Assembly: GCF_014863545.1 (NCBI RefSeq)
Contig: NZ_CP062260.1
Span: forward strand, 4,791,501-4,855,500
DNA: 64,000 bases
Source of the DNA: Paenibacillus sp. JNUCC32
GTDB lineage: Bacteria; Bacillota; Bacilli; Paenibacillales; Paenibacillaceae
Reading direction: 5' to 3'
Shown in pieces: positions 1-64,000 of the stretch. The position numbers and the translations under genes are program-made. How positions within the stretch are numbered: the stretch's first letter is position 1; each line of letters opens with the position of its first letter. The notes under the pieces were generated by a model, which made no database searches, had not been told where the DNA came from, and was given only the letters and a program-made list of their open reading frames with translations.

Positions 1-639
1 GATCATGTCGGCGTGCCGGAATACTTGCTGCCGGAGATGGATGACGATTCCCGTTTCGGCGGTCTTGTCGTCAGCGACGACATCTTTGCCGCCGTCACGG
101 ATCCGGTCCGTCAGGAACGGTACACCGGCTTCTACGTGGACGATTTTACGGAGACGGAGGGGATCGTTCCCCATTTGGCTCCGGGCGGTGCCGTGCGCTA
201 TGAGATGGACCGGACCTTTGCGCTGGCGGTCAGCGGTACGCTGTTCGCCCTTCGGGACAGCCTGTACAACATGCTGCTCTTCGCGGCATTGCTTGTGGGC
301 ACGGTGTTTTTTATCGCGGCTGGAAGTTTCCTGTACTTCCGCCTCTATGCCGATCTGGATTTTGACCGCAGGCATTATGCCACGATATCCCGGCTCGGCA
401 TGACGGACAGGGAGTTCAGGCGGATCGTTACCGGACAGCTCGCGCTGCTGTTTTTTGTACCGATCGGACTTGCGATCGTGCACAGCATCTTTGCCTTCAT
501 CGCGCTGCAAAGCTATTTCTATTTATCCATTGCGGCTGAAATGGGCATCGTGCTGATCAGCTTCCTGATGATGCAGGTCCTGTACTTTTTCTTCATCCGC
601 AGCCAATATCTGCGCAAGCTGAAGCAGACCCTTATATAA
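1..639 (+). CDS. FtsX/BceB-type ABC transporter permease, C-terminal part
   Basis: The frame is open from base 1, so the gene begins left of the window and only the last 212 codons are visible. They show a soluble stretch, then three hydrophobic segments at about residues 90-113, 144-169 and 181-199, with the linker RLGMTDREFRRIV between the first two and the basic tail SQYLRKLKQTLI. This is the usual end of FtsX-fold permeases of the BceB/bacitracin-efflux kind, which work with a separate ATPase to remove or sense cell-wall peptides. The ATPase and any sensor kinase would lie upstream and cannot be seen. The cell-envelope genes that follow (DedA, uppP) fit an envelope-stress setting, but co-transcription is inferred. 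Family is fairly sure; substrate is unknown. Confidence 0.8.
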   Translation, partial: DHVGVPEYLLPEMDDDSRFGGLVVSDDIFAAVTDPVRQERYTGFYVDDFTETEGIVPHLAPGGAVRYEMDRTFALAVSGTLFALRDSLYNMLLFAALLVGTVFFIAAGSFLYFRLYADLDFDRRHYATISRLGMTDREFRRIVTGQLALLFFVPIGLAIVHSIFAFIALQSYFYLSIAAEMGIVLISFLMMQVLYFFFIRSQYLRKLKQTLI

Positions 640-682
640 AGGATGGCAAAGGCCTCCTTATCTTTTGAAAGAGGTGTAACTT

Positions 683-1294
683 TTGGAAAACTGGATTACG
701 GACATTATGGAGAAGTTCGGCTATGTCGGCATCCTGCTGATGATTGCCCTGGAAAACGTGTTCCCGCCGATTCCCTCCGAGGTCATTCTGACCTTCGGCG
801 GATTCATGACAACCTACACGAAACTGACGGTGCCCGGCGTCATTATCGCAGCTACCATCGGCTCCGTGGTCGGTGCCGTCATCCTGTACGGGATCGGACG
901 CCTGCTCGATGTCGAACGGCTGGAGAAAATCGTGGACCGTTGGGGGCATATCCTCCGCGTCAAAAAAGAAGACATCCGCAAGGCGGATGCCTGGTTCGAT
1001 AAATACGGCTACTGGACCGTGCTGTTCTGCCGCATGATTCCGCTGATCCGGAGCCTGATCTCCATCCCGGCGGGGATGTCCAACATGAAGTTCGGCATGT
1101 TCCTGCTCTTTACGACCATCGGTACCTTGATCTGGAACGTCATTCTGGTATCCGTCGGAGCCGCCGTCGGCGATTCATGGGAAAATATCGTCGCCTTCAT
1201 GGACGTCTATTCCAATATCGCTTATGCTGTAATAGCCGTGGCCGTGATCGCATTCCTGTTCTTCTTCTTCCGCAAGCGGAGAAAATCGGCTTAA
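683..1294 (+). CDS. DedA family membrane protein
   Basis: A 203-residue integral membrane protein of the DedA/SNARE-associated family; members act as lipid flippases or proton-linked transporters and some recycle undecaprenyl phosphate. Visible family signatures are the E-N-V-F-P-P-I-P-S-E segment near residue 25, a Gly-rich membrane region, and the block CRMIPLIRSLISIPAGM near residues 115-131 that contains the conserved arginines. It ends in a basic tail RKRRKSA after the last helix. The start is TTG at 683, chosen because AAAGAGGTG lies just upstream and the length matches the family. It stands 43 bases after the permease end and 80 before uppP, so the three may be co-transcribed; the pairing with uppP suggests a shared role in undecaprenyl-lipid recycling, which is inference. 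Confidence 0.9.
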   Translation: MENWITDIMEKFGYVGILLMIALENVFPPIPSEVILTFGGFMTTYTKLTVPGVIIAATIGSVVGAVILYGIGRLLDVERLEKIVDRWGHILRVKKEDIRKADAWFDKYGYWTVLFCRMIPLIRSLISIPAGMSNMKFGMFLLFTTIGTLIWNVILVSVGAAVGDSWENIVAFMDVYSNIAYAVIAVAVIAFLFFFFRKRRKSA

Positions 1295-1374
1295 GCTGGA
1301 ACCACGCATTTCATGCCATGCATCATTCATATCATTACATTTTACATTTTTAAGTAAGGGAGAGACCGCAGGTC

Positions 1375-2217
1375 ATGGATTTTTTAACCATCCTCAAAGC
1401 AATTATTCTGGGAATCGTCGAGGGACTGACCGAGTTCGCTCCTGTATCCTCTACCGGCCATATGATCATCGTGGATGACATGTGGCTGAAATCCGAGGAG
1501 TTTCTGACGAAATACGTAGCCAACACGTTCAAGGTCGTGATTCAGCTCGGCTCCATTCTCGCCGTCATCGTGGTGTTCAAGGACCGCTTCCTGGATCTCT
1601 TGGGACTCAAGCGCAAAAAGCCCGAAGCCGGCGTACCGGCCGGTACGGGCAGACTGAGACTCAGCCAGGTTATCGTCGGTTTGATTCCGGCCGGCGTTCT
1701 GGGCGTCTTGTTCGAGGACCTCATTGACGAGCATTTATTTTCTACCGAAACGGTGCTGATCGGTCTTGTGATCGGAGCCATCTTCATGATCGTTGCCGAC
1801 AAGGTCAGCTCGAAAAAAGAGCCGAAAGTGGTGTCTGTCGATCAAATTACGTACAGGCAGGCATTCAGCGTCGGGCTGATTCAGTGTCTGTCGCTCTGGC
1901 CAGGCTTCTCCCGCTCCGGCTCCACCATCTCCGGAGGCGTTATGCTGGGCATGAGCCACCGCGCGGCGGCGGACTTTACGTTCATCATGGCCGTGCCGAT
2001 CATGTTCGGGGCCAGCTTCCTGTCGCTGCTGAAGAACTGGGAATACTTCACGCTGGAGGCTCTTCCGTTCTTCATCGCCGGATTCGTGGCGGCTTTCGTC
2101 TTCGCTTTGATCTCCATCCGCTTCTTCCTGAAGCTGATCAACCGGATCAAGCTGGTGCCGTTTGCGATCTATCGGATCGTGCTCGCTGCCATTATTGCGT
2201 TGGTGCTTTATCTATAA
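1375..2217 (+). CDS. uppP: undecaprenyl-diphosphatase (UppP/BacA)
   Basis: A 280-residue membrane enzyme that removes one phosphate from undecaprenyl diphosphate on the outer face of the membrane, regenerating the lipid carrier for peptidoglycan and teichoic acid; overexpression gives bacitracin resistance in the family. Both catalytic signatures are present: EGLTEFAPVSSTGHM near residues 16-30 and PGFSRSGST near residues 183-191. Length is normal (about 265-285). The ATG at 1375 follows AAGGGAGAG at a good distance. A strong hairpin at 2312-2354 ends the unit. It follows a DedA gene, another family implicated in undecaprenyl phosphate handling, and an efflux-type permease, so the trio reads as a cell-wall-antibiotic or envelope module. 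Confidence 0.96.
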   Translation: MDFLTILKAIILGIVEGLTEFAPVSSTGHMIIVDDMWLKSEEFLTKYVANTFKVVIQLGSILAVIVVFKDRFLDLLGLKRKKPEAGVPAGTGRLRLSQVIVGLIPAGVLGVLFEDLIDEHLFSTETVLIGLVIGAIFMIVADKVSSKKEPKVVSVDQITYRQAFSVGLIQCLSLWPGFSRSGSTISGGVMLGMSHRAAADFTFIMAVPIMFGASFLSLLKNWEYFTLEALPFFIAGFVAAFVFALISIRFFLKLINRIKLVPFAIYRIVLAAIIALVLYL

Positions 2218-2311
2218 TGATTAGCTCAGCCTTACAGCACCATTAGAGTTTGGGAGACGCTCCGCTGCTTCGAGCTGAGCGGCACTTCATAATAGCAGCT
2301 GTGTTTGGGGT

Positions 2312-2354
2312 AAAAAAGGCAGGTCAAGATTTCATATCTTGACCTGCCTTTTGT
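2312..2354. terminator. intrinsic terminator after uppP
   Basis: A 16-bp perfect stem (arm AAAGGCAGGTCAAGAT at 2315-2330, loop TTCAT, matching arm to 2351) with A-run before and T-run after. It ends plus-strand transcription from uppP and could work in both directions. Confidence 0.85.
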
Positions 2355-2414
2355 TATCGGCGTTGCTGCACGCTCGTTATTAGTCGTGACACCTGCTGTG
2401 GTTTCGACCCGGAG

Positions 2415-2630
2415 CCGATTGGTTTAGTCTACGGCGGCATGACAGCACAGGCCGTTTGGTTTAGTCTACGGCAGCATGGCCGCACAGGCCGATTGGTTTT
2501 GCCATGGTGGCATGACCGCACAGGCCGATTGGTTTTGCCACGGCGGCATGACCGCACAGGCCGATTGGTTTAGTCTACGGCAGCATGGCCGCACAGGCCG
2601 ATTGGTTTTGCCACGGTGGCATAGCGGAAC
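2415..2630. repeat. 36/37-bp tandem repeat array, about 5.8 copies
   Basis: Units start at 2415, 2452, 2489, 2525, 2561 and 2598. Each begins CCGATTGGTTT (second copy CCGTTTGGTTT) and ends GCACAGG. Two variants differ in the middle: A has TTAGTCTACGGC (37 bp), B has TTTGCCACGGY or TTTGCCATGGT (36 bp), in the order A-A-B-B-A-B. Copies are head-to-tail with no spacers, so this is a minisatellite, not a CRISPR array. No function is visible. Confidence 0.85.
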
Positions 2631-2730
2631 AGTCTGTTGACACGGATGCGGGTATCTCAACTGTTTTTGGCTGGGTTGGCGACGAAGGAGTGAAAACGGA
2701 TGGTATAAGGCGAACGGCTAGACGACAGAC

Positions 2731-2786
2731 ATCCAAGCAGCATGCCCGGGACCACGCACTGTGGGCCAGGGAGCAGTGCGCATGAT
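2731..2786 (+). repeat. dispersed repeat, copy 1 (ATCCAAGC...GACCAC...GTGCGCA element)
   Basis: Shares ATCCAAGC, GCATGCCC, GGACCAC and GGGAGCAGTGCGCA in the same order with a copy at 23816-23897 and, in part, with an inverted copy at 57841-57900. Inside it GCACTG (2756-2761) and CAGTGC (2774-2779) form an inverted repeat. It is directly followed by the GCGGAYC palindrome cluster, as is copy 2. Confidence 0.7.
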
Positions 2787-2795
2787 GCGGCTGAT

Positions 2796-2990
2796 CCGGA
2801 CCAGAGATCCGCTATTTTCAATAATTCGCCTGAATTTCAATATAAGCGGACACCAGATCCGTTATGTTACGAATTCCGGTTCGATATCCGCCTGTTTTCA
2901 GAGAATAACGGATCTCATGTCCGAAACATTTACGAATCCCCTTATTTCTCATCAAATAAGGTCCGCTGTGTCCGCTAGCGATGCGCAATG
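2796..2990. repeat. cluster of imperfect CGGAYC-n-GRTCCG palindromes with TTATTT tails
   Basis: At least four short imperfect palindromes follow each other at 30-60 base spacing: CGGACCAGAGATCCG (about 2800), GCGGACACCAGATCCG (about 2849), ACGGATCTCATGTCCG (about 2908) and GGTCCGCTGTGTCCGC (about 2960). Several are followed by TTATTT or TTATGTT. A second cluster at 23928-24110 has the same motif and shares the 15-mer CCCCTTATTTCTCAT (2938-2952 and 24021-24035). Confidence 0.6.
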
Positions 2991-3030
2991 TGAGATATTC
3001 GGCTATTTTGGTACGTTATGATCAAAAATA

Positions 3031-3230
3031 CGGTTACTTTAAAGTACAAACCATCGATTATTCAGTTACTTTAAGGTTATACTCCATTTTTATTTCCCTT
3101 ATTTGTACCTGATGAGCTAAGATCCAGTTACTTCAATACTCCACGATTACAAGTTCAGTTACTCTATATTCCAGATTATAAATTCAGTTACTCTGATACA
3201 TAATGAGTCAATTCATCCGGTTATTTGGTT
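3031..3230 (+). repeat. degenerate ~31-bp repeats with CAGTTACT core
   Basis: The core CAGTTACT or a one-base variant occurs at 3032, 3063, 3125, 3156, 3185 and (as CGGTTATT) 3218, that is at 31, 62, 31, 29 and 33 base steps. Between cores the text repeats as TTTAA or CTATA, then TACTCCA or TATTCCAGATTA. The block is AT-rich and carries no gene. Confidence 0.55.
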
Positions 3231-3508
3231 AGTCCATGATTCATCGTACATTTCTTTCGTTAGGTAATTTCAACGACTCAGCTAATTAGATAGCCTATCA
3301 ACTATTAATCCATTCTCCTGCAGAAGATCACGATCCTCGCACCGTGACCGAAGGCAGCACACGCATCATATCGGCATGTATTGGCGCCTTAGACCGATGA
3401 AGCGTGCAACAATCTTCAAACTGACCGCGTAACCAGAAGTTGTATCGCTTTTGCAGCGCCTATAAGATACCGGCCTAGTGCGCAATATCGGTTGCACTGC
3501 CTGCACGA

Positions 3509-3829
3509 TTACAGGGCCGCTGCACCTAACCGCTCCTTAGAATAATACCGCACCTGTTTACCATGCCCATTGGCGTATTCGATCTCGGCCCGCGTGCTCT
3601 CGCCGATATACCCGTTCACATCGATCACAAAGATTTCGTCGGACATATCGATTTTGCGGAAGTGCAGCTCTTTGAGCCTGCGCTCCTGCTCCTCTGTGAT
3701 CTCGATTCCGTCGCTCTGCTCAAAAAAACCGACGCTAAGGACGATATGTCCGCTAAGCGTAAGCGAAGCTTCGGCTTCTCGAAATTGCGCTTTAAACTTG
3801 GTGGAGCCGCATAGCGTTATTACCTGCAT
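3509..3829 (-). CDS. CGST-motif nucleoside 2-deoxyribosyltransferase-like protein
   Basis: A 106-residue cytoplasmic protein. The N-terminal CGSTKFKAQFREAEASL followed by GHIVLSVGFF, and the later DEIFVIDVNGYIGESTRAEIEYANGHGKQVRYY, match the pattern of small nucleoside 2-deoxyribosyltransferase-like / DUF4406 proteins, with a CGST phosphate-side loop and a STRAEI acidic patch where the catalytic Glu of the fold sits. The reaction is not known for this subgroup, so I make no substrate claim. ATG at 3829 follows GGAGGG at good spacing. It is a single gene: the next gene on this strand starts 230 bases away and has its own terminator-like hairpin between them. Confidence 0.75.
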   Translation of the reverse strand: MQVITLCGSTKFKAQFREAEASLTLSGHIVLSVGFFEQSDGIEITEEQERRLKELHFRKIDMSDEIFVIDVNGYIGESTRAEIEYANGHGKQVRYYSKERLGAAAL

Positions 3830-3939
3830 AGTACACCCTCCTTTTCGCTATACTCATGCTTTAAATGGTTCTCGATCTGGCCAGTATCCAGCGGTCAAAC
3901 ATCCCCCCAGGAATATCATGATGCAAGCCATCGTCCAAG

Positions 3940-3978
3940 GCAACAAACAGAAGCCCTCCGGTATGGAGAGACTTCTGC
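3940..3978 (-). terminator. probable terminator of the AraC-type gene
   Basis: Read on the minus strand, CAGAAGTCTCTCC pairs with GGAGGGCTTCTG, followed by TTTGTTG. The stem is imperfect and the T-run is broken, so confidence is moderate. Confidence 0.5.
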
Positions 3979-4058
3979 CTAATGGTTGTATGGGGAATCC
4001 CCTGTCCAGCAACGAGCCAAGATCAATCATTTCCGTAGACGGCGCATCCCCGCATGCT

Positions 4059-4958
4059 TCACTCTTCAAACGATAAATTGGCGGGCTCCTCAAGCAGCTC
4101 ATAGTGAACGTCTAGGTTCGTCGTCGGTACGCTGAGATCTACCTCTTCAAAACGGAAGCTGTCCACCCACACCTTGCCTGTCCCCATAAGCAGGACGCCG
4201 ATCGAGATCGTGGCGCTATCTTCAGGCACGTCCAGCACGATGGCATAGTGATTCCAGTGCGTGCTGCCGACGATGCGCCGATTGTTCATATTATCGAACT
4301 GGAGCACGTCTTCGGCACGATTGTCGACGCGCATCCACAGTCCGCAATAGTCCTTCACGTTATCGGTTTTAACGAATCCGGAGAAGCGCATCCGCTTGCC
4401 CGCATACTTGCCGGCTTTGAACTGCTGCATCATGGTTGCAAAAGCGCCATCCTCCATCGGCGTAAGGGCTCTTAAGTAACCCGAGGTACTTCCCTGGTGG
4501 ACGGTGGTCCGATCGACGCCGATCTCATAATCTTGAGGGTGGCTTCCGCTTAGGAACCAGCCTTTTAATGGGGATTGAGCTTGCTGCTGCATGTGATCCT
4601 CTCCTTTTGGATAATGTGAATGATGGGCATGAACCGCAAAGATTTTGCGGTAACGCCCCGGCGGCATGCCGTACAATTTTTTGAATGCTCTCGTAAACGA
4701 CTCCTGGCTCTCGAAGTGACAGTGCAGGGAAATATCGATAATCGCAGCCTCGGTGTGCAGCAGGAGCTGCGCCGCATAACAGAGCCTTCGTTTTCTAAGG
4801 TAATCCGCGATGTTCATGCCGACCTCCCTCCGAAACAATCGGTGGAAATGATACGGCGAAAAACCGGCATAGGATGCAATATCCGCGAGGGTCAGCCGCT
4901 CCTCCAGATGCTGCTCCATGTACGCGATGCTCTTTTGGATAATACGCTGGGTACTCAA
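4059..4958 (-). CDS. AraC family regulator with C-terminal beta-rich domain
   Basis: A 299-residue regulator whose AraC-type double helix-turn-helix is at the N-terminus (about residues 5-105: TLADIASYAGFSPYHFHRLFRREVG, then FESQESFTRAFKKLYGMPPGRYR). The remaining 175 residues are unlike the usual GyrI-type effector domain: the pattern MRFSGFVKTDNVKDYCGLWMRVDN ... GTGKVWVDSFRFEEVD looks like a beta-sandwich of the carbohydrate-binding or CIA30 kind. I placed the start at TTG 4958 because AAAGGAGGG sits 7 bases before it; a longer frame to 5051 has no such site. It stands alone with no partner gene beside it, so its target is unknown. The domain fold is inferred from pattern only. Confidence 0.82.
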   Translation of the reverse strand: MSTQRIIQKSIAYMEQHLEERLTLADIASYAGFSPYHFHRLFRREVGMNIADYLRKRRLCYAAQLLLHTEAAIIDISLHCHFESQESFTRAFKKLYGMPPGRYRKIFAVHAHHSHYPKGEDHMQQQAQSPLKGWFLSGSHPQDYEIGVDRTTVHQGSTSGYLRALTPMEDGAFATMMQQFKAGKYAGKRMRFSGFVKTDNVKDYCGLWMRVDNRAEDVLQFDNMNNRRIVGSTHWNHYAIVLDVPEDSATISIGVLLMGTGKVWVDSFRFEEVDLSVPTTNLDVHYELLEEPANLSFEE

Positions 4959-5442
4959 GGTCAGGCCCTCCTTTGTTATTAAGGATACCAAAAGGGAGCA
5001 AAGCGTTTTTGATCTTTTTTGCCAATTTAAGAAAACCGTTGGTCCGCGCATATTCTCGGAGGTCTTGCCGGAAAATTGCGGAGATAGCGGAGACCCTCTG
5101 CTTGCGATTCAGGGACGCTCATCCTTTGAAGTCCCTTGAAGTCCCATTGTTCTCATATAAAAAAGCCCCCTCGATTTCGAAAATCGAAGGGGCTTAAATT
5201 GCAAGGTTCTCTGCCATCAATCCATCCTCTAGATGGAATGACTTCATATCCTAAAGGGGCCAGACTGCGCCTCTAACAAAGGCATAGCCTCGTACTTCAC
5301 AGGCATCGGCGCTTCCGGCCGGAGGCAGAAGTGTCATCCTAAAGACGATTGCGCTGCTGCTTATTCTTCAAGAACGAATCCCTGCACGCTCACATTACAT
5401 AACGGGAATTTCCCGCTCCCCGGCTTTATCGGCAAAACCGCA
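4959..5442. other. intergenic region between AraC gene and dehydrogenase operon
   Basis: Contains the ribosome binding site of the AraC gene at its left end and the terminator at 5157-5196. From 5200 to 5442 I see no gene, repeat or recognisable site. Confidence 0.6.
5157..5196 (-). terminator. intrinsic terminator of the dehydrogenase pair
   Basis: Minus strand reads AAGCCCCTTCGAT, loop, ATCGAGGGGGCTT and then a run of six Ts; a classic strong hairpin 245 bases after the stop at 5443. Confidence 0.85.
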
Positions 5443-6438
5443 CTATCCCTGCGGCTTCAGCTGAACGGTGCGCTTGGTGCTTGCAGACTCGTACGCTGCA
5501 ATGGCAACCCGGGCGGAGAGGTAGCCGTCTTCCCCGGTAATTTCGACCGGCTTGCCGTCGCGGATGCTTTCGACAAAGCTGTTGACGAGGCCTTCGTCCA
5601 TATCATCGCCCCAGAAGCTCCACGACGCTTTACCGGTCACATCGCTGTATACATCGTTCTTCTGGGCAAAAGAATCAATGTTCAGCACGCCTTTGGTGCC
5701 GATGATCTCAAGCGTTACGTCCCCCCATGTCGGGAAGGTGCGGTTGCGGGACCAGCTTGGGTCCAGCACGGCCACGACGCCGTTCGCGAATTTGACGTGG
5801 ACCATGCCGGCGTCGTCAATCTCGGTATCGTTGAACAGCGTTTCCGCATGGGCGTACACTTCCTCGGCCTTGCTGCCGGTAAACCAGTGCATCAGGTCCA
5901 TCACATGGACGGTATGATCCAATACGGCGCCGCCGCCCGATTTCTCCCGTTCAATAAACCAGCCGCCCGGCATGGTTCCCCGGTTGGTTCCCTTCATAGC
6001 CAAAATGTCACCGATCTGCCCTGCGTCAATCGCTTCCTTCGCCTGGCGTACGGACGAAATATATCGGCAAGGAAAAGCGGTCATGAGCTGAACGCCGTTA
6101 TCCTTGCATGCCTGAATCATCTCCAGCATCTCGGCTTCCGATAGGCCCAGCGGCTTCTCGCACAGCACATGCTTGCCCGCCGCAGCGGCGCGTTTGGTAA
6201 TTTCCGCATGACGCGCGTTCTCCGAACAGATGACTACGGCATCCAGTTCTTGTGCCAGCAATTCATTATAGTCGGCATAATACGGAATCCCCCGATCCAC
6301 GGAGTAAGGGCGAACGCGCTCCGCGTCTTCGTCCGCGATTCCGATCACCTCGACGTCATCCCGCTTCAGCATGCCGAAGAGATAGCTTGCCGCATGCATA
6401 TGGGCAAAGCTGATAAACCCTACTTTCACCTTTTTCAT
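5443..6438 (-). CDS. Gfo/Idh/MocA family oxidoreductase
   Basis: A 331-residue NAD(P)-dependent sugar or inositol dehydrogenase-like protein. The N-terminal Rossmann half is recognisable (MKKVKVGFISFAHMHAASY, then DVEVIGIADEDAERV), with the lysine-bearing CEKPLGLSEAEM near residue 93 and the C-terminal dimer domain including GGGAVLDHTVHVMDLMHWF, where the catalytic Asp and His of the family lie. The usual GxGxxG is replaced by GFISFAH, seen in a subset of the family. Its ATG overlaps the stop of the upstream paralogue by four bases, so the two are translationally coupled. Substrate is unknown; the neighbourhood (esterase, sugar importer) suggests a carbohydrate. Confidence 0.9.
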   Translation of the reverse strand: MKKVKVGFISFAHMHAASYLFGMLKRDDVEVIGIADEDAERVRPYSVDRGIPYYADYNELLAQELDAVVICSENARHAEITKRAAAAGKHVLCEKPLGLSEAEMLEMIQACKDNGVQLMTAFPCRYISSVRQAKEAIDAGQIGDILAMKGTNRGTMPGGWFIEREKSGGGAVLDHTVHVMDLMHWFTGSKAEEVYAHAETLFNDTEIDDAGMVHVKFANGVVAVLDPSWSRNRTFPTWGDVTLEIIGTKGVLNIDSFAQKNDVYSDVTGKASWSFWGDDMDEGLVNSFVESIRDGKPVEITGEDGYLSARVAIAAYESASTKRTVQLKPQG

Positions 6439-7433
6439 GAAACCATCCCTCCGATCATCACGGGCTGTCCAGTTTGTGCCGATTGCTCCGCTGCCTGAGC
6501 GATTTCAACGGCGTAGCAAGCATCCTTGATGCTGACGAGCGGCTCGCTGCCGTTTCGGATGCACTCGATAAAATGCTGCACCTCGTTATAATAAGGGTCA
6601 TGGAGGCTCGGACTGGAAGGAACCTGCACAGCAGCTCCCTCCCCGGCCTCGGCGCTAGCCAATTTCAAGTCCAGGGACTGTACCTGATTGCTGTCGAATC
6701 GTACGATGCCTTGGTCTCCCGAGATCTCGAACTGCGTCGTAAATGGACCGAGATACCCCCAATATCCGGTTAGACTCGCGATGGCGCTATTTTTAAAATG
6801 AAGCGTAAGCTGGGCGTACTCCATCTGCGGCTCGGTCCGCTTCACGGTCGAAGCATATACCGACTCCACTTCCCCGAACAGCCAGCAGGCAAAATCGATG
6901 TCATGAATCATCAGATCCATGATGACGCCGCCGCTCTTGCCAGGGTCGTTGTACCATCCATCCATTCCCTGCGGGTAGGAACCGTACCGCTTCAAGTGAG
7001 CCATCTTCGGCGTTCCGATATTCCCCGAGCGGGCCTGCCGATAGGCATCGTGATAGTTCGGGAAGAACCGGACGACATGTCCGATAAACAACCGGACTCC
7101 GTGCTTCTCGCAGGCCGCCTTCATCTCCTGCGCATCCTCCAGCGTTAATGCTGCCGGCTTTTCGCAGATGACGTGCAGCCCTTTTTCGGCCAGTTTCAGT
7201 ACAAACGGTTTGTGGAGATAGGTGGGCAGACACACCGCAACCGTTTCCAAATCTTTTTGTTCAAACAGCGACTCTACATCCGTGTATGCCTTCGCCCCGG
7301 TCAAAGCTGCAGCGCGCTCCACTCGTTCGGCGTTTATATCGACCACGCCCGTCACCGTTACTCCCGGCATTTTCGCCAAATTGTGCGCATAGGCCGTCCC
7401 CATCGTGCCGCAGCCCAATATCGCTATGTTCAT
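6435..7433 (-). CDS. Gfo/Idh/MocA family oxidoreductase
   Basis: A 332-residue paralogue of the next gene with a canonical nucleotide-binding motif GCGTMGTAYAHNL at the N-terminus, CEKPAALTLEDAQEM near residue 94 and SGGVIMDLMIHDIDFACWLFG near residue 170. I start it at ATG 7433, which follows GGAGGG; the frame extends further to 7538 but without a ribosome binding site. It is the first gene of a two-gene minus-strand operon whose second gene begins inside its stop codon. Pairs of such dehydrogenases often carry out successive oxidations or an oxidation-reduction cycle on one sugar, which is the likeliest role here but is not shown by the sequence. Confidence 0.92.
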   Translation of the reverse strand: MNIAILGCGTMGTAYAHNLAKMPGVTVTGVVDINAERVERAAALTGAKAYTDVESLFEQKDLETVAVCLPTYLHKPFVLKLAEKGLHVICEKPAALTLEDAQEMKAACEKHGVRLFIGHVVRFFPNYHDAYRQARSGNIGTPKMAHLKRYGSYPQGMDGWYNDPGKSGGVIMDLMIHDIDFACWLFGEVESVYASTVKRTEPQMEYAQLTLHFKNSAIASLTGYWGYLGPFTTQFEISGDQGIVRFDSNQVQSLDLKLASAEAGEGAAVQVPSSPSLHDPYYNEVQHFIECIRNGSEPLVSIKDACYAVEIAQAAEQSAQTGQPVMIGGMVS

Positions 7434-7570
7434 GCTTATCCCTCCAGTATGCCTATAATGACATGGATCATCAGGTGATGCCGTATCCGCCGTCCGCGAT
7501 ACCGCCCACCCTGTTACATTCTTCATGTAACATGACATTCCTGCCTGTATTCCTCAGGATTCGTGCTTTT

Positions 7571-7599
7571 TTGAACTTATGCCGCTAACTTGGTAAAGT
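7571..7599 (+). promoter_or_regulatory. candidate sigma-A promoter for the carboxylesterase
   Basis: TTGAAC (7571-7576), 17-base spacer, TAAAGT (7594-7599), 38 bases before the start codon, in the divergent region between the dehydrogenase operon and the esterase. Confidence 0.5.
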
Positions 7600-7636
7600 G
7601 TATATATAGAGCAGAGAGAAAGGGTGTAGCGAGAAC

Positions 7637-9100
7637 ATGTCAGAACTTGTCGTACAAACGAAAGACGGGCGCATTCAAGGCCTTACGGAAAACGGAGTGC
7701 GCGTATGGAAGGGAATTCCCTATGCGAAGCCACCGGTAGGCCCGCTGCGGTTCCGTTCTCCTGTGCCCCCCGATTCATGGGACGGGATTAGAGAAACCAC
7801 CGCTTTCAGTCCCATGTGCCTTCAGCCGCTTGAATCCACATCCAGCATGCTTGGCGGCGGCGTGATCAAGACGGTATCCGAGGATTGCCTATATCTCAAT
7901 GTGTGGGCACCCCGGAACATGCCGGCGGAGCCGCTGCCCGTCATGGTATGGATTCACGGGGGCGCTTTTGTCACAGGCTCGGGCAGCTTGCCAAGCTATA
8001 ACGGCGCGCCCTTCGTTCTCCGAGGAGACGTGATCGTGGTTACCCTCAATTACCGGCTGGGCCCCCTCGGCTTTCTCCATCTCTCTCCATACGGCGAAGC
8101 CTATTCCTCCAATACCGGTTTATTGGACCAGATCGCTGCCCTGGAATGGGTGCGGGACAATATCGCGGCCTTCGGCGGCGATCCGGAGCGGGTTACGGTA
8201 TTCGGGGAATCAGCGGGCAGCATGAGCATTGCGGCGTTACTGGCGATGCCTGCAGCCAAGGGACTGTTCCACCGGGCGATCATGGAGAGCGGCGCTGCCC
8301 AGGTCATGGTTCCGGAACAGGCACGAATGATAACGGCCGGCTTGCTTAAGGAGCTGGACATTACGCCTGACAACATCCATCAGCTGGATTCCCTGACAGG
8401 CGTGTCGATATTCGAAGCCGGGGAACGGCTGAAGAAGCAGATCGGACCCGGCGTCAACATGATCTTTCAGCCGGTTCTGGATCCGGGCACTTTGCCGCAT
8501 GATCCGCTGCAGGCCATCCAATCGGGATGGGCCAAGGACGTGCCGATCCTGATCGGGACGAATCTCGATGAAGGGGCTTTGTTCTTCCGGCCGGACATGC
8601 CGCTTGTGAAGGAAGACGTTCTAGTCCGCACCGTGGAGATGATGACCGGCATTGAGAATGCCGCCCCCATCACCAAGGAATACCCGTACAGCATCGACGG
8701 ACATGCCCAGATTATGACCGATCTGTACTTCTGGCGCTCAGCCCTGCAATTCGCTTCCGCACAGTGCAAACACGCGCCGGTGTGGATGTACCGGTTCGAT
8801 TGGACCTTGCCGGACCATCCGGTGCTCGGCAAAGCGATGCATGCCCTGGAAATCCCGTTTGTATTCAACACGCTGGCGCTGTTTGAGAATATCGGCGTTC
8901 AAGTCGATGCGGCCACGCAAGCCCTGTCGGACCGGATCCAGGATGCCTGGATTGCATTTGCGCGGAACGGCTCGCCGGATACGGAGGCGCTGCCGTGGCC
9001 AGCTTATGATCCGGCTTTGCGTTCAACGATGATATTCAACAACGACAGCAGGATCATCGAGGACCCGGATGCGGAGAAGCGGAACATGCTGAAATTATAA
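7637..9100 (+). CDS. type B carboxylesterase (para-nitrobenzyl esterase family)
   Basis: A 487-residue alpha/beta-hydrolase of the carboxylesterase type B family, length equal to PnbA. It shows the N-terminal GIPYAKPPVGPLRF, the SEDCLYLNVW box, oxyanion loop HGGAF near residue 108, the nucleophile in FGESAGS (Ser192), the acid in GTNLDEGALFF and the His region MHALEIPFVFN. No signal peptide, so it acts in the cytoplasm on small esters. ATG at 7637 follows AGAAAGGGTG. It is transcribed away from the dehydrogenase operon and is followed by a strong bidirectional hairpin. A second esterase of this family lies at 61627. The natural substrate cannot be read from the sequence; acetylated sugars or plant esters would suit the neighbours. 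Confidence 0.94.
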   Translation: MSELVVQTKDGRIQGLTENGVRVWKGIPYAKPPVGPLRFRSPVPPDSWDGIRETTAFSPMCLQPLESTSSMLGGGVIKTVSEDCLYLNVWAPRNMPAEPLPVMVWIHGGAFVTGSGSLPSYNGAPFVLRGDVIVVTLNYRLGPLGFLHLSPYGEAYSSNTGLLDQIAALEWVRDNIAAFGGDPERVTVFGESAGSMSIAALLAMPAAKGLFHRAIMESGAAQVMVPEQARMITAGLLKELDITPDNIHQLDSLTGVSIFEAGERLKKQIGPGVNMIFQPVLDPGTLPHDPLQAIQSGWAKDVPILIGTNLDEGALFFRPDMPLVKEDVLVRTVEMMTGIENAAPITKEYPYSIDGHAQIMTDLYFWRSALQFASAQCKHAPVWMYRFDWTLPDHPVLGKAMHALEIPFVFNTLALFENIGVQVDAATQALSDRIQDAWIAFARNGSPDTEALPWPAYDPALRSTMIFNNDSRIIEDPDAEKRNMLKL

Positions 9101-9154
9101 TAAGGACACGCCATAAACCAGGGGATCCTTCGCCGATTGGAACCCTGGCGGCAG

Positions 9155-9206
9155 CAAAAAAGCTGTATTCCAGGCATGACATCATGCCGGAATACAGCTT
9201 TTCGTT
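9155..9206. terminator. bidirectional terminator between esterase and ABC operon
   Basis: AAAAGCTGTATTCC (from about 9157) pairs perfectly with GGAATACAGCTTTT (to about 9203), with a second inner pair GGCATG / CATGCC. A-run before and T-run after serve the converging units on both strands. Confidence 0.85.
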
Positions 9207-9310
9207 ATGATGGGTCGCACAAGGACATGCTGCTGATTGCGGGCTCCGCAGCCCCCTGCTGCAGCGAAGGGCTGAGAGGACTAAGTGCTCCTAGGAAATG
9301 CAAAGCTGCC

Positions 9311-10129
9311 TTATTTTACAGCCCCCTGCGTAATGCCGTTGATGATCCACTTTTGCGCGAACAGATAGATGATGATCATCGGCAGCATCGCCATCAGGTA
9401 GGAGGCAAAGGCCAGATTGAAGTCCGTGTTGAACTGCCCTTGGAATATATACTGCACCAGCGGCAGCGTGTAGGAATTCGTATCGCTGATGATGATGAGC
9501 GGCAGCAGGAAGTCATTGTAGGTCGAGAGGCAGATCAGAATGCCTACCGTCGCATTGATCGGTGCCATAATCGGGAATATGATTCTCCAGAATGTTCCCC
9601 AAGTCGACGTGCCGTCCACTCGGGCCGCTTCCTCCAGCGCAACCGGGATGGATTTGATATAACCTACGTACACAAATACGTTAAACGCCAAGGCATAGAC
9701 GGTATGCAGGATGGTGAGTCCGACCAGATTCGTCATATGGAACCCGGCCGTCAGCTTGACCAGCGGCAGCATAATGATCGGGAACGGAATAAACATCGCG
9801 CTGATGAAATAGAAGTACAAGCCTTTGAAGAACTTCCGGTTCATATTGCGGGCAATGGCATAAGCGACGAGCGAATTCGTCAACAGGGTCAGCACCACCG
9901 TTGCCGTCGTCACCATGGCGCTGTTGCCCAGCGCATGGAAGAAATTCGTCATTTTTATGGCGTTCGTGAAATTCTCGAAATGCAGGTCTTTCGGCAGGCC
10001 GAACACCGATGCCAGCATGTCCTCCGGCGTTTTGAGCGCAATCGTGATCGTCATATACAGCGGAAACAGGATCAATATCGTACCCAATGTGATGAGAATC
10101 ATCACCGTCCAGTTGGTTTTCGTCCGCAT
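9311..10129 (-). CDS. CUT1 sugar ABC transporter permease (MalG type)
   Basis: A 272-residue inner-membrane permease with six predicted helices and the ATPase-docking EAA loop EEAARVDGTSTWGTFWRIIFPIM near residue 175, typical of the MalG/AraQ branch of carbohydrate importers. It begins inside the stop codon of the upstream permease (TAATG), so the two are coupled. It is the last gene of a three-gene operon: binding protein, permease, permease. No ATPase gene is present in the operon, so it must borrow one, as B. subtilis CUT1 systems borrow MsmX. The sugar is unknown. Confidence 0.93.
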   Translation of the reverse strand: MRTKTNWTVMILITLGTILILFPLYMTITIALKTPEDMLASVFGLPKDLHFENFTNAIKMTNFFHALGNSAMVTTATVVLTLLTNSLVAYAIARNMNRKFFKGLYFYFISAMFIPFPIIMLPLVKLTAGFHMTNLVGLTILHTVYALAFNVFVYVGYIKSIPVALEEAARVDGTSTWGTFWRIIFPIMAPINATVGILICLSTYNDFLLPLIIISDTNSYTLPLVQYIFQGQFNTDFNLAFASYLMAMLPMIIIYLFAQKWIINGITQGAVK

Positions 10130-10995
10130 TACATGTCCCCCTCTCTTCTCTGCAGGAACCGAATCTGCACAATCGATATCGTGGCAATCAGGATGAAGTA
10201 GATCACGGAGTTAGCCGATTGGTAAGCAAACTCGCCTCCCTCGAAGCCGCCGGTATAAATCAGGTGGGAGATGGACTGCGTTGCCCGTCCCGGGCCGCCG
10301 TTGGTGAGGGCTACGATCTGATCAAAGACCATCAGGGAATTCTTCATCGCCAGCACCATGTTGATCGTAAAGAACGGCGCGATCAGAGGAAACGTTATTT
10401 TCCAGAACTCCTGCCAGCGGTTCGCTCCATCGAGGTTGGAAGCCTCGTAAAGCGTACCGGGAATGGTCTGGAGTCCGGCAAGATACAGAATCGTGTTGTA
10501 GGCAATGCCCTGCCATACCGCGACCACCACGATGCCGATCCAAGCATGCTGTTCACTGCCCAGGATATTGGTCGACAGCCACCCGATCCCCAGGTTCTGT
10601 CCCCAAATGGTGAACACATTCGAGAACAGATAGTTGAATATGTAACCTACAATCAGCACGCTCAGAATATTCGGAAGAAAATAGATGCCCCGAAAGAAAT
10701 TCCTCGCCTTGATTCTGGCGTTCAGTCCCATGGCAATCAGCAGACTGAAGATGTTGATGAGGATGGTGACCACGACCGCGAATTTGAATGTGAACCAGTA
10801 CGCATTGCCCACGTTGCCATCCTTAAACAGATTGACGTAATTCTTGAAACCGATGAAGTCGAAGTTATCGCCGAATCCGTTCCAGTTCGTGAAGGAGTAA
10901 TACACCCCCTGCAAAGCCGGCAGCGTCAGAAATACGAAGAACAGCACGACCGCCGGCACGGTCATCAAGTAATAAGGCATAAGCCGCTTGTTCAT
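10129..10995 (-). CDS. CUT1 sugar ABC transporter permease (MalF/UgpA type)
   Basis: A 288-residue permease with about six membrane segments beginning LMPYYLMTVPAVVLFFVFLTLPALQGVYYSF and an EAA loop YEASNLDGANRWQEFWKITFPLI near residue 205. It lacks the long extra N-terminal region of E. coli MalF, as usual in Gram-positives. ATG 10995 follows GGAGGA. It lies 59 bases after the binding-protein gene and overlaps the next permease by one base. Together they form the membrane channel for a carbohydrate importer. Confidence 0.93.
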   Translation of the reverse strand: MNKRLMPYYLMTVPAVVLFFVFLTLPALQGVYYSFTNWNGFGDNFDFIGFKNYVNLFKDGNVGNAYWFTFKFAVVVTILINIFSLLIAMGLNARIKARNFFRGIYFLPNILSVLIVGYIFNYLFSNVFTIWGQNLGIGWLSTNILGSEQHAWIGIVVVAVWQGIAYNTILYLAGLQTIPGTLYEASNLDGANRWQEFWKITFPLIAPFFTINMVLAMKNSLMVFDQIVALTNGGPGRATQSISHLIYTGGFEGGEFAYQSANSVIYFILIATISIVQIRFLQRREGDM

Positions 10996-11054
10996 GTTGG
11001 GTCCTCCTCAATACTTCTTGGATATCGTGTGAAGAAAATACCGCCTTCTGCCCG

Positions 11055-12275
11055 TTAACGCCTGTCAGCTACCTTGTCCCATTCGGTGTCCAGCTTCTTC
11101 AGATACCCGTCGATATCCCGGTTCTGGAGGAAGGATTGGATCACCGAGTTCAGCTGCACCGCCGCGGGAATGTAGTGGTCGGCAAAATCGATGACCTGGC
11201 CCCGCTCCAGGTAAGGCAGCAGCTCTGCGACGGCGGGATCCTCCTGCTTCACGCCCTCCACGGTGGAGAACAGCGTTTGCTCCGTTATATATTGCTTGCT
11301 ATTCTCAGGCTCCAGTAAAAATTGAATGAAACGCTGAGCCTCCTCTTTATGCTTCGAATCCTCGGAAATAGCCAGTAAGGTATCCACGCCCGAAATCAGT
11401 TTATTCTCCTCCGGACGATCGCCGGTCGGCAGCGGAAAGAAGCCGATCGGCGCATCCGGATTCGCCTTCCGGATTTCCGGTATGGCCCAGGTTCCTTGGA
11501 TATACATGGCGGATTCTCCCCTCGCGAAATCCCGGTTCCCGTCCGCATAGTTTTTGCCGAAGTTGTCCCCATGGCCATAATCCATCAGCGCGAGCTGTTT
11601 CTCCGCAATCTCCCGGTATTTCTCGGCAAACGTTACGGTGCCTTCCCGCCGATCCATGTAAAATTCAATGCCTTCCAGGTTGGAAGCCAATGCGTTAAAC
11701 GGCAGCACCGTCTGCCAATCGTCTTTATATGTGAAATAAAACGGGATTCTCCCCGCATCCTTGGCCTTCTGCGCCGTAGCCAGCAGCTCGTCCCAGGTCT
11801 TGGGAACGCTGAGCCCCAGCTCCTTGAAAATTTCCTTATTGTACATGACGCCGTTAGCGTTAGTGGAATAGGGAATGCCCGTAACCTCGTCCATGCCCGC
11901 TACGTCCTTCAGCATCTGGACATAAGTCTCATCCACCCGGCTCAGCAGCGGGTTATCCGTCAAATCCGTAAATATGCCGCTTTGGGCCAGCAATGAATAC
12001 GTATCGGTTGCACCCATGCCGATAATGTCGGGAATGTCATTCTTGACGACTCTTGTCTTGAGCACCGTCTCCGCATCCGGCGGATTTACCTGAACCACCT
12101 TGATCTCGGACTGGGATTCGTTAAATTTCTCGATGAGTGCATCAAAGGAGCCTTTCGCTTCAGGCTTGTTCTGAAAAAACTCAATCTGCACGCGTCCTGA
12201 GTCCTCTTGAGCGCCGCAAGCGGTCAGCATCCATACGGTCATCAAACACGCCGCAATCCATTTAGCTAGCTTCAT
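11055..12275 (-). CDS. extracellular sugar-binding lipoprotein
   Basis: A 406-residue family 1 solute-binding protein. The signal peptide MKLAKWIAACLMTVWMLTAC ends in a lipobox, so Cys20 is the lipidated anchor on the outer membrane face. The body has the usual features of the family, such as NAN-GVMYNKEIFKELGLSVPKTWDEL near residue 140 and ARGESAMYIQGTWAIPEI near residue 252. ATG 12275 follows GGGGGG. It is the first gene of the importer operon that continues with two permeases. Binding specificity cannot be assigned from sequence. Confidence 0.93.
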   Translation of the reverse strand: MKLAKWIAACLMTVWMLTACGAQEDSGRVQIEFFQNKPEAKGSFDALIEKFNESQSEIKVVQVNPPDAETVLKTRVVKNDIPDIIGMGATDTYSLLAQSGIFTDLTDNPLLSRVDETYVQMLKDVAGMDEVTGIPYSTNANGVMYNKEIFKELGLSVPKTWDELLATAQKAKDAGRIPFYFTYKDDWQTVLPFNALASNLEGIEFYMDRREGTVTFAEKYREIAEKQLALMDYGHGDNFGKNYADGNRDFARGESAMYIQGTWAIPEIRKANPDAPIGFFPLPTGDRPEENKLISGVDTLLAISEDSKHKEEAQRFIQFLLEPENSKQYITEQTLFSTVEGVKQEDPAVAELLPYLERGQVIDFADHYIPAAVQLNSVIQSFLQNRDIDGYLKKLDTEWDKVADRR

Positions 12276-12403
12276 GGTCTGCCCCCCGTTTCCTATCCTG
12301 ATGTTATATGGTCGATGTCCATGTTAATTTACTACCCTATTTGCTTGGTTGGTAAACCTCCCGGACGCCGAGGCGGCGCTCTCTTCCCCTTATTGAACAC
12401 AAC

Positions 12404-12445
12404 AAAAAAGCCAGCAGATCAGGTTCTTCAACCTGATCTGCTGGC
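12404..12445 (-). terminator. intrinsic terminator of the PheC-like gene
   Basis: GCCAGCAGATCAGGTT and its exact complement (12410-12445) around a four-base loop, followed on the minus strand by six Ts. It lies 35 bases after the stop at 12480. Confidence 0.9.
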
Positions 12446-12479
12446 AGGGATTGGCTATCTGTTTATAGCCTGATCCAAC

Positions 12480-13340
12480 CTACTCCAGCCATTTTTTATG
12501 AATGTCCGCAAACTTGCCTTGCAGCTTCATTTCGTCGATCCACATTTCCAGATAGCTTGCATATTCAAAGTCGCCGCGAGGGATCATGTAGCCTTTTTCG
12601 CTGTTCGTGAACGGCTTGTCCGTCAAAGCGGCATACAGTCTGGAATCCGCCTTCGCATAAGTAATCGCTTCGATTGTATCTGTGATCATCACGTCATACG
12701 TACCGTCTGCTACCAAATGCGGGATATCCAGGTTGTTCGGTACAACCGTCACATTCGCTTTGGTCAAGTGCTCGCGCACGAATACTTCGTTCGTTCCGCC
12801 CGGATTCACGCCGATGCGAACGGAAGGTTTATTGATATCTTCAACCGTCAGGTATTTGTCTTTGTCTTCTGCACGGATCAATGGAGCTTTACCGAAGGAA
12901 ATGTACCCTTGGGATACATAAGCCGTTTTTTGTCTAGCCGTGTTGCGGGTAACGCCGCCCACTGCGATGTCGAACTTATCAGCTTGCAAGTCCTTCATCA
13001 TGTTGGACCAAGTCGTGTTGACGTAGCGTACTTCCACGCCAAGGTCTTTACCGAGCTCTTCCATGGCGTCAACGTCATAACCTTCATACTCTTTTGTAGC
13101 AGGATTCAAATATGTAAACGGTTTGTAATCCCCTGTCATACCAACCCGGATGTAGCCTCTTTCGATAATTTCGTCAAGCTGGGAAGCCGCTTGCTTCTTC
13201 AGTTGACCAGGTGCATTGGTCGAGGCGGATTTAGCCGATACCTCCGGTGATGTGAGGACCTCGTTTGCCGCAAAGCCCGTTGCTACCAATGATAAGCTGA
13301 CTACCCCTGCCAGTAATACCTTTTTCCAATTTTTAGCCAT
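12480..13340 (-). CDS. secreted PheC/cyclohexadienyl dehydratase-like periplasmic-binding-fold protein
   Basis: A 286-residue type II periplasmic-binding-fold protein (SBP family 3). After a signal peptide ending near AGVVSLSLVATGFAA it reads LDEIIERGYIRVGMTGDYKPFTYLNPATKEYEGYDVDAMEELG, then FDIAVGGVTRNTARQKTAYVS and VMITDTIEAITYAK. The GDYKPFTY start and the ITDTIEA segment are closer to cyclohexadienyl/arogenate dehydratases (PheC) than to amino-acid importers. There is no lipobox cysteine, which a Gram-positive importer component would need, and no permease or ATPase lies nearby. It may be a released enzyme or a ligand carrier for the chemoreceptor encoded just upstream. The enzyme reading is tentative. 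Confidence 0.8.
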   Translation of the reverse strand: MAKNWKKVLLAGVVSLSLVATGFAANEVLTSPEVSAKSASTNAPGQLKKQAASQLDEIIERGYIRVGMTGDYKPFTYLNPATKEYEGYDVDAMEELGKDLGVEVRYVNTTWSNMMKDLQADKFDIAVGGVTRNTARQKTAYVSQGYISFGKAPLIRAEDKDKYLTVEDINKPSVRIGVNPGGTNEVFVREHLTKANVTVVPNNLDIPHLVADGTYDVMITDTIEAITYAKADSRLYAALTDKPFTNSEKGYMIPRGDFEYASYLEMWIDEMKLQGKFADIHKKWLE

Positions 13341-13548
13341 GATTTCGTTTCCTCCAGTTTTCTTCTAGTTGTACTTCGTGATGCCCCTTAGTGGGCAGCG
13401 GCATCGATCTGCCTTGAAACGTCAAACCTCTTCTTGCCGGTACTTCCTCTGACTTACTGCCTTGCACGCTTGCGATTTGAGCCGTTTTCCTTCCAGGCAT
13501 CCCCCCTCTCAAGTACCGTTACGCGCGGTCCGTAAGATCCAGGGAATG

Positions 13549-15516
13549 TTAGAGACTGAATTTGCCGAGCTCTTTGCTGAGCTCCTGGGCGACCGTCTCC
13601 AGTTGTTTTACGGAGTTTGAAATCTCCTTGATGGTTGCAATCTGATCTTCCATGGCAGCCGTCACGTTCTGTGCATCATTGGAAGTCAGATCCGCAATGG
13701 ATTTCAGCTCTTCAACCGAAGCGCTGACCTGTTCCGATCCAGCGGACATTTCTTCGGATGCCGCCGATACTTCCAGAATGTGATCCGCCACGTTGCGGGT
13801 CGCATTCAGAATGTTATCGAATTTCTCGCGCACATCTTCAATCAACGCAATGCCGTCCTGTACATCCTTACGGCTGACGTCCATGACCTGTACGGCGTTG
13901 ATTGTGTCCTCGCGAATTTCCGTAATCAGTTTCGCTATCTGATCGGTTGAGACCTCCGACTGTCCCGCCAGCTTCTTGACTTCTTCAGCCACGACCGCAA
14001 AGCCTCGTCCATGCTCGCCCGCTCTGGCAGCCTCGATGGAAGCGTTCAGGGACAGCAGTCGAATCCGGGAGGTGACTTCCGTGATAAAGCTCAAAATTTG
14101 CTCGATTTCCGAGGAACGCTCATTCAAACGCTCGATCGCCGTGCCGACTTTGGATGTACCCTCGCCGATGTTGCCGATCTGTTTCACGGCTTGCTCAACG
14201 ACAACCGATCCGGTCTCCGCTTGGCTGGCAGCTTCCTGCGCGGCTTCGGACACCATGGAGGACGTCTCGGCGATTTTGACGATCCCGCTGGCCATGTCGC
14301 TCATGGACGTAGCGATTTCGTTGGAACTTGAGGCGTGAGCTTGCGCTCCGCTGGCAATTTGGCGAATGGAGGATCCGATTCGGTCCACGCTGTCCATGGC
14401 CGTATCGACCCCGCTCGAGACGGTTTCCGTCACCGACATGACCTGCCGGGAGGAATCGTTCACGCCGAGGACCAGATGCTTCAGATGCGATACCGTCTGG
14501 TTGAAATCGCTGGAAAGAACGGCCACCTCATCCTTGCCGCTAACCTGAATGGTCTTGGTCAAATCGCCTGCTGCGACTTCCTTCACAGCCGTGTTGAGCC
14601 TGCGGATCGGCCGGACGATCTGGGCCGTGAACCAAATTGCTGCAGCGGCGGATACGACCAGGGCCGCAACCGAGATAATGACTAACGTAAACGACATCTC
14701 CTTGATTGGAGCATTCAGCTCATGGGTCGGTGCCGTCACGAAGACCCCCCAGTTCAAGTTGGACGGTGCATAAGCCGCCGAATACTCGGTACCTTCCAAT
14801 ACATAATCGAACTCGCCTGGTCTGCCCTGGCTAACCTCTTCGTAGGCCTTCGTTAATCCGGCGCTGTCAACGTCCTTCACGTTGGATTGAAGGACAAGCT
14901 CCTCTTGCGGATACCACATGAACGTCCCCGATTTGCTCAGAAGAAAGGCATATCCGGTGTCTCCGAACGTTTGGGACGATACTGTTTTCTGAACTTCGTT
15001 GATCGGAAGGGTGGAGCCCATGTAGCCGTACTGTTTTCCATCCTTCATCAGCGGAATGATCATCGTAACGATGTTATTGCCCGTCCGTTTGGAAAGCACC
15101 GGCTCCGACACGACCAGCTTGCCTTCGCCCTTCCCGGCTTCCTGATAATGGACGCGGTCGGACACGTCGGTCACCTCGCCCAGAAAGTTAATGACGTTCT
15201 TCCCCGTCAAATCGTACGAGAAGAAGAAGGTCTCAAATTCCTTGTTCACTTCCTGCGCAGCCTGAATCAACTGCAGATCCTGCTCTTTGTTACCCGTAAT
15301 GAATTTCCCGATGCTTTCCACCTTGGCAATCTCCACATCAAGAAATTGGTCGATCTGAAGCGCAAGCTTCTCCGCGCTAAGCTGAGCTTCCTTGTCCAAG
15401 CTCTCCTGCAGCAAGTCAGATGACCGACTGTAAGTTACGGCAAAAACGGATCCAAGACTGACTAGCAAGAGCAAACAAATCATTGTAATCATCTTTTGCT
15501 TAAGACTCTTTAGCAT
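13549..15516 (-). CDS. methyl-accepting chemotaxis protein with Cache sensor
   Basis: A 655-residue chemoreceptor. An N-terminal membrane helix (about residues 10-28) is followed by an extracellular double-Cache region (about 35-275, with [23 protein letters not shown]), a second helix near 280-300, a HAMP domain near 300-355, and a long cytoplasmic signalling coiled coil whose tip carries [33 protein letters not shown]. The Cache fold of this type usually senses amino acids or other small organics. ATG 15516 follows GGGGGAGG. It lies directly upstream of the PheC-like secreted binding protein with 208 bases between, so a binding-protein-assisted sensor pair is possible but unproven. Confidence 0.95.
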
Positions 15517-15727
15517 GCTGTAAATCCTCCCCCAATAAGTAGCGCTTTGGTCCTATCCGATCATTCGTCCAAAATTTTTGCAAGTGCTCTTTTTTCTGTA
15601 AGGACTTTCTCTCTACATACAAAACGAACAGGCAATGTCGAAAAATGTTGGTGTAAAATGGGGAGATAAGACTCCGCTTTATAAGTTATCGGTAGCATTT
15701 GTCCAATATTTGAGAGTTTGGCGAAAC

Positions 15728-15766
15728 TTTTTACATAATTCGACTTTTAGGTCGTTTATGTAAAAA
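15728..15766. promoter_or_regulatory. 39-bp AT-rich inverted repeat upstream of chemoreceptor
   Basis: Left arm TTTTTACATAA-TT-CGAC and right arm GTCG-T-TTATGTAAAAA match except for one or two central bases, around a six-base loop TTTTAG. It lies about 210 bases before the chemoreceptor start. It could be a protein binding site or a weak hairpin in a leader; the A and T flanks are symmetric. Confidence 0.45.
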
Positions 15767-15916
15767 TAGATGGGTGATAGTTCTAAATGCCTATTCAAAT
15801 GAAATAAATTACATATATCTTTAGACCTTGTTGGCGATCGGCAGCGGCGGCACCCCCCTCAGTCTTTGGGGCGCTGGCCGTCTTCGTAAGGCCGGGCGGA
15901 ATCAAAGCACAGCTGC

Positions 15917-15975
15917 AGAAAAGCCAAAAAGGCTGCCCCATTGAAGCAGAAGGATCTGCTTGAGGGACAGCCTTA
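15917..15975 (-). terminator. terminator of the glycerophosphodiester operon
   Basis: Minus strand reads AAGGCTGTCCC, a 24-base loop with its own GCAGATCC/GGATCTGC-like pairing, then GGGGCAGCCTTTTTGGCTTTT. It lies just after the egsA stop at 16002. Confidence 0.75.
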
Positions 15976-16001
15976 TTTCACTCGTCGACCTTTAACCTGC
16001 C

Positions 16002-17222
16002 TTAATGGACAAATAAGGATCTTTGTTCGTTGTAAGCATGGAGCAGCGTGTAGCGGCTGTATCGAACCTTGTGGGCCTCAGCCAGGCTCCGTTCCAGCAG
16101 CCCATCTCCGATCGGAAGCTCCGACACCCCGGCCGGTCCGCCTACCATGCGCATCAGATCGCCCAGCACTTCCGGCTCCGGGAGATGCGTAATATGCGAC
16201 CGGATGTCGTTCCAGTGCAGCGCCATTCGCCGTTCTATATCTTCCGCACCCGGGGAGGAGCCTCCGTTCAGCTCGATCCCCTGCTCTCCGATACGATGAT
16301 ACAGCTTCGAGATTTCCACGCAAGCGGCTCCTACTTTGGCACCGTGCAGCAGCTGTTTCTTCCCCAGACGGATAAACTCCATCTCCCAATAATGGGACAG
16401 GTGATGCTCCGAACCCGAAGCCGGATGGGATTGACCGAACAGCAGCATCGCCAGTCCGGATTCGACGAGCGCCCCCATCAAGATGCGTACGCCCTCCTCG
16501 CTCCGCTTCGCAATCTGTTCCACCGCGTTCACGCACTGGCTGAGCGCGGATTTCGTCATATCCGCCGAAATTTGCAAATAGGGCTCGTCGGCCACCAAAC
16601 TGCCAAACCTCCAGTCGAACAGCGATGTGTACTTGCCCAGCATATCCCCGAATCCGGCCGCGGTTAACTCGGAGGGAGCAGCCATGAGAATATCGACGTC
16701 CGCGAATATCGCGCTCGGTCCGATGGCCGGAATCGTTATCTTCTCGCCCCGTATAATGATCGGCGCTCCCTTGGAATTAAATCCATCCACCGATGCGGCC
16801 GTAGGTACGGAGATGAACGGAACGCCCGCGGTATAGGCGGCGTACCGGCTAATATCGTGAATCGTCCCTCCGCCTACCGCCAGCACCGCCTTCGCCCCGC
16901 TATGCTGGATATCCAATATGACCTGGACCAGGGATACTTCATCCGCGATGACATCTCCCTTCCGGTCCGGAAGCAGCCGGGTGACCTGGACCCCAATCGA
17001 TGATTTCGCGAGGAGATTCGAAAGCCTCCGGCCCGCATGGTCATAGGTATTATCGTCCACGACCATGACCACCGAGGTCCACCGTTTCGTCTCAAGGTAG
17101 CCCGCCACCTCGTCTAACGCTCCGTGCTGGATCTGAACCAGCTCTACTTCGTCCAGATTCGCAAGCTGATGGGCCGGTAAATCCGCCGCTAGACTCCGGA
17201 CATTCGATAAAATGGAGGTCAT
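16002..17222 (-). CDS. egsA: sn-glycerol-1-phosphate dehydrogenase (AraM/EgsA)
   Basis: A 406-residue NAD(P)-dependent iron-alcohol-dehydrogenase-fold enzyme that interconverts dihydroxyacetone phosphate and sn-glycerol 1-phosphate, best known from archaea and from B. subtilis AraM. Signatures are AVGGGTIHDISRYAAYTAGVPFISVPTAASVDGFNS around residues 100-135, GFGDMLGKYTSLFDWRFG with the metal-binding Asp, and SEHHLSHYWEME plus LLHGAKVG with the metal-binding histidines. Length fits AraM (about 394). Its ATG overlaps the stop of the glycerophosphodiesterase gene by four bases (ATGA), so it is part of the importer operon. In that context the oxidising direction, turning imported or released glycerol 1-phosphate into DHAP, is more likely than the biosynthetic one; that is inference. 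Confidence 0.93.
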   Translation of the reverse strand: MTSILSNVRSLAADLPAHQLANLDEVELVQIQHGALDEVAGYLETKRWTSVVMVVDDNTYDHAGRRLSNLLAKSSIGVQVTRLLPDRKGDVIADEVSLVQVILDIQHSGAKAVLAVGGGTIHDISRYAAYTAGVPFISVPTAASVDGFNSKGAPIIIRGEKITIPAIGPSAIFADVDILMAAPSELTAAGFGDMLGKYTSLFDWRFGSLVADEPYLQISADMTKSALSQCVNAVEQIAKRSEEGVRILMGALVESGLAMLLFGQSHPASGSEHHLSHYWEMEFIRLGKKQLLHGAKVGAACVEISKLYHRIGEQGIELNGGSSPGAEDIERRMALHWNDIRSHITHLPEPEVLGDLMRMVGGPAGVSELPIGDGLLERSLAEAHKVRYSRYTLLHAYNEQRSLFVH

Positions 17223-17986
17223 ATCCGCGTACCCTTCTTTCCGGTTACCGCCATCGCCGGCAGCGGGTCATTGCAGGTCATGCCGGTAACCCCGCACTCC
17301 AGCGAATACCGGACGCCCTGCTCATCGTCCGGGCAATAGCTCCAGACCAGCAGCCCCTGTGCCTGGAACCGGGCAACGAGTTCCGGCGTAAGCAGTGACA
17401 TCTCCACGCCGATCCCCCACATTTTGGCGTAGGTGCCCTCCTCCCCGAAGTCAAAGCCGGACATTTTCTCGCCCGGAAACCCCTGAGTCTTCTGGCCATG
17501 CGTTTCATGGATATAGGTCAGAACCTGAGCATCGAAGCAGGTGAATACGCAGCGCGGCAGGTACCCGTACCGGTTCAGCATGTCAATCGCCAGGTCGGCG
17601 GCCTCTTGGGCATCGGGACTGGGCTTAATCTCCACGTTGCACAGAACCTCGGGGTATTCCCGAAGCAGTTCGCAAAGCTCCGCAAGCGTCGGGATCTTCA
17701 AGCCTTCGAATTCCCGGGCAAACCAGCCGCCCGCATCCAAAGCCTTCAGCTCCACAAGCGTGTAATCCCTTACCTCGCCGGCGCCATTGGTCGTACGCTG
17801 AACCGTTGCATCATGGATAACCACCACCTCCTTATCCTTCGTCAGCCGAAGATCAAACTCCAGCATGTCAACGCCTAACTCCAATGCCTTGCGAAAGGCC
17901 AGCAGCGTATTTTCCGGATAAGCCGATTTATACCCGCGATGTGCAGCCACCATCATAGAGGATGGCTCCCGTAGTCGTTCGATCAT
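17219..17986 (-). CDS. cytoplasmic glycerophosphodiester phosphodiesterase
   Basis: A 255-residue GDPD-family TIM barrel that hydrolyses glycerophosphodiesters to glycerol phosphate and an alcohol. The catalytic pattern is complete: AHRGYKSAYPENT near residue 17, EFDLRLTKDKEVVVIHD near 44-60, NVEIKP near 118 and the late CNDPLPA. There is no signal peptide, so it acts on diesters after import. I start at ATG 17986; an upstream GTG at 17998 overlaps the AAAGGAG ribosome binding site and is unlikely. It sits between the binding protein (26 bases upstream) and the glycerol-1-phosphate dehydrogenase (four-base overlap), matching UgpQ in function and place. Confidence 0.93.
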   Translation of the reverse strand: MIERLREPSSMMVAAHRGYKSAYPENTLLAFRKALELGVDMLEFDLRLTKDKEVVVIHDATVQRTTNGAGEVRDYTLVELKALDAGGWFAREFEGLKIPTLAELCELLREYPEVLCNVEIKPSPDAQEAADLAIDMLNRYGYLPRCVFTCFDAQVLTYIHETHGQKTQGFPGEKMSGFDFGEEGTYAKMWGIGVEMSLLTPELVARFQAQGLLVWSYCPDDEQGVRYSLECGVTGMTCNDPLPAMAVTGKKGTRI

Positions 17987-18012
17987 ATGTCCTGCCACTC
18001 CTTTACCTGTTG

Positions 18013-19326
18013 TTATTGGGCCAAAATCCGTTCCGTCTCTTTCTTGAAGGTATCCAGCGTCGCCGGGATATCCTTGCTGTCATACATGATCGCTTCCATG
18101 GCCGAGAAGAACTCATGCATAATCTCAGGCCATGCCACATCCTTATTGGTATCCGTAGCGAATTCCAGCTGATCATAGGCGACTTTGCGGTTCGGTTCTT
18201 TGGCCCACAGTTCTTGGATCTTCTCCGACTCCACCATCTTCTTCGTGAAAGGCAGGTAACCGGATTGCAAAATAAATTCAAGCGCGCCTTCCTCTTCCAT
18301 CTCCATCCACCGAATGAACTCCCATGCCGCTTCCTTGTTCTTGGAAGAAGACAGCATCGTGACGTTCGCGCCTCCGGTCGGATTCGCATATACTTCGTCC
18401 TTAGGCAGGAATGCCGTCACGTAATCGAAATCCACCGCGCTGGACAATCCGCCGATCGATCCCGTGGATTGGTACATCATCCCGACTTTGCCTTCCACAA
18501 ACATGCTGTTTACGATGTTGCCGGAATCCTGAGCGGGCGGATAATACAAAGCGCCCGTGCTTTGCAGGTCTTTCAGGTAAGTGAACATTTTGGCTCCGGC
18601 ACCGTTATCCGAAAAGCCGATCGACGTATTGTCGTCATTGAAGAACGTGCCGCCGGCTTGCGAAATCATGGCAATCGGATACCATGTGTCGTAGGGCATC
18701 GTGACGCCGTATCGCTTATACTCGCTGCCTTCCTTGACGACCAGCGCGTTCGCGACCTCCTTCATTTCCTCCCATGTCGTCGGGATTTGAAGCCCGAGCT
18801 CATCCAGCAAGGTTTTGTTCACGTGCAGGATCGGGGTGGAACGGTTCAGCGGCAGCGACACCAATTGATCATTGAAGGTGGAGTGTCCCATTAAACCGGC
18901 AGTGAAGTCGTCTGGGCTGATGCCGGAGCCTTCAAGAAAAGGCGTCAGATCCTCAAGGACCTCCGAATCGGCGAACATCTGGATGTAGGCTCGCTCGAGC
19001 ATGCTGACATCCGGGCCGGTGCCGGATGCAATCGCCTGCTGCAGCTTGGTTACCGTTTCGTCGTAGCTGCCCTGGAAGGTGCCTACGACTTCGATATCCT
19101 CATGGGATGCATTAAAGCGCTGAATGAGCGCATCCATGTATTCCCCGTTCTTGCCTCCCAGCGAGTGCCAGAACTGCACCGTGGTTTTCCCCTTGTCTCC
19201 GGACGGGGCTTCGGTTCCCCCGCTTCCCGGTGCTTCGCCGGGCTCGGCCGAACCTCCTCCACCGCATGCGGCAAGCAAACTGAACAGCAGGATGACGGAT
19301 AGGCGTGTATACCATTTGGATTTCAT
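18013..19326 (-). CDS. glycerol phosphate/glycerophosphodiester-binding lipoprotein (UgpB-like)
   Basis: A 437-residue family 1 solute-binding lipoprotein. Signal peptide MKSKWYTRLSVILLFSLLAAC with the lipobox LLAAC places the anchor at Cys21, followed by a Gly/Ser/Pro-rich flexible linker. The core resembles UgpB: VQFWHSLGGKNGEYMDALIQRFNASHEDIEVVGTFQGSYDET near the N-terminus and GGANVTMLSSSKNKEAAWEFIRWM later. I prefer ATG 19326, ten bases after GGAGG, to ATG 19335, which is one base from it. The operon partners (UgpA/E/C-like proteins, glycerophosphodiesterase, glycerol-1-phosphate dehydrogenase) support a glycerol-phosphate-type ligand, although other sugars cannot be excluded. Confidence 0.9.
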   Translation of the reverse strand: MKSKWYTRLSVILLFSLLAACGGGGSAEPGEAPGSGGTEAPSGDKGKTTVQFWHSLGGKNGEYMDALIQRFNASHEDIEVVGTFQGSYDETVTKLQQAIASGTGPDVSMLERAYIQMFADSEVLEDLTPFLEGSGISPDDFTAGLMGHSTFNDQLVSLPLNRSTPILHVNKTLLDELGLQIPTTWEEMKEVANALVVKEGSEYKRYGVTMPYDTWYPIAMISQAGGTFFNDDNTSIGFSDNGAGAKMFTYLKDLQSTGALYYPPAQDSGNIVNSMFVEGKVGMMYQSTGSIGGLSSAVDFDYVTAFLPKDEVYANPTGGANVTMLSSSKNKEAAWEFIRWMEMEEEGALEFILQSGYLPFTKKMVESEKIQELWAKEPNRKVAYDQLEFATDTNKDVAWPEIMHEFFSAMEAIMYDSKDIPATLDTFKKETERILAQ

Positions 19327-19387
19327 GTGATTCATTCCTCCATTAATTATTCGATTATGAATGGCTGAAACCTGTCATTTCCTGTAA

Positions 19388-20221
19388 TTATTTAATGCCT
19401 GAATAAACAAAAGCCTTCACGATGTGCTTCGAACAGAACAAATATACGAGCAGGATGGGCACCACCAGAATCACGTTGCCGGCCATGATGATATGCCAGT
19501 TGCTGATGCCCTCGGTCTCCCGCAGCATGGCGATCCCCAAGGTCAGCGGCCGGACGGCTGCCGAATCGGTCATGACAAGCGGCCAGAAATAGTCGTTCCA
19601 ATGACTGACGAAGCTGAACAGCGCAATGGTGGCGAGTGCCGGCTTCGACATGGGGATCATGATCTTCCGGATGATTTTGAACTCGCTGGCGTTATCCAGA
19701 CGGGCCGCTTCGATGATTTCCTCCGGAATCTGCATGAAGTATTGCCGCAGCAGGAAGATGCCGAAGGCATTCGAAACGAACGGAATGATCTGCGGGAGCA
19801 GGGTTTTGACCAATCCCCAATCCGCCATCATCAGATAAACCGGAATGAACGTAACCTGTCCCGGGATCATGAAGGCCAGCAGGATCATGCCGAACAGCAG
19901 CGTTTTTCCCGGGAATTTATACTTGGCAAAAGCATACGCGGCCGGAATCATGATCAGGAACTGCAGTACGATGATGGAACCGGTGACGACAACCGAGTTC
20001 CTGAAATAGGTCAGGAAAGGCCCCGCATTCATCGCTTCCGCGAAATTCCCCCACTGCGGCGAAGCCGGAACCCACGTCGGCGGAAACGTCATCGTCTCCC
20101 GGAATGTCTGGAGCGATGTGGAGATCATCCACAGGAACGGAAAGATGAAAATCATGAGCACTGCAGCCTTCAGCAAATAGCCCAGCGCCGTCCATACGAT
20201 TTTTAAGTCAAAGGTCTTCAA
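19388..20221 (-). CDS. ABC transporter permease (UgpE-like)
   Basis: A 277-residue CUT1 permease of the MalG/UgpE group with six membrane segments and the EAA loop IEAARLDNASEFKIIRKIMIPMSKPA near residue 178. Features such as FPFLWMISTSLQTFRETMTFPP at the N-terminus and FVSHWNDYFWPLV near residue 208 are usual for UgpE. The start is TTG 20221, six bases after GGAGG. It lies between UgpA-like and UgpB-like genes with short gaps of 38 and 61 bases and belongs to the same operon. Confidence 0.92.
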   Translation of the reverse strand: MKTFDLKIVWTALGYLLKAAVLMIFIFPFLWMISTSLQTFRETMTFPPTWVPASPQWGNFAEAMNAGPFLTYFRNSVVVTGSIIVLQFLIMIPAAYAFAKYKFPGKTLLFGMILLAFMIPGQVTFIPVYLMMADWGLVKTLLPQIIPFVSNAFGIFLLRQYFMQIPEEIIEAARLDNASEFKIIRKIMIPMSKPALATIALFSFVSHWNDYFWPLVMTDSAAVRPLTLGIAMLRETEGISNWHIIMAGNVILVVPILLVYLFCSKHIVKAFVYSGIK

Positions 20222-20259
20222 ACCGTGCCTCCTTTCTTCGTGGCCAAAGCCTTATAGCC

Positions 20260-21138
20260 TTATTGATAGTGGACCTTCTTGGATAACAGCCGGAAATAGA
20301 TGAACGTGAGCAATCCGATAATGGCCATGAGCACAACGCCTGTCGCCGCCGAATAACCGATATTGGTCGTTCGGAATCCGTATATGTAATACACAAGCGT
20401 CGTCGTTGCATTGTTTGGTCCTCCGCCTGTCATCACCTGAACGGTATCGAATACCTTGAAGGAGCCGATCGTCATGATGATGAGAATAAAAAACAGCTGC
20501 GGCGAGATCATCGGCAGTGTGATTTTGTAAAACACCTTGAACTTGCTCGCATTATCCAGCGCGGCCGCTTCATAAATGCTCGGCGATATGCTCTGCAAGG
20601 CTGCCACGATAATCAGGGTATAATAGCCGATGGCCTGCCAGACCGACACGATAATGACCGATATCAACGCGGTCTTGGAGCTTTGAAGCCATGCCGACGG
20701 CGGGAGTCCAACCAGCTTGAGCAGATAATTGAGCAGTCCTTGATTCGGCTCCATCAGCCACAGCCAGACCAGCGAGATCGATACGATGGATACGACGTGC
20801 GGCGTGAAAATCCCGGCCTGGACGATCGAATTGAAACGGCCTTTCTTGTTCAGCCATACGGCGATCAGCAGGGACAGCAGCATGGTCAAAATGACGACCC
20901 CGGCCGTATAGACGGAGGTGTTCCAGAGTGCTTTGTAGAAATCCCCGCGCCCCAGAATCTGCGTGAAATTGTCCAATCCGACAAATTTGCTCTTGTCTTT
21001 GTTCATCAGGTTGTATTTGAACAAGCTTAAGTAAATCAAATAACCTACCGGATACATCACGAACAGCAGGATACCCGCCATGGCTGGCGCGATCAGCACA
21101 TAGGGCCTGATCCCTTCCCAGATCCTCCTCTTATCCAT
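20260..21138 (-). CDS. ABC transporter permease (UgpA-like)
   Basis: A 292-residue CUT1 permease. It begins IRPYVLIAPAMAGILLFVMYPVGYLIYLSLFKYNLM, a form typical of UgpA, and carries the EAA loop YEAAALDNASKFKVFYKITLPMISPQ near residue 203. About six membrane helices. Its start lies inside the 3' end of the ATPase gene (eight-base overlap), which couples it to that gene. It pairs with the UgpE-like permease to form the channel. Confidence 0.92.
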   Translation of the reverse strand: MDKRRIWEGIRPYVLIAPAMAGILLFVMYPVGYLIYLSLFKYNLMNKDKSKFVGLDNFTQILGRGDFYKALWNTSVYTAGVVILTMLLSLLIAVWLNKKGRFNSIVQAGIFTPHVVSIVSISLVWLWLMEPNQGLLNYLLKLVGLPPSAWLQSSKTALISVIIVSVWQAIGYYTLIIVAALQSISPSIYEAAALDNASKFKVFYKITLPMISPQLFFILIIMTIGSFKVFDTVQVMTGGGPNNATTTLVYYIYGFRTTNIGYSAATGVVLMAIIGLLTFIYFRLLSKKVHYQ

Positions 21139-22186
21139 GGGCCAGCCCTCTCAGCCGCTCCATGAACTCCCTGTGGCGGTTGTCCTTCTCGTCCACCCGG
21201 TTCTCATCCGAACCGAAGAAAAACAATTGGTCGGCCGGCACGCCGAGACAGACCTGCTGATCGACATGGTATCTGTCATCCGGACATTTCACCATGAATG
21301 CATGACCATCGGTCGTCTTCACCTGATAAATCGTCTCGGAGCCCAGCATTTCTCGCGTGATGATCTCGCCCTTGGCCGTGTAGTGAAACGATTCCGGTTC
21401 CGTGCCGATCACAACGCTTTCCGGACGGAACCCGAACGTCGCGCGATCGTCCCCCAGCGGCGCAATGTTCATGGGAGGAACCCCGATGAACTGGGCCGCA
21501 AACAGATTGCTGGGCTTGCGGTACACCACTTCGGGCGGCGCCTCCTGCTGAATGACCCCTTTGTTCATCAGCACGATGGTATCCGCCATCGACATGGCCT
21601 CAATTTGGTCATGGGTCACGTAAACAAAGGTCGTCCCGAGCTTCTTGTGCAGCTCGATCAGCTCGATCCGCATCTGAACCCTCAGCTTGGCGTCCAGATT
21701 GGACAACGGTTCATCCATCAGGAAGACGGACGGATCCTTAACCATGGCCCGGGCTAAAGCCACCCGCTGCCGTTGTCCGCCGGACAAGGTGGAGGGCTTG
21801 CGGTCTAAATAATCGTTCAGTCCCACGGTTGCCCCTATGGTTTCCACCAGTCGCTTACGCTCGGCTTTGGGAACCTTATTGTTCACGAGGCCGAATTCGA
21901 TATTCTCGCGGACCGACATCGTCGGGTAAATGGCGTAGTTCTGAAACACCATGGCCACGCCGCGCTTCCCCGGTGCAATGCGCGTGACATCCTTGCCGTC
22001 GATCAGAACGGAACCGGAGGTTTGAGGGTCTATGCCCGCGATCATCCTTAGGAGCGTTGTTTTCCCGCACCCTGAAGGGCCGACCAGGACGGTGAATTTT
22101 CCGTCCTCGATGGTAAGATCCAAGTCCTGTATGACGGTTTGACGATCAAACGACTTGCTCACTTTCACAAATTCAATGGATGCCAA
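21131..22186 (-). CDS. ugpC: ABC transporter ATPase (UgpC/MsmX type)
   Basis: A 351-residue ATPase of the MalK/UgpC/MsmX family. All nucleotide-binding motifs are intact: Walker [10 protein letters not shown] near residue 37, Q-loop [14 protein letters not shown], signature [15 protein letters not shown] near 135, Walker [17 protein letters not shown] near 157 and switch His in [14 protein letters not shown]; a TOBE regulatory domain fills the C-terminus. The start TTG 22186 follows GAGGGGGA. It is the first gene of the operon, ahead of the two permeases. It is the only CUT1 ATPase in the window, so it could also energise the two importers at 9.3-12.3 kb and 46.9-50.3 kb, which have none. Confidence 0.94.
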
Positions 22187-22548
22187 GAGCGATCCCCCTC
22201 ACCAATGTGTAATGATGCTGTCATGACAAGCGAAAAAATGAACGATTCCATAACATGAAATCCCTTACATGCACCTGATAATAAGTACGCATCAAATGCA
22301 CATGTAATGATCACTTTTGTTCATTTTTATTTAATTCGATTGTAGATCTGCAATATTAGGAGAGTGTTAGGCCTTCGTACGGATTGTGTAAATTCGCTTC
22401 GCAGCAAGGGATTTAACATGGCATTAACATAACGGGAGTACACTAGATAGATATGGAGCCCATTAAGCATAAAAAAGCAAAAGTGCGCATTGTATGTACA
22501 AACGCACTCTGCTGCTCATTGTCCAATTAGGAAGGGAGAAATTATCGA
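22187..22548. other. divergent control region between ugpC operon and DeoR-type gene
   Basis: 362 bases with no gene. Besides the inverted repeat at 22482-22508, two copies of a TGTTCATTTTT-type box face each other: AAAAATGAACG at 22234-22244 and TGTTCATTTTT at 22318-22328, about 50 and 130 bases before the ugpC start. Such boxes resemble DeoR-family operators; the assignment is tentative. Confidence 0.45.
22482..22508. promoter_or_regulatory. 27-bp inverted repeat, candidate operator of the DeoR-type regulator
   Basis: AGTGCG-CA-TTGTA-TG-TACAA-A-CGCACT: both outer six-base and inner five-base arms match exactly. It ends 40 bases before the regulator start, between the two divergent units, where an autoregulatory operator is expected. 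Confidence 0.6.
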
Positions 22549-23310
22549 TTGCTGGCACACGAACGAAAGAAAAGGATCATTGATTACGTAAGGCAATACC
22601 GTACGGCAACGGTTGCCGCCCTGGCATCCGAATTCGGCGTCCATACGGCCACCATTCGCCGCGATCTGGCGGAGATTGAACAGGAAGGCGCTTTGAAGCG
22701 CACGCATGGCGGAGTCATCATGGAGCAATGGACGCATAACGAGCCATCCTTTAATGAACGGACCAACTTTCATCGGGACGAAAAAATACGCATCGGCCAG
22801 CTCGCGGCTTCACTTGTGGAAGACGGGGAAAATATCATCATCGATTCGGGGACAACCACCCTTCATATTGCTACGCATCTTGTGCACCGCTCGGACATTA
22901 CCGTCATAACCAACGATATGAACGTTGCCGTCGAACTTCGCGATGCTCCGGGCATCAAAGTCATCCTGACCGGCGGGGAGCTGTACCCCTCGAGCTATAT
23001 GCTAAACGGCATGTTTACCGACCATGTGCTGAAATCCCTGCATGTTGAGAAAGCGTTCATCGGCACCCCTGCCCTGCATCCCCAGCATGGCCTCATGCAC
23101 CCGGAGGCGCTGCTCGTCCCGGCCAAGCAGAACATGATTCAGGCCGCCGGCGAAATTGTCGTAGTCACCGACCACAGCAAGATCGGCAAGCTGTCCCTGC
23201 ATACGGTCGCTCCCAACAGCGCCATTCATACACTCGTTACCGGCAGCGAGGCTTCCGACTCGGATGTCAAGCCTTTTCAGGATCGGGGTATCACCGTTTA
23301 CAGGGTTTGA
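22549..23310 (+). CDS. DeoR/GlpR family transcriptional regulator
   Basis: A 253-residue regulator of the DeoR family. The N-terminal winged helix-turn-helix reads RKKRIIDYVRQYRTATVAALASEFGVHTATIRRDLAEIEQEGALKRTHGG, and the C-terminal DeoRC sugar-phosphate sensor domain includes IIDSGTTTLHIATHL, VITNDMNVAVEL and VILTGGELYPSSYMLNG. The start is TTG 22549, ten bases after GAAGGGAG. It is divergent from the Ugp-like operon and most likely represses it until a phosphorylated ligand such as glycerol phosphate binds. Its transcript continues through a 280-base decamer array before reaching a strong terminator at 23613-23643, which is highly unusual. Confidence 0.93.
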   Translation: MLAHERKKRIIDYVRQYRTATVAALASEFGVHTATIRRDLAEIEQEGALKRTHGGVIMEQWTHNEPSFNERTNFHRDEKIRIGQLAASLVEDGENIIIDSGTTTLHIATHLVHRSDITVITNDMNVAVELRDAPGIKVILTGGELYPSSYMLNGMFTDHVLKSLHVEKAFIGTPALHPQHGLMHPEALLVPAKQNMIQAAGEIVVVTDHSKIGKLSLHTVAPNSAIHTLVTGSEASDSDVKPFQDRGITVYRV

Positions 23311-23320
23311 GGCTAGCAAA

Positions 23321-23600
23321 CTTTGCATGCCTTTGCGTACCTTGGCATGCCTTTGCATACCTTCGTATCTTTGCGGACCTTGGCGGACCTTGGCGGACCT
23401 TGGCGGACCTTGGCGGACCTTGGCGGACCTTGGCGGACCTTGGCGGACCTTGACATGCCTTTGCATACCTTCGTATCTTTGCGGAACTTGGCGGACCTTG
23501 GCATGCCTTTGCATACCTTTGCACCTTTGCGTACCTTGGCGTACCGGCATATTTTTGCATACCTTCGTACCTTTGCATACCTTGGCATGCCTGAACATAC
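23321..23600 (+). repeat. decamer satellite, about 28 units of CTTNGCNNAC, in a 3' untranslated region
   Basis: From eleven bases after the DeoR-type stop codon, the sequence is built of 10-base units of the form CTTNGCNNAC. TGGCGGACCT is repeated seven times perfectly at 23381-23450. Flanking units are variants such as CTTTGCATAC, CTTGGCATGC, CTTTGCGTAC and the shortened CTTCGTAT. The array ends just before the terminator at 23613. Frames on both strands are open through it only because 10-base periodicity avoids stops; none has a start site, so I do not call a protein. Confidence 0.9.
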
Positions 23601-23612
23601 TTCTTGTAGAAA

Positions 23613-23643
23613 GCACAAAAGGCACCCCGGGGGTGCCTTTTTC
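23613..23643 (+). terminator. intrinsic terminator after the decamer array
   Basis: AAAGGCACCCC pairs with GGGGTGCCTTT (23618-23640), then TTTTC. It is the first terminator downstream of the DeoR-type gene, so the decamer array is inside the transcript. Confidence 0.85.
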
Positions 23644-23815
23644 AAGCTGCTGCTCGCCAGCGGCTTGCTTATTTATATTCCACTGCTATGTTTACCATCC
23701 ATACTCGCTTTTTTTCGCGATCACCGGCTTAGACCAAAAGAGCAAACAGCAGAAATTCACTGAACGTCTATAGACACAATCGCCATGTCATTCAATATGT
23801 CCAAAACTCAACGGT

Positions 23816-23897
23816 CGACAGCCAATCCAAGCATGCCCCGGACCACACACCGTGCACGCAGGGTGCACAGGGTGCACAGGGAGCAGTGCGCACGATG
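23816..23897 (+). repeat. dispersed repeat, copy 2
   Basis: Contains AATCCAAGCATGCCCCGGACCAC and GGGAGCAGTGCGCACGATG in the same order as copy 1 at 2731-2786, with a longer middle that holds GGGTGCACA twice in tandem. CGTGC near 23852 and GCACG near 23890 form an inverted repeat. It is followed at 23928 by the same palindrome cluster as copy 1. Confidence 0.7.
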
Positions 23898-23927
23898 TAC
23901 TTGTTCTTTGGTATAAGGACTTCCTAA

Positions 23928-24110
23928 CGGACTCAGAATACCTTATTTCATCGAAAACAACCCTTTTAGTAACTTTAGCGGACCCAGCGGACCTTATTTG
24001 CTGTTTTAATCGGTATTTGCCCCCTTATTTCTCATAATAGCGGATCTGGAGTCCGGTACATTGTGAAAAATCGGGTTATGATCTTGAATAACGGAACTAG
24101 GGTCCGTTTA
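23928..24110. repeat. second cluster of GCGGAYC palindromes with TTATTT tails
   Basis: Motifs include ACGGACTCAGAATACCTTATTT (in part), GCGGACCCAGCGGACCTTATTT (in part), GCGGATCTGGAGTCCGG near 24040 and ACGGAACTAGGGTCCGT near 24085. The 15-mer CCCCTTATTTCTCAT at 24021 is identical to one in the first cluster at 2938. Confidence 0.6.
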
Positions 24111-24219
24111 AGTTGGCAAAAGCCATGAAATCATACAGAAGGAAGAACATCGACAGTCAGTGAACCCACAATATTTCTTTAGGTAAATCCAAGCTATCAG
24201 GGTCAATGCGCAGCCGACG

Positions 24220-24270
24220 GAAGCTATCTTCTCTACGCTTATTAGAAGCTATCTCCTCTGTACTTATTAG
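24220..24270 (+). repeat. 25-bp direct repeat, two copies
   Basis: GAAGCTATCTTCTCTACGCTTATTA and a near-copy with CCTCTGTA in the middle follow each other with a 25-base period. Short, no function visible. Confidence 0.6.
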
Positions 24271-24381
24271 TGGAGGTGAAAAAAAGGAAATATACCACCG
24301 CCCACTCTCTCATTCCCTCCATCCGCATAGCGGGTGGTTCTTTGTTTCGCGCGGTTCACGCACGCAACTGGCTAAAGCCTA

Positions 24382-24412
24382 AGAAAAATCCGGCAGTCAT
24401 TAGACGCCGGAT
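24382..24412 (-). terminator. intrinsic terminator of the LPMO gene
   Basis: Minus strand reads ATCCGGC, an 11-base loop, GCCGGAT and then TTTTTC, 18 bases after the stop at 24430. Confidence 0.8.
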
Positions 24413-24429
24413 CCGGTCAAACGATCGAT

Positions 24430-25464
24430 TTAAGGGATAACCTTCCAAACTTCGGCAGATCCAGGTGTTTCGCCTTGAGTCCACCATTTTGCTTCATAGT
24501 TCACGCCATTGTGGCTGACTTTGCTGCCGCCTAAATAAACGGCTGTTGCGCTCCATGCCGGATAGGTCGTGGAACTTCCGGATGTTGAAACCGTAAGCGG
24601 AGCCGATGCGGATGATTTACTGCCTGAGCTGCTGACGGCTACCACAGTGTACGTATAGGACGTTCCTGCGGTTAGCCCCGTGTTGGTATAAGAGGTTGAA
24701 GTCGATGTACCCACAAGGGATCCGTTACGGTAGATTTCATAACTGGAAGCCCCGGTGGAAGCTGTCCATGCCAAGGATACGCTGCTGCTTGTTTGGGATG
24801 GGGAAGTAAGTCCTGTCGGTGCAGGAACGCCTGGGTTCGGAGTTCCGCCACCGCCGAAGTCTACATCGATGACGTTATAGAAAGCGTTAGCCGTGTCAGC
24901 TACTTCCCATACCGCCAGAATGACATGGTAACCGGACTTGGCAGGAACGTTACATGTGGATGCATAGTTTGTCGGAGGTTTTACGCCGCCGTAGTTAATG
25001 GAGCAGAAAGGCGTCAGATCGAACGAAGCTCTGCTCAGCGGAGCATTTTGATCCCAGCCGTCTTTCGTAATGTAGTATTTCCAGCTTGCCGTCGCATGGT
25101 TGGCCGTCAAATGCCATTGGAACGTCGTGGTTCCCGGGGAAATGCTTACTTTGCTCCAGCGAGTTGCGGACTGCTCATCGAGTTTAGGGAACGCGCCGCC
25201 TGCACTCGCGATTTTGCCATCGGCGGGACCTGCGTTCGGCCAGCCTTTAGGAGCTTCCAAGCTTTGCGGCTCATACACGATGGCACCGCAATCGGTGTTT
25301 TGCCCCTGCTTACACAGAATGGCGCGGCTTCCTGGAGAATCGACATATCCGTGGGCAGAAGCTTTATCCGCAAATAAAACCATGAACAAGGTCATCAACA
25401 ACATCGTGGAACCAGCAATGATCAAATTCTTGAGCCAAGCTTTGTTCGGCAAACTTAAAGTCAT
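24430..25464 (-). CDS. secreted AA10 lytic polysaccharide monooxygenase with FnIII and chitin-binding module
   Basis: A 344-residue copper oxidase that cleaves chitin (or cellulose) chains oxidatively outside the cell. The signal peptide ends at ADKASA so that the mature protein begins with His38 (HGYVDSPGSR), the N-terminal half of the copper histidine brace; the second histidine is His123 in LTANHATASWKYYIT, and DTANAFYNVIDVDF carries the axial Phe. Domains: AA10 at 38-205, a Gly/Pro linker, a fibronectin III domain at about 215-300 and a CBM5/12-type module at about 300-344 (WSATAVYLGGSKVSHNGVNYEAKWWTQG). ATG 25464 follows AAAGGAGG. A cre-like box lies upstream. It is monocistronic with its own terminator. 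Chitin is favoured by the CBM but not proven. Confidence 0.95.
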   Translation of the reverse strand: MTLSLPNKAWLKNLIIAGSTMLLMTLFMVLFADKASAHGYVDSPGSRAILCKQGQNTDCGAIVYEPQSLEAPKGWPNAGPADGKIASAGGAFPKLDEQSATRWSKVSISPGTTTFQWHLTANHATASWKYYITKDGWDQNAPLSRASFDLTPFCSINYGGVKPPTNYASTCNVPAKSGYHVILAVWEVADTANAFYNVIDVDFGGGGTPNPGVPAPTGLTSPSQTSSSVSLAWTASTGASSYEIYRNGSLVGTSTSTSYTNTGLTAGTSYTYTVVAVSSSGSKSSASAPLTVSTSGSSTTYPAWSATAVYLGGSKVSHNGVNYEAKWWTQGETPGSAEVWKVIP

Positions 25465-25498
25465 ACAATTAATCCTCCTTTAATATAAAAGATAATAA

Positions 25499-25512
25499 AT
25501 AAAGCGTTTACA
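25499..25512 (-). promoter_or_regulatory. cre-like box upstream of the LPMO gene
   Basis: Minus strand TGTAAACGCTTTAT fits the first eleven positions of the CcpA operator TGWAANCGNTNWCA and misses the last two. It is 35 bases before the LPMO start; catabolite control of a chitin enzyme would be expected. Confidence 0.4.
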
Positions 25513-25768
25513 CAACCTCCGGCTGCTCAGGCCACCTCCCCTTCTTTGATACAGTAGTTGCCCTCTTAACTTACAGATAACTTGACTGAACTTGGAAATC
25601 TTCCACAATCATCGTCCAAGCTTTACCAGTACTATCATTATTTTAAAGCATCTGGAAGTCGTATCCCATAACACTAATCAACGATTTGTTACACATTTCA
25701 ATGAAATTGGATAAATATGTAACCTGAAATGTTATGAAAACACACGGAACTTGCAGAAAAAAATCGCA

Positions 25769-25805
25769 AAAAAAAAGCATGCCTCCCCTGGGGGAATCAT
25801 GCTTT
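25769..25805 (-). terminator. intrinsic terminator of the small coiled-coil gene
   Basis: AAAGCATG and CATGCTTT flank an inner CCCC/GGGG pairing; on the minus strand the hairpin is followed by a run of eight Ts. It lies 40 bases after the stop at 25845. Confidence 0.85.
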
Positions 25806-25844
25806 CATCCATGCTGTTCGATCCGTTCAGACCGCGCAGCAGCT

Positions 25845-26144
25845 CTATTCCACGCCGTCCCTAAAATGCTTCTGGTAATGTTTATCCCCTTTATGCTCCA
25901 AATCCTCGATCGTTAGCTCCAGGGTATGAATAATCTGTTCCTTGACCTGATTCAACGTGTCAAAATACACGTTCTCCTCCGCTCCAACGATGCGTGTGCC
26001 ACTAAGTGCCTGAACGGCCTGGTAAACCCGGTGCTGTTCGGCCAAATCGTCGACGGCCTGCAGCGTATGTTTCATTTGAAGGAACAGATCCTTATGATGC
26101 TGGGTGGTCAAACGTTTTTCAAGCTCCTCGATTCTGGCATTCAT
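25845..26144 (-). CDS. small predicted coiled-coil protein of unknown function
   Basis: A 99-residue soluble, charged, helical protein that I do not recognise. It starts MNARIEELEKRLTTQHHKDLFLQMKHTL, a heptad-like coiled coil, and ends with a His/Lys-rich segment HKGDKHYQKHFRDGVE. No membrane helix, no signal peptide, no cysteine. ATG 26144 is chosen because AAGGAG lies nine bases upstream; a longer frame to 26207 lacks a site. It is divergent from the malic enzyme gene and has a strong terminator, so it is a single-gene unit. The well-placed signals make it a real gene despite unknown function. Confidence 0.75.
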   Translation of the reverse strand: MNARIEELEKRLTTQHHKDLFLQMKHTLQAVDDLAEQHRVYQAVQALSGTRIVGAEENVYFDTLNQVKEQIIHTLELTIEDLEHKGDKHYQKHFRDGVE

Positions 26145-26349
26145 GGCAGCTCTCTCCTTCGCAATAAGATGCTTTCGATTATACTTCCTTGGAATCCCCT
26201 TTTCCAATAAATTCTTCTTATATATATCACGGTTTCTTTACGGTGAAACAGGAAATTGACCACTGCTCAGCGAACTATGATAACGTTAACATTTTGCATA
26301 ACTACATACACTGAGAATGACGAAATCGATCAAACATTTGGAGGTAACA

Positions 26350-27765
26350 ATGGAAAACAACGGACTCGGAGGAAAGAGCATTATCCTCAGACTAGAAATG
26401 AATACTCAAGAGATCAAATTCGGTGAAGTTGCATCCGCCATATTTGAAGCCGGGGGAGACATGGTTGCCATCGACGTCATTCAAGCCAGCGGCCACATTA
26501 CCGTACGCGATATTACCATTACGGTCACCGACAGCGTCGATATCGAAAAAATTACAAATACAGTAAAACATTTAAAAGGCGTTCGGCTCGTCAATGTTTC
26601 GGATCGCACCTTCCTGCTGCATCTCGGCGGCAAGATCGAAACCCAGCCCAAAATCCCCATCCAAAACCGCGATGACCTATCTCGCGTCTATACGCCTGAT
26701 GTCGCCCGCGTATGCTCGGCCATTCAGGAGGATCCGAAAAAAGCCTACACGCTCACGATTAAAAGAAATACGGTGGCCGTTATTTCGGACGGAAGCGCCG
26801 TGCTCGGTTTGGGCAATATCGGCCCATATGCGGCCATGCCGGTCATGGAAGGGAAGTCGATGCTCTTCAAACAGCTGGCCGGCGTAGACTCCTTCCCGAT
26901 TTGCCTTGACACCCAGGACACGGAAGAGATTATAGCCTGCATCAAAGCGATGGCGCCGGCATTTGGCGGCATTAACCTGGAGGACATTTCCTCTCCGCGC
27001 TGCTTCGAGATTGAACAGAGACTGCGCGACGAGCTGGACATCCCTGTATTCCACGATGATCAGCACGGTACGGCGGTCGTTCTGTACGCGGCGCTGATCA
27101 ATGCCCTTAAGATCGTCGGAAAATCCATCGATAACGTTCGGGTCGTTGTGTGCGGAATCGGGGCTGCCGGGGTGGCATGCAGTAAAATCCTCCTGTCGGC
27201 CGGCGTTAAGGACATCATTGGCGTCGACCGCGAAGGTGCGCTGGTTGCTGGAAAAGAATACAGCAATAGTATGTGGCAATGGTACGCAGAGCATACGAAC
27301 CCGAACAAAGTCGAAGGTTCCCTGCGCCAAGTGATCCAAGGTGCCGACGTGTTCATCGGTCTTTCCGCAGGCGGCCTGCTTCGCCGCGAAGACGTACAAG
27401 CCATGGCTGATCAACCGATCGTATTCGCAATGGCCAACCCTACGCCGGAGATCAGACCCGAAGAGGTCGAAGATATTGTGGGCGTTATTGCGACCGGACG
27501 TTCGGATTATCCGAACCAGATCAATAACGTCCTCTGCTTCCCTGGTATTTTCCGTGCAGCCCTGGACTGTAGAGCAACTACGATTAATGAGGAAATGAAA
27601 CTGGCCGCAGCCGAAGCCATTGCATCCGCCGTATCGGACGAGGAACGCAACCCGTCGTATATCATTCCGAGCGTGTTCAACCAGAACGTCGTAAAGGCCA
27701 TTCGTGAGCTTGTCGTGAAAGCAGCGGTCAAGACAGGGGTTGCCCGGAGAATTCCGCGTGAATAA
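26350..27765 (+). CDS. NAD-dependent malic enzyme with N-terminal ACT domain
   Basis: A 471-residue enzyme that oxidatively decarboxylates malate to pyruvate. An ACT regulatory domain at about residues 10-85 (IILRLEMNTQEIKFGEVASAIFEAGGDMVAIDVI) precedes the catalytic part: RVYTPDVARVC near 105, SDGSAVLGLGNIGPYAAMPVMEGKSMLFK near 140-168 with the catalytic Lys, EDISSPRCFEIEQRLRD and VFHDDQHGTAVV with the metal-binding acids, and a Rossmann GIGAAGVACSKILL near 270. ATG 26350 follows TTGGAGG; the longer frame from 26317 has no site. The ACT domain points to allosteric control by an amino acid or similar small molecule. Its last codons overlap the start of a methyltransferase gene. Confidence 0.94.
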   Translation: MENNGLGGKSIILRLEMNTQEIKFGEVASAIFEAGGDMVAIDVIQASGHITVRDITITVTDSVDIEKITNTVKHLKGVRLVNVSDRTFLLHLGGKIETQPKIPIQNRDDLSRVYTPDVARVCSAIQEDPKKAYTLTIKRNTVAVISDGSAVLGLGNIGPYAAMPVMEGKSMLFKQLAGVDSFPICLDTQDTEEIIACIKAMAPAFGGINLEDISSPRCFEIEQRLRDELDIPVFHDDQHGTAVVLYAALINALKIVGKSIDNVRVVVCGIGAAGVACSKILLSAGVKDIIGVDREGALVAGKEYSNSMWQWYAEHTNPNKVEGSLRQVIQGADVFIGLSAGGLLRREDVQAMADQPIVFAMANPTPEIRPEEVEDIVGVIATGRSDYPNQINNVLCFPGIFRAALDCRATTINEEMKLAAAEAIASAVSDEERNPSYIIPSVFNQNVVKAIRELVVKAAVKTGVARRIPRE

Positions 27766-28363
27766 GAATTCCCTCATCCGAAAGTTCAATAAACAAGCTC
27801 CTATATATGAAAGGAACACCAGACAGCGCAGACTCGGAGAATGGAGACAGCGGCTGCTTCATGGAGTGGAGGGCAAAGTGCTCGAGGTAGCTGTCGGCGC
27901 CGGCGCCAACTTCCCCTTCTATCATCCTGATAAGGTGGACGTAACGGCAGTCGATTTCAGTCCCGAGATGTTAACCCGGGCGCGCCAAATGGCATCCGAG
28001 CTTGGCATTCGGGCCACTTTCCTGGAACGGGACATCGAGACCCTGGAGCTGCCGGAACGTACCTACGACTGCGTGGTTTCCACCCTGTCGCTATGCGGCT
28101 ATGAAGATCCGGTAAAGGCATTGAACAACATCAACCGCTGGGCCAAACCCGGCGGCCGCATTTATTTGCTGGAGCACGGCATGAGCACGAACCGGCTGCT
28201 CGGCGCCGTGCAGCATTTCGTCAACCCCGCGGCACGGCGGATATCCGGGTGTCATTATAACCGGGACATGATCGATATCGTGAATGCCTCGGATCTGAAC
28301 ATCGTCAAGACGGAACGCTATTGGAACGGCATCATCCATCTGATCTGGGCCCAAGCAACCTGA
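27758..28363 (+). CDS. class I SAM-dependent methyltransferase
   Basis: A 201-residue Rossmann-fold methyltransferase. Motif I reads VLEVAVGAGANFPFY near residue 36, followed by VDVTAVDFSPEMLTRARQMA (motif II/III), and LPERTYDCVVSTLSLCGYEDPVKALNNINRWAKPGGRIYLLEHG in the middle, a UbiE/MenG-like arrangement. I chose GTG 27758, eight bases after GGAGA, over TTG 27740. It overlaps the malic enzyme stop by eight bases, so it is translationally coupled to it. The methyl acceptor is unknown; similar Bacillus proteins are annotated as phospholipid or quinone-type methyltransferases without proof. Confidence 0.88.
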   Translation: MNKNSLIRKFNKQAPIYERNTRQRRLGEWRQRLLHGVEGKVLEVAVGAGANFPFYHPDKVDVTAVDFSPEMLTRARQMASELGIRATFLERDIETLELPERTYDCVVSTLSLCGYEDPVKALNNINRWAKPGGRIYLLEHGMSTNRLLGAVQHFVNPAARRISGCHYNRDMIDIVNASDLNIVKTERYWNGIIHLIWAQAT

Positions 28364-28443
28364 CCGTTCATACATACATTCATTTGGACCTGGCGGCATA
28401 ATTTTAATATGAGCTCTTAATCATGGATATGGAGGAACTTGTT

Positions 28444-28959
28444 ATGAACACAAGGCCTAATGCTAACGAATATTTGCCCCTCGGCGAAAAATACGTATCG
28501 CTTGTCCCTGAAGGCCATATTGCCGAGATCTTGCAGCGGCAGCATGACGAGACGTTAAGATCGCTGAGCGATCTGACGGAAGAACAAGCTAATTTCCGCT
28601 ATGCGGAAGGAAAATGGAGTCTCAAGCAGGTGATCGGCCATATCGCCGATGTAGAGCGTTTATGGAGCTATCGCATTCTCTACATTTCGCGCGGGGATGC
28701 CCGTGAATTTTCAGGGTACGACCGGGAGATTTTTGTCCAGAATTCTCCCTTCGGCCAGCTTCCTCTGCGGGAAGCCCTTAAAGATTACGCTGCCGTCAGG
28801 CAGTCCACCATTACGCTGGTTGGAAGCTTGAAGGAGGAAGCGCTGCTGCGTCAGGGCACGTTCAACAACTACCCGCTCTCCGCCCGGGCGGCCGCCTATG
28901 TCATTGCAGGGCATGAGCTTCATCATATGAATATTTTGCGGGATAAATATTTAACGTAA
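28444..28959 (+). CDS. DinB family protein
   Basis: A 171-residue DinB/YfiT four-helix protein. Metal-site histidines occur in GHIADVERLW near residue 60 and GHELHHMNIL near residue 161, the usual positions for the divalent-metal triad; LTEEQANFRYAEGKWSLKQVIGHI is the standard first-helix signature. Members include bacillithiol-dependent S-transferases and damage-inducible proteins, so the precise role is open. ATG 28444 follows GGAGGA by seven bases; an in-frame ATG at 28423 has no site. It has its own terminator. Confidence 0.9.
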   Translation: MNTRPNANEYLPLGEKYVSLVPEGHIAEILQRQHDETLRSLSDLTEEQANFRYAEGKWSLKQVIGHIADVERLWSYRILYISRGDAREFSGYDREIFVQNSPFGQLPLREALKDYAAVRQSTITLVGSLKEEALLRQGTFNNYPLSARAAAYVIAGHELHHMNILRDKYLT

Positions 28960-29008
28960 TATAGATAAGCTGCTTAGCGGCATGGTCTAGTATTACTTAT
29001 TCTTAAAC

Positions 29009-29054
29009 AAAAGGGGGCCCCAAAAGATCTTAGATCTGACGGGAACCCCTTTTT
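29009..29054. terminator. bidirectional terminator between dinB-like and anti-sigma-like genes
   Basis: AAAAGGGG and CCCCTTTT form the outer stem, AGATCTTAGATCT the inner hairpin. A-run and T-run on both sides serve the two converging genes. Confidence 0.8.
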
Positions 29055-29174
29055 CTGTTAGGAGACGCTCCGTGTACGAATGGTTCCTCCCAGTGTTGCT
29101 CCCAATTTCTCGGAATGGTTCAAAGCATGGAAGAAATTTGGGGACATATGCAAAGGATGACAGCTCAAGCTGGC

Positions 29175-30149
29175 TTAGCTCCAATTCCACACCTCGATGC
29201 GGCCCAAACGGAATCCCCAGAATTCCGACTCCTCCTTCAGCTTCTCCAGCTCCCGCACAGGTCCCGTGACGGTTGCCCCATAAACTTGAACTCCATTTTT
29301 CTTCAAGTAGGCCAGCCGTTGTTTGTCATCATCTACACCGTTGTATTTGATATTGTTGGTCATCCATTCAACGTCGACGATCAGCTGCTGCACATCGTCC
29401 GATATTCCTGCCTCCAATGAGAAAAAAGTATGCCATGCAGAAAGGAAATGGTTATCGTCAAACATAATTCTGGGCCTCAATGTAAGATGGGGGATCGTGT
29501 GACCAGCGCCGCTAGAGCTATAAGTACCCAGTTTGATTTCCCTCAGTTCACCAGCAAAAACAGCCATATTGGTCGCTCTAACATCATAGTCCGACAGGAG
29601 CTCCAAAACCTGCTCCGGTGACTTCAACGTTCGAAGCGAGAAGAATAATTCCGCTACGTTGCCGTCCTCCAGTTTCTCTAACTGGTTCATTGCACCATTC
29701 GGATGAGAGGAGTCTGTAATCTTCCCACCATCCAGAAGCGCAGAATGCAGAACATAAGGGTCCCTTTCTTCGCGGTTCAGGTAAGGCCCCTGTTCTTCAA
29801 TGGAATAGGTCAGTTCTCCCCATAACCTCTTCTTCGCGTGAAGCTCTCCGACAATCAACTGCCACTCCCCCACATCCTTATACACTTTCAGCGTTTTCTT
29901 CTGGGTGAGGAAGGGCGTCACTTCTATCGAAGTCAAGCCGCGTTTATCTACCATAAGTCCACTCTCATGCAATTCAACCGTCGTCATGACAGACCTTATA
30001 AATTTATCGTTCAGGCCATTTTTTTCATAATAAATTTGGACGGCTATATAATACATGACATAAGTAAGAAACACGGCCAACGCAGCTAATAAAGCATGAA
30101 AGAGCAGCGTTGCCCTTGTCCGCCAGGTCATCCGATTAACATGCAGCAT
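29175..30149 (-). CDS. orphan anti-sigma-factor-like membrane protein (Sigma_reg_C type)
   Basis: A 324-residue single-pass membrane protein. A basic N-terminus (MLHVNRMTWRTR) precedes one membrane helix at about residues 13-38, and the rest lies outside. The C-terminus matches the sigma-factor-regulator family of Bacillus anti-sigma proteins, with VYGATVTGPVRELEKLKEES and the final RLGRIEVWNW. No zinc-binding cytoplasmic domain and no ECF sigma gene are found nearby, so its partner is unknown. The start is ATG 30149 after GAAGGGGGAG. The longer frame to 30263 runs through the hairpin of the next terminator and is not credible. Confidence 0.78.
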   Translation of the reverse strand: MLHVNRMTWRTRATLLFHALLAALAVFLTYVMYYIAVQIYYEKNGLNDKFIRSVMTTVELHESGLMVDKRGLTSIEVTPFLTQKKTLKVYKDVGEWQLIVGELHAKKRLWGELTYSIEEQGPYLNREERDPYVLHSALLDGGKITDSSHPNGAMNQLEKLEDGNVAELFFSLRTLKSPEQVLELLSDYDVRATNMAVFAGELREIKLGTYSSSGAGHTIPHLTLRPRIMFDDNHFLSAWHTFFSLEAGISDDVQQLIVDVEWMTNNIKYNGVDDDKQRLAYLKKNGVQVYGATVTGPVRELEKLKEESEFWGFRLGRIEVWNWS

Positions 30150-30210
30150 TCGTATCTTCTCCCCCTTCTCACTTAGACAACGGTTTGAATTCGCAAAGGT
30201 TACGGTAAAA

Positions 30211-30255
30211 TCAAAAATCGCTACGGCAGCTAGAACAACAGCTACCGTAGCGATT
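30211..30255 (-). terminator. intrinsic terminator of the AgcS gene
   Basis: Minus strand AATCGCTACGGTAGCT pairs with AGCTGCCGTAGCGATT (one mismatch) and is followed by TTTTGATTTT. It begins ten bases after the symporter stop. Confidence 0.85.
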
Positions 30256-30264
30256 CCGTCCACG

Positions 30265-31698
30265 TTATTCGATTATGGCGCTTTTCGTGGTTGGGCTGTC
30301 CTGTCCATCCCAGCACTCCACATCCTGAAGCCCTTTGATGCTGTCTTTAGTGAAGACCGGATCGAGGCCTGCCCGCTTCTGCTTCAAGTAGTCATTCAGC
30401 GCGGCAAAGGCCGTTCGGGATAACAGCGCGATGGCGATGAGATTCACGATTACCATCAATCCCATGAAGAGGTCGGCCAAATCCCACACCAGCTTCACGC
30501 TGGTCACGGAGCCGAAGATGACCATGGCCAGCACGGAAACCCGATAGATCCATACCCAAACCCGATTCGACTTCAAAAATTCGATGTTGGTTTCCCCGTA
30601 GTAATAATTACCGATCAAGGTACTGAACGCAAACAGGAAAATCATGATCGCCAGGAAGTCGGATGCCCACGCACCCATCTCCATGGCCAGGGCAGCCTGC
30701 GTCAGGGCGATTCCATCAAGTCCGGTCTGCTGGTATGCGCCGGTAAACAGAATAATGAATGCCGTGCTTGTACATATGACGAGCGTATCGATCAGGACGC
30801 CCAGCGCCTGAACCAGTCCCTGCTTCGCCGGATGGCTTGTCGTTGCGGTCGCCGCTGCGTTCGGTGCGCTCCCCATGCCGGCTTCGTTGGAGAACAGGCC
30901 TCTTTTGATCCCGTTCATGAGCGCGGCACCGATCGATCCGCCGACCACCTGCTCATAACCGAACGCGCTTTTGACGATTAGCGCAAAAACCTCCGGCAGC
31001 TTGGTGATGTTCGCCAATACGATAAACAGCGCGGCACCGACATACAGTACAGCCAGAATCACGACGATCAGCTCTGACATTTTGGCAATTCGCTTCACTC
31101 CACCAAAGATGATGGCCGCAAAAACAACCGCCATGATGATCCCGAGGGTTAAACGATCCATGCCGAAGGAATTCTGGAAAGCTATCGTAATCGTGTTGGA
31201 TTGAACCGCGTTAAACACAAGGCCGAAGGACAAAGTAATCAGGATCGCAAACAGCACGCCCATCCACCGCTTTTTTAATCCTTGCTGCATGTAATAGGCG
31301 GGACCTCCGCGGAATCCGCCCGCTCCATCCTTTACCTTATAAATCTGCGCCAATGTGCTCTCAATAAAGCTGGAGGCCGATCCGATGATCGCGATGATCC
31401 ACATCCAAAATACGGCCCCCGGCCCCCCAAGCGAGATAGCCAGGGCAACGCCGGTAATGTTCCCGGTCCCGACGCGGGCCGCCATGCTGATGGCAAACGC
31501 CTGAAACGGAGAAATGCTGCCCTTCGTTTTGCTCTTGGGTTCGCGGATGACACGGAACATCTCGCCGATCAGGCGAAACTGCAGAAACTTGGTGCCCACC
31601 GTAAAATACAGGCCAAACGCTATCAGCAATACGATAAGCAGTTTAGACCATAGAAAATCGTTAAAGATAGTAACTACCTGCTGTACAATTTGATCCAT
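30265..31698 (-). CDS. sodium:alanine/glycine symporter (AgcS family)
   Basis: A 477-residue membrane transporter with about eleven helices that moves alanine or glycine with sodium ions. Family signatures are FQAFAISMAARVGTGNITGVALAI near residue 64, GGPGAVFWMWIIAIIGSASSFIESTLAQIYK near 90-120 and GLFSNEAGMGSAPNAAATATTSHPAKQG near 268. Length is typical. ATG 31698 follows GAGGGTAGAGA. It has its own terminator and is monocistronic. I checked the 237 bases upstream for a glycine riboswitch, which often precedes this family, and found none. Confidence 0.95.
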   Translation of the reverse strand: MDQIVQQVVTIFNDFLWSKLLIVLLIAFGLYFTVGTKFLQFRLIGEMFRVIREPKSKTKGSISPFQAFAISMAARVGTGNITGVALAISLGGPGAVFWMWIIAIIGSASSFIESTLAQIYKVKDGAGGFRGGPAYYMQQGLKKRWMGVLFAILITLSFGLVFNAVQSNTITIAFQNSFGMDRLTLGIIMAVVFAAIIFGGVKRIAKMSELIVVILAVLYVGAALFIVLANITKLPEVFALIVKSAFGYEQVVGGSIGAALMNGIKRGLFSNEAGMGSAPNAAATATTSHPAKQGLVQALGVLIDTLVICTSTAFIILFTGAYQQTGLDGIALTQAALAMEMGAWASDFLAIMIFLFAFSTLIGNYYYGETNIEFLKSNRVWVWIYRVSVLAMVIFGSVTSVKLVWDLADLFMGLMVIVNLIAIALLSRTAFAALNDYLKQKRAGLDPVFTKDSIKGLQDVECWDGQDSPTTKSAIIE

Positions 31699-31856
31699 TC
31701 TCTACCCTCACTATATATATGTCATCACCCATGGTGTAGGTTTGTGAAAAATAGCCCATGTTACATCTAACCATTACTCCCCCCTTGGAGACAAGAGGTT
31801 AATTGTGGAAGAGGGAGGCAGGGTGAACAGATCAAGGTCCTTCAAGGGAACCCCTA

Positions 31857-31902
31857 TAAAAAAGACCCTCTCCTCGCGGGTTTAGCGCAGGGAAAGGGTC
31901 TT
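31857..31902 (-). terminator. intrinsic terminator of the MerR-type gene
   Basis: Minus strand AAGACCCTTTCCC ... GAGAGGGTCTT followed by six Ts, 34 bases after the stop at 31936. Confidence 0.85.
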
Positions 31903-31935
31903 GTCGGTATGACAAGGCTGCTTGCTTCAGCTTGC

Positions 31936-32709
31936 CTACAATGATGCAGGATTCGTGCCCGTGTAAATCAGAATCGCATCGCGGAGGAACTTGGCGGTTC
32001 CAGGCTGCTTCTCGTCATAATGGGCGGTAAACCGCTCATCGTCAACATACATCTGGGCTAGGCCGGCATGGGCTTCTTTGCTGTATTCATTCCAATAAAA
32101 GGTGAGCCAACGCTTGTGAAGATCGGCCGCCTTCTGGGCCAGCTCGCCGGCAGGATCGCCCTGCTTAAACGCTTCGGCCAGCGTTTCGTACAGCTCCTCC
32201 GTCAGACGTGTTACTTCATCATGCTGCGCTTGCGTCATATTTTTCAGCTTGGCATTGGATTGATTTACAGTTTCGTCGCCATACTTTTCGCGAATTTCCT
32301 TACCGTATTTCTTCTCGTTATCATCAATCAGCTTCTGCTTGAATCCTTCGAATTTCTCTTGGTCACTCATCGTTTTTCTCCCTTCGGCGGAGGCTATCGT
32401 GTTCTCCACATTGGTAATCAGCAAATCCAGTTGCCTTCTCTTGTCTAGGAGCTGCGCATGGTGTTCCTGGAGCGCCTTGGTCCGATTGAAGGATGGTGAG
32501 GTCATAATCTCTTTGATACCGTCCAATTGCAGCCCAAGCTCCCGGTAAAACAAGATCTGCTGCAATTGATCGACCTCCTCCTGCCCGTAAATCCGATACC
32601 CCGACGAGTTGATTCTGGCCGGCTTCAGAATCCCGATCTCATCGTAATAACGGAGGGTTCGCGTGCTTATTCCCGCCAACTTCCCAAGCTTCTGCACCGT
32701 GTATTCCAT
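31936..32709 (-). CDS. MerR family regulator with TipAS effector domain
   Basis: A 257-residue regulator. The N-terminal MerR helix-turn-helix (MEYTVQKLGKLAGISTRTLRYYDEIGILKPARINSSGYRIYGQEEVDQLQQILFYRELGL) is followed by a coiled-coil dimer helix and a C-terminal TipAS antibiotic-recognition domain from about residue 130 to 250 (QAQHDEVTRLTEELYETLAEAF ... HKRWLTFYWNEYSKEAHAGLAQMYVDDERFTAHYD). TipAS proteins bind thiopeptides and other amphiphilic drugs. ATG 32709 follows AGGAGGTGAAACC. Its own promoter has the stretched 19-base spacer and dyad that MerR proteins act on (32732-32762), so it is autoregulated. No efflux or target gene lies next to it. Confidence 0.94.
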   Translation of the reverse strand: MEYTVQKLGKLAGISTRTLRYYDEIGILKPARINSSGYRIYGQEEVDQLQQILFYRELGLQLDGIKEIMTSPSFNRTKALQEHHAQLLDKRRQLDLLITNVENTIASAEGRKTMSDQEKFEGFKQKLIDDNEKKYGKEIREKYGDETVNQSNAKLKNMTQAQHDEVTRLTEELYETLAEAFKQGDPAGELAQKAADLHKRWLTFYWNEYSKEAHAGLAQMYVDDERFTAHYDEKQPGTAKFLRDAILIYTGTNPASL

Positions 32710-32731
32710 GGTTTCACCTCCTGACAAACTC

Positions 32732-32762
32732 AATGTACACCTTTACGTAACGTTAAGGTCAA
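32732..32762 (-). promoter_or_regulatory. MerR-type promoter with 19-base spacer and dyad operator
   Basis: On the minus strand TTGACC (-35), a 19-base spacer and TACATT (-10). The spacer holds an almost perfect 21-bp palindrome at 32739-32759 with arms ACCTT-N-ACGT and ACGT-N-AAGGT. The long spacer plus central dyad is the hallmark of MerR-controlled promoters. It stands 23 bases before the MerR-type start codon. Confidence 0.8.
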
Positions 32763-32872
32763 CACTTTGTGCAAAAAAAATGATGACTTTCTTATATATA
32801 AAAAAAGAAACTGAATGTATTCTTAATAGAATACCATCCAGTCTCTTCAGCAATCCAATCTCGATTCAATCG

Positions 32873-33646
32873 TTATTCCGTATCCTCATCCGTTTCTCCC
32901 GTAGCCGCAGTCGACTTATCAGCGTCCGTATGCTTCTCGTTCACCCATTGCTTCAAGGGCTCGGTCATTTGATCTTTCAGCTTCTGAATCAGTTGATCCT
33001 CCGTCATTCCCTTCGCCGCCGCGATCTCGGCCAACGATTGTCCTTCTTCCATTCCGGCCTTCAGCTCGTCCTCCGACACTCCGAGCAATGCCGCGATTTC
33101 TTCCGGATTGCCGAATTTGCCGAACCCTCGTCCTCCTTTGCCATGACCTTTCCCCAAACCGGCGTCGCTGCTCTCTACGATTTGGGTAAGACGGTCGCTC
33201 AGACCCTCTTTCCACTCGGCTGCTTCGGTTTCCGTAATGCCGCCCTCACTCAGACGCTCATCGATCTTGGCGGTTTCCAGCTCGATCAGCTTCTGAACGA
33301 ACGCGGATTGGGCCATTCCCTTGCCTTTAGCAATTTCGGCAAACGTGCTGCCCGATTCAAGCGCCGTCCGGATATCGGCCTCCGTCAGCCCAAGGATTTC
33401 GGCCGTTTCCTTCACGATGCTGCCGCCCCGAGGTCCGCCCGCCTTATGACCCATCCACTTCCCTTCCCGGTTCTTCGCTGCATCCGAAGCCGTTGTGTCC
33501 GTTCCCGTCTGACCGTCCTGAGCTGCCGCGGCTGCCGTATCCGTGCTCGCCGCGGCAAAGGTTTTGTTCTGAAGATACCCGGCTCCCCCCAGCACGATCG
33601 CTGCCGCCATACTGCTTACTAATACTTTTTTGCTTATCGGATTCAT
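32873..33646 (-). CDS. secreted protein with two LGLTEADI-type repeats
   Basis: A 257-residue exported protein I do not recognise. The signal peptide is MNPISKKVLVSSMAAAIVLGGAGYLQNKTFAAA. An Ala/Thr/Asp-rich linker follows, then two copies of a helical repeat: ILGLTEADIRTALESGSTFAEIAKGKGMAQSAFVQKL near residue 77 and LLGVSEDELKAGMEEGQSLAEIAAAKGMTEDQLIQKL near residue 183. They are separated by a helix and a Gly/His/Lys stretch GKGHGKGGRGFGKFG. The tail is acidic. ATG 33646 is eight bases after AAGGAG; two earlier in-frame ATGs are worse placed. Repeats of this kind occur in Bacillales secreted proteins of unknown role; I suggest a cell-surface or metal-related function only as a guess. Confidence 0.85.
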   Translation of the reverse strand: MNPISKKVLVSSMAAAIVLGGAGYLQNKTFAAASTDTAAAAAQDGQTGTDTTASDAAKNREGKWMGHKAGGPRGGSIVKETAEILGLTEADIRTALESGSTFAEIAKGKGMAQSAFVQKLIELETAKIDERLSEGGITETEAAEWKEGLSDRLTQIVESSDAGLGKGHGKGGRGFGKFGNPEEIAALLGVSEDELKAGMEEGQSLAEIAAAKGMTEDQLIQKLKDQMTEPLKQWVNEKHTDADKSTAATGETDEDTE

Positions 33647-33874
33647 CGTCATCTCTCCTTCTAGGATCATGGTTTGTCTTGCTATTTGAAGTATAGGGAC
33701 GGAATCTGAAAGCAGTCTTAGGGGAAGGTTATGCCAGGCTTAGGCTAAGCTGAAGGTTTGCTGAATGTGGCGCTATGCCAATCGGTTACGTACATCATGA
33801 AGCTGCGGGGTACATCCAGATGCTAGTCGGAAATGGGTGCGGGAGCTAAACAAGCGAAAGAAGGCGGGACATGC

Positions 33875-33909
33875 CAAAAAACCGCGCACATCTGGATGGC
33901 GAGCGCGGT
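33875..33909 (-). terminator. intrinsic terminator of the membrane-protein gene
   Basis: Minus strand ACCGCGC, 15-base loop, GCGCGGT and then TTTTTTGG, just after the stop at 33921. Confidence 0.8.
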
Positions 33910-33920
33910 GTCAGCAGGAA

Positions 33921-34589
33921 CTAGCGAAAAGACAACGTACGGGCGGAGGCCAGCTTGCGTACCGTCAGCCACAGGGACAAGAGGAGCAGCAGCTCGAACA
34001 CGTTCGTGGCAGCCGAGCTTTCGATCGGGATCGGTATGGCGCTCCCGGCAGCCATCAGCACCGTGCCGATGAACAGCAGCGGCGTCTTTTTTCTCCGCCA
34101 TACGATAATGCCTGCCGTCAGCAGCGGGATCAAAATCAGGATCACCATGAGCGGCGGCCCCCCGGATTCGGACGAAACGTAACGCAGCGCTCCGTACTCC
34201 ATGGATGGTTGGAGCTTGAGCGGCAAGGTCTCCGTCACCACCTCGAGCACGATCAGCGCTGCGGTGAAAAGCCAGGCCCCCCATGCGGCGGCCGGCCTGC
34301 TAGCCCAAGGGCTTCCGGCCTTGCGTATCAGGTCGAACGACACGAGCACAAGCAGCGGCGTGGCCAACGCATGCATCCAGAAACGCGCAACGTTAAGCCC
34401 CTCCAGCAGATCTCCTTCCCCCATGTATTTCCCGATGCCGATCACGCCGTTATCCCAGACCAATCCGGCCGTTACGATCAGCAGCAAGTACCGAAGCCCC
34501 GGTGACGCATCCCGCCTCAGCAGCACGCACCCATACAGAAACAGCACGGCATATATAACGGCCAAGCCCAAATACAGCACAGAATCCAT
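33921..34589 (-). CDS. predicted multi-pass membrane protein of unknown function
   Basis: A 222-residue hydrophobic protein with about six or seven membrane segments: residues 3-24, 33-52, 70-88, 104-122, 146-165, 171-192 and 195-212. Short positively charged loops (RRDASPG, RKAGSPWASR, WRRKK) suggest an outside N-terminus or re-entrant topology by the positive-inside rule. No catalytic motif is recognisable. ATG 34589 follows AAGGAG. Monocistronic with its own terminator. I cannot name a family. Confidence 0.75.
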   Translation of the reverse strand: MDSVLYLGLAVIYAVLFLYGCVLLRRDASPGLRYLLLIVTAGLVWDNGVIGIGKYMGEGDLLEGLNVARFWMHALATPLLVLVSFDLIRKAGSPWASRPAAAWGAWLFTAALIVLEVVTETLPLKLQPSMEYGALRYVSSESGGPPLMVILILIPLLTAGIIVWRRKKTPLLFIGTVLMAAGSAIPIPIESSAATNVFELLLLLSLWLTVRKLASARTLSFR

Positions 34590-34780
34590 GGTTACATATC
34601 TCCTTTCAACCTAATTCCTCATGAGCGAATTTCGATCGACTCATATAGTCGTACTGATAGGTTTTATACCCGTTAGCCCGCCATCCTAACCTAAGTGTAT
34701 GTATATGAAGCAGAGGCTGCAGAAGATGCCGCGATTATGTAATGGAGCCGCAAGAAGGAATGTCCGGCACGCGAAGCGCA

Positions 34781-34814
34781 AAAAAAACCGCCGGAGCCAG
34801 CTCTCCCGCGGTTT
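34781..34814 (-). terminator. intrinsic terminator of the acyl-CoA dehydrogenase-like gene
   Basis: Minus strand AAACCGC, 16-base loop, GCGGTTT and a run of further Ts, 47 bases after the stop. Confidence 0.8.
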
Positions 34815-34860
34815 CTATCCTTATTTCCTGCTAAGTGGCCTATTCTCTCGTCCGATCAGA

Positions 34861-36063
34861 TCAAGGCTCCTGATTTTCCTTCTCCTCCGCTTCCGAAAGG
34901 GCCCGTTTGGCCAAATTCGTCAGCACGACATCATCCATTGGCGGATTATGAAGACCTGCCCGGACATCCCGGTACATACGCTCCAACGGGAGCTTCCGGG
35001 AGAGACTCAATCCCCCAACGATCCGCATGGCCTGATCGACAATCCGGACCGCCGCATTGGTCACGACGTACTTGGCAAGCCCAAGCTCGGGTTTGAGCGC
35101 GGCGCGGTTCTCCGCTTCCTTGTCCCAGCGGTCGGCGGTTTGGTACAGGTAACTGCGGGCCGTCAGCAGGTCCACTTCGATTTGGGCGATCTGCCTTTGG
35201 ACATTCGGCAATTCGGCAATGGGCACCGTCAAGGAGTTCGGTTGATGACGACGGGCAAAATCGATGGCAAAATTCCGCGCGGCATAAGCAATCCCCATAT
35301 AACATGCCGGAATATGAAGCAGAATGCCTTCCGTAGGCACGGGAAACTCAGGCTTCTCATAATCGGGTCCCCGAATGACTTCCGTGTCCGGCACGAATAC
35401 GTCCTCCAGAATCACGTCATGGCTTCCCGTTGCCCGCATGCCCATCGTATTCCAGGTCTCTTCAACCTTGACCCCGGGCCCGCTGCGAACGAGGAACGCG
35501 CCGACCTTCTCGCTATGCTCGATTCCGGCCGTAACCACGAATTGCTTCAAGATCGGGCTTAACGTGCTGAAGGTTTTGCGTCCGGTGATGCGCCAGCCGC
35601 CCGACACCCGCCGTGCCGTCGTCTCCGGCCTTCCGCCCCGGCTGGGGCTCCCAGTCGCAGGCTCGCTCGCCAGTTCATTAATGACCGTGCCTTCTGCTAC
35701 AACGTCTCTGCACAATCTCTCAAATAACGGCTCCGGCCAAGCCCCGGAAAGGCGCAGCTGCAGTATCTGCCCGATATGCCAGCCTACGGCCAGCGCCGTA
35801 GACCCGTCTCCTCGGGCGAGCCGTTCCTGGGCAAGCACCATTTCGTATACGGAGGCTTCTTCTCCTCCAAAGGCTGCCGGAACAGTCAGCTTCAGATAAC
35901 CGGACTCCTTCAAATCATCAAAATTCTCGAACGGAAACGATCCCTCCAGATCGTGCTGAGGTGCTCTTTCCGCGAATATCGCCCCCAGCTTGTCGGCCCG
36001 GGCCGCGATCACCGCTTCGCGTTCATTACGTATGAATGGATCTGTGGAACCGAATCGATTCAA
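34861..36063 (-). CDS. acyl-CoA dehydrogenase family flavoprotein
   Basis: A 400-residue flavin enzyme of the acyl-CoA dehydrogenase fold. N-terminal helical domain (EREAVIAARADKLGAIFAERAPQHD ... YLKLTVPAAFGGEEASVYEMVLAQERLARGDGSTALAVGWHIG), a middle beta domain (NELASEPATGSPSRGG ... VSGGWRITGRKTFSTLSP, TWNTMGMRATGSHDVILEDVFVPD) and a C-terminal four-helix bundle. It resembles the YdbM/SfnB/DszC-like branch, often tied to sulfur compounds, more than fatty-acid beta-oxidation enzymes: no obvious catalytic Glu of the fatty-acid type and no thiolase or CoA-ligase nearby. TTG 36063 follows AAGGAGGGG. Monocistronic. Function as a sulfonate or sulfur scavenging monooxygenase is possible, not shown. 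Confidence 0.85.
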   Translation of the reverse strand: MNRFGSTDPFIRNEREAVIAARADKLGAIFAERAPQHDLEGSFPFENFDDLKESGYLKLTVPAAFGGEEASVYEMVLAQERLARGDGSTALAVGWHIGQILQLRLSGAWPEPLFERLCRDVVAEGTVINELASEPATGSPSRGGRPETTARRVSGGWRITGRKTFSTLSPILKQFVVTAGIEHSEKVGAFLVRSGPGVKVEETWNTMGMRATGSHDVILEDVFVPDTEVIRGPDYEKPEFPVPTEGILLHIPACYMGIAYAARNFAIDFARRHQPNSLTVPIAELPNVQRQIAQIEVDLLTARSYLYQTADRWDKEAENRAALKPELGLAKYVVTNAAVRIVDQAMRIVGGLSLSRKLPLERMYRDVRAGLHNPPMDDVVLTNLAKRALSEAEEKENQEP

Positions 36064-36161
36064 GTTCGTCCCCTCCTTGATAACCCTTGTATTCCGATGG
36101 ATATATGCCTAAAATTGTAGCAACCCTGTTTTGGGGTGTCAATGAAAGGGTTCAGATACCG

Positions 36162-36941
36162 CTAGATCGCGTGCTCCGACAGAAATGAAGCGATCGCCTC
36201 GTTCACCTCGTCGGGGTTATCCAAATTCGTTGCGTGATGAGCGTTTCGGATGATTTTCAACTGCGCGTTCGCGATTTGTTCCTGCATGTATGCCTGCTGC
36301 CTTCGGATCATCGTGTCGCTTTCGCCTTGAAGCAGCAATGCCGGACACTGGATTTTGTGCAGATCATGCGTGCTGTCCATTCGGGTCACCGCATCCCATA
36401 TCCGAATCCAATCGGAATGAGCAATGGAGCCAAAAGCTTGCTCAATATAGGCTTGATTGCTCTTATTAAATTTGGATAACATCCTGCCTTGTATTTTTCC
36501 GGATAAGGACATCGGCATCAGATAACTTGTTAAGCGGTTTACCGGCACGAACATGCGCTCGAACCAATTAAACGCATTCGTGAACGGCGTGCCGATCAGT
36601 ACCAGGGCCGCAACCTTCTCCGGATAGCGAACGGCAGTCTGCAGCGAAATATGACCTCCCAGGGACAGCCCGCAAAGCGTCGCTTGTTCAATGCCGAGTT
36701 CGCTTAGCAAATTCGCCAAATCCCTGCTGAAATCCTCCGAATCCACCTTGCCATTCGGCAAGGAAGAGGAGCCATGCCCCCGGATATCCCACACCACGGT
36801 TTGATACCGCCGTGAGAAGGCATCGACTTGAGGCTGCCACTGTTTATGATTCCAGGAAGCTCCGTGCGTAAATACCAGCGGCTTCCCTTCTCCCTTCACT
36901 TCATAATACAATTCGACTTCCCTTCCTTTGTAAACCGGCAT
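36162..36941 (-). CDS. alpha/beta hydrolase
   Basis: A 259-residue alpha/beta hydrolase. It shows VFTHGASWNHKQWQPQVDAFSRRYQTVVWDIRGHGSS at the start, the nucleophile elbow LCGLSLGGH (Ser at about 94), the acid in LLQGESDTM near residue 205 and the catalytic His in IRNAHHATNLDNPDEV near residue 235. I chose ATG 36941 after GGTGGAGGG; the frame extends back over the TetR stop to 37028 without a site. It follows the TetR-type gene by 31 bases and should be in its operon, so its level is probably controlled by that regulator. Substrate unknown. Confidence 0.9.
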   Translation of the reverse strand: MPVYKGREVELYYEVKGEGKPLVFTHGASWNHKQWQPQVDAFSRRYQTVVWDIRGHGSSSLPNGKVDSEDFSRDLANLLSELGIEQATLCGLSLGGHISLQTAVRYPEKVAALVLIGTPFTNAFNWFERMFVPVNRLTSYLMPMSLSGKIQGRMLSKFNKSNQAYIEQAFGSIAHSDWIRIWDAVTRMDSTHDLHKIQCPALLLQGESDTMIRRQQAYMQEQIANAQLKIIRNAHHATNLDNPDEVNEAIASFLSEHAI

Positions 36942-36972
36942 AGCCCTCCACCTCTCCATAATAAAATGGGCA

Positions 36973-37566
36973 TTATTCCGTACCGCCTTGAACGAGCGAG
37001 GCGAATATGACCTGAAAGCACTCGTCAAACAGTTCGTCCAAGCTTCGGTCCGACTCTTTGATCCAGATCAGCATGGCGCCGCTGATCGCGGCTTGCAGCA
37101 CCCGGCTGACCCGTGCCACGTCACATGGCACGATCTCTTTGTTCGTGATCGCCTGATCCAGCATCTTTCGGGTAAACTCATCGATCAGCTGCAGCCGGTA
37201 CCGGGTCTTCTCCAGCAAATCCGGATCATTCGTCCCTTCCAGATAGAAGGAGGTATGGTTGGCCAATTCCACAGGATCCTTCATATGCGAGACGGCATCC
37301 CTGAACACCGTTTTAAGCGCCTCGATTCTGGATTGGCCGGACAAGTCCGCATCGTGGAAGGCTTGCTTGGTTAATTCAATGACATAATCGCTGTAGGCCA
37401 GGAGCAGATTCTTCTTCGAGCCGAATCGCTTCATTAAGGCTGCCGGCGAGATGTTCATTTCATGCGTGATGTCGGTTAAGGCTAACTGGCCGTACCCTTT
37501 TTTGCATAGTGCCCGGTAGACGCCGTGGAAGATCACCTCATCTTGAAATTCGCGAGGTCTTACCAT
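36973..37566 (-). CDS. TetR family transcriptional regulator
   Basis: A 197-residue TetR-type repressor. The N-terminal helix-turn-helix reads FQDEVIFHGVYRALCKKGYGQLALTDITHEMNISPAALMKRFGSKKNLLLAYSDY, and the rest is the helical ligand-binding domain. ATG 37566 follows GGGAGGAA at normal spacing. A 24-bp palindrome lies 17 bases upstream, an expected place for autorepression. It heads a two-gene unit with the alpha/beta hydrolase, which suggests the ligand is a substrate or product of that hydrolase. Confidence 0.92.
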   Translation of the reverse strand: MVRPREFQDEVIFHGVYRALCKKGYGQLALTDITHEMNISPAALMKRFGSKKNLLLAYSDYVIELTKQAFHDADLSGQSRIEALKTVFRDAVSHMKDPVELANHTSFYLEGTNDPDLLEKTRYRLQLIDEFTRKMLDQAITNKEIVPCDVARVSRVLQAAISGAMLIWIKESDRSLDELFDECFQVIFASLVQGGTE

Positions 37567-37582
37567 GCGCGTTCCTCCCATC

Positions 37583-37606
37583 GTTAGTGAATGATCATTT
37601 ACTAAC
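37583..37606. promoter_or_regulatory. 24-bp palindromic operator of the TetR-type regulator
   Basis: GTTAGTGAATGATCATTTACTAAC: perfect except one pair. Its core TGAATGATCATTTA is of the form bound by many TetR proteins. It overlaps the region just upstream of the TetR-type ribosome binding site, and lies between that gene and the divergent beta-galactosidase gene 240 bases away. Confidence 0.75.
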
Positions 37607-37745
37607 CATTATTTCATAAACATTATTCCATGTAAATGTAATATTGGTCATGTTGATGGCGCTGGACATAACCAACGGCTTCCCTGGCAGCAAGATATGC
37701 AAATGACCATCTAAGTGATCGAAATTTCGCTGTTTTGTTGATCGT

Positions 37746-37775
37746 TTGATAGAAATAGCGCAACTTCCTTATACT
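37746..37775 (+). promoter_or_regulatory. candidate promoter of the beta-galactosidase gene
   Basis: TTGATA (37746-37751), 18-base spacer, TATACT (37770-37775), about 70 bases before the TTG start. Confidence 0.45.
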
Positions 37776-37830
37776 CTTGGGCGGAATTAACCTCTATACT
37801 GTCAGTAGAAGGAAGGAAACTATAATCTAG

Positions 37831-40962
<3,132 letters not shown>

Positions 40963-40991
40963 CACGATGACCTACTCGATAGGACACATGC

Positions 40992-41028
40992 AAAAAGAGC
41001 AGCTTCGTGTTGAAGCTGCTCTTTTTAT
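40992..41028 (+). terminator. intrinsic terminator of lacZ
   Basis: AAAAAGAGCAGCTT, loop CGTGTTG, AAGCTGCTCTTTTT: a 14-bp perfect stem 29 bases after the stop. Confidence 0.92.
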
Positions 41029-41123
41029 GTTTCGGCAATTCCATGCCCTTTCACCACGGATGGGTGGCCGCAAGGACGTTTAGCCCTATTCCTGAATCGT
41101 GCCCGATGCTAGTTCGGCATCGC

Positions 41124-42191
41124 TTAGGCGTGTGCACCCTGCAGCTCGCGGCGATCCGATTCGTCCCGAATGTCGCCCACGATCTCCTCCAGAATATCCT
41201 CCATCGTCACCAGCCCGATCGCCGTGCCGGATTCGTTCGTCACGACGGCCATATGCACGCGGATTTGCTGCATCTTGATCAGGACGTCCTTGATCGAAGA
41301 CGACTCCGGAAAACGCGGCATGTCGTGAATAAAGTCATTCACGCTGCAGTTTCTACCCGCCGCTATGCCCGTCAGCATCTCCTTCGTATGGATAAACCCG
41401 ATGAAATCCTCCGCGCGTCCCGACTCCGTCACCGGGTAACGGGTATAGTCGTACTCGCCCAGAACCTCCAGGATATTGGCAAGCGGCCACCCTCGTTCTA
41501 CCGTAACGATGCGATCACTCGGGACCATGATTTCGCGCAAGGTACGCTCATCAAAAGCAAATATATTGGTCAAATACCCCATCTCGGTCTGGTTAATTTC
41601 GCCGCTCTCGTAGCTCTGGTCCACGATCCACTTCAGTTCCTCCTCGGAATGGACCGTTTCATGCCCTGCCGGCTTTACGCCGAATACTCGAAGCAGGAGA
41701 CGCGAAGCTCCATTCAATGCATAGATGAACGGATACATGATCTTCCCGAACCAATACAAGGGAGACGCCAGCAGCAGCGTCATTTTCTCGGCAAATTGGA
41801 TCGCCAATGTTTTAGGTGCCAATTCCCCGATGACGACATGCAGGAACGTGATGATCCCGAGGGCAATGGCATAAGAGAGTACCGTTGCCACCGCCGCCGG
41901 CACGTCGAATCGTTCAAACAGCGGATGCAGCATCCTTTCGACGGTCGGTTCGCCCAGCGCGCCCAGCACGAGAGCCGTAATGGTAATTCCAAGCTGGCAG
42001 GCGGACAAATAGTAATCCAGTTCATGGGCTACCTTCCTGGCCGTGACCGCCCGTTTATTCCCTTCGGCGATCAATTGATCGATCCGGGACAGCCGCACCT
42101 TCAAGATGGCGAATTCGGCCCCTACGAAAAATGCAGTCAGTCCGATGAACACGGCTACCAAAAATAAATTCAACGCGATTATTCCGTCCAA
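41124..42191 (-). CDS. CNNM/CorC-like transporter, lacking the C-terminal CorC_HlyC domain
   Basis: A 355-residue membrane protein. An N-terminal DUF21/CNNM domain of about four helices (residues 1-200: LTAFFVGAEFAILKVRLSRIDQLIAEGNKRA ... YYLSACQLGITITALVLGALGEP) is followed by a CBS pair (about 215-340: IMVPSDRIVTVERGWPLANI ... IGLVTMEDILEEIVGDIRDE). It stops after the CBS pair: the CorC_HlyC domain (about 75 residues) found in its neighbour is missing. Such proteins take part in magnesium or cobalt efflux. It is a downstream paralogue of the next gene. The start TTG 42191 is 23 bases from its Shine-Dalgarno, with a hairpin between. Probably co-transcribed with its paralogue. Whether it is functional without the last domain is open. 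Confidence 0.92.
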   Translation of the reverse strand: MDGIIALNLFLVAVFIGLTAFFVGAEFAILKVRLSRIDQLIAEGNKRAVTARKVAHELDYYLSACQLGITITALVLGALGEPTVERMLHPLFERFDVPAAVATVLSYAIALGIITFLHVVIGELAPKTLAIQFAEKMTLLLASPLYWFGKIMYPFIYALNGASRLLLRVFGVKPAGHETVHSEEELKWIVDQSYESGEINQTEMGYLTNIFAFDERTLREIMVPSDRIVTVERGWPLANILEVLGEYDYTRYPVTESGRAEDFIGFIHTKEMLTGIAAGRNCSVNDFIHDMPRFPESSSIKDVLIKMQQIRVHMAVVTNESGTAIGLVTMEDILEEIVGDIRDESDRRELQGAHA

Positions 42192-42221
42192 TGATTTCCC
42201 TCTTGCGAGGGATTCACCTCC
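42192..42221 (-). promoter_or_regulatory. Shine-Dalgarno separated from TTG start by a hairpin
   Basis: Minus strand GGAGGTG (42215-42221) is 23 bases before the TTG, too far for normal initiation. Between them TCCCTC-GCAA-GAGGGA forms a 6-bp stem with a GNRA loop. Folding it leaves 7 bases, a normal spacing. The same arrangement occurs at 43568-43597. Confidence 0.7.
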
Positions 42222-42268
42222 AAAAAAGTTATGGTCTGAATGTACACGGGATCATGCCATGCCCTAGA

Positions 42269-43567
42269 TCATCCGTGTCTGAGAATGACGTGTTTGATCT
42301 GAAAATTATCCGTTTCCGCTACGGCCCATATATGCTCGCCATGCTGGATCTCATCGCCGTCTTGAGCCGTCGTGCCTTTCTGGTACTGTATCCAGCCGCC
42401 GATCGTATCCATCTCCTCGTTATCCTCGAATACCAAGCCGAAGCGCTTCTCAAGCTCCTCCAAGAGAACCCGTCCGCTTATCAGGTATTCGCGTTCCCCG
42501 ATCTTCCGGATATCCGCTACTTCATCTTCATCGAATTCGTCGCGAATTTCCCCTACGATCTCTTCCAAAATATCCTCCAGGGTCAGGATCCCCGCCGTAC
42601 CGCCGTATTCATCAATCACCAAAGCCATATGCATCTGCTCCTGCTGCATCTTCAGCATGGCATCCTGGATCGGCGTAATTTCAAGCACGACCGGGAGGTC
42701 CCGAACGAATTCTTCCAGCTTGCGGTCTCGTCCGGCCACGATGTGGGGCAGCATCTTCTTGACGTTGACGACGCCAACCACCCGATCCTTGCTGCCGTCC
42801 TCGATGACAGGGTACCGCGTATAGTTGTGCTCATCCAGGATACGGACGATGTCCGGGTATTCCATGCTTTTATCCAGGGTGATCAGATCCGTTCTCGGTA
42901 CCATAATGTCTTTGGCCACGCGCTCATCAAACGAAAACACGTTTTCCATGTAAGCCAGCTTGGTCCCATTGATCTCGCCGCCCTGAAAGCTCTGCGCCAT
43001 GACGATGCGCAGTTCCTCCTCCGTATAAGCCTGCTCATGCGGCGCAGGTTTCACGCCGAATGCACGAAGCAGCACGCGCGAGGCTCCATTCAACGCCCAA
43101 ATGAACGGATACATCAGCTTGCCGAACCAATACAGCGGGGCTGCAAGGAGCAGCGTCGTCTTTTCCGAGAATTGAATAGCCAAGGTCTTGGGCGCCATCT
43201 CTCCTACCACGACATGCAAAAAGGTTACGAGAATGAACGCTATGGCGTAAGAGGCAATCGAGGCCGTTGAAGCCGATACGTCAAACCAATCGAATACCGG
43301 GTACATGAAATGCTCAACGGCCGGCTTGCCGATGGCCCCGAGCCCCAACGCCGTCACCGTAATGCCGAGCTGGCAGGCCGAGAGATAGTAATCGAGATCG
43401 CCGGCTACCTTTTTGGCAACAACCGCCTTCTTGTTTCCTTCCGTTATTAATTGATCGATCCGCGACATGCGGATTTTAACGACGGCAAACTCGGACGCCA
43501 CGAAAAAAGCGGTCAACGCAATCAGTATGGCAAGTATGATTAAATTAACGATGGTAATAATGTCCAA
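42269..43567 (-). CDS. CorC/HlyC family transporter (CNNM, CBS pair, CorC_HlyC)
   Basis: A 432-residue full-length member: DUF21/CNNM membrane domain (about 1-200), CBS pair (about 215-340, IMVPRTDLITLDKSMEYPDIV ... AGILTLEDILEEIVGEIRDEFD) and the C-terminal CorC_HlyC domain (EREYLISGRVLLEELEKRFGLVFEDNEEMDTIGGWIQYQKG). Members export magnesium or cobalt or help tolerate them; the CBS pair binds adenine nucleotides. The TTG start 43567 follows a Shine-Dalgarno 23 bases away with an intervening hairpin, as in the paralogue downstream. Upstream, a candidate extended -10 promoter and a long structured leader with a U-run occupy 43661-43794, so expression is probably controlled by attenuation. This is the first gene of a two-gene unit. 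Confidence 0.94.
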   Translation of the reverse strand: MDIITIVNLIILAILIALTAFFVASEFAVVKIRMSRIDQLITEGNKKAVVAKKVAGDLDYYLSACQLGITVTALGLGAIGKPAVEHFMYPVFDWFDVSASTASIASYAIAFILVTFLHVVVGEMAPKTLAIQFSEKTTLLLAAPLYWFGKLMYPFIWALNGASRVLLRAFGVKPAPHEQAYTEEELRIVMAQSFQGGEINGTKLAYMENVFSFDERVAKDIMVPRTDLITLDKSMEYPDIVRILDEHNYTRYPVIEDGSKDRVVGVVNVKKMLPHIVAGRDRKLEEFVRDLPVVLEITPIQDAMLKMQQEQMHMALVIDEYGGTAGILTLEDILEEIVGEIRDEFDEDEVADIRKIGEREYLISGRVLLEELEKRFGLVFEDNEEMDTIGGWIQYQKGTTAQDGDEIQHGEHIWAVAETDNFQIKHVILRHG

Positions 43568-43597
43568 TGATTTCCCTCTTCAGAGGGATTCACCTCC
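43568..43597 (-). promoter_or_regulatory. Shine-Dalgarno separated from TTG start by a hairpin (second copy)
   Basis: Minus strand GGAGGTG (43591-43597), then TCCCTC-TGAA-GAGGGA, then AATCATTG. The stem is identical to that before the paralogue at 42191; only the loop differs. Distance to the TTG is again 23 bases, or 7 with the stem folded. Confidence 0.7.
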
Positions 43598-43660
43598 AGA
43601 TTGAATTAAAGGCCATGTGCTTTTGCATCTGAACAGGTCATTCTATATACGATATTTCCA

Positions 43661-43794
43661 TGAAAAAGAGGTAGTTCGCAGAAGAGAATATTACAACCTA
43701 ATTCCGCAATTTGATCCATTTGCAATAACGCCTTCCCAATGTACTACCTCCTCTCCTGGAATCTATTTTTCATATTTATGAAAAAATTATATCA
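43661..43794 (-). ncRNA. structured leader or small RNA with terminator-like end upstream of the CorC gene
   Basis: On the minus strand an extended -10 TGATATAAT (43786-43794) should start a transcript near 43779. Three nested pairings follow: GAGGTAGT (43743-43750) with ACTACCTC (43668-43675), GAAG (43732-43735) with CTTC (43681-43684), and TATTGCAA (43720-43727) with TTGTAATA (43689-43696, one G-U). Five Ts follow the outer stem. The result is an approximately 83-base branched-free hairpin with internal loops of 5/7 and 4/4 bases. It could be a riboswitch-like attenuator for the CorC operon or the end of a 115-base small RNA. It is not a form I recognise. Confidence 0.5.
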
Positions 43795-44010
43795 TGACGG
43801 TAATCAAACCATCCAGTTGCACGTTATGGTTTGCAGGCGAATTCCAGCACGAATTCACATAATTCTCACTTGTTTGATGAGGTATATTCCTTCTTGGTGC
43901 TAAATATGCCCTGTTATGTATTAAAGTGCCCACCCCATCCGGTGCTCATCCATTCATAACCAAAACGGGATCCGTATTGAAGGATATGCGCATGCGGGTT
44001 CGGCTAACAT

Positions 44011-44050
44011 AAAAAAACCGCAGGATCGTGATGCAGGATCCTGCGGTTTT
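44011..44050. terminator. terminator of the PPOX gene
   Basis: AAACCGCAGGATC, eight-base loop, GATCCTGCGGTTT with A-run and T-run on both sides, 28 bases after the stop at 44078. Confidence 0.9.
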
Positions 44051-44077
44051 GCCACTGCTAATGAACGAATTTCGTTA

Positions 44078-44572
44078 TCAATGGAGATCTACGGTTTTGT
44101 TTATATCCGAGTCGCCCCTAGGCTCTTGGCCCACCATTTTCTTGAAGAAGGCTTTCACCGTTTTCGTTTTGTTTCCGGTTTCCCAATACTCCGCGGTGTC
44201 CGTGTCCACCTTGATCAGAATAATGTTGGGATCGTCATAGGACGTCTGCAGAAATTTTTCGTACGCCGCATTCCAGAGCGCCTTCTTCTTCTCCAGATCA
44301 TCCACGACTTCGGCCTTGCCTCGGATCGATACGTAGGATTTGCCCACATAAGCGACATTCACGTTGGGATTCGCCAGGATTTCTTCGTATTTGCTGGTAT
44401 CCCGCTTTGTTAAGAACCACAAGTCGCCGTCGAATTCGATATCCTGCGTTTGCATCGGTCTGGCATTGATCCCGCCCTCCGATATCGTGGAGAACATCGC
44501 CGTTTCGATATCCTTGATAATATCCTTCACGGTCTCGACCGCTTCCTGATTCACAACGGTTCCGTTTGACAT
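44078..44572 (-). CDS. pyridoxamine 5'-phosphate oxidase family (general stress protein 26 type)
   Basis: A 164-residue FMN-binding split-barrel protein of the general-stress-protein 26 type (YdaG/YzzA-like). It shows the helix VETVKDIIKDIETAMFSTISEGGINARPMQTQDIEFDGDLWFLTKRDTSKYEEILANPNVNVAYVGKSYVSIRGKAEVVDD and KVDTDTAEYWETGNKTKTV, which contribute the flavin-site residues in the family. Homologues are often stress-induced and of uncertain reaction. I chose ATG 44572, after GGGGTG, over a GTG nine bases earlier that overlaps it. It is monocistronic. Confidence 0.9.
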   Translation of the reverse strand: MSNGTVVNQEAVETVKDIIKDIETAMFSTISEGGINARPMQTQDIEFDGDLWFLTKRDTSKYEEILANPNVNVAYVGKSYVSIRGKAEVVDDLEKKKALWNAAYEKFLQTSYDDPNIILIKVDTDTAEYWETGNKTKTVKAFFKKMVGQEPRGDSDINKTVDLH

Positions 44573-44711
44573 CTTAATCACCCCATCCTTGTATTTAGTC
44601 TCTAATTACACTTCCCATAAATAAGTTAAACGATGAATCGTGTAACATTTCGTGTCCATTCGTACGATTTTCCTGCATGGATTCAGGCCCGGACGGAAAC
44701 GTTCCCTGCGC

Positions 44712-44752
44712 AAAAAAAAGCCGGAAACTGCAAGCGCAGTCCGACTTTTTCG
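44712..44752 (-). terminator. terminator of the arabinofuranosidase operon
   Basis: Minus strand AAAGTCGGACTGCG pairs imperfectly with GCAGTTTCCGGCTTTT and is followed by more Ts, 38 bases after the stop at 44791. Confidence 0.75.
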
Positions 44753-44790
44753 CACGAAAACATTCATTTTAAAAGGACGGCTTCATATCA

Positions 44791-46806
44791 TCACACCTGC
44801 GCTCTGAATTCCAGTGCGTAAACGGATGAAGGCCGTAAGTCGTAGCCTTGGCGCCACGCCTCTGCAGGAACCCTGCTTTCCTTGCACATAATACGTTCCG
44901 GCTGGAAAACGGAGTTGATGTCATCGTAAGAATCGCCGGTGATTTCGTAAAGGGTCGTTTCCCCGGAAGCCTTGAAGGCCTTCAAATTCAGCACGGCCCT
45001 AACCGCTTCCAGGCTTCGATTGACGATCAACACGGTGACGATGCTGCCGTCGTCATTCGTCCCCGCCACGATGTCCAGGTCCGGAAGCGCGTCAAGCGCC
45101 ATAGGCGTCTCCTTCATCGAAGCCACGGAGAAGGTTCCGCATTCCGCTTGGACCGGAAGGACGCGCCGAACGTCCCGATTGGCGTAAAGCTTCAGCACTT
45201 CATAGGTCGGTGTCCCGTAGATCGTAAGGGGATGCCCGCTCCAGCCGGGCTGCTTGCCGCAGTATTGGTCCGCATAATAGTCCCCGACGCGTATGCAGCC
45301 GCCCAGCCAGCCATTTACCAGGTCAGAGAAGCTGCCGATGTGCACCATGTCGCTGCAGCGCATCATTTCATTCAGGTTGGCGGCATTGGCCACCGCGGCT
45401 CCCAGCGTGTGCTCGTTCGGAAGCCCTTTTCGCACCGTATTCGGATAATACATCGTGTTGTATTCGGTGATCGCCAGCTTGACGTGGCTGTGCTCCGGGC
45501 GGGACCGGATCAGCTCCGTCGTCTGCCGGACATGGTGCCGGGTCCACTCGGGATAAGAGGCAATCGCCTTATAGCGATCCTCCGCCGGCGTATCCCGGTT
45601 CATGCCGAAAGGGCCGTAGCCGTGATACAAATGCAGCGTCAAATAATCGATGCTCTCGCCGGCCAGGTCCAGCACGGCCTTATTCCAGTTCTGCTCGTAA
45701 TGACCGCAGGCCAGCAGCACGATGGAGGGGTCCGCCTCCTTCATGGCCTTGGCAAACGATATCGTACGCTCCGCAAACCGCTCTGCCGTGCAAGTTCCGA
45801 CCTGCCATTGGCCCCACACTTCGTTGCCGATCTCCCAGTACTTGACGTTATACGGCTCAGGGAAGCCGTTCCGGGCACGTAAAGCCCCCATCGGCGTATC
45901 CGCGCTCCCGTTGCAGTATTCGATCCACTGCGCGGCTTCTTCAGGGGTGCCCGATCCGTCGTTCACGCAAATCAGGGGCTCCACCTGCAGCTCTCGGCAA
46001 AAACGGATGAATTCGTCCGTTCCGAAATATTTGCTGGTCCACCCTCCCCAGGCCTCATTGTACATGACCGGCCTTTCCAGGACGGGACCGACGCCATGCT
46101 CCCAATGGTAAGCGCTGATGTAATTGCCTGCGAGTCTCATCATGCCCGCATTCAAATCTTTAGTCATCTCGACCACTTCGCGTTTGACCATGGCGATGCT
46201 GTCGACGGGCAGCAAGGAGACGTGATCGATCCAGAGCATGCCGGTGGACACGTGATCGATCCACCTTGGATGCTCAGCCGGAACATATACCCGGATCTCG
46301 GCATCTGTGCATTCGCGCGATATGGACAGCTGCTCCTCATAGTGCTGCCAGTTATGGCTGCCAAGCTCCATGCGAAGCCGTCCAAGCGTCTCTTCCGTGC
46401 GCCGGTCGACAGCTTCCACCATCACGTATTGAAGTTCAATGGAGGCGCGGGCGACAAGCCGGACCGTATAGTTCATCGGCCCCTTTAATGCCGCCTTCTG
46501 CGTTATGCCGGCATAAGCTTCGTCATCGCTCAGGATGCGGATGCGCTGGGCTCTTCCCGAATGCCGGGGCGCCGGTGCTTCCATCGCGTACTGGGTGTTG
46601 CGTCCGTTCGTATACGCGCGCCAGCTTCCCGATACCGGCGTCATCGTTTCTGCCTCGCTCTCAAAATCCATGTCCTTCAGCGGAAACGCGAGCATCGCCT
46701 CCATATGGTCCCGGATATCCTCCACAAAATGCCCGAACAGATACGGATTAATCTCATGCTCGCTCTTGCGGCTGCAATCAATGGTAATCGTTGCGTTCGT
46801 ATTCAA
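44791..46806 (-). CDS. abfA: alpha-L-arabinofuranosidase, GH51
   Basis: A 671-residue GH51 enzyme that removes arabinofuranose side groups from arabinoxylan or arabinan oligosaccharides. N-terminal region INPYLFGHFVEDIRDHM, a carbohydrate-binding-like insert (about 75-200) and the TIM barrel with the acid/base Glu in KYWEIGNEVWGQW near residue 330 and the nucleophile in KLAITEYNTMYYP near residue 442; a beta domain follows. No signal peptide, so it acts on imported oligosaccharides. I start at TTG 46806, eight bases after GGAGG; a TTG 15 bases earlier overlaps that site. It is 52 bases after the LplC-type permease gene, last in the importer operon, and so defines the likely ligand: arabinose-containing oligosaccharides. 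Confidence 0.95.
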   Translation of the reverse strand: MNTNATITIDCSRKSEHEINPYLFGHFVEDIRDHMEAMLAFPLKDMDFESEAETMTPVSGSWRAYTNGRNTQYAMEAPAPRHSGRAQRIRILSDDEAYAGITQKAALKGPMNYTVRLVARASIELQYVMVEAVDRRTEETLGRLRMELGSHNWQHYEEQLSISRECTDAEIRVYVPAEHPRWIDHVSTGMLWIDHVSLLPVDSIAMVKREVVEMTKDLNAGMMRLAGNYISAYHWEHGVGPVLERPVMYNEAWGGWTSKYFGTDEFIRFCRELQVEPLICVNDGSGTPEEAAQWIEYCNGSADTPMGALRARNGFPEPYNVKYWEIGNEVWGQWQVGTCTAERFAERTISFAKAMKEADPSIVLLACGHYEQNWNKAVLDLAGESIDYLTLHLYHGYGPFGMNRDTPAEDRYKAIASYPEWTRHHVRQTTELIRSRPEHSHVKLAITEYNTMYYPNTVRKGLPNEHTLGAAVANAANLNEMMRCSDMVHIGSFSDLVNGWLGGCIRVGDYYADQYCGKQPGWSGHPLTIYGTPTYEVLKLYANRDVRRVLPVQAECGTFSVASMKETPMALDALPDLDIVAGTNDDGSIVTVLIVNRSLEAVRAVLNLKAFKASGETTLYEITGDSYDDINSVFQPERIMCKESRVPAEAWRQGYDLRPSSVYALEFRAQV

Positions 46807-46857
46807 GAATGTAACCTCCAATGGAATTTTAGGGTGAGCCGTGCGATCATACCGGCA

Positions 46858-47751
46858 TTACCCCTTGATCGAGCCGATCATGACGCCTTTCACGAAATGC
46901 CGCTGCACCAAAGGATACATCAGCAGTACAGGCAAACTGGATACGATAATGACCGCGTATTTGATGCTTTCGGCCAGCAGGATGCTTTTTTCCAGTCCCA
47001 CGCTGCCGTCCACGGCATCCGATTGGCTGATCAGCAAAATTTCGCGCAGCACCAGCTGAAGCGGGTGCAGATCTTCGTTTCGGATGTATATGAGTGCGTT
47101 AAAGAACGAATTCCAATGGCCGACCGCATAAAACAACACCATGACCGCCAGGATCGGCTTCGATAAGGGCAGTATGATGCTAAACAGCAGCCTCCAATTG
47201 GAGCACCCGTCGATATGGGCCGCCTCCTGCAGCTCCCAGGGAATGCTCGATTGGAAATACGTCCTCATTACGATCAGATTGTACGTGGCGATCGCGCCGG
47301 GAATGATCAGCGCCCACATCGTGTCGACCATCCCCAGATCCTTGACCAACAGATACGTCGGAATCAGCCCGCCGTTGAAGAACATGGTCAGCGTGATCAG
47401 CACCATGATCCCGTTGCGTCCGGGAAGATCGGGTCTCGACAGCGGATAGGCCGCCAATATCGTCATGATGATATTGATCGCCGTGCCGACGGTCGTGTAG
47501 AGGATGGTATTGCGATATCCCGTCCAAATCTTGTCGTTGTGCAAAATATTCTCATAGGCATCCAGCGTCACGCCCTTCGGCAGCAGCCAAACTTCGCCGT
47601 TCAATACCCGTGCCGGGTCGCTGAACGAAGCGCTGACGATAAACAACAGCGGATACAGCACGATGACGATAATGATAGCGGCGATCGCGTAGATCAGGAT
47701 GTCGAATAGCCGTTCACTCGAGGCTTCCTTTACTGTCGATGGTTTGGACAT
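46858..47751 (-). CDS. LplC-type sugar ABC transporter permease
   Basis: A 297-residue permease with six helices. It begins after a short basic tail with FDILIYAIAAIIIVIVLYPLLFIVSASFSDPARVLNGEVWLLPKGVTLDAYENIL, typical of LplC/YtcP proteins, and has the EAA loop LQEAAHIDGCSNWRLLFSIILPLSKPI near residue 192. ATG 47751 follows a run of five Gs; a longer frame to 47799 has no site. It is 13 bases after the LplB-type gene and forms the second half of the channel. No ATPase is encoded in this operon. Confidence 0.93.
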   Translation of the reverse strand: MSKPSTVKEASSERLFDILIYAIAAIIIVIVLYPLLFIVSASFSDPARVLNGEVWLLPKGVTLDAYENILHNDKIWTGYRNTILYTTVGTAINIIMTILAAYPLSRPDLPGRNGIMVLITLTMFFNGGLIPTYLLVKDLGMVDTMWALIIPGAIATYNLIVMRTYFQSSIPWELQEAAHIDGCSNWRLLFSIILPLSKPILAVMVLFYAVGHWNSFFNALIYIRNEDLHPLQLVLREILLISQSDAVDGSVGLEKSILLAESIKYAVIIVSSLPVLLMYPLVQRHFVKGVMIGSIKG

Positions 47752-47764
47752 GTCGGTCCCCCCT

Positions 47765-48727
47765 TTACCATAAGCTCGTCTCCGACGTCTTGCGCGCAAT
47801 GCGGTTCACCAGCAGGAGCAGCACCAGATTGATGACGGAATTAAACAGCCCGATCGCAGCCGTGTAACTGTATTCCCCTTTTAAAATGCCTGTCGTGTAG
47901 ACAAACGTGGAGATGACGTCGCTTGATTCCAGATTCAAGTTGTTCTGCATCAATAATATTTTCTCGAAGCCCACGTTCATGAAATGGCCGATATCCAAAA
48001 TAAGCAAAATAATGATGACAGGCGCAATGCCCGGCAAGGAAATATGCCAAATGCGCCGCAGCCTTGAAGCCCCGTCCATCTTCGCCGCCTCGTACAGCTG
48101 CGGGTTCACTCCGCTCAGCGCCGCAATGTAGATAATGGACTGCCACCCCATGCTCTGCCATATGTTAGAACCGATAAAGATGGTCTTGAACCAGCCCGCT
48201 TCCTCCAGAAAGCGGATCGGCGTGCCGCCGAGTGCCTCGATCAACAGATTGATGGGACCGCTGGTCGGTGACAGGAACACATTCAGGATGCCGACGATTA
48301 CAACTACCGATATAAAATGCGGTATGTACGTAATGTTCTGCAGCCATTTGCTGAAGGTCTTGCTGCGTATTTCGCTGATGATTAAGGCCAGCAGGATCGG
48401 AATCGGAAAGGCAATCAAGAGCGAGAACAAATTGATGGACAGCGTATTCCACAGCAGCCGCCAGAAATAATACGAGTCGAAGAAGCGTTCGAAGTGTCCG
48501 AAGCCCTCCCAGCTGCTGCCGAGAATGCCTTTGGCCGGATTGAAATTTTTAAAGGCAATCTGCAGCCCGTACAACGGACCGTAGTGAAACACCAAATACC
48601 AGACGATGGGCAGTAGCAGCATGAGATACAGATCATACCGCTTGGCCATTTGCTTTAAGAGGCGGGGGCCCCGCCTCGAATCGCTTCGAGGCAGAACCAT
48701 CGCTTTATCGGCGTTGGCGCTCTTCAT
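47765..48727 (-). CDS. LplB-type sugar ABC transporter permease
   Basis: A 320-residue permease. After a basic N-terminus (RSDSRRGPRLLKQMAKRYDLYLMLLLPIVWYLVFHYGPLYGLQIAFKNFNPAKGI) come about six helices and the EAA loop YEAAKMDGASRLRRIWHISLPGIAPV near residue 219. The FKNFNPAKGI segment is the LplB signature. ATG 48727 is nine bases after GAAGGAG, preferred to the GTG at 48745. Part of the operon binding protein, LplB, LplC, GH51. Confidence 0.93.
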   Translation of the reverse strand: MKSANADKAMVLPRSDSRRGPRLLKQMAKRYDLYLMLLLPIVWYLVFHYGPLYGLQIAFKNFNPAKGILGSSWEGFGHFERFFDSYYFWRLLWNTLSINLFSLLIAFPIPILLALIISEIRSKTFSKWLQNITYIPHFISVVVIVGILNVFLSPTSGPINLLIEALGGTPIRFLEEAGWFKTIFIGSNIWQSMGWQSIIYIAALSGVNPQLYEAAKMDGASRLRRIWHISLPGIAPVIIILLILDIGHFMNVGFEKILLMQNNLNLESSDVISTFVYTTGILKGEYSYTAAIGLFNSVINLVLLLLVNRIARKTSETSLW

Positions 48728-48760
48728 GGGCATCCACTCCTTCACGATGATGTGGCAGCT

Positions 48761-50332
48761 TTATTTCTCCATCTTGTCATAAGCATCCTGATACAATTTC
48801 TCCAGTTCGCCGATCTTCATCTTTTGGAGCGTGGATTGGAATTCTCCCCACTTGTCGAAGCTAAGCGCGCCCGCAATGAATTTCGTGCTTTGCTCTTCGT
48901 AGTATTTGTCGATGTCGTTGCGCAGAATGTTGACCTGCTGCGCGGTTTGCTCGTCAAACATCGGGGCGGCGTAACGAACCTTCGGCATGAACGGATCCAG
49001 CTGCTGCTGCGCCTCCTGCACCTGCGGCGGGTTGATGAACGAAGCAACCTGTTCGCTGATGATGTGAGGGGCCCCTCCTCCCGCATAAGGCGTGATTTTG
49101 GCCTGATTGGTAATATCCTTCAGGAAATCCTCTGTATAGTACGGGATCCCATCCTTGAGTTCGTAATGCTCTCCTTCTCTGCCGAACCGCAGAAGAGTAG
49201 ATCCTTCATCGCTGTAAAAATAATCGATCCAGCGCATCGTGACTTCCGGGTACTTGTTGATGGACGTAATGGCAAAGGCTCCAAAGTCCCGCGCAATCGG
49301 CAAGGCCTGGCTTTGCATCCGGTCTCCGTTCGGGCCTGCCGGCGGCGCGATTCCGGTATACTGATCCTGGATCGACAAGAAGTTATTGTTGGTCTGGTCA
49401 AAGAAGAATCCCGTATTTCCCGACCCTTGCTTGGCCAAATACTGAGCTTCCGTGTGCGAGAATATCTCAGGGTCCAAAAGCTTTTCCTTGTATAGCTTGT
49501 TTAAATACATCAACATCTCTTTATTTTTGTCGCTGCCCATCCAGATGCTCACTTTGTCATTTTCGATATTGATGTTATACCCGAGCTGCGTATCCAGTCC
49601 GAATGATCCGCTCATCGCGGCCACAATCGACAATCCGACACGTGCCGTCATCGGAAGCTCATCCTGCTTCCCGTTGCCGTTCGGGTCTCCATCGCGGAAG
49701 GCCAGCAGCACCTCATACAGTTCGTCCGTCGTCTCCGGCACCTTCAGATTCAGCTTCTCCAGCCACATCTGGTTGATCCATTTCTTATCCGTACGCGCCG
49801 CGCCCAGCGTCACAATGCCGGGAATCGCATAGATGTGCCCCTCCGGCGTCGTGATGCCCGAACGGATTTCGGGATATTCCTCCATCAATTTCTTCAGATT
49901 CGGCGCGTATTCGTCGATAAGGCCTTCCAGCGGAATCAATTGGCCTGCCGATCCGTAGCGAACCGCTTCAAGCGGCGAGAGCCCGGAACGGAACAAGGCG
50001 TCAGGCAGCTCGTTGGAAGCGAACAGCAGGTTTTTCTTCTCCTGGAAGCCGTCCGTCGGCGCTTCGATGAATTCCACCTTGACGTTGCTCAATTTCTCGT
50101 AATCCTGGAATACCGGCATCTCCTTGAACGGACCGTTCACGGGTGCAATCCGGGTGAACATTTTCAGTTCCACCGCTTGATCCACGATCGGAAACCCCGT
50201 GGTATGTACGACATTCTCCGCACCTTCGGGTGCGGCTTCCTTCTTCGATCCTCCATCGGAACTGCATCCGGCCAGCATCAAGCTGGAAACGATCATAAAG
50301 ATGACCGTGTTTCTTCCCCAGCGTCTACGCAT
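48761..50332 (-). CDS. LplA-type oligosaccharide-binding lipoprotein
   Basis: A 523-residue family 1 binding protein. Signal peptide and lipobox SLMLAGC put the anchor at Cys23, followed by a charged linker. The large size and motifs NLKKLMEEYPEIRSGITTPEGHIYAIPG, KKNLLFASNELPDALFRSG and DYFYSDEGSTLLRFGREGEHYEL mark the LplA/YtcQ branch, which binds oligosaccharides. ATG 50332 follows GGGGG. A cre site is 42 bases upstream, so CcpA control is likely. With the GH51 in the operon the ligand is probably an arabino-oligosaccharide. Confidence 0.94.
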   Translation of the reverse strand: MRRRWGRNTVIFMIVSSLMLAGCSSDGGSKKEAAPEGAENVVHTTGFPIVDQAVELKMFTRIAPVNGPFKEMPVFQDYEKLSNVKVEFIEAPTDGFQEKKNLLFASNELPDALFRSGLSPLEAVRYGSAGQLIPLEGLIDEYAPNLKKLMEEYPEIRSGITTPEGHIYAIPGIVTLGAARTDKKWINQMWLEKLNLKVPETTDELYEVLLAFRDGDPNGNGKQDELPMTARVGLSIVAAMSGSFGLDTQLGYNINIENDKVSIWMGSDKNKEMLMYLNKLYKEKLLDPEIFSHTEAQYLAKQGSGNTGFFFDQTNNNFLSIQDQYTGIAPPAGPNGDRMQSQALPIARDFGAFAITSINKYPEVTMRWIDYFYSDEGSTLLRFGREGEHYELKDGIPYYTEDFLKDITNQAKITPYAGGGAPHIISEQVASFINPPQVQEAQQQLDPFMPKVRYAAPMFDEQTAQQVNILRNDIDKYYEEQSTKFIAGALSFDKWGEFQSTLQKMKIGELEKLYQDAYDKMEK

Positions 50333-50373
50333 GTATCAGCTACCCCCATATTTTCTTATTCACCAACCTTATT

Positions 50374-50387
50374 TGTAAGCGTTTACC
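50374..50387. promoter_or_regulatory. cre site (CcpA operator) before the LplA gene
   Basis: TGTAAGCGTTTACC fits TGWAANCGNTNWCA at 13 of 14 positions. It is flanked by CACCAAC (50361-50367) and GTTGGTG (50388-50394), an additional inverted repeat that could be the response-regulator site. Confidence 0.7.
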
Positions 50388-50529
50388 GTTGGTGTGTGTG
50401 ATTATTATAATTCAGCCGCCTTGACGGCCCGTTACAAAAATTTGACCATTTACTCCACATATTTTACGGTTTATAACAAGGCGGCTTTCGAGTTCGTTTC
50501 CCTGCCGATCCGAATACTTGGTTTTATCC

Positions 50530-52173
50530 TTATCCTCTTCCCAGGCGGTTCAAATACTCCTGCGGGGTCAGGCCCGTCATTTCCTTGAATACTTTGAAAA
50601 AATAATTATGGGTCGTAAACCCCACTTGTCCGCTGATTTCCTTGATCGAGTATTTGCCGCTTTCCAGCAGCTTGCGCCCCGCATCGATCCGAACCCGATT
50701 CAGATACTCCGAGAACGTCCGCTGCGTCTCTTCCTTGAATATTCGGCTCAAATAGGAGGAGTTCAGGCCGATGGCGCCCGCGGCAAGCTCCAGCGTCACG
50801 TAACCCGGGTACCGCTCCAGAATAAAGTGTATGGCCTGCGTGACATGTCGGGAATATGGCCCTCCCGCCCGGTGCTGCTTCAGCAGTCCGAGCAAGCCTG
50901 CATAGAAGGATTGCAGCCACTGCACCAGCTCCCCGACGCTGCCGATCCTTCCGAGCTCGCTTCGGGAAGGGAGCTTTTCCTTGGCGTCTTCCGTCCCTGG
51001 CAGCCAGGTTTTCAGTGCCTTGTCCCCGGTTTGCATGAGCTCGCTGACCATCATCTGGACCGTATGCGAATGGATCGGCAGATGGTGGATGGAAGCAAAA
51101 ACAGAGTCGATTAAACCGTGCACGCCTTCGATGTCCAGTCGTTCAATCGAAAGCAGCAGCTGTTTGTGTTCCTCGATCGTTAGAGACACGCGCTGGTGGT
51201 ATTCATCGGCAAGCCCGCCGGCCCGGCCCGGCATCCTGGGGGCCGCGCTGCTGCCGGACGGCTCCGAGCGGGAAGCATCGAGTAACCGTTCGGCGGAGCC
51301 GTAGCTTGTTCCGAGTTGGGTCAAGCTGGTGCACACATGTCCGACGGCGCTTACGCATTTTAAATTGAGGAACAGCTCAAGCGCATGCTGAAGCTTCCTC
51401 ATCTGTCCGTCGATTTCGCTCTTTATGGCATGCTCGCTCCGTTCCTTAAACGCAAACACGATCATGAACCGTCCATCCTCCACATAAGCTGCCGTCCGCT
51501 CACGGATATCGCCAAGGCTCTGCTGCATCATATCGACCACCTGCTGAACCAGCCGATTCGTCTGCACGTCGCTGTATGACTCCGTCAGCAGCAGGAACGG
51601 AACAATCTGCAGGGCCGCGGCCGCATAGCTTGACGCACCGGTGTACAGGCTGTTTTCTCGCGAAAATGCCTCAACCTCCAGGGTTGCCTCCTTCCGTCCC
51701 CTGACCAGATGCGCGATGTAGTCGCGAATGTGCACGGGATTTATCCGCTCGGTCTTAACCTTGCGGGCCTCGCTCTCTTCCAGCAGCCGATCCGCCCGGC
51801 GCAATTCAAGGACCGCTTTGTTAAGCAAGGCAGCAAGCGTCGCACCGTCCAGCCGATGCTTCAATAAATAATCGATGGAGCCGTTCTTCAGGCACTCCCG
51901 CACGTAGTCATAATCATCAAAGCTGCTGAGCATGATCGTCTGAATGGACGGAAACCGCGCCTTAATCGCCCGATTGAGCTCCACGCCGTTCATTTCCGGC
52001 ATATTCACGTCAATAATCGCGATATGCGGAGGAGACTGCTCGATCATCGCGAGCGCCATGATACCGTTATGGGCTTGGCCGCATAATTCGAATCCGTGCT
52101 CATTCCAGTCCAATAGCGTTCGCAGATCATGCCGCACCAGCGGTTCGTCGTCAACAAGCAGCACTTGAAACAT
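50530..52173 (-). CDS. AraC-type response regulator of a two-component system
   Basis: A 547-residue regulator. A receiver domain at 1-120 carries the phospho-acceptor Asp55 in IIDVNMPEMNG and the conserved DDE at 8-10 and Lys in LLKHRLDG; a long helical linker follows; the C-terminus (about 440-547) is an AraC helix-turn-helix, VTLELAAGAIGLNSSYLSRIFKEETQRTFSEYLNRVRIDAG and VGFTTHNYFFKVFKEMTGLTPQEY. It is nine bases after its kinase gene. It is the immediate upstream neighbour of the LplA gene on the same strand and very probably activates that importer. Confidence 0.94.
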   Translation of the reverse strand: MFQVLLVDDEPLVRHDLRTLLDWNEHGFELCGQAHNGIMALAMIEQSPPHIAIIDVNMPEMNGVELNRAIKARFPSIQTIMLSSFDDYDYVRECLKNGSIDYLLKHRLDGATLAALLNKAVLELRRADRLLEESEARKVKTERINPVHIRDYIAHLVRGRKEATLEVEAFSRENSLYTGASSYAAAALQIVPFLLLTESYSDVQTNRLVQQVVDMMQQSLGDIRERTAAYVEDGRFMIVFAFKERSEHAIKSEIDGQMRKLQHALELFLNLKCVSAVGHVCTSLTQLGTSYGSAERLLDASRSEPSGSSAAPRMPGRAGGLADEYHQRVSLTIEEHKQLLLSIERLDIEGVHGLIDSVFASIHHLPIHSHTVQMMVSELMQTGDKALKTWLPGTEDAKEKLPSRSELGRIGSVGELVQWLQSFYAGLLGLLKQHRAGGPYSRHVTQAIHFILERYPGYVTLELAAGAIGLNSSYLSRIFKEETQRTFSEYLNRVRIDAGRKLLESGKYSIKEISGQVGFTTHNYFFKVFKEMTGLTPQEYLNRLGRG

Positions 52174-52182
52174 GGCTTTATA

Positions 52183-53976
52183 TCACCTCTTGTCGGGATT
52201 TATCTTATTCTCCACTATGTTCGGAAGCCGGATCTCGGCCTTCGTATATAAACCCGGCTCACTGTACAATTTGACGCCGTAGCCATCTCCGTACATGTGA
52301 ACGATCCGCTCATGCACATTGCGTACCCCCATGCCGCTGAAACGGGATGTATTTCCGTTCTTGCCCGTCTCCCCCAGAAGCTGCGCCTGCTGCCCCGCCG
52401 TCATCCCCTTGCCATTGTCGATCACTTCAATCTTGAGGTCGCTGCCCTCTTCACATACGCGTATCAGCACGAGTCCCTCCTGCTCCAGCGGTCCGATGCC
52501 ATGAATGATGGCATTTTCCACAAGGGGCTGCAGCATCAGCTTCAGGACCCGGCATTCCAGCAAAGTTTCGTCCTCCACCTGGGTGACCATCCGGATCGGC
52601 TCCATATACCTGTACTTCACGATGGAGATATAGCGTTCCACATAATCCAGTTCCTCCCGCACCGTCAAAAATTCGCTCGAATTGCCCAAAACGCCGCGCA
52701 TGAGCTCGATCAACGATCCGGACACCTCTTCGATATTCGGCACGCCGTTCATCTTGGCCAAATACTTGATGGTATTCAGCGAATTGTATAAAAAGTGAGG
52801 ATGAATCTGCGCCTGAAGCGCCGTTAATTCGGCCTCCCGCTTCTCTTTCTCGCTGACCCGGATCCCTTCCAGCAGCCGCTTCAAATCCTCCACCATGCTG
52901 ATGAAGACACGGTACAGCTGTCCGGTCTCGTCCTCGCTTTTGATTTCCTTTTTCGGGAACGTCAGATTCCCTTCCTTCACGAACATCATCAGGGATTTCA
53001 ATCGCCGGATGTTGAGGGTGATTCGGGAAGATACCTGCAGCGAAGCGATCAGGACAACGATAAACACGATGATGGATACCTCCGCCAACAGTTTGCGGAG
53101 CCTTGCCGATTCGCTCAGCAGCGAGTCCATTGGTATCAGAGCCAGGGTGCTCCATCCCGTATACCCGGATTGACGGTTCACGACGATATAATCTCTGCCG
53201 TCTATGCTTTGCTTGATGGCATCCCCATTTCCTGCAAGGTCCTGATGGATGCGGAGAATCTTATCGAACGAAGGGGCAAAGGCTGGCGCCGATTCGGCTT
53301 CATAGACGAAACCGCCCTGCTTGTCCAGCACATAAATCATGCTGTCGGTGGTCGGCTTCACGCCGTATGTTTTTTGGATAAAATCATAATTCAAATCCAC
53401 CATGACCACTCCGATCGTTTCGCGGTTATATCGAATCTCACGGCCGATCGTAATGGCATCCGATACGCCCGACTGCTTGAAATACGCATGGCGCGATCCG
53501 TTGTGGAGCATGTAATCCATCATGGGGCTGCCCAAGACCGTCTTGTCCAGCCACGGACCGCCCGAGAAATACACCTTCCCGTTCAAACCGACCACCGCAA
53601 TCCGCGAAATATAGGGCTTGTAATCGATCAGGACGGAGAGAAACTCGTCGATCCGCTTCTGTTCCAGAAACCATTCATAACTAATCTCTTCATGGGGGCT
53701 CAGCAGCGTGTCGATCACCGTGTTTTTGTTGGTCACCACGACGGTGTTCAGCCGGTCGATTTCCTCCAGCATCATATTCAGCGATTCATCCGCCTGCCGG
53801 ATGCTGTCCGAAACCGAGGTGACGGCATTTTGCATGATCGTCTCGCGCATGCTCATATACACGATGACCGTAATGGAGACGATGGACAGGAGCGTCACCG
53901 CACTGAACGCAATGAATATTTTCCCTTGAATGCTTCGTCTGGGCGATAGCCATCTTTGAATCGTAGAGAGCTTCAT
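52183..53976 (-). CDS. sensor histidine kinase (LytS/YesM type) with Cache-like sensor
   Basis: A 597-residue membrane kinase. First membrane helix at about 18-40, an extracellular sensor (about 45-295, including FLSVLIDYKPYISRIAVVGLNGKVYFSGG and SMIYVLDKQGGFVYEAES, a double-Cache pattern), second helix near 300-320, HAMP, then the His_kinase box LQAQIHPHFLYNSLNTIKYLAKMNG with the phospho-His near residue 395, and an ATPase domain (PLVENAIIHGIG, IEVIDNGKGMT, GMGVRNVHERI). ATG 53976 follows AAAGGAG. It is translationally adjacent to the AraC-type response regulator. It senses extracellular sugars or a sugar-loaded binding protein, as its family usually does. Confidence 0.94.
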   Translation of the reverse strand: MKLSTIQRWLSPRRSIQGKIFIAFSAVTLLSIVSITVIVYMSMRETIMQNAVTSVSDSIRQADESLNMMLEEIDRLNTVVVTNKNTVIDTLLSPHEEISYEWFLEQKRIDEFLSVLIDYKPYISRIAVVGLNGKVYFSGGPWLDKTVLGSPMMDYMLHNGSRHAYFKQSGVSDAITIGREIRYNRETIGVVMVDLNYDFIQKTYGVKPTTDSMIYVLDKQGGFVYEAESAPAFAPSFDKILRIHQDLAGNGDAIKQSIDGRDYIVVNRQSGYTGWSTLALIPMDSLLSESARLRKLLAEVSIIVFIVVLIASLQVSSRITLNIRRLKSLMMFVKEGNLTFPKKEIKSEDETGQLYRVFISMVEDLKRLLEGIRVSEKEKREAELTALQAQIHPHFLYNSLNTIKYLAKMNGVPNIEEVSGSLIELMRGVLGNSSEFLTVREELDYVERYISIVKYRYMEPIRMVTQVEDETLLECRVLKLMLQPLVENAIIHGIGPLEQEGLVLIRVCEEGSDLKIEVIDNGKGMTAGQQAQLLGETGKNGNTSRFSGMGVRNVHERIVHMYGDGYGVKLYSEPGLYTKAEIRLPNIVENKINPDKR

Positions 53977-54052
53977 GGCGAGTGTCTCCTTTTTTCGGTT
54001 CCGTGGAACCGGATCGGTAACCGTTTTCAATAGTACATAACGCTTCCTGAAA

Positions 54053-54907
54053 TCAGCATGGATTTTCACGCATCGTTATGGGAGGCACCTTGAAATAAAT
54101 CTTGAACGCCCGGGTGAATGAATACAAATTGGGATAACCCAGGGACAGGGCAATCTCGGTAATCGTCGCGTCCGTTTCCGTTAGTAACCGTTTGGCCTTG
54201 TCCATTCGGATGCGCTGAAGGTATTTCAGCGGGGGCATTCCTACCTGGCTCGTGAACATATTGGAGAAGTACGAGCGGTGCACGCCCGCGAATTCGGCAA
54301 CCTGCTGCACGGATATCCCCTCGGTAGCATGCAATTCCATGTAATCCAAACACTCGTTAATCCATCCCGCAAGCTCCGTCGGCTCTGCGGAAGCCGCGTC
54401 GGGAACCATGCCGGCGAGCAGACCATAAACCAAACCGTGCAGCTCGAGCGATACCGACGGCTTCCAGCGCTCGACGCCGGCCAAGGCATCAATCACGCAT
54501 TCGGCGGACTTTTCGACCCGGGAGGAGATCATTTGTCTGCCGAACGGGCTTTCCGGCACTAAGCCGGCCAGCTCGAGCAGCGGCCTTACCCTGCTTCCGT
54601 CCAAGGCCAGCCAGCTCATCCGGAGCGGTGCATCCGAGGGAAGCAGGTGATAGTAATAAGTCCGGCCCGGAAACAGGCAGAACAGATCATTCTTCTGCAG
54701 ATCCACTCGTTTGCCGTCGAACTCCAGCCGCACCGTTCCCTCATGCACGAAGTGCAGACTGTAACACTCGATCCGTTTCGGCCCGACCCTGTAATTGGGC
54801 TTGGCTAAACTTCGCCCCGCCCGGACGGGCCAGATCTGTGCCTCTTTATCCAAATATCCCGGCGTATAGTAGATAAACTCGGCATACTCGTATTCGTACT
54901 CCTGCAA
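54053..54907 (-). CDS. AraC family regulator with cupin-type sensor domain
   Basis: A 284-residue regulator. The N-terminal half is a cupin-like arabinose-binding-type barrel (YSLHFVHEGTVRLEFDGKRVDLQKNDLFCLFPGRTYYYHL near residue 55), and the C-terminal 100 residues are the AraC helix-turn-helix (ISVQQVAEFAGVHRSYFSNMFTSQVGMPPLKYLQRIRMDKAKRLL ... SLGYPNLYSFTRAFKIYFKVPP). TTG 54907 is preferred, being eight bases after GAGGGG; longer frames to 55012 have no site. It is divergent from the sulfatase gene with 123 bases between, so it most likely controls the sulfatase-chromate transporter operon. A direct role for the two-component system next door is less likely. Confidence 0.88.
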   Translation of the reverse strand: MQEYEYEYAEFIYYTPGYLDKEAQIWPVRAGRSLAKPNYRVGPKRIECYSLHFVHEGTVRLEFDGKRVDLQKNDLFCLFPGRTYYYHLLPSDAPLRMSWLALDGSRVRPLLELAGLVPESPFGRQMISSRVEKSAECVIDALAGVERWKPSVSLELHGLVYGLLAGMVPDAASAEPTELAGWINECLDYMELHATEGISVQQVAEFAGVHRSYFSNMFTSQVGMPPLKYLQRIRMDKAKRLLTETDATITEIALSLGYPNLYSFTRAFKIYFKVPPITMRENPC

Positions 54908-55030
54908 CTCGACTTCCCCTCTTCCCTTCATTTTTTCATCAAGAATAACAAAATGACAACAAAAATATAACACGGTGCTATTTTGATAACCCCTATTTTT
55001 CAATATCATCATACTAGGAGGGGATTACAC

Positions 55031-56569
55031 TTGTCGAGAAGACCTAACATTTTGCTAATCACTAGCGATCAGCAGCATTGGAATACGATCGGCGCGTTTC
55101 AGCCTGAAATCTCTACGCCGAACCTGGACCGCCTCGCGCGCCAAGGGACGACGTTCGAACGGGCATACTGTCCCAATCCGACCTGCACGCCGAGCCGGGC
55201 TTCCATCATTACGGGGCAGTACCCGAGTCAGCACGGAGCCTGGACCTTGGGGACAAAGCTGCTGGAAGACCGCCATACCGTCGGCGAAAGCTTCCAAGAA
55301 GCCGGATACCGGACCGCGCTGGTGGGAAAGGCACATTTTCAGCCGTTAACATCCACGGAAGACTACCCGTCCGTCGAAGCTTACCCGATCCTTCAGGATT
55401 TGGCGTATTGGCGAAATTTTCACGGTCCTTTTTACGGCTTCGATCACGTCGAGCTGGCGCGTAACCATACGAACGAGGCCCATGTCGGACAACATTATGC
55501 CCTATGGCTGGAGGAGCAAGGATGCGCCAATTGGCGCGATTACTTCCTGCCGCCTACGGGAACCATGGACCCTACCCAAACGTACACATGGCCCATCCCG
55601 GAAAAATACCACTACAATACCTGGATCGCCGAGCGGACCCATTCGCTTTTGGACCAATACAAGAAGGCGGAGGAGCCATTCTTCTTGTGGGCAAGCTTCT
55701 TCGACCCGCACCCGGAATATTTGGTGCCGGAGCCTTGGGATTCGATGTATGATCCGGAGAAACTCACGATCCCGTCCCTGACGCCCGGAGAGCATGACCG
55801 CAATCCGCCGCATTTCGGATTGACGCAGGAAGAGGAGCCTGATTTTTCGCATCTCGCTGAGACCGGGTTCGGCATTCACGGTTACCGTTCCCATCACTAT
55901 TACGAATACGGCTCGAAATCCAGGCTAACGGAATACGACAAGAAAAAGCTGGTCGCCGTGTATTACGGCATGATCAGCATGATGGATAAATATATCGGCA
56001 AAATACTCGATAGACTGGACGAACTGGGACTGTCGGAGGATACGATCGTTGTCTTCACCACCGATCACGGACATTTCTTCGGCCAGCACGGCCTTCAAGC
56101 CAAGGGCGGGTTCCATTACGAGGATTTGATCAAGCTTCCGTTCATTGTGCGTTATCCGGGACGGGTGCCCGCCGGGAAAAGGTCGAATGCGATACAGTCT
56201 CTGGTCGATCTGGCCCCGACCTTCCTATCCTTCTGCGGCATACCGGTCCCGCACGCGATGACGGGCATCGACCAAAAGGACGTGTGGCTCGGGGCTGTCG
56301 ATACCGCAAGGCAGCACGCCATCTGCGAATTCCGGCATGAGCCTTCAACGATTCATCAAAAAACGTACATCGAGCAGCGTTATAAAATCACCGTTTATTA
56401 CAATCAGACCTACGGCGAACTGTTTGACCTTGAAGCAGATCCCGGAGAGTTGCACAATTTGTGGGACGAACCGGGATATGAGCAGCTGAAGGCGGAGCTG
56501 CTGCTTAAATATATCTGGGCCGAGCTTGGCAAGGAGCCGATGCCGATGCCGAGAATCCACCACGCCTAA
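55031..56569 (+). CDS. sulfatase (Cys-type, formylglycine-dependent)
   Basis: A 512-residue cytoplasmic sulfatase. Metal and catalytic elements are complete: NILLITSDQQHWNT at the N-terminus, the sulfatase signature CTPSRASIITG near residue 57 with the Cys that must be converted to formylglycine, LVGKAHFQP near residue 102, and VVFTTDHGHFFGQHGLQAKGG near residue 340. It removes sulfate from an unknown sulfated ester or sugar. TTG 55031 follows AGGAGGGG; a longer frame from 54983 has no site. Its stop codon overlaps the start of a chromate-transporter gene (TAATG), making a coupled unit. No formylglycine-generating enzyme is encoded in the window. Confidence 0.94.
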   Translation: MSRRPNILLITSDQQHWNTIGAFQPEISTPNLDRLARQGTTFERAYCPNPTCTPSRASIITGQYPSQHGAWTLGTKLLEDRHTVGESFQEAGYRTALVGKAHFQPLTSTEDYPSVEAYPILQDLAYWRNFHGPFYGFDHVELARNHTNEAHVGQHYALWLEEQGCANWRDYFLPPTGTMDPTQTYTWPIPEKYHYNTWIAERTHSLLDQYKKAEEPFFLWASFFDPHPEYLVPEPWDSMYDPEKLTIPSLTPGEHDRNPPHFGLTQEEEPDFSHLAETGFGIHGYRSHHYYEYGSKSRLTEYDKKKLVAVYYGMISMMDKYIGKILDRLDELGLSEDTIVVFTTDHGHFFGQHGLQAKGGFHYEDLIKLPFIVRYPGRVPAGKRSNAIQSLVDLAPTFLSFCGIPVPHAMTGIDQKDVWLGAVDTARQHAICEFRHEPSTIHQKTYIEQRYKITVYYNQTYGELFDLEADPGELHNLWDEPGYEQLKAELLLKYIWAELGKEPMPMPRIHHA

Positions 56570-57216
56570 TGGAAAAGCTAAACGCGTACATGAGCCGGGC
56601 AAAAGAACAAATAACGCTTCTGGCCCGGCTATTCTGGACCTTCTTTCGCATTGGGCCTTCCACCTTCGGAGGCGGATACGCGATGTTGCCCATGATTGAG
56701 CGCGAAGTGGTGAGCAAGAAAAAATGGGTGAACGAAGAGGAAATCGGCGAGCTGATCTCGCTTGCCGGTTCCGCTCCCGGCGGCGTCGGCGTGAATGCCG
56801 CCGCCATGATCGGACACCGCCAAGCCGGCATGGCCGGGGCTGTTTCGGCCGTGCTGGGCGTGACATGCCCCACATTTATCATCGTGCTCCTGATCAGCAC
56901 GGCTGCGGTATTTTTTCGGGATCAGCCTAAGGTTGAAGCCGCTTTAAAGGGTATGCACGGGGCCATCATCGCGCTGATCGCCGTGGCTGCTTACCGGATG
57001 GCTAGATATGCCGTCTTTGATGCCACCACAACGATCACCGCCCTTGCCACCGTAATCGTGATGCTGTTCACCGGCGTCCATCCCCTCTATCTGATTGCGC
57101 TTAGCCTGCTCGGCGGCATGGCCGTCATCCAGATCAAAATACGGCTGGGACTGCGAGCGGATACCGAGAAGAAGGCTGCGGCCGATAGCTGCCCGGAATT
57201 GGAATATTACATTTGA
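56569..57216 (+). CDS. short-chain chromate transporter (CHR) subunit, first
   Basis: A 215-residue half-size CHR protein with about five or six helices. Signature FFRIGPSTFGGGYAMLPMIEREVVSKKKWVNEEEIGELISLAGSAPGGVGVNAAAMIGHRQAGMAGAVSAVLGVTCPTFIIV near residues 24-105. Short CHR proteins work as heteromeric pairs (B. subtilis YwrA/YwrB) and export chromate and probably other oxyanions. Its ATG overlaps the sulfatase stop by one base, so translation is coupled. In this context the natural anion may be sulfate released by the sulfatase; that is inference. Confidence 0.92.
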   Translation: MEKLNAYMSRAKEQITLLARLFWTFFRIGPSTFGGGYAMLPMIEREVVSKKKWVNEEEIGELISLAGSAPGGVGVNAAAMIGHRQAGMAGAVSAVLGVTCPTFIIVLLISTAAVFFRDQPKVEAALKGMHGAIIALIAVAAYRMARYAVFDATTTITALATVIVMLFTGVHPLYLIALSLLGGMAVIQIKIRLGLRADTEKKAAADSCPELEYYI

Positions 57217-57240
57217 GCGAAACGAATCGGGGCGAAGGAA

Positions 57241-57771
57241 ATGTATTGGGACTTGTTCATGATATTCATTGGCGTAGGCCTTGTGTCTTTTGGCGGCGGA
57301 TATGCGGTGATCCCGGTCATTCAGAAGGAGATCACGGAAAAAGGGCTGCTGACCGCAGCGGAATTCCAGCAGACCGTGGCGCTGGCCGGCATGGCGCCCG
57401 GGTCGATCGCCACCAATGCCGCCACGCTGATCGGCTATCAGACCGCCGGCTATGCCGGGGCCGTCGTCTCGACCGTCGGCATCATCCTGCCGTCGCTGGT
57501 CGTCATCGTGATGCTCTCTGCCTTCTTCTACCGCATGCGGGGGAATCCATGGGTGAAATCTTCGTTATACGGCTTGCGTCCGGTTACGACCGGACTCATC
57601 GTCTATGCGGCCATTCATTTTGGTTATCCCGATGAGGGCGACGGGGCTTTAAGAGGACTCATTCCCACGCTGCTGATTTGCGGAGCTTGTTTATTTCTCC
57701 TGCTCAAATACAAACTCCACCCGTTGCTGATTCTCCTTATGGCTGGGGCTGCCGGCATCGTTTTATTCTAA
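57241..57771 (+). CDS. short-chain chromate transporter (CHR) subunit, second
   Basis: A 176-residue partner of the preceding gene. FIGVGLVSFGGGYAVIPVIQKEITEKGLLTAAEFQQTVALAGMAPGSIATNAATLIGYQTAGYAGAVVSTVGIILPSLVVIVMLS contains the same SFGGGYA.P and LAGMAPGS motifs in a second half-protein. ATG 57241 follows GGGGCGAAGGAA. It is 24 bases after the first subunit and ends the operon sulfatase-CHR-CHR. Two diverged halves suggest opposite membrane topologies forming one transporter. Confidence 0.92.
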   Translation: MYWDLFMIFIGVGLVSFGGGYAVIPVIQKEITEKGLLTAAEFQQTVALAGMAPGSIATNAATLIGYQTAGYAGAVVSTVGIILPSLVVIVMLSAFFYRMRGNPWVKSSLYGLRPVTTGLIVYAAIHFGYPDEGDGALRGLIPTLLICGACLFLLLKYKLHPLLILLMAGAAGIVLF

Positions 57772-57840
57772 CGCGGTACGGTGAGGCGGGAAGACTCAGA
57801 CGGCTCCAACAGCATCCCAATATGGTTCTTTTGTAATCGT

Positions 57841-57900
57841 GTGCGCGGGTCCCTCCCTGAGGACCTGGTGCGTGGTCCGGGGCATGCTTGGATGGCTGGC
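57841..57900 (-). repeat. dispersed repeat, copy 3 (inverted)
   Basis: Read on the minus strand it contains ATCCAAGCATGCCCCGGACCAC followed by GCAC and later AGGGAGGGACCCGCGCAC, matching the left part of copies 1 and 2 and, loosely, the right end. No palindrome cluster follows here; the gap is only 225 bases. Confidence 0.6.
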
Positions 57901-57940
57901 TGCGGGTGTATGAGTGATTCGACCGGGATGGCTTTCCCAA

Positions 57941-57991
57941 AGAAACGAATAACAAGCCGGAACCTTCATATGGTCCGGCTTGTTCTCGTTT
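57941..57991. terminator. bidirectional terminator between converging operons
   Basis: AACAAGCCGGA-ACC and GGT-CCGGCTTGTT form a strong stem, extended outwards by GAAACGA and TCGTTTC. It closes both the CHR operon (plus) and the TIM-barrel operon (minus). Confidence 0.75.
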
Positions 57992-57996
57992 CTTAT

Positions 57997-58800
57997 TTAT
58001 GGCGCCAACCGTTCCGAAATGCGTTTGGCCATCCACTCGTTTACGTCCCAGAGATCCGCGACGGGAGCCCCTGTGAAAGGGAGGGTGTGCATGTACCCGG
58101 CCGGGCCAAATTCAGGCGTTATGCTGGTATGACTGAACCCTTGCTCTCTTCGGTATTGGACAATGCGTGACCACCAGGCTTCAAAGACTGTCAGCTCCCG
58201 GCTGTATTCAGGCGCCCCGGGATGGGGAACCTGGGGGCCCTGAGCGTAGCCTACGCGCGCGTGAATATGGACGGTCCGCCGTATGGCGGCTTCCATGTCT
58301 TCCGCATAGTCCTCCAGCAAGGACTCGGTCACGCAGCACCAATGGCTGAAATCGGCCGTAATGCTCAGCTCCGGGAACTCCTCCAGCAAGGTGCGCGTCG
58401 TCCACGGCGTGAACATCGCCCGCGACCGGTGGGTTTCGTGCCCGATGGTGATGCCGACCTCCTGCTCTATTTTCAGCGCAGCCTCGAAAAAACGCAATTG
58501 CTCCTCGATCTTCATGCCATCCCGGGCGCTATGGGAAACGATCAGCTTCGGGCCGAAGGCTGCGGCCCGGCGCGTCTGCTCGGCAAAGGTTTCTTGATGG
58601 GGCACGGATGTAGTCACCTGGGCAATGTAATGAAGCTGAAATTCCTCCAGCAACTCCTTAAATTCGGCTTCCAGATTCGCCGGCGGCAGCGGAGCTTCAA
58701 TTCCCGCGTAACCGGCCTGTGCAGCCCTCGTCAATTGGTCCCTGCAGCTTCCCTCCATGCCCCACAGGGCCTTATACAGCTGAATGCTCAATTCATGCAC
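57997..58800 (-). CDS. sugar phosphate isomerase/epimerase-type TIM barrel
   Basis: A 267-residue protein of the xylose-isomerase-like / AP endonuclease 2 family. Metal and substrate-site features are SIQLYKALWGMEGSCRDQLTRAAQAGYAGIEAPLPPA at the start, IGHETHRSRAMFTPW near residue 118 and ITADFSHWCCVTESLLED near residue 150, and HARVGYAQGPQVPHPGAPEYSRELTVFEAWW later. ATG 58800 follows GGAGCGTGC. It is 21 bases after the PhyH-type dioxygenase gene, so the two are co-transcribed. The pathway is unknown. Confidence 0.88.
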   Translation of the reverse strand: MHELSIQLYKALWGMEGSCRDQLTRAAQAGYAGIEAPLPPANLEAEFKELLEEFQLHYIAQVTTSVPHQETFAEQTRRAAAFGPKLIVSHSARDGMKIEEQLRFFEAALKIEQEVGITIGHETHRSRAMFTPWTTRTLLEEFPELSITADFSHWCCVTESLLEDYAEDMEAAIRRTVHIHARVGYAQGPQVPHPGAPEYSRELTVFEAWWSRIVQYRREQGFSHTSITPEFGPAGYMHTLPFTGAPVADLWDVNEWMAKRISERLAP

Positions 58801-58821
58801 GCTCCTTTATTCCCATCCGGG

Positions 58822-59565
58822 TTATTCGTTGACGAATTTCGTTCCGGCGATGTTCTTTCCGCGGGCCAGCCACACCTTAAAACCGGGATTCTTATCCGGA
58901 TAAACCAGCGCGTCCGTCGAGAAATACCGCATGGTGTACCCGCAGCGCCGGTACGGGCTTGTATTCGGCGCCGCGCCATGAATGATGCGCGAATCGTGAA
59001 GCGAGCATTCCCCTGGCTCTAGTTCGAAATAAACTGCCCTAGACTCATCAACCGAGCCGCTCTTGATTTGGGTGTCGAACAAATTCTTTGTCCCGTCCAC
59101 CTCCTCATAGTCCGAGAACCCGCTATGATGCGTGCCCGGAATGACGCGCATGCATCCATTTTCCTTCCAGCTGCGGTCGATCGCCAGCCATACGGTGATA
59201 ATCTTATCGAAGCTGCTTAATCTTCCGTTCCAGTAGGCCGAATCCTCATGCCAAGGCGTAGCGCGTCCGACATGCGGATCTTTGCAGATAAAATGGCTCG
59301 ACCACAGCCCGATATTCGGCCCGATGATCGGTTCGACCAGATCAAGCACTTCATCGGCCAATAGGAAATCCAGCAGCCTTTCGTCACGGAAATGCGGGGT
59401 ATCCAGTTCGTCCGATAGCTTGCTGCCCTTCTCCTCGAGCTGTTCTTCAAAGATTGAGGTCAGTACCTGCATTTTTTCGGCGCTAAAGAGCGGTTTCCGG
59501 TATAGGTAATACCCGTTCTCTTTATAAAACTCAACTTCCTGCTTCGAAAGCGCTTGCGTTGTCAT
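58822..59565 (-). CDS. phytanoyl-CoA dioxygenase family (PhyH) iron/2-oxoglutarate oxygenase
   Basis: A 247-residue non-haem iron(II)/2-oxoglutarate oxygenase. The metal triad is visible as HEDSAYWNGRLSSFDKIITVWLAIDR (His and Asp/Glu of the HxD type: W-H-E-D) near residue 120 and the distal His in SLHDSRIIHGAAPNTSPYRRCGYTMRY near residue 205, with the 2-oxoglutarate-binding Arg near RRCG. Members hydroxylate small hydrophilic or lipid substrates; the actual one cannot be told. I start at the third of three consecutive ATGs (59565), eight bases after GGAGG. It is the middle gene of a possible AraC-PhyH-TIM barrel unit. Confidence 0.9.
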   Translation of the reverse strand: MTTQALSKQEVEFYKENGYYLYRKPLFSAEKMQVLTSIFEEQLEEKGSKLSDELDTPHFRDERLLDFLLADEVLDLVEPIIGPNIGLWSSHFICKDPHVGRATPWHEDSAYWNGRLSSFDKIITVWLAIDRSWKENGCMRVIPGTHHSGFSDYEEVDGTKNLFDTQIKSGSVDESRAVYFELEPGECSLHDSRIIHGAAPNTSPYRRCGYTMRYFSTDALVYPDKNPGFKVWLARGKNIAGTKFVNE

Positions 59566-59646
59566 CATCATAACCTCCAGTCAAGTAAGGATTTCACGAA
59601 CTGAGGCCATTATATCCCGGACGGTGACAGCCATACTGCGCATTCG

Positions 59647-60525
59647 TTAGGAAAAATACTGCATATCTTCGGCTATCCCTGCATGATGGCGGTACTGCCT
59701 GGGGGACATCCCTTTTCGCTGACGAAACACCCTCTCAAAATGCCCTAACGTATTGAAGCCGGAGGCGTAACAAATTTCGGTGACGGGCAGCGAGGAAACC
59801 CGAAGCAGCGATTCGGCAAATTGCATTCTGACATTTTGCAGGTAACGCTGAAAAGACTGTCCCACGGACTTCGAGAAACACTCGCTGAAATACGTAGCCG
59901 AGTATTGGGCCTGTGCGGCCGCATCTTCCAATCTCAAATCTTCCCGGAAGTGGTGGTGAATGTAGATCAAGGCCCTTTGCAGGTTTACGTTGAGCTGCCG
60001 ATTCCCGGTCCCGTTCGTGGGCAAAGCGCAGTTTGCGGTACTGCCCCGATTCAGATCCACCAACAGCCGCTGAAGCGTAGCCCGAATCGCGATCTCGCTG
60101 CCTTCGCGCGAAGCTCCGGTTTCTTCCCTCATCCGTTCATAATCGGCGAATATCTGCCGGTGCTGCATCTCCTCGAGCTGTGCATGCAGCACCAGCTTGC
60201 CTCCGAACAACCAGTGATACAGGTTATCGTCCATCATGGCCTCGGTAAAAATGACATTGTATATTTCAAGAGGCTTGTCTTCCACGGACACCAGCTCATG
60301 GAAGTCGGCCGGCGTCAGCAGGAAGAGGGTTCCGGAAGACAGCGGATACGCGGAGCCGTTGAGCCTATGCTCCCCTTCTCCCCCAACTACATAACTCAGC
60401 TCGTAAAATTCATGCCAATGCAGCGGAATCGTCCCCGGATGAATGCCGTGAAATACTTGAACAGGCGCGCGAGGCTGCAATCGGTAATCCTCATTGGTTA
60501 GCCTGGGAGGCTGTTTGGTTTCCAC
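59647..60525 (-). CDS. AraC family regulator with cupin-type sensor
   Basis: A 292-residue regulator: cupin-like N-terminus (VFHGIHPGTIPLHWHEFYELSYVVGGEGEHRLNGSAYPLSSGTLFLLTPADFHEL near residues 24-80) and AraC helix-turn-helix at the C-terminus (LRLEDAAAQAQYSATYFSECFSKSVGQSFQRYLQNVRMQFAESLL ... ICYASGFNTLGHFERVFRQRKGMSPRQYR). GTG 60525 follows AAGGAG. It stands directly upstream of the PhyH-type gene on the same strand with 81 bases between and probably activates it. Confidence 0.92.
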   Translation of the reverse strand: METKQPPRLTNEDYRLQPRAPVQVFHGIHPGTIPLHWHEFYELSYVVGGEGEHRLNGSAYPLSSGTLFLLTPADFHELVSVEDKPLEIYNVIFTEAMMDDNLYHWLFGGKLVLHAQLEEMQHRQIFADYERMREETGASREGSEIAIRATLQRLLVDLNRGSTANCALPTNGTGNRQLNVNLQRALIYIHHHFREDLRLEDAAAQAQYSATYFSECFSKSVGQSFQRYLQNVRMQFAESLLRVSSLPVTEICYASGFNTLGHFERVFRQRKGMSPRQYRHHAGIAEDMQYFS

Positions 60526-60593
60526 TTGTGACGCTCCTTTTCGCTATTCAATTCACTAAAATCTCACGCCGGAGACGGTCAGGTCGGTACAGG

Positions 60594-61502
60594 CTAGAGC
60601 TCTCCCCGAGCCATGTTCTGCCGGTGCGATTCGGCCAGCCGAGCAAAGTACCGAATGGCAAAATCCCTGAACAGCACCGCCGTCTGCATAAGGTATCGGT
60701 CCTTGGGCCAAGACAAGGAAATCGAGCGCTTGCACCAGCTTTCTTCGAGCCTCAGTTGGACGACATCGGGCCCGGTTGATCCGCCCCATGTCACGACCGG
60801 CAGGAAGGCGACGCCCTGACCCGCTCGAATGAGACCGCGGACGGTGGCGGGGTCGTCGCTCTCGAATCGGATACGGGGGGTAAAGCCAGCAAGACGGCAG
60901 AACGCATCGGTCGTTTCGCGCAGCGATTTGCCCGGAGGCAGCGTAATGAAGCTCTCTTCCTTAAGCTCCTGCAAGCTGACCCGATCTCGATCCGCAAGCG
61001 GATGGTCGGCGGGTACCGCAACCACGATCTCCTCTTCGAGCAAGCACACCGAGGTCGTTCCCTTCGGCGGCTCTGCGCCATCGGACAGGCATAAATCGAA
61101 GCTCGGCATCCCTACGGATGACAAAACATGCTGCTGCAATTGGAACTCGGCATTCGGGCATTCTTTGCGAAAATCGGCCAATAGATCCGGCAGCAAATGC
61201 GAGGAGACGCGCACATCGAGCGTGATGGCGGCGGAGGTGCTGCCGCTGGCATCCTGCAGCTGCAGCTTTCCGTCCTCCAGCGCCTGCAGCGCAATATCCA
61301 CTTGATGGAGAAACAGCTTGCCATGCTCGTTCAGACGTATGGATTTGCGTTCCCGCTCGAACAGCTTGGTTCCCAGCTCGGTTTCTAGCGATGCGATCAT
61401 TTTGCTTAATGCCGGCTGCGATATATGAAGGCTATGGGCTGCTTTCGTCATGTGCTGCATTCGGGCAGCAGTCTGAAAATACTTTAATTGCAACAGTTCC
61501 AT
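60594..61502 (-). CDS. LysR family transcriptional regulator
   Basis: A 302-residue LTTR. The N-terminal helix-turn-helix is MELLQLKYFQTAARMQHMTKAAHSLHISQPALSKMIASLETELGTKLFERERKSIRLNEHGKLFLHQVD, followed by the type II periplasmic-binding-fold co-inducer domain. It resembles the CynR/YwbI-like branch. I start at ATG 61502 (the usual MELLQLKYF start); an ATG 42 bases earlier lacks a site. It is divergent from a type B carboxylesterase gene with two palindromes in between, so the esterase is its likely target. Confidence 0.92.
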   Translation of the reverse strand: MELLQLKYFQTAARMQHMTKAAHSLHISQPALSKMIASLETELGTKLFERERKSIRLNEHGKLFLHQVDIALQALEDGKLQLQDASGSTSAAITLDVRVSSHLLPDLLADFRKECPNAEFQLQQHVLSSVGMPSFDLCLSDGAEPPKGTTSVCLLEEEIVVAVPADHPLADRDRVSLQELKEESFITLPPGKSLRETTDAFCRLAGFTPRIRFESDDPATVRGLIRAGQGVAFLPVVTWGGSTGPDVVQLRLEESWCKRSISLSWPKDRYLMQTAVLFRDFAIRYFARLAESHRQNMARGEL

Positions 61503-61525
61503 CTCATTCCAACTTTCTTTGATAC

Positions 61526-61593
61526 ATAACTCATCAGTTATCATTTATATAATCTAATATATATTAGGGCTTATCATAGAAACAAGATATAAT
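61526..61593. promoter_or_regulatory. LysR-type divergent control region: two palindromes and a -10 box
   Basis: ATAACT-CATC-AGTTAT (61526-61541) has the ATAAC-N-GTTAT form of LTTR boxes. CTAATATATATTAG (61554-61567) is a perfect 14-bp palindrome overlapping a weak -35 (TTAGGG at 61564), 18 bases before TATAAT (61588-61593). A weak -35 is expected for an activator-dependent promoter of the esterase gene. Confidence 0.6.
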
Positions 61594-61626
61594 AATCTCA
61601 TCTTGTAAGGATAGGAGACGGTCAAC

Positions 61627-63105
61627 TTGATCGTGCAAACATTATCAGGCACAGTGGAAGGCGCCGATTTAAACGGCGTGCATGTATTCCGGGGCATCCC
61701 CTATGCTGCCGCACCTGTAGGCAATCGCAGATTCAAGCCTCCGGCCCCTCCGCTCGCTTGGACGGGCGTAAGGCCGTGCAAGCAATTCGGGCCGATCGCC
61801 CCCCAGCAGCATCAGCCGAACGGGAACGTGCCCGGGCTTGCACAGTCCGAGGATTGCCTAAACTTAAATGTGTGGACAACGGGCGTCAATGAGAAATTAA
61901 AACCGGTCATGGTTTATATCCATGGCGGCGGGTTCGTGTCGGGGAACGGAGCGGAGTGCGATGGATCCCGTTACGCAGCAGAGGATGGGATCGTCTACGT
62001 ATCGATCAATTATCGGCTGGGTGCGTTAGGTTTTTTGTATTTGGGAGACCTGCTCGGCAACGAGTATGAAACCTCCGGAAACCATGGCATGCTTGATATC
62101 GCGGCTGCCCTCCGGTGGGTTCGGTTGAATATTACCGCTTTTGGCGGCGACCCGTCGCGGGTAACCGTCATCGGCAATTCTGCCGGGGCCAAATGTACCG
62201 CCACCCTCTACGTGATGGAAGCGGCACAGGGCTTATTTCACCGGGCCATTGCCCAAAGCGGCGCAACGCAGTCGATACGGGATTGCCAAACCGCCAATGT
62301 CACGACTCTTAGGCTGCTTGAAGAGCTGGGGTTACCGCAAGCACAGGCGCATCAGCTGCTTGAACTTCCTGCCGAGAGAATCATCGAAGCGCAGTCGGCG
62401 ATCGGCTCCGACACCTCGCGCAGCCTGCATATGTTCGGCCCGGTTGCCGACGGCCATGTCATTCCGTTGGATCCACTGGCGAGTCTGGCGGGGAACGCCG
62501 GCCTCCCGCCGCTGCTGATCGGCACGAATGAGAATGAAGCGGCTATTTTTATCCATAACGATCCGGCGCTTCAGTCCCCGGCTTTCGAGACGCTCGAACG
62601 TTTCTTCGGCGAGAATGCCGCTGTGGCGTGGAATGCTTATGCTTGTTATGAGCAATCGATGGCATCGGGTGAAGCGTGGAGCAAAACATTGACCGAACAT
62701 CTCTATACGATCGGAGCGATGCAGTTTGCAGAAGCCGTGGCATCGTCAGGAACTCCTGTATGGATGTATCGGCTCCAATGCGGCGGCTCGCTCGGCGCGA
62801 TACACGGGTATGAAGGCAGTCTCATCGGCGCAGCATTCAACCGAAATGTGATGCCCGCTGAATGGCACTCCAATGAGGATCCCTATTCCGTAGCCGCCGA
62901 GAGCTATGCGCTGGCACGCGCCATGCGGGAAGCATGGGTCGCATTCGTACAAAGCGGAGAGCCGAATATTCGTGCGTTGCCGGCTTGGCCCGTCTATGGG
63001 AGCGGGCACCCTACCATGGTACTGGACCAAAACAGCTGCATTCGAGAGGACCTGCCGGTTCCCGCCGGAATCGGCGTGCCCCATCAGGTTTGGAGGATGG
63101 CCTGA
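61627..63105 (+). CDS. type B carboxylesterase with variant GNSAGA nucleophile motif
   Basis: A 492-residue carboxylesterase B family hydrolase, without signal peptide. Features: GIPYAAAPVGNRRF near residue 23, SEDCLNLNVW, oxyanion HGGGF near 99, nucleophile Ser185 in IGNSAGAKCTA, the acid in GTNENEAAIFI and the His region IHGYEGSLIGAAFN. The usual GESAGG is changed to GNSAGA, an uncommon form. TTG 61627 follows AGGAGACGG. It is controlled from the LysR-type divergent region and its stop codon overlaps the start of a TSUP exporter, so an ester product or released acid may be exported by it. It is only moderately similar to the esterase at 7637. Confidence 0.92.
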   Translation: MIVQTLSGTVEGADLNGVHVFRGIPYAAAPVGNRRFKPPAPPLAWTGVRPCKQFGPIAPQQHQPNGNVPGLAQSEDCLNLNVWTTGVNEKLKPVMVYIHGGGFVSGNGAECDGSRYAAEDGIVYVSINYRLGALGFLYLGDLLGNEYETSGNHGMLDIAAALRWVRLNITAFGGDPSRVTVIGNSAGAKCTATLYVMEAAQGLFHRAIAQSGATQSIRDCQTANVTTLRLLEELGLPQAQAHQLLELPAERIIEAQSAIGSDTSRSLHMFGPVADGHVIPLDPLASLAGNAGLPPLLIGTNENEAAIFIHNDPALQSPAFETLERFFGENAAVAWNAYACYEQSMASGEAWSKTLTEHLYTIGAMQFAEAVASSGTPVWMYRLQCGGSLGAIHGYEGSLIGAAFNRNVMPAEWHSNEDPYSVAAESYALARAMREAWVAFVQSGEPNIRALPAWPVYGSGHPTMVLDQNSCIREDLPVPAGIGVPHQVWRMA

Positions 63106-63872
63106 TGTTGTTGATCCAGATCGCCCTCGTTATGGTGCTGCTCGGACTACTCCTCGGTTTCGTGGGCGCAGGCGGATCGGGTTTTATCATCTCCATCCTG
63201 ACGGTTGTATTCGGTTATCCCATCCATACCGCGCTGGGTACCGCACTGGCGGCGATGTTCTTCTCGTCGCTTTCCGGTTCGGTCAGCCATTATCGGGAAG
63301 GGAATATGGTGCTGAGAACGGGTGCCGTCGTCGGCTTAGCCGGTGCGGCGGGGGCGTGGGTCAGCTCAGGCTGGTCCTCGCTGATTCCCGAGGATCAACT
63401 GGGCTTTATGACATCCGGGATGCTCTTCGCCTCCGGACTGGCCTTATGGTTCAGGATGATGTACGTCTCACGGCGGTCCAAGGCTTCCGAGGTCTCGGCT
63501 CCACCGGTTGTCCAGGGTTTCCGATACTGGCTGCAGGCGCTGCTCATCGGACTGATCACCGGTGCCTTATCGGGTTTGTTCGGAATCGGCTCCACTCCGT
63601 TCATCCAGATCGGGCTCATGCTTGTCCTCGGCATGTCGATGTGCTTTGCCGCCGGCACGACCATGCTGGTCATCATGCCGATTGCGCTGGCCGGAGGCGC
63701 CGGATACTTCTCGATCGGATACCTGGATGTTCAACTGCTCGCCGCCGTTGTGGTCGGGACGATGTCCGGCTCGTACGTCGGAGCAAAATTTACGAAGCGC
63801 GTACCCGTTGTCTGGCTGAAAACCTGCATGGTCCTTACCCCGATGATCGGCGCTGCCATATTGCTGCTGTAA
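63105..63872 (+). CDS. TSUP (TauE/SafE) family membrane transporter
   Basis: A 255-residue anion exporter-type protein with about eight helices. Signature LLGFVGAGGSGFIISILTVVFGYPIHTALGTALAAMFFSSLSGSVSHYREGN near residues 11-65 and its internal duplication LSGLFGIGSTPFIQIGLMLVLGMSMCFAAGTTMLVIMPIALAGGAGYFSIGYLD near residues 160-210. Members move sulfite, sulfoacetate or other organic anions. ATG 63105 overlaps the esterase stop (TGATG) and is eight bases after GGAGG, so it is coupled to the esterase; a frame starting at 62934 is an artefact. The coupling suggests export of a carboxylate or related anion. Confidence 0.9.
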   Translation: MLLIQIALVMVLLGLLLGFVGAGGSGFIISILTVVFGYPIHTALGTALAAMFFSSLSGSVSHYREGNMVLRTGAVVGLAGAAGAWVSSGWSSLIPEDQLGFMTSGMLFASGLALWFRMMYVSRRSKASEVSAPPVVQGFRYWLQALLIGLITGALSGLFGIGSTPFIQIGLMLVLGMSMCFAAGTTMLVIMPIALAGGAGYFSIGYLDVQLLAAVVVGTMSGSYVGAKFTKRVPVVWLKTCMVLTPMIGAAILLL

Positions 63873-63917
63873 GGGCTGTTCGAACAGCTTCTAGTTATTT
63901 AATAAAATACGGAAACA

Positions 63918-63965
63918 ACAAAAAACCTTCCAATGATCGTCATTCGATCATTGGAAGGTTTTCGC
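63918..63965. terminator. terminator after the TSUP gene
   Basis: AAAACCTTCCAATGATCG, short loop, CGATCATTGGAAGGTTTT with flanking A and T runs: an 18-bp perfect stem. Confidence 0.9.
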
Positions 63966-64000
63966 TTTTTGAATGTTAGAATCGAGTCATAATTCGCAAG

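Follow-up and report, generated by a model that had tools for sequence, protein, structure and literature searches.

The region analysed here is a 64,000-nucleotide stretch (the window) that corresponds to positions 4791501-4855500 of the 7.0-Mb genome of Paenibacillus sp. JNUCC32. On its plus strand, an open reading frame with a TTG start codon encodes a DeoR-type regulator of 253 amino acids (22549..23310; Pfam DeoRC, E 9.6e-50; HTH_DeoR, E 1.3e-15). Divergent from this gene, the minus strand encodes an ABC ATPase, two permeases, a solute-binding protein, a glycerophosphodiester phosphodiesterase, and an iron-containing alcohol dehydrogenase family protein. We take these genes to resemble a glycerol-phosphate (ugp-like) uptake set. 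Downstream of deoR, an LPMO_10 gene lies on the opposite strand (24430-25464). At 98% each, the proteins of P. lautus NBRC 15380 and Paenibacillus sp. EZ-K15 are the closest named relatives of the regulator, and the host bacterium is, as judged by sequence, a member of the Paenibacillus lautus group.

Behind deoR lies a decamer minisatellite (23321..23592, plus strand) with the consensus CTTNGCNNAC, supported by TRF and by comparison with shuffled sequences. TRF reported a period of 10, 28.2 copies, 77% matches, and 7% indels for 23321-23592, and the identity at lag 10 was 0.67-0.70 depending on the stretch, while letter shuffles, 2000 in number, peaked at 0.38 (0.37 in a second series). Since the TRF period is 10 and none of the 2000 letter shuffles was as periodic, the array that a preliminary description had placed after the DeoR-type gene is real, and its tandem head-to-tail units exceed chance, as is characteristic of minisatellites and VNTRs. 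However, the units are not uniformly 10 bases long, as had been stated: the 26 core-motif anchors are separated by 10 bases in 19 of 25 cases, by 8 in four, and by 18 and by 20 in one each, and 22 decamers fit a strict pattern. Eight copies of TTGGCGGACC are present, seven of which follow each other from 23380 and form a homogeneous core (23380..23449, plus strand), in agreement with the seven perfect copies described before, while the eighth is found at 23488. The outward grading of variants, in contrast, was not borne out, as no smooth gradient is visible and a 56-base block of mixed units running into the core (23339..23394) recurs on the same strand with 2 mismatches at 23447..23502, a step of 108 bp. 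The likeness of adjacent units was equalled in 99 of 5000 permutations, and its excess is modest (0.84 compared to 0.73-0.84 at distances 2-12). Taken together, the seven identical consecutive units, the block repeated at 108 bp, and the like neighbours are signs of local duplication. The hexamer GCGGAC, which had been pointed out as common to the array and dispersed palindromes nearby, says little. It occurs 22 times on the plus strand, of which 9 fall within the array, and 26 times as GTCCGC, where chance predicts 18.1 for either strand; two sites are located within 1 kb downstream of the array.

The array is followed by two stems. The first (23617..23641; 11 pairs) appears as terminator-like on the minus strand in our scan, and its plus-strand T run lies mostly inside the stem. 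For the plus strand, the scan lists the second (23643..23667) as terminator-like, and a T-rich stretch follows it in relatives as well. The terminator previously assigned to 23613-23643 corresponds to the first stem, which the scan lists for the minus strand only. Taken alone, 23600-23650 folds better than shuffles (z -2.46; 3 of 200 as good). Both stems, the first with the arms GGCACCC..GGGTGCC, are kept in the four other genomes with an array (see below), and P. glucanolyticus has them in a slightly altered form. Only our sequence shows a clear plus-strand T run at the first stem, and most relatives lack one, which makes the transcript end less certain; we regard the second stem as the better candidate for a plus-strand terminator. 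No plus-strand terminator-like site was found by the scan between the deoR stop codon and 23617. Because the array fills the gap from the stop codon to two conserved stems, it is predicted to be transcribed and, with no terminator-like site on the plus strand before 23617, it is most simply and most likely part of the predicted deoR 3' UTR.

The distribution of the array was examined in 100 genomes of the genus, 14 of which (our own included) contain a DeoR match at E 1e-60; the genome collections hold one genome per species. The DNA after the deoR stop codon was read in 24 loci, several of which represent one place from two collections. An array was present at the equivalent place in 5 of the 14 genomes, namely our own, G060, G086, G091, and G090, with G060 and G090 identical to P. 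lautus and EZ-K15, respectively, over the 388 bases compared. No array was seen in P. glucanolyticus (97% DeoR), G006, P. lactis, or JCM 10914, nor in the more distant of the loci read. The five array genomes form one branch of the deoR tree (10 rows; support 81/81), which gives moderate support for a clade. From the deoR stop codon to the first stem, 309 bases were counted in our genome, 265 in G086, 116 in P. lautus, 109 in G091, and 97 in EZ-K15, so that copy number at a single locus differs between related genomes (five species, 97-309 bases) in the manner of a VNTR. Shuffles were as periodic as the native sequence in 0, 0, 0, 0, and 2 of 2000 cases for the five array genomes and in 224, 1792, 1584, and 1459 of 2000 for four relatives devoid of the array, the stretches of which are short (40-60 bases). 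In another collection, 66 of 68 DeoR loci lacked the array unit within the 100 bases after deoR, and two or more CTTKGC motifs occurred in these 100 bases only in the remaining loci, L034 and L035. The stems are conserved while the array is not. A loose GCRTAC theme is nevertheless found in all five array genomes (3-14 matches), and at least a short array is kept in each. Past the stems, the G091 locus (L016) differs by eye from the other species, with about 80 bases where they have about 20, as if the segment had been replaced or inserted.

Searches for copies elsewhere returned little. In our own genome, the array gave one blastn place and 11 matches to a degenerate pattern, all of them inside the array. 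A 20-mer of the array at up to 2 mismatches matched 5 of the 100 genus genomes, four of them at deoR. The remaining match, in G090, is attributed to chance, as it lies on another contig within an open reading frame that presumably encodes a sigma factor-like protein and contains no array; the G090 array itself was recognised by reading and periodicity and not through this pattern. At the family level, the 20-mer at 1 mismatch was found in 1 of 394 genomes (G091, at deoR), a weak test given that the pattern also misses the array of the window itself. No match was obtained in phages by BLAST with the low-complexity filter on, no exact 21-mer of the array occurred in viral contigs, and no Rfam family reached its gathering score within 22000-24700, where only SraB was listed (21.9 bits, 130 needed; E 0.22). 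A literature search, which covered few subscription papers, yielded no title or abstract opening on this array. A derivation of the unit from a dispersed element was considered and showed no link, AGCGGACCTTATTTG having 10 matches at up to 2 mismatches compared to 14 for a reversed control.

The window contains further repeats. The stretches 23805-24120 and 2700-3020 belong to a dispersed intergenic family, with 15 and 13 places, respectively, in our genome (E 0.001, query included), partly common to both. Beside a copy of this family, a tandem array with a 37-bp unit (2414-2622; 5.7 copies) is located behind a hairpin and T run (by eye), which in turn follow a plus-strand open reading frame (1375-2217). 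Two copies of a 25-bp direct repeat (24220-24270) share the intergenic space of the decamer array.

The two long arrays differ in their make-up. A 30-mer of three CTTGGCGGAC units, at up to 3 mismatches, is found only in our genome among the 100 of the genus, and a 26-bp block with three matches in the G086 array, the spacings of which are mainly 9 and 8, is private to G086 in the same set. The private runs indicate that each of the two arrays grew from a unit of its own. The ancestor from which the P. lautus group descends probably gained a short run of units resembling TTTGCRTACC, of a size such as P. lautus and two other genomes have (6-9 core motifs). Replication slippage and unequal recombination would then have lengthened it independently here and in G086, starting from different unit variants. 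The ends of the array being kept, the array itself would be a tolerated spacer, and the stems 3' of it probably end the deoR transcript, in which case it most likely resides in the 3' UTR of the mRNA. We therefore favour, with a probability of roughly 0.78, a lineage-specific minisatellite in a predicted 3' UTR that has grown independently by slippage or unequal recombination and is tolerated as a spacer devoid of a sequence-specific function. Its occurrence, among the genomes compared, in only a few sister Paenibacillus species, with differing length and units, argues for ordinary repeat growth and not for a conserved device, and among the roles proposed in the preliminary description, the slippage-expanded spacer is the best supported, being lineage-restricted, variable in length, and built from different units in two species. 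The short array and GCRTAC theme kept in all five genomes speak against this reading, although weak constraint or recent ancestry could each explain them.

CsrB-like RNA sponges carry many conserved GGA motifs. Such a motif series is not present here, as GGA occurs 10 times in our array, 2 times in P. lautus, not at all in G086 and G091, and once in EZ-K15. The sponge that had been suggested is likewise not supported by the fold energy of the array, which is no better than in shuffled sequence (z -0.01; 50 of 100 shuffles as good), or by the CTTGGCGGAC run, which is private to this genome among 100. A broader proposal is that the RNA of the repeat acts by binding a protein or by pairing with the ribosome-binding site of deoR, the latter as described for icaR of Staphylococcus aureus, where a motif within the 3' UTR forms base pairs with the Shine-Dalgarno region according to the part of the report available (PMC3868564). 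The likeness to icaR as portrayed there extends to a long tail behind a repressor-type gene, and CCUU can be seen by eye in array units, three of which have CCUUC, a complement of part of GGAAGGGAG. However, in none of five species did duplexes of the 3' and 5' UTRs beat shuffles (167, 94, 45, 63, and 129 of 200 as good; a coarse test with very long pairings), so that the deoR tail differs from icaR in showing no pairing beyond shuffles. With the fold energies and GGA counts also against it, an RNA device seems very unlikely.

An action at the DNA level, either as a protein array on one face of the helix or as a decoy for the DeoR operator, was suggested by a period close to one helical turn and by the adjoining regulator gene. 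The claim that every unit faces the same side does not hold, since a helical turn of 10.5 bp gives a phase coherence of 0.10 for our array and 0.22 for that of G086, where spacings of 9 and 8 prevail (0.41 and 0.28, respectively, at 10.0 bp). Coherence is higher in the three short arrays (0.51-0.59 at 10.5 bp), but these values come from 6-9 anchors. Furthermore, the match of the divergent promoter to the unit does not exceed chance (239 of 300 shuffles as good). We consider such a DNA device extremely unlikely.

Translation of an open reading frame through the array would make it a coding repeat, and some frames are indeed open across it on both strands. However, units of 8, 9, and 10 bases break the frame, not one of the six frames, as counted from the ends, stays open in every one of the five species, and an open minus frame is missing from G086, which leaves this explanation with practically no likelihood. 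The minus-strand frames of 207, 95, and 110 codons in our sequence (23002-23645) appear as an effect of the stop-free repeat and are not kept in all relatives.

Short-unit arrays were also sought beyond this locus. In 20 stretches of our own genome (400 kb), TRF reported 13 rows at score 50, and no unit below 20 bases with at least 5 copies was among them. At score 40, the 68 DeoR loci (453 kb) yielded 79 rows, and units of up to 15 bases in at least 4 copies were found in 8 loci. In L034 and L035 these represent the array described here, in L085 they lie behind deoR, and in L044, L059, L080, L086, and L093 they lie elsewhere. With 8 of 68 loci affected, such arrays are not rare in these bacteria, and since five of the loci have theirs elsewhere, the deoR tail is not clearly a special site. 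Two of these arrays belong to Cohnella nanjingensis (L044:5452-5653, 13-base unit, 15.6 copies; L059:29-164, 8-base unit, 17 copies). The array of L085 (Paenibacillus sp. FJAT-26967, 65% DeoR) is an unrelated heptamer repeat, TAAGTGC, with 17.6 copies (L085:3830-3959); it starts about 70 bases past the deoR coding end and precedes an open reading frame on the same strand that starts at 4070, and the scan showed no terminator-like site at it.

That an unrelated array follows the deoR homologue of L085 could be a sign that long tails are selected for at this gene, which counts against a mere spacer. The sequence of the array could be neutral and the tail length (97-309 bases) could alter deoR mRNA decay or translation, copy number adjusting the regulator over evolution. 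Swaps of 3' UTRs changed mRNA and protein in Staphylococcus, as stated in the part of a review available (PMC7821165), which makes an effect of tail length possible, and the array varies in just such a place. However, among the 68 loci, a short-unit array of at least 4 copies within 500 bases downstream occurs only in L034, L035, and L085, and we judge length-dependent tuning to be unlikely. A contingency-type 3' UTR, in which slippage of the decamer would change the tail length and thereby tune a glycerol-phosphate-type regulator, with L085 as a second case, is quite unlikely; if true, it would be the mRNA-tail counterpart of promoter-spacer repeats.

The minisatellite reading has clear parallels. 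Bacterial minisatellites and VNTRs used for MLVA typing, for example in Paenibacillus larvae, resemble the array in their short tandem units and in copy numbers that differ between lineages, as far as the available text of that work describes them (PMC5072193); compared to these loci as described there, variation of the array is shown between species only, and the locus is bounded by a stop codon on one side and terminator-like stems on the other. Among bacterial species, 3' UTRs vary in both length and sequence, as the accessible portion of the review cited above has it (PMC7821165), and work from 2020 summarised there found conservation to end near the stop codon, naming rearrangements, local changes, and insertion sequences as causes. 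The array locus likewise loses conservation near the stop codon, with length and sequence differing between close species, but the change here is a tandem array, and the words "repeat" and "tandem" occur 0 times in the main text of the review as available. Fast divergence of bacterial 3' UTRs is thus already in print there, and the array adds one member to the known minisatellites.

We regard the array as a case in which repeats grew fast and independently at a single site, and not as a new mechanism. It nevertheless provides a natural series of tails (no array, 97, 109, 116, 265, and 309 bases) with conserved ends behind a nearly identical regulator, which suits a direct test of whether tandem growth in a bacterial 3' UTR changes expression.
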